Shown here: piece by piece, positions 1-32,271 of the stretch
How positions within the stretch are numbered: position 1 is the first letter of the stretch
Layout: the number at the start of each line of letters is the position of its first letter
Source of the DNA: Candidatus Gottesmanbacteria bacterium
Lineage (GTDB): Bacteria; Patescibacteriota; Microgenomatia; UBA10105
Direction: 5' to 3'
Length of the DNA: 32,271 nt
NCBI GenBank assembly: GCA_023245415.1
Contig: JAHFKJ010000016.1
Span: 1-32,271 of the forward strand
Translations under genes and position numbers: made by a program
Notes under the pieces: model-generated
What the model was told of the DNA's origin: nothing
What the model saw: the letters and a program-made list of their open reading frames with translations, nothing else
Databases searched by the model: none

Positions 1-1
1 T

Positions 2-430
2 CAGGATACAATTGTGCCGTATGAGTTGCGGGTGGTGGGAAGTTTGCTACTGGTGCTAGGATTTCCGGTGCGGATGGGGGCGGCATATGTGGAGTGGACT
101 AAACCGAGCGGAGGCAATGAAGTGATCTATTTAATTTGGAATTGTGTGGGTTGGCAGACACTGATCTTGTTTGTGATTACCTTGATTACCGGACTGTCGG
201 GTAAACACACTTGGATGTCTAAGCTGGAAGCGCTTTTAATCGGGATTATGGGGACGTATCTGATTAATATCCTGAGACTGATCGCGGTGATCGTAGTTTA
301 TTTTTGGGTGGGCAGGACAATCGGGCAGGTATTTCATGATTATTTTTCCAATTTATTTAGTTCGAGTTGGCTGATTGGGTTTTGGTGGTTTAGCTACCGG
401 TTTGTGCTGGACCCGACCTCGTCAGACTAA
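2..430 (+). CDS. Exosortase/archaeosortase-like membrane protein, 5' truncated by window edge
   Basis: Frame is open back to the window start (QDTIVPYELRVVGS...). Cys motif WNCVGWQT, Arg motif NILRL and downstream His QVFHDYF match the C-R-H layout of exosortases. Closely similar to the ORF at 1416-2012. Confidence 0.75.
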   Translation, partial: QDTIVPYELRVVGSLLLVLGFPVRMGAAYVEWTKPSGGNEVIYLIWNCVGWQTLILFVITLITGLSGKHTWMSKLEALLIGIMGTYLINILRLIAVIVVYFWVGRTIGQVFHDYFSNLFSSSWLIGFWWFSYRFVLDPTSSD

Positions 431-450
431 ACCGACTACGTCGGGCAAGT
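411..450. repeat. REP-like palindromic element (minus-strand head ACTTGCCCGACGTAGTCGGTTTAGTC...GGTCGGGT)
   Basis: CCCGAC/GTCGGG stem; ACTTGC head and GGTTTA motif shared with elements near lepA and tRNA-Thr. Supplies the last codons and stop of the upstream exosortase. Confidence 0.5.
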
Positions 451-526
451 GGTAAACTTGATAAAAAAGAGAATTGAGAATAAAATCGACTGAAAGTCGT
501 AATAATTACGTCTTTTAGGAGTAAAA

Positions 527-1111
527 ATGGATAATTTAATACTTAAATTATATAGTCAGCCTGGGACAGTGTTTACGATAAGCGAGATCGCGCAACTATT
601 ACCCGGCGTGTCAGACGAAAGTTTGCGAGATAAATTGTATTATTTTTCTAAGACCGGGAAATTAAAAAGGTTGCGTCATGGTATTTACGCTAAAGAGGGC
701 TATAACCCATTTGAACTAGCTAATAGGATTTATACCCCGTCGTATATAAGCCTGGAGACAGTATTGGTCGGTGCGGGAGTAGTATTTCAATATTATGAAA
801 CGATATTTTTAATGTCGTATTTGTCTAGACACATGGAAGTAGACGGTAGACGGATTCAGTACCGACAACTCAAAAGTGAAATTTTGATAAACACTGCCGG
901 AATAGAACAGAAAGAGGGGTATTTTACAGCATCGGTGGAACGGGCATTTTTGGATGCAATATATGTCTATAAAAACTATCACTTTGATAATTTAGGAGTT
1001 TTAGACTGGGACAAAGTTGCCGATCTTAAAAAAATATACAGGAGTAAGGCTTTGGAGAAAAGAAGTACTGCGTATTATAAAATATACCAAGAAGAATATG
1101 GTAAGCATTAA
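527..1111 (+). CDS. AbiEi-family antitoxin (type IV TA) with N-terminal winged-helix domain
   Basis: Winged-helix N-terminus (FTISEIAQLLPGVSDESLRDKLYYFSKTGKLKRLRHGIY) and AbiEi-like body; AGGAG upstream of ATG. Confidence 0.75.
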   Translation: MDNLILKLYSQPGTVFTISEIAQLLPGVSDESLRDKLYYFSKTGKLKRLRHGIYAKEGYNPFELANRIYTPSYISLETVLVGAGVVFQYYETIFLMSYLSRHMEVDGRRIQYRQLKSEILINTAGIEQKEGYFTASVERAFLDAIYVYKNYHFDNLGVLDWDKVADLKKIYRSKALEKRSTAYYKIYQEEYGKH

Positions 1112-1251
1112 TTTACACAAAAATCAGAATTGCTGGCTGGGTTGGGGGAATTGGTAGATGAGAACAAAAAAATTGGATACGAGAAAAACTTCAAGAAGAG
1201 TTGGCGTTTCTTTTGAAACTTTATGGGTCAAATATTCCTAAACGATTATAA
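1098..1251 (+). pseudogene. Remnant of AbiEii-type toxin (internal deletion plus frameshift)
   Basis: ATG overlaps the antitoxin 3' end: MVSINLHKN..., then in other frames LLAGLGELVDENKK / WIREKLQEELAFLLKLYGSN. These resemble the start and C-terminus of AbiEii nucleotidyltransferase toxins; the catalytic middle is missing. Confidence 0.6.
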
Positions 1252-1415
1252 ATTGTGGTTGTTTTTGTATACAGGTAGGAATTAATAAGTGTAGGAAAGT
1301 CGCACATATACCCTTCACATTTGTAAATGTTCCGAGTATAACTCCTTCTAGACTGAGTTAGCAACATTTTTCTAACGAAAAAGTTGCAAACTGCAGTAAG
1401 AAGGGTATACAAATT

Positions 1416-2012
1416 ATGATTCTAATAAAAAAGCCTAGAATAGGTATACCGCAAAAAAATCTTCCGAAAAAAATGGCAGTGCGTCTGATTATCGTCACTG
1501 TTTTTATACTCCTCCTTTTACCATTCTGGACCATTTTTCAAGATATATTGACGCGGGGTGTCATGAGCATCGGCTGGTATAGAAACATACAAGAGGCAAT
1601 AGTTCCATATGAGTTACGAGTGGTTGGATCAGTGTTTATGTTCCTGCATGTCTCGATCCGTGTCGGCCAAGCTTACATTGAATGGACGAAACCGGACGGG
1701 AGCAATGAAGTAATTTATCTGATATGGAACTGTGTGGGCTGGCAGACTTTCATTCTTTTTACTCTGACATTGATCACAGGTCTTTCCGGAAAACATACTG
1801 TGTTGAGTAAAATTGAAGCGATAAGTATCGGCATTTTGGGGACATATCTTATCAACATATTCCGGCTGGTACTTGTGATTGGAGTGTTTATGCTCATCGG
1901 CAGACCTCTTGGCCAGGTGTTTCATGATTATTTTTCCAATATATTGACGATCTCCTGGCTGTTTTTTTACTGGTGGTTTGTTTTCAGGTTTGTTCTTGAA
2001 GAAAGTAAGTAA
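1416..2012 (+). CDS. Exosortase/archaeosortase-like membrane protein, second paralogue
   Basis: 198 aa multi-TM protein with WNCVGWQT, NIFRL and GQVFHDYFSN; paralogue of 2-430. Confidence 0.75.
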   Translation: MILIKKPRIGIPQKNLPKKMAVRLIIVTVFILLLLPFWTIFQDILTRGVMSIGWYRNIQEAIVPYELRVVGSVFMFLHVSIRVGQAYIEWTKPDGSNEVIYLIWNCVGWQTFILFTLTLITGLSGKHTVLSKIEAISIGILGTYLINIFRLVLVIGVFMLIGRPLGQVFHDYFSNILTISWLFFYWWFVFRFVLEESK

Positions 2013-2037
2013 TAAAGAAAGGAAGATAGGAAGAGCT

Positions 2038-2433
2038 TCATTTTTTCTTCGTGGAAGGGGTTAGATATAGGGAATCTTTGCCTAAGATGATTTTATAGAC
2101 GTTTTCGATGAAATCACCTCCGGCATAGCCGATAAAAAAGGAAATTGCGGGATTGATCTCATCCACAAAGGTAAGTTTAATGCCCGAATTTGCGACTGCC
2201 CAGGAAACTGAAGCGCCAATAAAACTCGAAAGAAATACGATTAACGCAAAATATTTTGGCTCAAACCTGGTATTTTTGTAGGCAAACTGGTACTTGATGA
2301 AGCCAACGATGCCCCGGATAAGTCCTCCTAATGCGCCTGAAATAACAAGATTTACCATATATTTAGAGAGTAACATACACATTATCCTAAGATCAAGGCT
2401 GGAAAATAATGCGTCCTTACCACATGCAGACAT
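2038..2433 (-). CDS. Small hypothetical membrane protein (true start possibly internal, MLLSKYMVNLV)
   Basis: 131 aa ORF with hydrophobic segments, no competing ORF. Confidence 0.5.
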   Translation of the reverse strand: MSACGKDALFSSLDLRIMCMLLSKYMVNLVISGALGGLIRGIVGFIKYQFAYKNTRFEPKYFALIVFLSSFIGASVSWAVANSGIKLTFVDEINPAISFFIGYAGGDFIENVYKIILGKDSLYLTPSTKKK

Positions 2434-2453
2434 AAGTTCTAAGCCGGTTTAAC

Positions 2454-2482
2454 TTGACCTATAGTATATTTATGTGTATAAT
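2454..2482 (+). promoter_or_regulatory. Promoter TTGACC-N17-TATAAT, 12 nt before ATG at 2495
   Basis: -35 at 2454-2459, -10 at 2477-2482. Confidence 0.7.
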
Positions 2483-2494
2483 AACAGCTATACT

Positions 2495-3028
2495 ATGAAC
2501 TCAAAAGAAGCTCTAATACAAGAATATCTAGCTAAAAAAAGTCCAGCCAGACGTCCCAATTATTTGCAGCATAATAGAAATAAGCGACTGACCAGGACAC
2601 TTCTTGCTTTATTTTTATCAGCGGCATTATCTTCTTGTCTGGTAATTCAACCTAGTCGACCTTGTCTATCTCGGGCTGATGCTACGAGAAATGCACAGGT
2701 TATGAATAATTTAGCAGCAGCAGCTGTAGATCCTAATAACAGGGCTACTATGGAAGCTCAAGCAACAATAGACACTTCCAATATAAGAGTTTGTTCAAAC
2801 GCCGAGGCAATAGCATCGCAAAAAGCTAATATTGAGAATACATTAGCAGCTCTGCCGACTGGATTACCTCCGACTCCGATTCCTACTGGATCGCCAACTT
2901 CAAACCCAGATCAATTAACGGCACAAGCTAAGCATATTCTTGAAAATCCTGATTTAGCAACAGATTCAGCCAAATTATCCGAACTTTTATCAGTAGCACA
3001 AACCGAGACAGCTGTTGCAGGAAAATAG
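2495..3028 (+). CDS. Putative lipoprotein, Thr/Pro/Ala-rich
   Basis: Lipobox-like LSAALSSC after basic N-terminus. Promoter position favours start at 2495 rather than 2474. Confidence 0.6.
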   Translation: MNSKEALIQEYLAKKSPARRPNYLQHNRNKRLTRTLLALFLSAALSSCLVIQPSRPCLSRADATRNAQVMNNLAAAAVDPNNRATMEAQATIDTSNIRVCSNAEAIASQKANIENTLAALPTGLPPTPIPTGSPTSNPDQLTAQAKHILENPDLATDSAKLSELLSVAQTETAVAGK

Positions 3029-3110
3029 TTGTCATTGATAATTTTTACAAATTTCCCAATTTATCATTTCTTTGCTATGATTAAGGCCGCATCTGAAAAA
3101 AATAATACTT

Positions 3111-5120
3111 ATGAAACAGGCACTGATAAAAGTTTTGGAACATCTGATCGTTAGTATGGGGATCACTGATGTAACTCCTCAGGTGGAAATTCCGGATGAT
3201 TTAAGCCACGGTGATTATTCTTCAAATGTTGCAATGATTCTTGCAAAACGCCTCAAAAAAAGTCCTCTAGTAATTGCACAGGAGATTAAAGAAAAGCTAC
3301 AAGCTACTGGCTACGGGCAACAAGCTAAAATACCTAATCTTAATACTGTACAAAGTGGTCAAAAGCAATCACCGCACGGGAATTATTTTGCTGTATTACA
3401 GGATATAGAAAAGATTGAAGTTGCTTCACCCGGGTTTATCAACTTTTGGTTAGCACTGCCGAGTCTTAACCGCTACCTCAGTGGAGTGCTAACAACAGCG
3501 TACAGCGTAAAGCGTACAGCTGACAGTGATGAGATAGAAAGTACTGAAGTAAAAAACATCCTACCGGCCACAAGCAACAAGCTACCTGCTCAGAAAATCA
3601 TGGTTGAGTTTGCACATCCAAACACGCATAAGGCATTTCATATCGGGCACTTGCGCAATATTTCAACAGGCGAATCAATTGTGCGTCTGCTGGAAGCGGT
3701 AGGGCACAAAGTGATACGAGTGAACTACCAGGGTGATGTGGGGATGCATATCGCAAAATGCTTATACGGCATTTTGCAAGCGTTTAGCGCACAGGGTAAA
3801 GCGTTAAATTTCTTAGATGAAAATGAAAGTAAAACCCCGGAAGAAAAAGTTGAACTACTGGGTAAAGCTTATGCAGCCGGAAGTAAAGCGTTTGAAGAAG
3901 ATGAGAGAGCAAAAGCGACCATAAAAGATTACAATTTTTTGATTTATGCCAGCGCGCAACGTTTTAATAAAGAGAGAGGTTTAACTCCTAGCTCAACGGA
4001 TTACCTCAAATTTATTAAATCCAGAAAAGACGTAGTTGACCAAATATTTAAGCTTTGGAAAAATACCCGGCAGTGGAGCCTGGATTATTTTGCCACTATT
4101 TATAAGCGTTTGGGTACAACTTACCAGCGTTATTATTTTGAAAGTGAATGTTTGAATGGTGTGGATATTGCTCAAGAATCAGTTAAAAAAGGAATTTTGA
4201 GCAAAAGTGAAGGTGCAATTATTTTTAATGGCAAGCCTTTTGCCCTGGATACGCGGGTATTTGTAAATAGTTTAGGCTTGCCCACTTATGAAGCGAAGGA
4301 GCTGGCACTTTCCCAAATTGAGTTTTCCGAATTCGGAAAACTTGATAGAATCATTCATGTCGTTGGACCTGAACAAGCAAGTTTCTTCCAGGTTACGTTT
4401 AAAGTCGAAGAACTTCTCGGTATTCAAAAAAATCAGCAACTACATTTGGTGTATGGCTGGGTGAAACTCAAACACGGCAAGATGTCGAGTAGAAGCGGAA
4501 ATGTGGTTTTGGGCGAATGGCTCATTGAAGAAGCAAAAAAAGCGATATATGAGATATTGGATAAATCTAAGTCAAAGTATAGTAAAGCAGAACAAAATGA
4601 TGTTGCCGAGAAAACTGCAGTTGCGGCAGTCAAATATTCATTTCTGAAAGTGTCCACCAAACAGGAGATAGCTTTTGATCTAGAAGAGTCAGTTAATTTC
4701 AACGGAGATTCCGGACCGTATATTCAATACACATATGCCCGGTGCAAGTCGGTGCTGAGAAATGCAAATACACAAAATTACGAATTACGCCAGCCAAAGG
4801 CTGTTCCGCTTTTGGTGGAAATTACGAATTACGAATTAAACGCGGAAGAAAAGCAGGTGCTTCGAAAACTATACCAGTTTCCGGAAATAGTACTTCAGGC
4901 AGCGAACAATTATTCTCCAAATACTTTGTGTGAGTATGTATATGATTTAGCTAGTTTATATAACACGTTTTACAACAAACATACTGTATTAGGTGAAAAG
5001 AAAAACGTGAAACGTGAAAACGACGTGTCGCATTTTCGTCTCGCTTTAACCTCTGCGACTGCTGAAATCTTGAAGCAAGGGTTGTACTTGTTAGGAATAG
5101 AGACTCTCGAGCGGATGTAA
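3111..5120 (+). CDS. argS: Arginyl-tRNA synthetase with repeat-derived insertions
   Basis: HIGH region FAHPNTHKAFHIGHLRN, KMSKS-like GKMSSRSGNVV, C-terminal anticodon-binding region; 669 aa. Confidence 0.95.
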   Translation: MKQALIKVLEHLIVSMGITDVTPQVEIPDDLSHGDYSSNVAMILAKRLKKSPLVIAQEIKEKLQATGYGQQAKIPNLNTVQSGQKQSPHGNYFAVLQDIEKIEVASPGFINFWLALPSLNRYLSGVLTTAYSVKRTADSDEIESTEVKNILPATSNKLPAQKIMVEFAHPNTHKAFHIGHLRNISTGESIVRLLEAVGHKVIRVNYQGDVGMHIAKCLYGILQAFSAQGKALNFLDENESKTPEEKVELLGKAYAAGSKAFEEDERAKATIKDYNFLIYASAQRFNKERGLTPSSTDYLKFIKSRKDVVDQIFKLWKNTRQWSLDYFATIYKRLGTTYQRYYFESECLNGVDIAQESVKKGILSKSEGAIIFNGKPFALDTRVFVNSLGLPTYEAKELALSQIEFSEFGKLDRIIHVVGPEQASFFQVTFKVEELLGIQKNQQLHLVYGWVKLKHGKMSSRSGNVVLGEWLIEEAKKAIYEILDKSKSKYSKAEQNDVAEKTAVAAVKYSFLKVSTKQEIAFDLEESVNFNGDSGPYIQYTYARCKSVLRNANTQNYELRQPKAVPLLVEITNYELNAEEKQVLRKLYQFPEIVLQAANNYSPNTLCEYVYDLASLYNTFYNKHTVLGEKKNVKRENDVSHFRLALTSATAEILKQGLYLLGIETLERM

Positions 5121-5163
5121 GAGGAGATTGGGGAGATAAGGGAGATTGGGGAAATCTGAAGAC

Positions 5164-5718
5164 TTAAAATCTTTTTTTGCGGTACTCGAGTCTGTTATTA
5201 AGTAGTTTTTCAGAAAATCCGCCTTCTTTCGTATGTTTGACTTTTAGTGATTCGATAAGTTTATCTATCAGATAATTTGCCTGATGGGTAAGAGTAATCA
5301 TGAGATTGACTGCGACTTCGGGGATATTGGGGAGATGAGGGAAATTGGGAGAAGCTGGCAGAGTTGGTGTGGCTTTGAGAATTTCCCATATCTGCCCGAG
5401 CTCTCTTATTTCCCTGATCGCTCTCTCTTTAGCCCAGATTGGTATTTGGTGCTGACGGGCGTATGCAAGGTAATCGTTGAGTAGTTCCTCGAGTGAACCC
5501 CGCGAGACGCCGGCTAATTTGATATAACTGGCTAAACTTTGTTGTATACTGCCTTCGGCAATGTTTGCTGTACCCGATCGGGCAGCCTGTTCCATCTGGT
5601 CTTTAGTTCGGGATTTAGGTGAAATCCACCGCCGGCAAAATTCAATAGTATAATCATAAATGGGAACAGTAATTTTATAGGCGAGTAAATATTCGTATCC
5701 GGCTCGAGACATAATCAC
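5164..5718 (-). CDS. Four-helix-bundle protein (S23/IVP-like family)
   Basis: EQAARSGTANIAEGS motif with SLEELLNDY helix; contains PNFPHLPNIPE-type repeat insertion. Confidence 0.65.
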   Translation of the reverse strand: MIMSRAGYEYLLAYKITVPIYDYTIEFCRRWISPKSRTKDQMEQAARSGTANIAEGSIQQSLASYIKLAGVSRGSLEELLNDYLAYARQHQIPIWAKERAIREIRELGQIWEILKATPTLPASPNFPHLPNIPEVAVNLMITLTHQANYLIDKLIESLKVKHTKEGGFSEKLLNNRLEYRKKRF

Positions 5719-5849
5719 AATTATATATTATTCCCGCAAGATGCTCGTGAAAAATATCAGACTGGTGATCCCCGGTCATGGGAAGATGATGACCGTTTAA
5801 ATAAATTGGAGTAGATATTTTAACCAGCGCTGTCTATAATCGGTAAATT

Positions 5850-6113
5850 ATGGTTGAAGCTGGATCGAAAAGAGATCTTTATATTGTCAAAAGTGAAGGT
5901 TTAGGTACAAATCAAATCACATGCGATCATTGTACGGCACAGGCAGTAGTGGCGAAAAGTCGTATAACTTATACACCGAATCCCAAAGGTCAGGTAAAGC
6001 ATTTAATAAGTTTCGTTAGTATAGAATATAAAATCACAAAACCATGGCGTGGCGGAATATCTTCATGCAGTCATCAATGGACTGCTCTAGATAGAAAAAC
6101 AATTGTTAAATAA
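5850..6113 (+). CDS. Small hypothetical protein (CDHC motif)
   Basis: 87 aa ORF preceded by TATAAT directly before ATG. Confidence 0.4.
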   Translation: MVEAGSKRDLYIVKSEGLGTNQITCDHCTAQAVVAKSRITYTPNPKGQVKHLISFVSIEYKITKPWRGGISSCSHQWTALDRKTIVK

Positions 6114-6185
6114 TATCAGCTAGACTTGTTGAAAGAACGTTTTATTGGCCAGATTTGAAGTTGATTTTGTCTGGAAACCAAATCT

Positions 6186-6215
6186 TTGACAAACTTTGGC
6201 AAAGTATGTTATTAT
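6186..6215 (+). promoter_or_regulatory. Promoter TTGACA-N18-TATTAT, 8 nt before ATG
   Basis: -35 at 6186-6191, -10 at 6210-6215, ATG at 6224. Confidence 0.7.
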
Positions 6216-6223
6216 AAAAAAAT

Positions 6224-6511
6224 ATGAGCACGATAAATATTTCGTTACCCCAGGAGCAGGTAAGTTTGATTGACCGCCTGACGAAAACGTATAAATTTGG
6301 CAGCCGGAGTGAATTTATGCGGTCACTGCTTCGCCTAATTCAATTTAAGCCAACTTTAATCGCTGATGCGGTAACATATCCGTTTAAGACGCCACCAGAA
6401 AGGTCGGTGAAAAAGATCATCCACGGATTTAGTAAAACAAATAAATATTCCGCTGGATTTTTAAAAGATTTAGAGACAGGACTTAGTCAGAGTGATTTTT
6501 TTAAAAAATAA
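6224..6511 (+). CDS. Ribbon-helix-helix (CopG/ParD-like) antitoxin
   Basis: MSTINISLPQEQVSLIDRLTKTYKFGSRSEFMRSLLRL is a typical RHH N-terminus. Confidence 0.7.
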   Translation: MSTINISLPQEQVSLIDRLTKTYKFGSRSEFMRSLLRLIQFKPTLIADAVTYPFKTPPERSVKKIIHGFSKTNKYSAGFLKDLETGLSQSDFFKK

Positions 6512-6684
6512 TGCAGTCAATTCTACCTTTAAAGCCCAAAATTACCGCTCTGCTTAAAAAACATTCACTGGAAAAGAAATTCGCCAAACAAATTTTACTA
6601 TTGACTGAAAATCCTGCCCATCCGAGTCTAATTGTAGAGCCTTATTTTTCTTCCGCCCGGACAAATCCGGATTTGAAATTTTAA
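6511..6684 (+). pseudogene. Truncated ParE/RelE-family toxin, 57 codons
   Basis: Overlaps antitoxin stop (TAATG). LKPKITALLKKHSLEKKFAKQILLLTENPAHPSL resembles the N-terminal half of RelE/ParE-type toxins; reading ends before the expected C-terminal half. Confidence 0.6.
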
Positions 6685-6701
6685 CCATCACTGTCCATTA
6701 T
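6673..6701 (+). promoter_or_regulatory. Promoter TTGAAA-N17-CATTAT, 9 nt before ATG
   Basis: ATG at 6711. Confidence 0.6.
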
Positions 6702-6710
6702 CGGTAAAAT

Positions 6711-7439
6711 ATGGGTAGTTTTGCAGAATCTTTTGCTAAATTATTAAAAATTGCAGAAGCTTTTAGAGGAAAAACATTACCTGATCAAATTAGAATGATG
6801 CATACTGGCATTGATTCAAGAATTTATGCAGCATTTTCCCAAATTGATCGAAAATTGTTTGTTGGTCCTTTTATTCAAACTGTTTCTCAATATGTACCAT
6901 ATGCCACAAGAGAACAAATTGATAGTCTAATCTATTGCTGTGGGATTGCTCTGCCAATTGAAGCACAACTCAATACGAGCCAACCTCTGTTAATGGCTGA
7001 AATGTATCAAAACGGTTTACCGGTTGGAGCATGTACTAAAGCGCTTGAAATTGGTGCCGGCTGCGGTTACGGTACGGCTTTATTATCGAAATTTTATGAT
7101 CATGTATACGGAGTTGAAATAGATAAAAATTTAGCCAGGCAGGCAAATGCAAATTTAAAGGCAGCGAATATTGGAAACGCTGATATAATCCATGACAATG
7201 GATTTAAATGGATGAAAAAAAATGTGATCAAACTTGGCCCGTTTGATACGATCATCGTTTCCGCAGCGTTTCCCGAAGATGTGTATTCTAAATTAGTACC
7301 GTACTTAAGTATTGGTGGAAGATTGGTTATGCCAACAATTACAAGTAAGCTTATACGATGTACCCGTAAAGATGAAAAAAATATTATGTGGGAGGAAATT
7401 CGGAGTGATGTGGACTTTGTAAATGGGAAGATGAAGTGA
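6711..7439 (+). CDS. Protein-L-isoaspartate O-methyltransferase-like SAM methyltransferase
   Basis: FSQIDRKLFV, TSQPLLMAEMYQ, LEIGAGCGYGTALLSK and YGVEID motifs. Confidence 0.75.
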   Translation: MGSFAESFAKLLKIAEAFRGKTLPDQIRMMHTGIDSRIYAAFSQIDRKLFVGPFIQTVSQYVPYATREQIDSLIYCCGIALPIEAQLNTSQPLLMAEMYQNGLPVGACTKALEIGAGCGYGTALLSKFYDHVYGVEIDKNLARQANANLKAANIGNADIIHDNGFKWMKKNVIKLGPFDTIIVSAAFPEDVYSKLVPYLSIGGRLVMPTITSKLIRCTRKDEKNIMWEEIRSDVDFVNGKMK

Positions 7440-7594
7440 ACATTTAATTATTAAGGAATTATTGTTGATGAGTAATTTCTTTGGTGTCAATTTAATCTTC
7501 GTAAATTGCTCACTTGTACGTTTCAGGAAAGGTTTCAGGTATAAATCTACTCTCAAATCTCAAACATTTTATCGCTATAGTGATATTTTTCAAT

Positions 7595-9235
7595 TCATCT
7601 TTCAACTTGCTTTTGGCAACTAGCTTTGACTTTTTCCAAAAACGGGGCGAAGACATCGCGGCGATATTTTTGAAGCAATAAGTATACCTGGTATTCGTGC
7701 AGGTTAAACTGAGTTAATATAGTTAAGTCCGATCCATTTTGACTATATTTATTATATACATACTGGTAGTGGTCTTCAAGGTAAGAAATTGGCTCGCGCA
7801 CATCTATCCTATTTGTTTTATATGTATAACCCATCCTGCAAATTGGTTCATACCAGCCCCAGTAATAATCGTTTGGTTGAGCAGGCTTAACTTGTTCGTA
7901 TTCACGAATCAAATTTAGCCATTGATCATAATTATCAAATGAATTTCCCAGTAAATATGAATAGTCTTTGTACTTCGCATTATTAACGTAGTAGCTGATG
8001 GGATAGGTTTTAGTGATAATCCAGTCCAGATTAAAGATGTTTAGTAAACATACTAAAGAAATAAAAGCGATAATTTGCAGTGAAAAAATCCTTTCCGGAC
8101 TGATGCGTTGGTATAAGCGCAACAAAAATAAAATGAAGGTGAAGGTAATTAAAATAACTGCCGAAGTTGCCAGTATGCGTTGATCTTTCAAACCAAAAAT
8201 CAGCTGTAGCCAGTACAGTTTGTGGTAGGAAAAAATTGTGATCAGCAGCAGTTCTGCTACAAATATGCCCAAGAGTAAGCGGATGCGTGTGGTTTGATGG
8301 TCAAACTTATGTATCGAGTGTATGACCCACAAGCACAATCCGTAACCCAGTAGAGAAACCAGAATTAATTCCCAAAAACCTTGTTGGGTGTAGAGAGAAA
8401 GCGTTTTGAAGGCTAATTGAACCATATTCGTAAGCAGCAGTTTTGACTGGAAAAAAGAAAACAGCGCAAATAAACCAATGGTTGTCGAAAGAATCACGCT
8501 GTATTTTTTAAGTTGCGACGCAAGAGGAGAACGTGGAGCTGATTGTGAATATTCCGAAACCGTCAGCAGAATATAATAGGTGTAACTGGTGATGAGGGTT
8601 TTCAACAAAAATACAATCAGATCAATGTCTAAAATGTACTTTATGATCCGCCATAGATGTTCAAGAATTTGACTGGTAAAGTGATAATATTCACTGTTTA
8701 TGAGGGTAAATAATATATGAAACACGATGAGGATTGGTACGGCCAGAATCAGTCCCAGGCCAGTCTCTTTACTTATTTTCCCTTTAGGCAAACCCTTAAG
8801 TTTTAAGAGACTGAGTGGTTTTAAGAGTATGAGGCCGAATAAAAATTCATAAAAAACAAAGACAGTATATTTGACTAAGCTAAACAGATAATGGTTTGCG
8901 TTTGCGGGAAATCCGGATTGGCGAAATAAACCTACCAGAAATAACGTTGCTGTTAAAAACAGACTAAATGAATTAACTGTGACGAGTAAATGGTTGCTCG
9001 TGATGCTTGAGAAGATGGCGATGAGGGAACTTATGATGAGTAAACTGGTTTGAAACTTATTGAGATTTCGCCCTTTTTCTCTGAGTAATATGACCACTGA
9101 GCCCATCAAGACAATCCAATATAAGGTCATTTGCAGATTCACCGGCGGAGTGCCAAATCCGATAACCAATGTATAAAATGCGCCGATAATCAAAGAGAGA
9201 AGAAGAGCTGTGTACGAAGTTGCCTGACTATCCAT
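7595..9235 (-). CDS. Multi-TM membrane protein, DUF4173/DUF4153-like
   Basis: Many TM helices; ...TQQGFWELILVSLLGYGL... region typical of this family by recall. Confidence 0.55.
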   Translation of the reverse strand: MDSQATSYTALLLSLIIGAFYTLVIGFGTPPVNLQMTLYWIVLMGSVVILLREKGRNLNKFQTSLLIISSLIAIFSSITSNHLLVTVNSFSLFLTATLFLVGLFRQSGFPANANHYLFSLVKYTVFVFYEFLFGLILLKPLSLLKLKGLPKGKISKETGLGLILAVPILIVFHILFTLINSEYYHFTSQILEHLWRIIKYILDIDLIVFLLKTLITSYTYYILLTVSEYSQSAPRSPLASQLKKYSVILSTTIGLFALFSFFQSKLLLTNMVQLAFKTLSLYTQQGFWELILVSLLGYGLCLWVIHSIHKFDHQTTRIRLLLGIFVAELLLITIFSYHKLYWLQLIFGLKDQRILATSAVILITFTFILFLLRLYQRISPERIFSLQIIAFISLVCLLNIFNLDWIITKTYPISYYVNNAKYKDYSYLLGNSFDNYDQWLNLIREYEQVKPAQPNDYYWGWYEPICRMGYTYKTNRIDVREPISYLEDHYQYVYNKYSQNGSDLTILTQFNLHEYQVYLLLQKYRRDVFAPFLEKVKASCQKQVER

Positions 9236-9283
9236 GTATATATTTAGGTCGAATAGACGAGGTAAATCATGCGAGAGAAATAG

Positions 9284-9318
9284 AAAGCTAAGCTTTTAAT
9301 TCGTCAAAGCTTAGCTTT
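9284..9318. repeat. Stem-loop repeat AAAGCTAAGCTTT-N9-AAAGCTTAGCTTT
   Basis: Perfect 13-bp arms; also at 14980-15010 and 23466-23500. Confidence 0.8.
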
Positions 9319-9378
9319 AGACAGGGTGATGCTTGGGAAAAACTGAATTCACTCAATATTATCAATTGAAAAATTAAA

Positions 9379-9813
9379 TTATGGATTTATTTCATGAGAT
9401 CCTAGACGTAATTTCCAAGTGCCATCATCCTTTTTTTGACCTCCGAATAGTGGATAGTTGTATCCACCGCCACCACGACTTCCTGCAGTATGAGAAGCGT
9501 AACTAAATAAACCAATTTGTCGAGAATTCAGTCTTAATCCTAAACTATTTTCCCTGGTTATCTTTCTACCTTTCACAGTAATGCAGCAGCGATTGCCAAC
9601 ATCAATACTAATTCCATGAGTGTTAACATTAGCTACAATAAAATGGACATCACCAGATGTATTTGGTGGGGTACTAGAACCTATAGTACAAGATGCAGCA
9701 AGTAAAGCTGTTAATAAGAGAGTTGCAAGAGGTGGAATATGCGTATTTCTTACACGACTGAGTCGGGGTTCAACTTTAATTTGGGTACTATTAACCGGAT
9801 TTTCTACTGCCAT
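9379..9813 (-). CDS. Putative lipoprotein
   Basis: LLLTALLAASC lipobox. Confidence 0.5.
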   Translation of the reverse strand: MAVENPVNSTQIKVEPRLSRVRNTHIPPLATLLLTALLAASCTIGSSTPPNTSGDVHFIVANVNTHGISIDVGNRCCITVKGRKITRENSLGLRLNSRQIGLFSYASHTAGSRGGGGYNYPLFGGQKKDDGTWKLRLGSHEINP

Positions 9814-9894
9814 ATGCTCTACTTTTAAAGTTTTTGATAATGACTTATAGTATTATAATGTTGTGGACTAGTCAAGACCAGGAGTTACGTACTT

Positions 9895-9962
9895 CGTCAT
9901 TGCGAGGAGCGTAGCGACGCGGCAATCTCATAGCCTACCTACACAGGTATGGATCGCCACGT
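9895..9962. repeat. Dispersed repeat GTCATTGCGAGGAGCGTAGCGACGCGGCAATCTC...
   Basis: Shares GACGCGGCAATCTC and GTCATTGCGA with 29704-29794 in opposite orientation. Confidence 0.65.
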
Positions 9963-10238
9963 CAGGCTGATCCTGACTCGCGAAGACCGATTTTCGGGAA
10001 CTAGCGAATAGTCACGACACAAGAATCAATTACGCCATAAAATTACTGAATTTGGAGAAGTCTTAAGCTAATTTAAGACACCACGGAGTGGGAAAATTAA
10101 AGGCCTTATGTCAGCGGTTTATAGTATACCCATCTTACTCCGATTTGCAAGATTTTAGCGCAGCAAAGAGGATTAGATGGGTTTATACTGAATAATTAGG
10201 TTGCAAACCTGAGTTATTGAAGTATATACTATCGGCCT

Positions 10239-11474
10239 ATGAGCATAATTGAACGTATTACCCCGAGTTTTGCACCGGATGGGACTAGATCAGGACCTGA
10301 TGTTTCAGGTCAAATATCGGTTGAACGAAAGCGCCAGCAAAAGAAAAGTATTCACAGGTATTTGTCTGAAAACCAATCCGTAGCTATTCCACTACTTGAA
10401 CTTGATACGGCTGTTTTTGCTGAAAATAAAATTGGCCCGGAGAGAATTGCATTAGTAATCCGTGAGGTGCAGATAGAACTGACGAAAAAAAAATCTGTCG
10501 ATCGGATCGACTTTATTTACTCAGGCGGACATGAACTTATCAATCGCGACGTGATTTGGTGGAAGCGAAAAGTTGCTCAGACAGAACTTCAACCTCTAAA
10601 TGCACTTGAACCGTCTAAAAGTCTTTCCCAAGGATTACAGACGAAACTTGAGCCTTTATTTGCGGTCGATATAACAGAGGAAAATAATGAACTAAAACTC
10701 CATTGGCGACTGACCCGTTGGCAAAAGCAGCTGCTCGTGCATCTGGCACAACAGCCAGGACTGTTGTTTTACGACACCGACATCACTGCATTAGATCAGC
10801 TGAAAGGCGATCAAATTCAATTTTCCGAAACTATCAAAAGAGATGTAAATCACATTAATGCCCTTTTGGCTGCCAGAGAAATACCTTATCTTATATATCA
10901 GGTCGATCATCAAAACGGCTATATTTTTGATGCCACCGAAAATGCCCCGGTATGGAGTCTGTCTCAAGCTGAGACTGAGAAGCTGCGCAGACTGCCCGAT
11001 GAGCCAAAAGACTTAGATTCACCGCGTAAGAAGGTTATGAATGCATTGCGATATACAACTGACTCAGACAGACCAGGATTGCTCGGTTCCCTTTTAAATC
11101 GTAAAGAGCGGCAACTGCTCGTATATTTAGCCATGAACTGGTATAAATGCGTTTCAGTTTTCCAGATAAGTACTGAAAATCAACAATTTAAACTAAACGA
11201 TATACTGATAAAAAAATTGAATCGGGATCTGCTTAAATACGGTTTGGCGATTTATTATTATAAAGATCAAGAATCAAAGCCGGATGATAAAATAAAGCCG
11301 AAAAGACCAAAAAAGATCAATTACCTAAGCCATGAAGGGGCTTTTATGTTGGGGTTGACGCATATTAAAGGCACTGAAATTACCGTCACCGTGTATGATA
11401 TGTCTTCACGACGGGCCCACGATCGGGAAGTTCAAGTAATCGTAGGAGAATACCGCCGGCTTTACCGCAAATAA
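10239..11474 (+). CDS. Hypothetical protein with probable repeated winged-helix domains
   Basis: WQKQLLVHLAQQPG...IKRDVNHINALLAAREIPYLIYQVDHQNGYIF resembles an OmpR-type winged helix; LLNRKERQLLVYLAMN... looks like a second unit. Confidence 0.5.
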   Translation: MSIIERITPSFAPDGTRSGPDVSGQISVERKRQQKKSIHRYLSENQSVAIPLLELDTAVFAENKIGPERIALVIREVQIELTKKKSVDRIDFIYSGGHELINRDVIWWKRKVAQTELQPLNALEPSKSLSQGLQTKLEPLFAVDITEENNELKLHWRLTRWQKQLLVHLAQQPGLLFYDTDITALDQLKGDQIQFSETIKRDVNHINALLAAREIPYLIYQVDHQNGYIFDATENAPVWSLSQAETEKLRRLPDEPKDLDSPRKKVMNALRYTTDSDRPGLLGSLLNRKERQLLVYLAMNWYKCVSVFQISTENQQFKLNDILIKKLNRDLLKYGLAIYYYKDQESKPDDKIKPKRPKKINYLSHEGAFMLGLTHIKGTEITVTVYDMSSRRAHDREVQVIVGEYRRLYRK

Positions 11475-11495
11475 GCTGTTATTTTAAGCCTATAG

Positions 11496-11523
11496 TTGAT
11501 TTACAGGGAAAACTGTGTATAAT
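11496..11523 (+). promoter_or_regulatory. Promoter TTGATT-N16-TATAAT, 10 nt before ATG
   Basis: ATG at 11534. Confidence 0.55.
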
Positions 11524-11533
11524 ACACTTAACT

Positions 11534-12427
11534 ATGCCTATAGAACGTAAACCAACTCGTCTGGAACGAAGAGTAAAGGATCTCGCTAAAGAAAAAGCAA
11601 AGCGCAAGTATCAAGGAAAACAAGAAAAAATTAACCGACGGGAATTCTTGAAATTAAGCGCTATATTTTTAACAGTTGGAGGAGGATTATCAGTTTTAGC
11701 CAGGTTATTAATAAAAAGTGAAATAAATGAAACAGATATTATTCTGTCTGAAGCTAAGAGACAGGGTTATCTTCCCAGCAAAAAAGAACAGGAACTTTGG
11801 GCAGGGGCTTATAAACATACGGATGTGAACCTTCCGCTTACAAAGGAAAACGCTACCGTCGTGCATGACCGGTTTGCCGATACACTTCTTTTGATGTCTC
11901 AGTCAGAGAATCCTCATTTTAAATCAGCGATTGAATATCTGACGCTTCTTAAAAACAGGGGTAAGCTGGAATTTAAAAATAGACCAAAAATTGGTGCAGA
12001 TCCAAGTCAGTCTGGATCTTTGGCTATAGACGCAGCTTTTGAAAATAATGAAATTAAATACTTTTTTTTAATTTCCGAAGACTTTGTATTGAATAATTCA
12101 AGTAGTTTGACTCTTGCCGGCAGTATATCTCATGAAACGAGACATCTGCGTCAGATCGAAGAGCATCTTGAAACATTGCCATTTACAATGTCAGAGAGCC
12201 AGAAGTTTGATCTTTTACAGGCCAATTTTTCAACTCAAGGATTGAACCAGGAAGCAGACGCGTATGCAGCAGAAGCCCAAAGCTATATAGTCGAGGCTGG
12301 TCTTCTGGGACATTTATTCGACGAAGCAATAACTGGGAAAGATGAACGGGCGGCAAACTTTATTTTAAGCGGAAGTGACCCGAATGGTTTTAAATGGAGA
12401 GAATACATCAGGGATATTTTGCCGTAA
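11534..12427 (+). CDS. TAT-signal protein with HExxH metallopeptidase-like motif
   Basis: NRREFLKLSAIFLTVGGG signal; SHETRHLRQIEE with downstream QEADAYAAEA. Confidence 0.55.
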   Translation: MPIERKPTRLERRVKDLAKEKAKRKYQGKQEKINRREFLKLSAIFLTVGGGLSVLARLLIKSEINETDIILSEAKRQGYLPSKKEQELWAGAYKHTDVNLPLTKENATVVHDRFADTLLLMSQSENPHFKSAIEYLTLLKNRGKLEFKNRPKIGADPSQSGSLAIDAAFENNEIKYFFLISEDFVLNNSSSLTLAGSISHETRHLRQIEEHLETLPFTMSESQKFDLLQANFSTQGLNQEADAYAAEAQSYIVEAGLLGHLFDEAITGKDERAANFILSGSDPNGFKWREYIRDILP

Positions 12428-12590
12428 TAAATATACCCCAGAGGGTTCAACCCTATTTTAGGCTGTCATGAAGGCATAATAGTGGATCCAATCCAAACCA
12501 GTTGGATCAAATTAAGTCATGATAAATCAGATTAGACTTCAAAAATCAGGGTATCTTCCTTACATTATAAACCTATAATATAATAGGCGT

Positions 12591-13532
12591 ATGAATGAGT
12601 TATCCCGGCGACAGTATTTAAAATTGATGGCTGGTGGAGTGATCGGACTGATTGCAGGGGAATATTTACCGGTAACCAATTGGAATACTTTGCGGGGTAC
12701 TACCTATGATCGGATCAAAGCCTGGAATAAGTTGCAGAGTCAATTAAATGAAGCGCGTCAATCCGGTGATTTGACCGCAGTTTCAGAAATCGAAAAAGCT
12801 CAATATATGTGGGTGGCAGCAAATGGTCTGGAGCAGGGAGCACGTCTGGAAGGCATGAATTTGGCAGCTGCGCATATGAACAGGTTTCTCTACGGACCTG
12901 AAGGGGATGTTGATCTCTCTAAAACTTTGGCAAACTATTTGCAGAATTCAGCAGGGGATACTGTTTCCGATCAAAGTTTACGTTTAGGTGAAACGATAAT
13001 TGACGCAGTTCAATGGCCGGATATTTCGATGCCATTTAAAAGCTTCAATGTACAGCAAAAAAAAGAAATACTTGACGCTAGTCAAAATCGATCTTTAGCC
13101 TATGCTGGAGTAGCCAGAGTCAGGAAAGCATGCTATGAAGATTGGTTTCAAGCGGTAGGTATATCAAGCTTTCAGCTAAATTTTATAATCGAACCGGCGT
13201 CTTTTTTCGAGACATCAGCGACAGTTGGGGGCTTGCCTGTATTGCAAGTAAGTGTGTCTGATTTAAACTTAAGCATGAACGACAAATACGATTGGGTTCT
13301 ACCGCCTTATCCTTTTTCCGCTTCAAATTACGCCATTCAGTTTCTCTACACTCTAGGAATATCTACTGATGTTCGACGCTCATTGAATGATTACATTGAA
13401 GAGTTGGAGCGCGAACATTTTCCAGACGGGCTTACCGAAAAGGATTTTGGATTGCTAGTCAAATATGGAGTAGCCGGAAATTTTGATATGCATGCCAAGA
13501 TAAACCTACATAATGTAGAGATACTCGTTTAA
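12591..13532 (+). CDS. TAT-signal hypothetical protein
   Basis: SRRQYLKLMAGGVIGLIAG twin-arginine signal; TATAAT directly upstream. Confidence 0.55.
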   Translation: MNELSRRQYLKLMAGGVIGLIAGEYLPVTNWNTLRGTTYDRIKAWNKLQSQLNEARQSGDLTAVSEIEKAQYMWVAANGLEQGARLEGMNLAAAHMNRFLYGPEGDVDLSKTLANYLQNSAGDTVSDQSLRLGETIIDAVQWPDISMPFKSFNVQQKKEILDASQNRSLAYAGVARVRKACYEDWFQAVGISSFQLNFIIEPASFFETSATVGGLPVLQVSVSDLNLSMNDKYDWVLPPYPFSASNYAIQFLYTLGISTDVRRSLNDYIEELEREHFPDGLTEKDFGLLVKYGVAGNFDMHAKINLHNVEILV

Positions 13533-13548
13533 TTATAAATGCCCGTCC

Positions 13549-13577
13549 TTGACAGACGAGAGTAAAAGTATTAAAAC
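13549..13577 (+). promoter_or_regulatory. Promoter TTGACA-N17-TAAAAC adjacent to start
   Basis: Start GTG 13578 or ATG 13584. Confidence 0.55.
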
Positions 13578-14447
13578 GTGATTATGGCACAGGATGTTGA
13601 TTTTCGTACTCTTTCCCAAAAAATTCCCGGAATAGGTATTATCAAGATCGTCGTCGTCTTATTTTTGGCATTGGTTTTGTTTAAATCTACGGTTGTGATC
13701 GTTCCGGCTGGACATGTAGGAGTTTTGTATGACAAAGGTCGGGGAGTTTTGCCCAAACCGTTAAATGAAGGTCTCAATTTTACAATTCCTTTCTGGCAAA
13801 GTGTGACCCTTATGGACGCGCGGATTCAAGAATATACCATGTCGGCCCAAGTTGATGAGGGCGCGTATCGACGGGATGATGCCCTTGATGCTCCGACTTC
13901 AGATGGACAGCAGGTGAAGATCGACGCGACGGTGATATATAAAATTGACAAAAACAAAGCTCCGGACATTTTGAAGACTATCGGCGTTGATTATGTAGAT
14001 AAGCTTATCCGGCCGTTTTCCAGAAGTCAAATCCGTCTGGTAGCCAGCCGCTACAGTGCGCCGGCTCTGTATTCTGAAAATCGCCAGGAAGCAGAAGCGG
14101 TGATGACCAAGGAAATTCAAGACCTTCTGGCGCCCAAAGATTTGCTTGTTGACAAAGTACTTCTTCGGGCAGTCAATTTTTCCCCGGAATATTCCAAAGC
14201 TATTGAAGACAAAGTGATCGCCGAACAACGTATTAAACAAGCTGAATTTGAAGTCAAAGAAGCGACTCAAAGGGCACAGGCCAAAATTGCCGAAGCCAAG
14301 GGATTAGCCGAAGCCCAAGCTTTGCAAAAAGCTTCACTTACACAGGAATTCCTACAGCTGGAGGCCATCAAAAAGTGGGACGGGAAACTACCTCAAGTTG
14401 CCGGTAGCGGCTCTACACCATTTATCAATATCCCTCTGGGAAGGTAA
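13578..14447 (+). CDS. Prohibitin/SPFH-domain (HflC-like) membrane protein
   Basis: VIVPAGHVGVLYDKGRGVLPKPLNEGLNFTIPFWQSV and EFEVKEATQRAQAKIAEAKGLAEAQA. Confidence 0.9.
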   Translation: MIMAQDVDFRTLSQKIPGIGIIKIVVVLFLALVLFKSTVVIVPAGHVGVLYDKGRGVLPKPLNEGLNFTIPFWQSVTLMDARIQEYTMSAQVDEGAYRRDDALDAPTSDGQQVKIDATVIYKIDKNKAPDILKTIGVDYVDKLIRPFSRSQIRLVASRYSAPALYSENRQEAEAVMTKEIQDLLAPKDLLVDKVLLRAVNFSPEYSKAIEDKVIAEQRIKQAEFEVKEATQRAQAKIAEAKGLAEAQALQKASLTQEFLQLEAIKKWDGKLPQVAGSGSTPFINIPLGR

Positions 14448-14450
14448 AAG

Positions 14451-14834
14451 TCATACTACACTACTTAATTCATCATAAGTTGCATTTCTTTCAAAGTGTA
14501 AGCGTGCGATGAAGCTTGGTCCATCTACGTCTGAAGAAGTAATTGGAACTAATTCAACCACTTTAAATCTCTCGCCGCTAAGTATTCGAAATTCAGAATT
14601 TACGGCAGGAGGAGTCTTATGAAAATGAATGTAAAATTCAACTGTTGCTTTGCCGTTATTTTTATCTATGGTTATTACGGGTGAGGTAGACCCACCGTTT
14701 TTAAATTTAAGTTCCGTGTTATCTATCATTCCTTTACAGGTGTGTAAATTATGAGGAAATCCGTTTGGAAAAAGTTCAGGACCGCGGGGGAAAGTACTAT
14801 CCCCAATACCTATGTCAATAATATGTTCTTTCAT
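14451..14834 (-). CDS. Hypothetical protein
   Basis: 127 aa ORF with no competing ORF. Confidence 0.45.
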   Translation of the reverse strand: MKEHIIDIGIGDSTFPRGPELFPNGFPHNLHTCKGMIDNTELKFKNGGSTSPVITIDKNNGKATVEFYIHFHKTPPAVNSEFRILSGERFKVVELVPITSSDVDGPSFIARLHFERNATYDELSSVV

Positions 14835-14979
14835 AAATACTGATTATAATTTGATAATTCGAAACTACAAGACTAGAAAGTAAATTTAATTTATGATTAT
14901 TGATTTTATATTCAATCATACTTATTTTTCAGTTGAGCACGAGTTTCGCGTTATGGCAACTTAAAACCCAGCCTGTGAA

Positions 14980-15010
14980 AAAGCTTAGCTTTGTTGCAAA
15001 GCTAAGCTTT
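14980..15010. repeat. Stem-loop repeat AAAGCTTAGCTTT-GTTGC-AAAGCTAAGCTTT
   Basis: Perfect 13-bp arms. Confidence 0.8.
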
Positions 15011-15114
15011 AGGCTTAAACAACTATCGAGTGCTATTATATATCTTTTTTATATACAATAAAATATTTTGATATTTACAAATAAAACTTCCAGGTTTACT
15101 GTTATAATGAGCAA

Positions 15115-15261
15115 ATGAATCAAAATCATATTCGAAACTTTTGTATAATTGCCCATATAGATCATGGCAAGTCCACGCTTGCCCCAGTACAACACTTGCC
15201 ATTCGCGAGGTTTACATCCTCGCCTCATGGTGGCGCGTGTACGGGGCTGCGCTTATACTGA
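15115..15261 (+). pseudogene. N-terminal lepA relic (MNQNHIRNFCIIAHIDHGKSTLA) fused to palindrome; a 48-codon ORF
   Basis: First 23 codons (15115-15183) align with the intact lepA start (MNQVNIRNFCIIAHIDHGKSTLA) with nucleotide differences. Similarity stops where the palindrome begins. Confidence 0.85.
15182..15246. repeat. REP-like palindromic element, upstream lepA junction
   Basis: CCCCAGTAC...GTACGGGG arms; inner hairpin GCGAGG-TTTACAT-CCTCGC. Confidence 0.75.
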
Positions 15262-15264
15262 AGT

Positions 15265-17406
15265 ATGAATCAAGTTAATATCAGAAACTTTTGTATAATT
15301 GCCCACATAGATCACGGCAAGTCCACGCTTGCGGATCGGTTGTTGGAAATGACTGGAACGATCCAAAAACGGGACATGCAGGAACAAATCCTCGATTCCA
15401 ATCCGATTGAGCGCGAACGGGGAATCACGATTAAATTAGCCCCCGTACGTATGGTTTATAGAATCAAGAAGCAGGAAGCAGGAAGCAAAGAGGGTACTAA
15501 TACTTCAGATTCCATAATTTATGATTCTCAACTCTTTATTCTAAATTTAATAGACACTCCGGGGCATGTAGATTTTAATTATGAAGTTTCCCGATCGCTG
15601 GCAGCTTGTGAAGGAGTTATTTTGGTCGTTGATGCGACTCAGGGAGTACAGGCCCAAACTCTAGCTAATCTGGCGCTTGCACGAAAACATAAATTAACGA
15701 TAATTCCCGTAATCAACAAAATTGATTTGCCAAATGCCCAAATTGATCTAGTTAGGAGAGAGTTGGAGCATTTAAATTTCCGTGCGGATGAAATTTTGGA
15801 AATTTCCGCTAAGACTGGCAAAAACGTTGACCAAGTGCTAAATGCAGTGATAGAACGCGTTCCCGATCCACATGGGATTCCCGATGCTCCGCTTCGGGCA
15901 CTTATTTTCTCTTCCCAATATGATGCACACAAAGGAGTGGTGGTATATGTGCGGGTGGTGGATGGAATAATTAGCGTTGAGCGTTTAGCGTCTAGCGTAC
16001 AGGAAAAGTTGAAATTTATGGCAACGAATACTGAAATTGTGCCGATTGAAGTCGGGTACTTCAATCCCGGCATGAAAACTTCAGATGGTCTAAAAACCGG
16101 TGAAGTCGGCTACATTGCTACAGGTCTCAAAGAAGTAGGTCTGGCGAATGTGGGAGATACGGTGACAGTTGTCAGTGATAAGTTGTCAGTTGTAAGTGGA
16201 ATAAAGCACAACTCACAACTCACAACTCATAACCTACTGCCATTACCCGGTTATCAAGAGCCTAAACCGATGGTTTTTTTGGGACTGTTTCCGATCAATA
16301 GTGATGAGTACGAAGATGTGCGTGAAGCGATGGGGAAATTACGCCTTTCAGACAGCGCTTTTACATATAAACCAATCTCTTCTTTGGCTCTTGGGAATGG
16401 ATTCCACTGTGGTTTTTTGGGTCTTTTACATGCGGAAATTGTTCAGGAACGGCTCAACCGGGAGTTTAGTTTGGCAATCCTTGCTACCGCGCCAACGGTG
16501 GAATATAGGATTAGAATTAAGAATCAGGAATTAAGAATTAGAAAAAAGGTCATCCTGAGTGAAACGAAGGATCTAGCGAAGCGAAACGACTCTTCGAGTC
16601 CAGATTATTCATCGATTAAACCGATTCAGAATGACAATTTAACAGTTGTCCAATCAGCTTCTGAATTTCCTGATCCCGCAATGATTGATCAATCTTTTGA
16701 GCCGGTGATGGAGGTGGCTATTTTTTCCCCAAAAAAGTATACGGGAAATGTAATGCAATTATGTCAAAATAAGCGTGCGGAGTTTATAGATATGAAATAT
16801 ATTAGTGATGTTTCTGTCGTGCTGAACTCGTTTCAGCATCTCAATGAGATCCCGAAATCCATTCGGCAGGCTCAGGATCCTGAGTTTACCGAAGGACAAG
16901 TTCGGGATGACGACCTTGATTCGACACTGGTTCAATTTACCTATATTATGCCTTTATCTGAAATGATTATTGACTTTTTTGACAATCTTAAAAGCGCCAG
17001 CGAAGGTTATGCTTCACTAGACTACCAGTTGTTTGATTATCAACCAGTTGAGCTCGTTAAGCTGGATATATTACTCAATCATGAAAAAGTGGATGCGTTT
17101 AGCCAACTGGTGGTAAAAGAGCGGGCTCATTATTTAGGAAAAATGATGGTTGATAAACTGAAAGATGTGTTGCCTCGACAACAGTTTGCGATACCCGTCC
17201 AGGCGGCAATTGGCGGGGAAATCATCGCTCGGGCAGATGTGAAGCCGTTTAGGAAAGATGTAACGCAAAAATTGTATGGAGGAGATAGGACGCGCAAAGA
17301 TAAGCTTCTGGAAGCACAGAAAAAAGGCAAGGCGCGTATGAAAAAAATAGGCCGTGTGGAAATACCATTAAGTACATTTATGGAAGTATTTAAAAATCAA
17401 TCTTGA
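15265..17406 (+). CDS. lepA: Elongation factor 4 (LepA) with several in-frame insertions
   Basis: NFCIIAHIDHGKSTLADRLLE, RERGITIKLAPV, DTPGHVDF, NKIDLP, FRKDVTQKLYGGDRTRKDKLLEAQKKGKARMKKIGRVEIP. Confidence 0.95.
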   Translation: MNQVNIRNFCIIAHIDHGKSTLADRLLEMTGTIQKRDMQEQILDSNPIERERGITIKLAPVRMVYRIKKQEAGSKEGTNTSDSIIYDSQLFILNLIDTPGHVDFNYEVSRSLAACEGVILVVDATQGVQAQTLANLALARKHKLTIIPVINKIDLPNAQIDLVRRELEHLNFRADEILEISAKTGKNVDQVLNAVIERVPDPHGIPDAPLRALIFSSQYDAHKGVVVYVRVVDGIISVERLASSVQEKLKFMATNTEIVPIEVGYFNPGMKTSDGLKTGEVGYIATGLKEVGLANVGDTVTVVSDKLSVVSGIKHNSQLTTHNLLPLPGYQEPKPMVFLGLFPINSDEYEDVREAMGKLRLSDSAFTYKPISSLALGNGFHCGFLGLLHAEIVQERLNREFSLAILATAPTVEYRIRIKNQELRIRKKVILSETKDLAKRNDSSSPDYSSIKPIQNDNLTVVQSASEFPDPAMIDQSFEPVMEVAIFSPKKYTGNVMQLCQNKRAEFIDMKYISDVSVVLNSFQHLNEIPKSIRQAQDPEFTEGQVRDDDLDSTLVQFTYIMPLSEMIIDFFDNLKSASEGYASLDYQLFDYQPVELVKLDILLNHEKVDAFSQLVVKERAHYLGKMMVDKLKDVLPRQQFAIPVQAAIGGEIIARADVKPFRKDVTQKLYGGDRTRKDKLLEAQKKGKARMKKIGRVEIPLSTFMEVFKNQS

Positions 17407-17416
17407 CTCGCGCCGC

Positions 17417-17487
17417 AGTCCCGTACTGCCGCTCTTCGTGGGTGCGAGGCTGTAAGCCTCCAACACGAAGTAAGGCTAGTACTGGGG
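17417..17487. repeat. REP-like palindromic element, downstream lepA junction, inverted relative to 15182-15246
   Basis: CTTCGTG/CACGAAG stem, GAGGCT-GTA-AGCCTC hairpin, CCCGTACT...AGTACTGGGG outer arms. Its reverse complement aligns with the upstream element. Confidence 0.75.
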
Positions 17488-17488
17488 T

Positions 17489-17563
17489 AAAAAGAAAATG
17501 AAGATGGTAGGAAGAGTTGAAATTCCTCAGGAAGCGTTCCTCAAAGTATTTAAGCAAAGTTGA
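17489..17563 (+). pseudogene. C-terminal lepA relic (KKKMKMVGRVEIPQEAFLKVFKQS*)
   Basis: Aligns with intact LepA C-terminus KGKARMKKIGRVEIPLSTFMEVFKNQS* but clearly diverged. Confidence 0.85.
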
Positions 17564-17646
17564 ATGTCAGCCAAAGGCTGATGGGCCTTTGGCCCAAATC
17601 ATTTCGGGACGAATTTAAACACCTCTCGACGCATTTTTAATCGTAC

Positions 17647-18663
17647 TTAAACTGGAGTAGTAATGTCGTTAAATATTATTCTTTTATCTTTTGGATATTC
17701 AGTAAAAGGCGATATTTGTTTTTTTATACTCATCGCTAATCGTTTTTGGTCGAGCGCAGCTTTAGAACTTTCATACCTAATTGTATCGCTAATACACAGA
17801 AGATTTGCCGGACCAAATATCTGTTGTCCAGTTAAATCTGGGCGATTGTAAATTTGTTCATCTTGTTCTGCCCAGACTAAACGATAATTGGGATCGATAA
17901 CTCCGGCTATTTGACCGCAATAATCATTTCCTGGGATATGAAGCCGATGTCTGATTTGATTGACTTTATGTCTTAATCCTGCCGGACCGGCTACCAGATT
18001 TATAGTATCAACTGAATCAGGGTGAATCCCGGCATTATTTAGACCGGCGATGATACTTGTGGGACTGGCTCCGCTGGCTTCAACAGCAAATACCAACAGA
18101 ATATGTTTTCCGGCAAATGTCTCATAACCTTCAGGCATTTCAACCTCAACATGTAAATCACGTCCCTGTTTAGCACGAAAGACTTTTATAGGTTCGTGAT
18201 GGGTATTTTTCAAATCTAATTGTGATACCAGGAAACGTCCGGCTTCTCCAACTGGAGCTAACACGGCGTCTTTTGCGTTTGGTTTATATTTTAAGTGTTT
18301 TCTCCATAAATCAGAAAATGCAAATCCTAATTTCTCTGCATAATTTCGACGATTATAGTAGCCTGCATAAGGATCAACCGTTAACGGATGATTGGCTAAC
18401 TCAGTTATTTCTCTTAAAAGCTGTAGATCTCCTCCGTACTCTGTAGTAAGTGCTCCTGCTGTTTCTTTGGGATGGTTTTGGCCAAATAACTTTGCCGCAT
18501 TGGGAAAAATTGCGGTTGTTAATTTTCCCTGATTATGTGTAGTTACCCGAACTAACTCTGCTCCAAGAGACCAGGTGGTGGTCACAGGTTCACCATAAGC
18601 AACAAAAGCTCGTCTGAAATTTGAAGGTGGTAGTGGTGTGCTTTTTGCTTCAATGACAGTCAT
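17647..18663 (-). CDS. Phosphoribosyltransferase-like (uracil PRTase-like fold) protein
   Basis: LLVFAVEASGASPTSIIAGLNNAGIHPDSVDTINLVAGPAGL resembles the PRPP-binding region of UPRT-type proteins. Confidence 0.4.
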   Translation of the reverse strand: MTVIEAKSTPLPPSNFRRAFVAYGEPVTTTWSLGAELVRVTTHNQGKLTTAIFPNAAKLFGQNHPKETAGALTTEYGGDLQLLREITELANHPLTVDPYAGYYNRRNYAEKLGFAFSDLWRKHLKYKPNAKDAVLAPVGEAGRFLVSQLDLKNTHHEPIKVFRAKQGRDLHVEVEMPEGYETFAGKHILLVFAVEASGASPTSIIAGLNNAGIHPDSVDTINLVAGPAGLRHKVNQIRHRLHIPGNDYCGQIAGVIDPNYRLVWAEQDEQIYNRPDLTGQQIFGPANLLCISDTIRYESSKAALDQKRLAMSIKKQISPFTEYPKDKRIIFNDITTPV

Positions 18664-18687
18664 ATATTTTACAGTCTCCCAACCACA

Positions 18688-18721
18688 AAAAAAGAGTCTT
18701 TTTGGCGAAAAGCTCTTTTAA
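18688..18721 (-). terminator. Intrinsic terminator for the 18811-19521 gene
   Basis: Minus strand AAAAGAGCTTTTcgccAAAAAGACTCTTTTTTT: hairpin with T-run. Confidence 0.65.
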
Positions 18722-18810
18722 TAATAGTTAATTAATTATACCATTTTGAGGCTAATTTGCAAACAGGTAACCGATCATTTTTTACACTTGTCCTGACAGC
18801 TTAAATAAAA

Positions 18811-19521
18811 TCAAAGCTTAGCTTTGAAGAGAAAAAGGAGAAAGTGTAGAACTAATGCGTTGACTGTGAGAATCACGAGATTAATCCCAATCACGATTCC
18901 CAAAGTATAACTGAGATTGAGTAGCAGGATGTTTGCAATTTGTAAGAGCTGGCCGGTGAGAGCGATGCGCAGGCCAAAATAGTAGCTTAAGAAGCCGAGA
19001 ATTGCCAAGATGAGGAAAATACCGAGCGAACCTTCCAGATCTTTTTTTGAGGAGAACATACTATTGGATATGGCAAAAAGAAAATAGCCAATCAATAGGG
19101 TTAAACCAGCTCTTTGGATGAGGATAGTTGTCTGAGAAATGAATGTCTGCCACACATACAGCAAACTTATTGTCATGATAAGTCCTACTAAAAATGGTGC
19201 AATCCCTACCAAAAAGCGTCGGATCTGATCAGTGTTACCAATTTTAAGTGAACCCATTTTGACTTCCTGGGTGTTTTTGTCTGCTGATTCAACAAGGGGA
19301 ATGAAGCTTATTTCTCCGGTGGGAACTCGCAGAATTTCCGCGATCATCAGATGTGCCAGTTCATGAATGATGGTGCCGGGTAGATAGATGATCGTTAAGA
19401 TCGATATCGCGATACTTCTTACACGTACGATTCGAAGTAGCAAATTATAGAGAATTGAAGTTAGGTGAGATGACAGGAAATATAGGATGAGAAGTTCAGC
19501 GATGATGGTTAAAATAAGCAT
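18811..19521 (-). CDS. Membrane metallopeptidase-like protein (M50-like HExxH)
   Basis: TIIHELAHLMIAEIL within a multi-TM protein. Confidence 0.6.
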   Translation of the reverse strand: MLILTIIAELLILYFLSSHLTSILYNLLLRIVRVRSIAISILTIIYLPGTIIHELAHLMIAEILRVPTGEISFIPLVESADKNTQEVKMGSLKIGNTDQIRRFLVGIAPFLVGLIMTISLLYVWQTFISQTTILIQRAGLTLLIGYFLFAISNSMFSSKKDLEGSLGIFLILAILGFLSYYFGLRIALTGQLLQIANILLLNLSYTLGIVIGINLVILTVNALVLHFLLFLFKAKL

Positions 19522-19683
19522 AAGAAATTTAGAGAAAAAGTATTATGAAGTTTTGAATTAATGATAATAAGAAATAAAGATTTTGTTATAACTTTTTCTT
19601 TATTCCTTGACTACTTCATTTCTTAATCTCTTTTTTCTAATCTTATTATACCAGAGGGAAATATGGTAAAATTTACTTTTATT

Positions 19684-19699
19684 GCCGGGGTGATTCAGT
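19684..19699 (+). pseudogene. Candidate 5' tRNA relic (GCCGGGGTGATTCAGT)
   Basis: Matches a tRNA acceptor 5' strand plus start of D-arm; pairs with TCCCGGC at 19885-19891. Confidence 0.5.
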
Positions 19700-19730
19700 T
19701 CCGCCTTCGGCGGATAAAGTCCGAGCAAGT
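19700..19730. repeat. REP-like palindrome upstream of tRNA-Thr
   Basis: CCGCC-TTC-GGCGG hairpin; reverse complement starts ACTTGCTCGG like other members. Confidence 0.45.
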
Positions 19731-19747
19731 CAAATATTTACATTATT

Positions 19748-19819
19748 GCCCGAGTGGCTCAGTGGTAGAGCGAGTACTTGGTAAGTACTAGGTCGGGGGT
19801 TCGATTCCCCCCTCGGGCT
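19748..19819 (+). tRNA. tRNA-Thr (anticodon GGT), CCA not encoded
   Basis: Acceptor GCCCGAG/CTCGGGC, D-stem GCTC/GAGC, anticodon stem AGTAC/GTACT with loop TTGGTAA, T-arm GGGGG-TTCGATT-CCCCC. Confidence 0.95.
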
Positions 19820-19825
19820 CAAATC

Positions 19826-19862
19826 GCAAGCGCAGGCGTGGATGTAAACCACGCGAGCAAGT
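19826..19862. repeat. REP-like palindrome downstream of tRNA-Thr
   Basis: GCGTGG-ATGTAAA-CCACGC hairpin; reverse complement ACTTGCTCGCGTGGTTTACATCCACGCC matches the lepA-upstream element with a compensatory change. Confidence 0.65.
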
Positions 19863-19876
19863 AAGATTGATTTGGG

Positions 19877-19893
19877 GATCCCTTTCCCGGCTC
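19877..19893 (+). pseudogene. Candidate 3' tRNA relic (GATCCCTTTCCCGGCTC)
   Basis: 3' T-stem/acceptor-like strand complementary to the relic at 19684. Confidence 0.5.
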
Positions 19894-19952
19894 AAGCAGA
19901 CTGAAATATTTAGACAAATGAATTTATTCTTCAACTGGGTTACAATGGAATT

Positions 19953-22190
19953 ATGCCCGAACTAGTTCACCTGCAAATCCGTAATCCCAAAGATGACGAA
20001 ACGCCCATTGAAGCGGCGACGCAGATATTTTCCTCAATTCTGCCGAGTTTTTTACCCTGGTGGAAGCGCTTTTATATCCGGCCAAAGATTTATTCATTTG
20101 AACTGTATTTATTTGCCCAAACCGTTTATTTTTACGTCACAGTCCCAACACCAGCCGAGACATTCATGACTTCTTTGGTGACGTCTTCTTTTCCCAATAG
20201 CGTGGTCGTCAAAACTGCCGATCCACTCGAGCAAATTTTAAAAACATCCTACACTTCAGTTGGGCAAGTTGTGTCGTCTCTGTATTATCTACCCACCAAA
20301 ACGTATCAGGATTTTCGCGACATCGATCCGATGTCGAGTGTTTTGGGTTTTTTATCGAAACGCTTACCCAATGAAGTCGCCGCTATTCAAATTTTAGTCA
20401 CTCCGGCGTGTTTTCCCTGGGCTGATAAAACAGTCGCCTTTGCCAAGCAGCTGATTCATGATGAGACTGCGGTAAAATATGTCCAGAATCCGCAAAAATT
20501 ACTGATGATGAAAAAAGCTTCCTTTCAAGGTGGTAAAGCCCTGATACGACTCTTGACGGGCGCCAGTCAAGCCGATCTATCGTATCCATTGCTCGTGCAA
20601 CTGGCTGGTACGTTTGGGTCTTTTTCACTGGGTGAAGGCAGTCAATATGGATTTAAACGGCGGATGTTTGCGCCAAATCGTTTGATTAACCGGGTTAAAA
20701 AACGCAGTACATATTATTTTGAAAATAGATTTCAAGTCCTCAATGCCCAGGAACTGGCTACCATTTGGCATCCGCCGGGGTTTTTGCTCGGAGGCATTAA
20801 AAATATTGCCTGGGGAAAAACACTGTCAGGGGAGCCGCCGGAAAATATTCCCATTGCTAAATCAGCTTCAGAAGAAGAAAAGAAAGACACCAATTATTTT
20901 GCGACGACCGAATATAAAAGTGAAGAACAAATTTTTGGCATCCGCACCTCAGACCGGCGCAAACATGTCTATATTATGGGCAAAACGGGTGCGGGTAAAT
21001 CGACGCTCATTGCAAATATGGCGATTGACGATATTCGCAAAGGCAGAGGAGTGGGGATTGTCGATCCGCATGGAGACTTGTCGGAAATCATTTTAGATTA
21101 TATTCCCAACCGGCGTGTCAATGATGTGGTTTATCTCGAACCATTTGACACCGAAAGGCCATTTCATTTGAATGTTTTGGAAAATAAAAATCGCCTGCAC
21201 AAAGATCTTATAGCTTCAGGAATTGTGTCGATATTTTACAAACTGTATGCACAGAGCTGGGGACCCCGACTTGAGTACATTTTGCGCAACGTGATTATGA
21301 CCCTTTTGGAGATTCCCAATGCGACGCTTGTCGATGCCCTCTCACTTTTAGGCGACAGGAATTATCGCGCGAAACATATCCCTGGACTTCAAGATCAGGT
21401 CATCAAAGATTTCTGGCTGAGAGAATTTGATAAAATGCCCGATAAATTACGCGCCGAAGCCATCTCGCCAATTCAAAATAAAGTCGGCCAGTTTGTCTCT
21501 TCGCAAATGATCAGAAACGTCATCGGCAGTCCCAAATCTACTATTGATCTGGATGAGATCATGAATGAGGGCAAAATTTTGATCTTAAATTTATCCCAAG
21601 GCAAATTGGGCGAGGACAATGCCTCACTTTTGGGCGCGATGATCATCACACGCATTCAACTGGCAGCCATGTCGCGAGCGTATGCGAAGGAAGAAGATCG
21701 CAAAGATTTTTTCCTGTATGTTGATGAATTCCAAAACTTTGCCACGGGCTCATTCGTCAAAATCCTGTCAGAAGCGCGTAAATATCGACTATCTCTAACT
21801 ATGGCAAATCAGTACATTGAACAGTTAGAACTGGATATTCAGCGCGCTATATTTGGCAATATTGCTACTCTGATGACTTTTGTCGTGGGCGCCCGCGATG
21901 CTTACATTCTGTCCAAAGAATACGGCGAAATTTATTCAGAAAATGATCTGGTGGCTCTGGGTAAATATGAAATTGTGCTGAAGTTGTGTATTGATGGGCT
22001 ATCTTCGGCGCCATTCCCAGCCAAGACTCTGCCCTTACCAGCGGTTAAAAATGACAACCGGGCCAAAATTGTGAAGCTATCAAAAGAAAAATGGGGCAGA
22101 AAAGTCGTGGCTAAGCCCGTGAAAACCCTGAAAGTTGAAACAAAAGAAGAACCTCAGGCAGCTACTGAAAATACCAATCCTTTGCACTGA
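19953..22190 (+). CDS. VirD4/TraG-like type IV secretion/conjugation ATPase
   Basis: Walker A MGKTGAGKSTL, GRGVGIVDPHGDL, FFLYVDEFQNFATGSFVKILSEARKYRLSLTMANQY. Confidence 0.85.
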   Translation: MPELVHLQIRNPKDDETPIEAATQIFSSILPSFLPWWKRFYIRPKIYSFELYLFAQTVYFYVTVPTPAETFMTSLVTSSFPNSVVVKTADPLEQILKTSYTSVGQVVSSLYYLPTKTYQDFRDIDPMSSVLGFLSKRLPNEVAAIQILVTPACFPWADKTVAFAKQLIHDETAVKYVQNPQKLLMMKKASFQGGKALIRLLTGASQADLSYPLLVQLAGTFGSFSLGEGSQYGFKRRMFAPNRLINRVKKRSTYYFENRFQVLNAQELATIWHPPGFLLGGIKNIAWGKTLSGEPPENIPIAKSASEEEKKDTNYFATTEYKSEEQIFGIRTSDRRKHVYIMGKTGAGKSTLIANMAIDDIRKGRGVGIVDPHGDLSEIILDYIPNRRVNDVVYLEPFDTERPFHLNVLENKNRLHKDLIASGIVSIFYKLYAQSWGPRLEYILRNVIMTLLEIPNATLVDALSLLGDRNYRAKHIPGLQDQVIKDFWLREFDKMPDKLRAEAISPIQNKVGQFVSSQMIRNVIGSPKSTIDLDEIMNEGKILILNLSQGKLGEDNASLLGAMIITRIQLAAMSRAYAKEEDRKDFFLYVDEFQNFATGSFVKILSEARKYRLSLTMANQYIEQLELDIQRAIFGNIATLMTFVVGARDAYILSKEYGEIYSENDLVALGKYEIVLKLCIDGLSSAPFPAKTLPLPAVKNDNRAKIVKLSKEKWGRKVVAKPVKTLKVETKEEPQAATENTNPLH

Positions 22191-22497
22191 CTTCTTTTGG
22201 TAAATTTCTCTCACACTCGTCTAATACTTCTAACATGAGATCATTCAGTTCTTTGAGTGCTGCGCTGTTTTGGAGTGTATTTTGAATTAGACTTACAAAA
22301 GATTCAGGAGAGATTTTATCTGGTCGCTGGCTTAAGAACTTAAGTTGTGCACTGGGAAGGTATTTAATTAGTACCGGATCAACTGCAGCTTGTAATGCTT
22401 GCTGTAAAGTTAGATAAATCTCTTGTTTGAATTCACGAGATATCGCAGATTTTTCAATTCGCAGGGTTATTTGTTCTAAACGTTTTTCGACCGTCAC
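22162..22497 (-). CDS. Hypothetical helical protein, overlapping the 3' end of the ATPase gene
   Basis: 111 aa; TATAAT six nt before the GTG start on the minus strand. Confidence 0.5.
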   Translation of the reverse strand: MTVEKRLEQITLRIEKSAISREFKQEIYLTLQQALQAAVDPVLIKYLPSAQLKFLSQRPDKISPESFVSLIQNTLQNSAALKELNDLMLEVLDECERNLPKEVSAKDWYFQ

Positions 22498-22519
22498 AAG
22501 CTTATTATACTATGAGTGA

Positions 22520-23380
22520 TTAAACGCGTATAGCCGGTCGCGGAGACAAAGGATGCATTATCCACGCAGCTGCGTTTGCGGCATCTTCTTTAGCTCGATC
22601 ATAAATAGGTATAGCAACTTCAAACACTTTTCCCACAATTGGGCCTACAATTTTTTCTGGAATGATCATGCCCAATTTATCTTCAGCCCTATGCAAAAGA
22701 ATTGAAGGTACATGTTCCGCTGCGCGAGGTATAAATGGAAGAAAAGCAGAAGGAATAGCATTTGCGATAGTCATTTGCCATGCCATATCTGCCAAAGAAC
22801 CGGCACTTCCAGCCACGATTCCTGTGGCATGTCCCATAGCTTTTACAGGTAGCTGCAATACTTTATGATTTGGCATGTGCTTTGCGATAGCAGCCCATTG
22901 TTTTCGTTTAGTAGCATACAAACCATTTGGTTCGTAAGGAAAATGTTCATTTATAACTTGGTGCGAAGCATGGAGCATTTTTCCCAGTCCCGCAGGCATT
23001 GGCGGTACTTTTTCCTTTCTGGTTCGCTTTTTTCCAGTTGATTCTCCGCCACCAGCTGCTCCATTCATCTCTTTGGCTTGTTGAGCACGGTGCGCGTCAA
23101 CTTCTGCTCGTAAATATTCTGCATATTTAATATAAGGCTCAGCTCTTTGGCTCCAGGGGACAAATCGCTGTTGTTTTGCTTCTTCTTCCGCGGCATTTGT
23201 GGCGCGATTTTTCTGGTCACGTTCAGCTTTAGCTTTTGCCCGTCGCAATCGTGCTTCTGCTTTTTCTTTCGCATCAAGTATCATTTTCTCATATTCGTAT
23301 TTCCAACGAGCTGATTCAGCCTCTGCTTGAGCGCGGTTAGCTTTGAATTGGGCTCTTTGTGTAGTATCACTTTCTACCAT
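22520..23380 (-). CDS. Hypothetical protein with N-terminal coiled coil
   Basis: Charged Ala/Lys/Glu-rich N-terminus followed by hydrophobic C-terminal region. Confidence 0.5.
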   Translation of the reverse strand: MVESDTTQRAQFKANRAQAEAESARWKYEYEKMILDAKEKAEARLRRAKAKAERDQKNRATNAAEEEAKQQRFVPWSQRAEPYIKYAEYLRAEVDAHRAQQAKEMNGAAGGGESTGKKRTRKEKVPPMPAGLGKMLHASHQVINEHFPYEPNGLYATKRKQWAAIAKHMPNHKVLQLPVKAMGHATGIVAGSAGSLADMAWQMTIANAIPSAFLPFIPRAAEHVPSILLHRAEDKLGMIIPEKIVGPIVGKVFEVAIPIYDRAKEDAANAAAWIMHPLSPRPAIRV

Positions 23381-23441
23381 ATTTTATCCTTAAGATACCC
23401 AGTACCATACCACATTCCAGCTTATAATTCAAGTGTGCTGG

Positions 23442-23500
23442 TGAGGCTAATTTAGCCTCATATTTAAAGCTAAGCTTTTTATCCGTCAAAGCTTAGCTTT
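23442..23500. repeat. Two adjacent perfect hairpins: TGAGGCTAA-T-TTAGCCTCA and AAAGCTAAGCTTT-N9-AAAGCTTAGCTTT
   Basis: Exact inverted repeats. Confidence 0.8.
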
Positions 23501-23567
23501 ATTGGACAATCTACATTTTATCCGTTATAGCATAGCTTTTTCTGATCTGCCGCCCTGCGTGACACCC

Positions 23568-23596
23568 TTGACAGCGTATATTTTGTATTGTACCAT
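23568..23596 (+). promoter_or_regulatory. Promoter TTGACA-N17-TACCAT, 8 nt before ATG
   Basis: ATG at 23605. Confidence 0.65.
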
Positions 23597-23604
23597 CATG
23601 TACA

Positions 23605-23922
23605 ATGAACCTGCAGGATCTTATTGCAAAAGCAGATGAGTTTGAATGGGATGAGGGGAATACGGATAAAAATTGGGATTCACACCGAGTGCGTAATGAG
23701 GAAGCTGAAGAGGTGTTTTCAAATGAACCGAAACTACTGAGTGAAGACAAAAAGCATTCAGAAAAAGAACCGCGATATTTTTGCTTAGGCCAGACTTATA
23801 AAGGACGAACGATGTTAGTCAGTTTTACTCTAAGACGAGATCATATTAGAATCATTTCAGCTCGAGACATGAGCCGAAAAGAAAGGAAAATATATGAAAA
23901 AATTATTAAAACCAATTCCTGA
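23605..23922 (+). CDS. BrnT-family toxin
   Basis: FEWDEGNTDKNWDSHRVRNEEAEEVF and RDHIRIISARDMSRKERKIYEK. Confidence 0.75.
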   Translation: MNLQDLIAKADEFEWDEGNTDKNWDSHRVRNEEAEEVFSNEPKLLSEDKKHSEKEPRYFCLGQTYKGRTMLVSFTLRRDHIRIISARDMSRKERKIYEKIIKTNS

Positions 23923-24181
23923 CTTTATGACCGAAAATGAAGAGCGGGATTTTTGGGCTACTCATGATTCAACAGATTATGTAGATTGGAACAATGCAAT
24001 TATCAATCCAAAATTTCCCAACTTAAAGCCATCTAGAAAGTCAGTGACGCTGCGCTTACCAGAATGGCTTTTATCAGATTTGAAAACTGTGGCCAATAAA
24101 AAAGACGTGCCATACCAGTCACTGATGAAAGTGTATTTGGCCGAAAAAGTTAAAGAGGAATTTGATCAGAAAAACCGCTAA
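23894..24181 (+). CDS. BrnA-like/CopG antitoxin
   Basis: SVTLRLPEWLLSDLKTVANKKDVPYQSLMKVYL; overlaps the toxin gene. Confidence 0.7.
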   Translation: MKKLLKPIPDFMTENEERDFWATHDSTDYVDWNNAIINPKFPNLKPSRKSVTLRLPEWLLSDLKTVANKKDVPYQSLMKVYLAEKVKEEFDQKNR

Positions 24182-24241
24182 AGTTTTTCCTCTAGCACAT
24201 TTCATATGCCCATCTTTGACAGAGATATCCCCCAAAACATA

Positions 24242-24271
24242 TTGACACTTGTATATGCATCGTCATACAAT
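24242..24271 (+). promoter_or_regulatory. Promoter TTGACA-N18-TACAAT, 8 nt before ATG
   Basis: ATG at 24280. Confidence 0.7.
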
Positions 24272-24279
24272 TCAAAAAG

Positions 24280-24552
24280 ATGAAGCGGTTTGAGTGGAAT
24301 AAAGAGAAAAATGAGTGGTTAAAAGAGAATCGAGGAGTATATTTTGAGGAGGTTGCCGAACTTATCACAAAAGGCGATGTGCTTGATAGGTTAAAGCATC
24401 CAAACAGTCAGAAATTTCCACGACAATTTATGTTTGTTGTTAAACTACGGGATTATGTATATTTTGTGCCATTTGTCGAAGATGGGGAAAAATACTTTTT
24501 GAAAACTATTATTCCGAGTAGAAAAGCAAAGCGAGATTATTTGAAAAAATGA
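24280..24552 (+). CDS. BrnT-like (DUF4258-like) toxin
   Basis: FEWNKEKNEWLKENRGVYFEEVAELI ... YFLKTIIPSRKAKRDYLKK. Confidence 0.55.
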   Translation: MKRFEWNKEKNEWLKENRGVYFEEVAELITKGDVLDRLKHPNSQKFPRQFMFVVKLRDYVYFVPFVEDGEKYFLKTIIPSRKAKRDYLKK

Positions 24553-24565
24553 AGAAAGGAGAAAT

Positions 24566-24859
24566 ATGACCAAATTTCCTAAAAATCCATTTAAAAATTT
24601 ACAACTTGATCAAAAGGAGAAAGAAACTCTTAAGGCTTATGAAAAAGGTGAGTTTAAATCAATGCCTCTTACAAAACTAGAATTAAAAAAGTATCAAGAG
24701 GCAGCTCGTTATACTCTGCGGCTCATGAAAAAGAATAAACAAATTAGCGTGCGCATTAATGAAGATGTCTTAAACAAACTTAAAGTCAAAGCGGTACAGG
24801 AGGGGATTCCCTACCAGACGCTCATTGGCTCGATTATCTATAAATACGTAAATAGCTGA
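24566..24859 (+). CDS. BrnA-like antitoxin
   Basis: QISVRINEDVLNKLKVKAVQEGIPYQTLIGSIIYKYVN; GAAAGGAG Shine-Dalgarno. Confidence 0.65.
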   Translation: MTKFPKNPFKNLQLDQKEKETLKAYEKGEFKSMPLTKLELKKYQEAARYTLRLMKKNKQISVRINEDVLNKLKVKAVQEGIPYQTLIGSIIYKYVNS

Positions 24860-25004
24860 TCGGTTAAGTGACAAAGAAAGTATATGAAAAAACAAACAGA
24901 TAATGAGGCATTAAATCAGGGACTCCCATTGTCTAAAAGCTACCCCCCGGTTAGATTCAGTTACCGGTCAACCCTTAAGAAGCCGTCATCAGAAGCTATT
25001 TTGT

Positions 25005-28000
25005 TCATTTAAGCAGTATTTTTGAGAAAGACCGTCTTATGAATAACGTTAAGGGATTGCATTGAATTATAGAACTTGTCTTACAAAGTAAAAACAAAAA
25101 CGGTACCGGAAGCAATCCAAACCCCACGAATTCCAATATCTGCGGCCAGAAGAATATATATATGGTTGTAGGTGGTAAGTTATGAGTTGTAAGTTTTTTT
25201 ACACCATATAAATCTGCCTTTCCAGTCTCACAACCTACAACCCACAACTTACAACTATTTAACACCCACCCATTCGCCCAGTTATTGACGAGAACGTGAT
25301 TTGTCAACTGCTCTCCGAATATAAAAGGTAGAAAATTAGCTAACTTACATCTCACAACTGATAACTCACAACTTGGCAATAGATACGCCACCCAGCCAGT
25401 ATTAAAGCTTTGAGATAACACAAGTGTTGGTTGTAAATTGCTTGTCCTGAGTGGTTCGACCGCGTTCACCATAAACAGAGTCGAAGGATCAGTTAGATCC
25501 TGTAACTTGTCCATATTTAAAGTGACCCAATATTCCGCCGGATTTGGGTGAGTTGACGAAATTGTGTTTGTTGAAAGTAACGTTTTTTGAAAGTTGATAG
25601 AAGAATCAGTAAGCTTCATTTGGCTCAAAAAATGATAGGGTATAGGATATATTTTGATTCTCTTAATATCATTTATAGTAGGAACGCGACCGATGGAGTT
25701 GTTATCAAGACTTAAGTTATAACCGATACCTGAAGCTTCAAGTGGTGGAATCACTATATAGTCTTGAAAAAAACCATTTACATCAAGTAGGGTAGGTTCA
25801 ATATAAGTATCTAAAATAGTTCTGCGATTCTCTTTGTTTACCATTGTAAAAAGCAAATTTTTACCTTCGATATGACGAGCTTCGATTTCAACTAAGTAAC
25901 TTTGGAATTGGGGTAATTGTGGTAGAAAAATATTGACACAGTTACTGGAGTCGATACTTTTAAGTCGCAAAATTTTTTCTCCCTTTTCTTCAAGCTGCTG
26001 ATGTTCGTAAATGCCCGTATTTAATTCATCACAGCTTTTCGGTGGTTGGTTCAGGTCAGCAGTAGTTGAACTATCATAATGATAAGCATTATGTGTTTTG
26101 GGGACATCTATCGTTAAATTAGTTTCATTTGAAACTTGAATTTTTATATCTGTTGGTGAACTTGCGGTTTTCTCATTCAATTGGATTATCAGTGTATCGT
26201 TTGATGATATTTTAGGAAAATCAGTTTTTTGATTAGTTATAGATATCCCATCGTATTGAGGGATGTGAAGTGTATAGTTATTAATTGACTTTGGTAAGAT
26301 TGTCGTGATTTTATAACTGCTAGAACTTTCTTTGACGATAAATCCCAATTCTTTCTGTGACCTGCCCGTAAACAATGAACGAAATGGATAATAGATATCA
26401 ATCTTTTGGTTACCATCGCTTATATACGAGCCATATTCATGGTAGGCATTGTCAAAGTCATTCCATTGATACAGGGGATATATATTGGGAGGTTTCTGAT
26501 AAAGTGACACAAAATTTTGTACATCATTTTTATCATGTTTGACGGTGTATAGTTCAAGAGATGAAAAAGTTCTAACCTTTAGTACTTTGTCTGACTTAGT
26601 AAGTATTTTTTCCAATTCGTCAAGGTAAAGTGCTCGGTAATAAGCTGCGTTGATGATATTTTTATCAACAAGCAGCGTCTCAATATGGTATTTGTCTAAT
26701 AAGTTTTCAAAATTGGCTCCATTTGATTGATAAAGACTTTGAGATAATTCCCAATAAAAATTTTCATTCTTGTCGCTCCACGGATCAAATGCGCGGTCTA
26801 TAGTTGGTTGTGCTAAGCCAAACCATTGAAAACCTGAGTTGATCACGCCCCATTTATATTGAGTCCAAGCCCAATACCAGGGAGCTGGTAGCACGGCGAT
26901 ACGTGAGTTAGGGCTTTCTTTATCGAGATAGTTAAACAAGGCAAAATATTCTTGAGGAATATTTGTACGCAAACGGTTGTAAACAAAATCGCCTGTAAAA
27001 GAAGGAAGGTTATAGAGAGCCAGAAATAAAAGTATTAAGCCGATTGAAGCGTACAGTGTTAATTTGTTGCTAAGACGACTCAAGAAAAGGCTTATTTTCT
27101 GTAGTCCATAAACAAGCAAAATTGTGTACGCAAAAGCATAAGCTATAAAAAATTTGGTAAACACAAAGCGAAAAACGTTGTGAAATAGAGGTACATAGGT
27201 ACGCAAGAGATAGGAAAACACGTTTAAGATAGGGATATCATTGCCGATAATTAAAAAGGTGAATATAAAAATAAGTAAAAATGGATACATAATTTTCCGT
27301 TTTTCTTTGAGGATCAAAAATGAGCCGGAGATAGTCAGTGCAAAAAATGTCCATCCTATAAATTCAATGCTGATATTGTTGAGATGATCTTTCCATGGGG
27401 CAAACATCATAACTTGTTGACTCGTTTGCCAGTCATATTGGATATAATCCAGATCAAACCCCCGCATCAAAGCGGTATTTTTGAAGTCGCCATATTTATG
27501 ATTTTTAAGAAAAATATCGTCCGTTGCCATTTGATTATTTTTCGAATTCGCAATGATTGAGGAATTTTTTATTGCAGATATAGTAAAAGGCAGCCCCCAA
27601 TAAGCATTTGTACAGAATGTAATCAGAACTATTGCTAAGATCGGCTTAAAAGCTTTTTTGCGGTTTTGGATGAGTTGTGTGATGAGCATTATGCTTAGGA
27701 TGAGTATGTAAACAAGAAAAACGGTGGGCACATGAGCTTGGGGAGTCGCTAAAAATGAAAATAGGCCGAAAAACAGGATTGATTTGCGTGTCGGGTGTTC
27801 AAAATAGTGGAGCAACGTAACTATCAAAATGGGTAAAAAGGCAAAGTGTACCAGGAATGGTTCAAATGGAAGGTAAAACATTTGCACGACGGCAAAGTTG
27901 TATTGATAAAATATAGCTCCAATAAAGGCGAAAGTTTTGACATGTATATATAAAAGTTCATGAGGAGGGGCAATTTTCTTAAGTACATATCTTAGTAATA

Positions 28001-28337
28001 CGTACATACCGATACCGCCTATACAGTGCATAGAAAAAACAAATACATATCTCAATACATTCTGTGGAAAAATCCATGAGAGGACATATATAAATAAATA
28101 ATGAGGTAGATTTGCAGCATGAGACAAACCGTCTTCCAAGCCTAACCCTCGGTATTCTTGCCAAACTGCAAATATAACTCGCTTGAAGTTCAAACCAAAG
28201 TTTAGTTCAGGAAAAAGATTGTCCCAACCGATTAAGTAAGTATGAGGAGTATAGTTAAAAAAAAATAAAACCAACTCAATAAGAATAATCGTAAGAATCG
28301 GCCAGTAATTCTTAATCAGTTTTACAAGTGCTTTCAT
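25005..28337 (-). CDS. Large multi-TM membrane protein, probable glycosyltransferase-like (YfhO/GT-C type)
   Basis: 1110 aa with about a dozen hydrophobic segments and a long extracytoplasmic region; adjacent to a GT2 gene. Confidence 0.5.
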   Translation of the reverse strand: MKALVKLIKNYWPILTIILIELVLFFFNYTPHTYLIGWDNLFPELNFGLNFKRVIFAVWQEYRGLGLEDGLSHAANLPHYLFIYVLSWIFPQNVLRYVFVFSMHCIGGIGMYVLLRYVLKKIAPPHELLYIHVKTFAFIGAIFYQYNFAVVQMFYLPFEPFLVHFAFLPILIVTLLHYFEHPTRKSILFFGLFSFLATPQAHVPTVFLVYILILSIMLITQLIQNRKKAFKPILAIVLITFCTNAYWGLPFTISAIKNSSIIANSKNNQMATDDIFLKNHKYGDFKNTALMRGFDLDYIQYDWQTSQQVMMFAPWKDHLNNISIEFIGWTFFALTISGSFLILKEKRKIMYPFLLIFIFTFLIIGNDIPILNVFSYLLRTYVPLFHNVFRFVFTKFFIAYAFAYTILLVYGLQKISLFLSRLSNKLTLYASIGLILLFLALYNLPSFTGDFVYNRLRTNIPQEYFALFNYLDKESPNSRIAVLPAPWYWAWTQYKWGVINSGFQWFGLAQPTIDRAFDPWSDKNENFYWELSQSLYQSNGANFENLLDKYHIETLLVDKNIINAAYYRALYLDELEKILTKSDKVLKVRTFSSLELYTVKHDKNDVQNFVSLYQKPPNIYPLYQWNDFDNAYHEYGSYISDGNQKIDIYYPFRSLFTGRSQKELGFIVKESSSSYKITTILPKSINNYTLHIPQYDGISITNQKTDFPKISSNDTLIIQLNEKTASSPTDIKIQVSNETNLTIDVPKTHNAYHYDSSTTADLNQPPKSCDELNTGIYEHQQLEEKGEKILRLKSIDSSNCVNIFLPQLPQFQSYLVEIEARHIEGKNLLFTMVNKENRRTILDTYIEPTLLDVNGFFQDYIVIPPLEASGIGYNLSLDNNSIGRVPTINDIKRIKIYPIPYHFLSQMKLTDSSINFQKTLLSTNTISSTHPNPAEYWVTLNMDKLQDLTDPSTLFMVNAVEPLRTSNLQPTLVLSQSFNTGWVAYLLPSCELSVVRCKLANFLPFIFGEQLTNHVLVNNWANGWVLNSCKLWVVGCETGKADLYGVKKLTTHNLPPTTIYIFFWPQILEFVGFGLLPVPFLFLLCKTSSIIQCNPLTLFIRRSFSKILLK

Positions 28338-28346
28338 AGGTAAGTC

Positions 28347-29690
28347 TCACCTACTAAGCGTAGCGTATTTTCTAAAATTTGATAAGGAGGGAAGTTTAAA
28401 TCCCACTTTCGTTGGTCTAATTCCGCGCACTAGCATATATAAGGGCACGATGAGTCTTTCTGGGATTGGTAGGACAACCATGACCTGTCCAATCATACAT
28501 AAGAGTGCCTTCATGGACAATACATATTGTAAATGTCTTATGGCTACTATGCGAATCTTAATCGAATCAATAAACTTAGCTTTCGGTTGAGATAATGACA
28601 TATTTTTGCCATGCATGCGATATTTCAATAAATACTCTGGTAGATTGGCAAACTGGCCGTAATTTAAAAACTTAAAAAACGTATAGTAATCATCATTCAC
28701 GTTAAATCGCATTTCATAGATGCGATCTTGACGAGGTAACAATGATTTGCGAATCATGACTGAAGGATGGATCATTGGATGGAAGATCCCATATTGACGA
28801 TAAATTTCAGCATGAGTTGTGGGCATATTTTTTTTGCCTACCACTTTTCCATATTTATCGATAACAATGGCCTGCGTACCCAATACAATCGTTTCAGGAT
28901 AGTTTTGCATATATATTACTTGTTTTTCTATTCTTGAGGGGTGTGCGATGTCATCAGCGTCCATACGAGCGATGAGTTCTCCCCGTGATTTGGTAAAGCC
29001 ATAATTCATAGCTCCGTTTCCAGCAGAGTTGGTTTGTTTGGAAGTCGTAAAAACGCGCAGTCTTTGAGGATGCTTTCGTTGGTATTTTTCTGCTATGAGC
29101 AGTGAGTTATCAGTTGAAGCGTCATTGACGACAATCAATTCTAAATTCTTGTAGGTTTGATTAAGAATAGACTCAATTGCTTCCACGAGGAACTGATCGC
29201 CGTTATAGACCGGCATGATGACAGAAACCAGCGGTTTTTTGGTGGACACCGTTGAAAAGGCTTTAATGTCCTGATATGCTATGACCGGTGGAGGGTAAAC
29301 TCCCGAAGCGGGAGCCAAGCCTGATAATCTTAGGGTCCCGGCGCGAGCTGGGATGGAGTGCAAGTCTCCTGCCCTCCGCTCTCTTGACAAGTTAGATGTT
29401 GATGTGTTATTATATAAAGGATTATCAGGCTTGGGGGATTTTGCATTCCCATTGCCCAAAGAAGCCGCTTCGTAAGAGGCGGTTTTTTGATGGGAGAGTT
29501 TCACGATTTCATCGTGATTACTCTCCCACATCCGGCCGGAATGAACATTCGGCTGCGTGGAAGTAGACCACGAGACGAATTTGAGTGAAGGCGGATGGTG
29601 GTTGATTTTTTCATTTTTCCCCACCACCGACCTTCCGGCCATAAGTACCGGATTCAAACATGATTTCAATCGTAGAGTTTGTTGGTTCAT
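28347..29690 (-). CDS. Glycosyltransferase family 2; annotated N-terminal extension probably not translated
   Basis: PLVSVIMPVYNGDQFLVEAIESILNQTYKNLELIVVNDASTDNS and ARMDADDIAHPSR. The first ~150 residues translate a hairpin-rich repeat region. Confidence 0.85.
   Translation of the reverse strand: MNQQTLRLKSCLNPVLMAGRSVVGKNEKINHHPPSLKFVSWSTSTQPNVHSGRMWESNHDEIVKLSHQKTASYEAASLGNGNAKSPKPDNPLYNNTSTSNLSRERRAGDLHSIPARAGTLRLSGLAPASGVYPPPVIAYQDIKAFSTVSTKKPLVSVIMPVYNGDQFLVEAIESILNQTYKNLELIVVNDASTDNSLLIAEKYQRKHPQRLRVFTTSKQTNSAGNGAMNYGFTKSRGELIARMDADDIAHPSRIEKQVIYMQNYPETIVLGTQAIVIDKYGKVVGKKNMPTTHAEIYRQYGIFHPMIHPSVMIRKSLLPRQDRIYEMRFNVNDDYYTFFKFLNYGQFANLPEYLLKYRMHGKNMSLSQPKAKFIDSIKIRIVAIRHLQYVLSMKALLCMIGQVMVVLPIPERLIVPLYMLVRGIRPTKVGFKLPSLSNFRKYATLSR
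29290..29377. other. Candidate structured RNA/multi-hairpin element
   Basis: GGAGGG/CCCTCC closing stem enclosing CTCCCG-AAG-CGGGAG, TCCCGG/CTGGGA and GGAG/CTCC hairpins. Confidence 0.4.
29384..29413 (+). promoter_or_regulatory. Promoter TTGACA-N18-TATTAT for a candidate small RNA
   Basis: No plus-strand ORF follows directly; a terminator follows at 29464-29488. Confidence 0.5.
29420..29488 (+). ncRNA. Candidate ~70-nt small RNA ending in an intrinsic terminator
   Basis: Promoter upstream; TTGGG...CCCAA hairpin; CCGCTTCGTAAGAGGCGGTTTTTT terminator. Confidence 0.4.
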
Positions 29691-29703
29691 ATATTTCCTC
29701 TTT

Positions 29704-29794
29704 TGTCATTGCGATCCTGAGTACAATCGAAGGAGAAGCAATCTTCTTAATGAGATTGCCGCGTCTCCGGCTGCGCCGGATCCTCGCAATGACA
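29704..29794. repeat. MITE-like dispersed repeat with inverted ends TGTCATTGCGA/TCGCAATGACA
   Basis: Perfect 11-bp terminal inverted repeat; shares interior with 9895-9962. Confidence 0.7.
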
Positions 29795-29870
29795 TGTTTG
29801 TTCTTGTCAAAACGAATCTACCTATCATGATCAACGGCCTGCCACCATCAATCAGATAGGCAGATTTGCG

Positions 29871-29899
29871 TTGACAAAAAAAAGACTCAAGCGTATAGT
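29871..29899 (+). promoter_or_regulatory. Promoter TTGACA-N17-TATAGT, 9 nt before ATG
   Basis: ATG at 29909. Confidence 0.7.
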
Positions 29900-29908
29900 A
29901 AAACCATT

Positions 29909-30121
29909 ATGAAAACAAGTGTTTTAAACTATCACATTATCGTAGAGCCTGATATCCAGACGGGAACCAAAAAATTAGGTTACACGGCTCTTTGTCCTAC
30001 CCTAGGTGTTGCCGACGATGGTGATTCCATCGAGGAAGCGATCATCAATGTGACTGATGCTATCAAAGCCTATGTTGACAGTCTTGTTGCTGATGGGCTA
30101 CTGGTCGAAATTGACTTTTGA
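29909..30121 (+). CDS. HicB-like antitoxin, no HicA partner visible
   Basis: YHIIVEPD...GYTALCPTLGVADDGDSIEEAIINVTDAIKAYVDSLVADG. Confidence 0.7.
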   Translation: MKTSVLNYHIIVEPDIQTGTKKLGYTALCPTLGVADDGDSIEEAIINVTDAIKAYVDSLVADGLLVEIDF

Positions 30122-30150
30122 TACCAATTTGCTATACTTATAGTTATAAA

Positions 30151-30191
30151 ATCCCCTGGTGCTCGGATTTTCCGGTGCCCAGGGTTTTTTT
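30151..30191 (+). terminator. Intrinsic terminator after HicB-like gene
   Basis: CCCTGGTGCTCGG-ATTTT-CCGGTGCCCAGGGTTTTTTT. Confidence 0.75.
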
Positions 30192-30206
30192 GTTATACTG
30201 GTAGTT

Positions 30207-30755
30207 ATGAATAATAAATCAATCGTCATATTTGACGGCAGCAACTTCTATTACAAACTCAAATCATTGAATTTGTCTCACACGTCTCAGTTTGATTACC
30301 ACAGATTTGCTTTACATTTAAACCAGTCACAACAACTTGTTGCTGCATATTATTGCATTGGCAAAATCAAGGCTGCTCAAGAAGATATAAAAGCGCGTAC
30401 TATGATGGCAAAACAACAATCGTTAGCGACAAGACTGCAAAAGGAAGGTTTTGTCATCCAGTACGGTTTTCTTCTCAAAACAGATTCTCACTACAAAGAA
30501 AAAGGTGTTGATATCCAAATTGCGGTAGATCTCATGCGTGGAGCTTACCGCAATGAATATAACAGTGTATATCTTGTGAGTTCAGATTCTGATCTGGTTC
30601 CTGCAATACGAGAAGTCCAATCGGTAGGTAAGCACGTCGTATATGTTGGTTTTGAGCATAAGCCAAGTTTTGCTTTGCTCAAAACCGCACGCGAATCACG
30701 TTTGCTTACCAAAAATGATCTGTTGCCGTTTTTTCCACCAGCTACTTCTTCCTAA
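30207..30755 (+). CDS. NYN-domain (LabA/DUF88-like) putative ribonuclease
   Basis: SIVIFDGSNFYYKLK, EKGVDIQIAVDLMRGA, YLVSSDSDLVPAI. TATACT just upstream supports start at 30207 rather than 30159. Confidence 0.85.
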   Translation: MNNKSIVIFDGSNFYYKLKSLNLSHTSQFDYHRFALHLNQSQQLVAAYYCIGKIKAAQEDIKARTMMAKQQSLATRLQKEGFVIQYGFLLKTDSHYKEKGVDIQIAVDLMRGAYRNEYNSVYLVSSDSDLVPAIREVQSVGKHVVYVGFEHKPSFALLKTARESRLLTKNDLLPFFPPATSS

Positions 30756-30814
30756 CTTTATTCAATTGTTAAAGAGCTACTTCTACAAACGATTCTGCTG
30801 ATCTTTGATTTCTA

Positions 30815-31025
30815 CGCCTTGGGCGTAAAAATCAAGGAAAGCAGGAGGAGGTTAGAGTTGTGAAAAGTCACAACACATTGCCTCCTCCAGCCCGTTTGCA
30901 ATAATTGCTTTTGACCTTTTTAGGGGTCAAAAATTTCGTTCAGTCTAAAAACAAAGCGCGCAAGCCTGCGCATGCACTTCGCGCTTCGCGATTTTTTGCA
31001 CCCTCTGGCGCAGATTTGTCTCTCC
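30815..31025. ncRNA. Candidate structured noncoding RNA or hairpin cluster, strand uncertain
   Basis: Successive strong hairpins TTGATTT-TACGCC/GGCGTA-AAATCAA, GGAGGAGG-GTTGTGA/TCACAAC-CCTCCTCC, TTTTGACC/GGTCAAAA; no supported ORF. Confidence 0.4.
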
Positions 31026-31100
31026 CACACACGGTGGAAAAAACATAATTATACTCATCAACCCCGAGGGAGTTGAAAAGCTGATGAGTTAAACCTCAAC

Positions 31101-32271
31101 CTACGGCGCCGGGGCAGGCGTCGGGGTGGGGGCCGGGGCGGGCGCGGGTTGGGCAGCCGAGCGCGGGTGGTGTGTGATCAACCTGACGATCAAACCAATC
31201 AGACTGAGCACTATCGGCACCAACCAAGTTAGTAATCCAAGTGGAAATGCAAAAATAGACGCAACAATCGCGCCGATAGTTGTCATTACCATGAGGATCC
31301 ACCAACAAAGCCAAAACGCGCAGCCGGTGAACCAATTCACCCCGCTCCAACTTTTTTTGGCCAGCCAGATCCACCAATCCCAGAGAACGAATTTTATAAT
31401 CCGTCCTATAATTTTGATGGTCCACACGAGGCCTTCCCAGATCCAGCTAAAGAAATTTCCGGTAGACTCTTTAGCTGCGGGCGCGGTTTTCTTAAACCAG
31501 TTACCAACACTGGTTAAGATATTCGCGACACCACCGAACCCGAGGGCGTGTGCAGCACCGTTTGCGACGGTCGTCGCGATGTTCGAGGGCGCCGCGGGCT
31601 GGGCAGCCGGGGCCGGGCGCGGGCGGAGGGACCAGGCGGCTATCGCGGCCAACGCCAGCGTATAAGGGCCACCGCAGCAACAGAGCAAAAGGAAGGCCCA
31701 AATCCATGGCGTCCAGTCGATCGGAGCGCCGGTGGTTCCGCGCTCGGGCCGCGAGGTCGGGCTGTACTCGGGCGTTGAGCTCCGCATGGGCTCGGTCGTT
31801 TCGGCCGGCGGAATTGCAGTTGGTGCCTCGAGCACGTTCCACTTGCAGGTGCTCGGATCCCATTCGACCTTTCCGGCCGGCGGCTCGGGTACCTTGCATA
31901 CGATCGGGGTAGGTATCAGGGTGTTGGCCGGCGGGATGGGTGAGGCGAGGGTCGCGACGTACGTGGCGGTCGGACTCAACGTTGCAACTGTGCTAGGCTC
32001 ACGCAAGGCGAAACTGAAGCCACTCGCTGCAGACTCATTACATTTAACAAAAACCCAACTCTCAGGCTCGTGACCGCTAGTGGCAGAAACATTCAAGTGT
32101 TCGATATTCTGCCTTGAGACGAGGAGCTCGCCTTTGTCGAATGGATGATTCCCGTCCCAGTTAAGCCATGCAAAGCATTCAGGGCCCAGGTAGGCGTATT
32201 CACCAGCTTGCAGTGTAACCGCAACTTCATGAGCCAGGCGGTTCGGTCCTGGCAAACAGGGTTGATACCAC
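31101..32271 (-). CDS. GC-rich membrane protein with Pro/Ala/Thr-rich linkers, N-terminus beyond window
   Basis: Open frame to window end (...YQPCLPGPNRLAHEV); TM segments and (PA)n C-terminus. Confidence 0.65.
   Translation of the reverse strand, partial: WYQPCLPGPNRLAHEVAVTLQAGEYAYLGPECFAWLNWDGNHPFDKGELLVSRQNIEHLNVSATSGHEPESWVFVKCNESAASGFSFALREPSTVATLSPTATYVATLASPIPPANTLIPTPIVCKVPEPPAGKVEWDPSTCKWNVLEAPTAIPPAETTEPMRSSTPEYSPTSRPERGTTGAPIDWTPWIWAFLLLCCCGGPYTLALAAIAAWSLRPRPAPAAQPAAPSNIATTVANGAAHALGFGGVANILTSVGNWFKKTAPAAKESTGNFFSWIWEGLVWTIKIIGRIIKFVLWDWWIWLAKKSWSGVNWFTGCAFWLCWWILMVMTTIGAIVASIFAFPLGLLTWLVPIVLSLIGLIVRLITHHPRSAAQPAPAPAPTPTPAPAP

Follow-up and report, generated by a model that had tools for sequence, protein, structure and literature searches.

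How does a complete tRNA gene come to lie between the two ends of another tRNA? The question is raised by a locus in a contig of a Candidatus Gottesmanbacteria bacterium (JAHFKJ010000016.1), all 32,271 nt of which were analysed and are here termed the window. The original prediction, made from the sequence, held that a tRNA-Thr(GGT) flanked by palindromes appears nested within the split ends of a second tRNA, repeating the architecture of the nearby lepA gene, and that two such loci with related palindromes would point to a shared mechanism.

The tRNA-Thr and lepA loci

The tRNA-Thr locus has the following features, in which a relic is what is left of a displaced gene end and P is the hairpin family described below.

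19684 to 19699, + strand: 5′ relic of the outer tRNA, covering the acceptor strand and the beginning of the D arm, GCCGGGGTGATTCAGT, which pairs with 19877 to 19893
19700 to 19714, no strand assigned: short hairpin TCCGCCTTCGGCGGA within the D loop of the relic, of the same short-hairpin class as at loci L143 and L144
19715 to 19747, + strand: linker, which by analogy with other tRNA-Thr loci may include a few more relic nucleotides (TAAAGTCC..), an uncertain assignment
19748 to 19820, + strand: intact tRNA-Thr(GGT), by ARAGORN and Rfam (72 bits)
19817 to 19877, − strand: degenerate P hairpin, 35 bits with the covariance model
19877 to 19893, + strand: 3′ relic of the outer tRNA, from the end of the T loop through the T stem to the acceptor strand, GATCCCTTTCCCGGCTC

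The tRNA-like ends proposed on either side of tRNA-Thr were borne out. GCCGGGG of the 5′ relic pairs with TCCCGGC of the 3′ relic at 7/7 positions, one of them a G-T pair, and the acceptor strands of the inner tRNA (GCCCGAG/CTCGGGC) pair with neither outer strand. The inner gene is intact, as supposed, and tRNA was the sole match in an Rfam scan of the window, which detected no group I or group II intron RNA. When compared with tRNAs, the outer ends match tRNA-Thr(GGT) of the sister genome (G002) at 23/32 positions and Leu(GAG) at 22/32, so that the Thr identity suggested for the 5′ relic is narrowly the best match and is favoured to that extent. The sister genome carries one tRNA-Thr(GGT), near the orthologous downstream gene, and tRNA-Thr genes with related ends were found in relatives at such loci. 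The two outer fragments lie outside the repeat family, of which they might have proved to be parts. The 5′ relic is broken at the same tRNA position as the relics of loci L066, L143, L144 and L254, the last of which bears a GIY-YIG endonuclease gene.

The lepA gene is located 2.3 kb upstream of tRNA-Thr(GGT) and shares its layout, as the original prediction had it; the order at lepA is a relic, a P hairpin, the gene, an inverted P and a second relic.

15115 to 15182, + strand: lepA 5′ relic, in frame (MNQNHIRNFCIIAHIDHGKSTLA)
15183 to 15246, + strand: P hairpin, 72 bits with the covariance model
15265 to 17406, + strand: intact lepA (Pfam LepA_C), grouping with the sister genome
17419 to 17486, − strand: P hairpin, 61 bits with the covariance model
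17487 to 17563, + strand: displaced 3′ end of lepA, closing with KKKMKMVGRVEIPQEAFLKVFKQS and a stop codon

At both loci the displaced ends can be read on both sides, and no GIY-YIG gene or remnant of one was seen there. An extra small hairpin (CAGCCAAAGGCTG..GGCCTTTGGCC) stands at 17568 to 17599, immediately behind the lepA 3′ relic. Repeats of the ACAACTCACAACT type run in frame inside lepA (16164 to 16240) and also at 25165 to 25373 in a large ORF (25005 to 28337).

Hairpin P in displaced gene ends

P is a hairpin of about 65 nt with a conserved loop and internal loop, in which compensatory changes occur in 14 of 21 pairs; a search of Rfam with one representative (L053) gave no match. The lepA pair and the 3′ palindrome of tRNA-Thr form one covarying family, the latter matching the lepA-flanking hairpins with an E value of 1e-7 and a 23-nt inverted match of 91% identity. 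At tRNA-Thr, kinship with the lepA palindromes thus holds for the 3′ palindrome; the 5′ one is a different, short hairpin. The motif CGNGGTTTACATCCNCG is present in 30/384 genomes of the class, and a reversed control pattern in 0/384. A stricter P pattern gave 35 matches in a single scan of one genome per species (GTDB release 220), where all records named below phylum level belong to Microgenomates lineages.

The covariance model recovers only five P hairpins in the entire 1.55-Mb source genome, four of which sit within a displaced gene end adjoining an intact homologue: lepA 5′, lepA 3′, tRNA-Thr 3′ and rpsI 3′, the last with a relic behind it that reads KQSPKR and stop. The fifth, also in the window, is a partial P hairpin of a second type, upstream of a glycosyltransferase domain and with no relic recognised.

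29548 to 29579, − strand: partial second-type P hairpin (covariance model)

Many P hairpins sit in ordinary intergenic DNA.

The palindromes do not simply mark the junctions. They sit inside the displaced end, which wherever it is readable runs on for 7-9 nt past the hairpin before the functional copy begins; placing P right on the junction is therefore wrong. In 12 cases read by hand, the distance from P to the junction is 8.5 ± 0.8 nt. At uvrA, for example, ATGGA precedes P, TAAAATAAT follows it, and ATGGATAAG begins beyond the junction. The sequences before P and between P and the junction are TGTGA and TGAGACC at tsaD, AGTGG and TAAATAAAACAAA at a tRNA-Thr, and AGCTTAA and CGGATAGAG at a tRNA-Arg; at the 3′ end of ychF the layout is mirrored. 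One tRNA-Thr site carries three different hairpins in three relatives, which indicates that the hairpin is exchangeable while the site stays.

In other genomes, displaced ends split by P recur at mutM, tsaD, ychF, uvrA, mreB, a glycosyltransferase gene, tRNA-Arg, tRNA-Thr and a structured non-coding repeat. The same mutM codon is split in four genomes, both ends of ychF have P-split displaced copies, and the glycosyltransferase gene has two displaced starts in tandem at the same codon. In this order, three genomes (G109, G080 and G050) have a lepA nested on either side, and lepA 3′ relics with other hairpins occur in G119, G090 and the sister genome, where the displaced 3′ end is split by the hairpin. 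Among about 384 ORFs examined irrespective of P, most of them at loci originally picked via P, every protein-gene relic seen had P or another hairpin next to it. The structured non-coding repeat (L061, L092) has its own P-split 5′ relic, and its outer stem at L092 is AATTGCGTC/GACGCAATT. In the lepA 3′ region of G109 (L248), the 3′ end of the gene is present in two near-identical copies, behind each of which come a P and a further relic, and the copies enclose a toxin-antitoxin-like pair (ribbon-helix-helix and HigB-like); cargo besides a nuclease can thus sit at this position.

Eight other tRNA genes of the source genome are flanked by a fragment of their own isotype that none of about 40 tRNAs of other isotypes tested matches as well, and tRNA nesting therefore does not always involve P. 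Together with the same layout in many genomes, these fragments place the nested tRNA-Thr arrangement beyond chance. Own-isotype fragments were noted at Val-GAC, Arg-TCT, Ile-GAT, Asp, Thr-CGT, Pro-CGG and Leu-CAA (L172, L173, L175, L177, L180, L186); tRNA 5′ fragments frequently end at the anticodon loop, and the Val relic resembles a Val/Phe chimera. A few tRNA relics do not differ at all from their intact gene (Val-GAC, 22/22; Lys, 18/18).

Descent of the displaced ends and neighbouring GIY-YIG genes

Codon changes between relic and functional end, summed over 16 pairs, number 102 synonymous and 30 nonsynonymous. Neutral decay of a relic predicts 16 ± 3% synonymous changes, and the 77% observed indicates that both ends diverged as working genes. 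This excess rules out, for the diverged loci, a long target-site duplication followed by decay. Which of the two ends is native can be read from lepA of G050 and G067. The displaced 3′ end of G050 (KMIGRVEIPQSAFFAVLKR) matches G067 and the functional 3′ end does not, while the body of the gene is 79% identical in nucleotides and neighbouring genes are 77-82% identical. In this species pair, sequence comparison shows the displaced end to be native and the functional one foreign. In a tree of functional lepA genes the source genome groups with its sister.

The synonymous excess and the G050/G067 comparison favour, for protein genes, foreign ends grafted onto a native body. A cassette carrying the whole gene is disfavoured by the identity of the G050 lepA body to that of G067. 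The nesting of whole genes that was originally envisaged thus remains the simplest reading for tRNAs, where a complete inserted copy would suffice, but probably does not extend to protein genes. A nested-homologue origin shared by tRNA-Thr and lepA is otherwise upheld by the recurrence of the layout within and across genomes, by the covarying palindromes and by the codon test.

Small GIY-YIG endonuclease genes provide a further clue. In the source genome 4/11 lie within 150 nt of a tRNA (chance about 1%), as do 8 of the best-scoring 27 in a longer list from another genus (chance about 1%). Six tRNA loci show the full order of tRNA 5′ fragment, hairpin, GIY-YIG gene and complete tRNA.

L254, source genome: tRNA-Lys, complete GIY-YIG form
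L258, source genome: tRNA-Ser, complete GIY-YIG form
L273, other genus: tRNA-Gln, complete GIY-YIG form
L275, other genus: tRNA-Glu, complete GIY-YIG form
L288, other genus: tRNA-Asp, complete GIY-YIG form
L291, other genus: tRNA-Ser, complete GIY-YIG form

In each, the GIY-YIG gene is immediately preceded by a 5′ fragment of the tRNA's own kind, split or trailed by the hairpin, and immediately followed by the complete tRNA. The GIY-YIG catalytic domain is detected by Pfam in the tRNA-linked genes; the L254 frame lacks a nearby ATG and was run with its first residues swapped for methionine, while those of L273 and L288 begin with a clear ATG. L254 and L273 carry an identical 36-nt hairpin despite their different tRNAs and different families, and their GIY-YIG proteins are 64% identical. 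In G390 an intact tRNA-Thr and a tRNA-Thr relic enclose a decayed GIY-YIG frame with a weak Pfam match of only 0.011; this locus is the window layout plus an enzyme gene.

The association has bounds. None of the P-bearing protein genes examined had a GIY-YIG gene or a remnant of one, and about two-thirds of the GIY-YIG genes examined do not adjoin a tRNA. No direct repeats were found flanking those away from tRNAs, a set of loci of which the ORF finder missed about one-third, and a fragment test detected no far-side relic where the GIY-YIG gene is downstream of the tRNA.

A proposed homing element and its rivals

Identical layout and spacing tie the P scars to the GIY-YIG-bearing elements. We consider it somewhat probable (about 0.55) that the window locus is a scar, either an ORF-less member or a relic, of an intronless homing element that restores the gene end it enters. 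Such an element would consist of a hairpin and, in its complete form, a small GIY-YIG endonuclease gene. It would enter at a conserved site near a gene end, such as the D loop, anticodon loop or T loop of a tRNA or the first or last codons of a protein gene, presumably after the GIY-YIG protein cuts there. The original end would be left outside, split by the hairpin, and a complete end, often from another species, would be supplied inside, so that the gene keeps working. Copies without an ORF may have arisen from forms encoding such an enzyme or may rely on one made elsewhere, and the same process may act at protein genes, at which GIY-YIG genes were not detected. The broader proposition, held tentatively and at somewhat less than even odds, is that Microgenomates chromosomes harbour a class of such elements, in which P hairpins lacking an ORF are the non-autonomous members and which invades tRNA, non-coding RNA and conserved protein genes at either end, the complete and often foreign end keeping the host alive. 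Against homing stand the intact inner copy, which keeps the presumed target and would have to escape cutting, and the many P hairpins in ordinary intergenic DNA.

Displacement in situ by DNA uptake, in which foreign genes or gene ends recombine in through a homologous junction on one side and an illegitimate one on the other, the native ends stay outside and hairpins land as REPIN-like passengers in the freed relics, is possible though improbable. It would account for the foreign functional ends, for relics without P beside many tRNAs and for chimeric relics such as Val/Phe, but not readily for a distance of 7-9 nt from P to the junction each time, for the use of a single mutM codon in four genomes and of a single codon for both displaced starts of the glycosyltransferase gene, for the confinement of protein-gene relics to the neighbourhood of hairpins among the surveyed ORFs, or for the layout that the GIY-YIG versions share. 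Ends of tRNAs and genes are classic attachment sites, and footprints of integrase-type islands that brought a replacement end and were later deleted would fit this preference as well as the toxin-antitoxin pair between the lepA ends of G109. Yet no tyrosine or serine recombinase was found among the window ORFs scanned, the insert is mostly a hairpin plus a few nucleotides at a fixed spacing, and the gene end used may be the 5′ one, the 3′ one or both, which makes this origin distinctly unlikely.

The tRNA relics that are identical to their intact gene are what one would expect of local tandem duplication by hairpin insertion with subsequent decay of the outer copy. This is very unlikely in the face of the synonymous excess, the native displaced end in G050, and outer tRNA ends that pair with each other and not with the inner gene. 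Most of the genomes are metagenome assemblies, but the same layout appears in independent assemblies of several named Microgenomates lineages, and we give an assembly artefact almost no weight. Two roles for the hairpin were also rejected. A relic with P acting as a guide RNA against the native allele is contradicted by relics that equal the functional copy next to P (17 nt in ychF; 1 mismatch in 20 in lepA), and P is not the REPIN of a RAYT, since the Y1 genes of the source genome carry other hairpins.

The homing reading, if true, would show how essential genes can be invaded unharmed and how native bacterial genes come by foreign ends, leaving readable scars. It also offers a candidate function for many unexplained small GIY-YIG genes of these bacteria, with L254 and tRNA-Lys as a candidate nuclease-target pair, and cautions that gene starts, gene ends and tRNAs in these organisms may differ in history from the gene body.

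Comparison with known systems

The REP/REPIN and RAYT systems have short palindromes in common with these loci, and the source genome has seven Y1 transposases. However, P is rare, at five copies in 1.55 Mb, and differs in sequence from the hairpins beside the Y1 genes of its own genome. Within the window, AAAGCTTAGCTTT repeats (9284 to 9319, 14980 to 14996, 18813 to 18829 and 23466 to 23501) match hairpins beside a Y1 (RAYT-like) transposase of the source genome, L191. Rickettsia palindromic elements are palindromes found in gene sequence, whereas P resides in displaced ends and not in the functional gene. Seg and Mob of T4-like phages are free-standing, intronless homing endonucleases whose genes, like those described here, adjoin the presumed target with no intron; we know of no duplication of the target end, or hairpin inside it, in that system. 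The literature searched, which largely lacked subscription journals, yielded no account of such an arrangement at tRNAs or gene ends.

In rRNA genes of the CPR, GIY-YIG ORFs occur in insertions that are unlike group I or group II introns and that were judged to lie outside homing, in a main text that does not mention tRNA (PMC11270868). These insertions share the radiation and the GIY-YIG ORFs with our loci, but lie within rRNA genes. The closest parallel is provided by the mobile endonuclease ORFs (mORFs) of fungal mitochondria, which graft foreign gene ends onto atp6 of Allomyces and onto atp6, atp9, cox2 and nad3 of Glomus; the native end is pushed outward and clusters with relatives, nucleotide differences are mainly synonymous, and the mORF between the ends encodes a LAGLIDADG protein or, in atp9, a GIY-YIG protein (PMC3630166). 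As in those hybrids, a duplicate gene end flanks the insertion in the Microgenomates loci, and in the G050/G067 lepA comparison the native end is displaced and the functional end is foreign. An endonuclease ORF between the ends is present in the six complete GIY-YIG forms and absent at tRNA-Thr and lepA of the window. Unlike the mORFs, the loci described here are in bacterial chromosomes, involve tRNAs and both 5′ and 3′ ends, usually have no ORF, and carry a conserved hairpin 7-9 nt from the junction.
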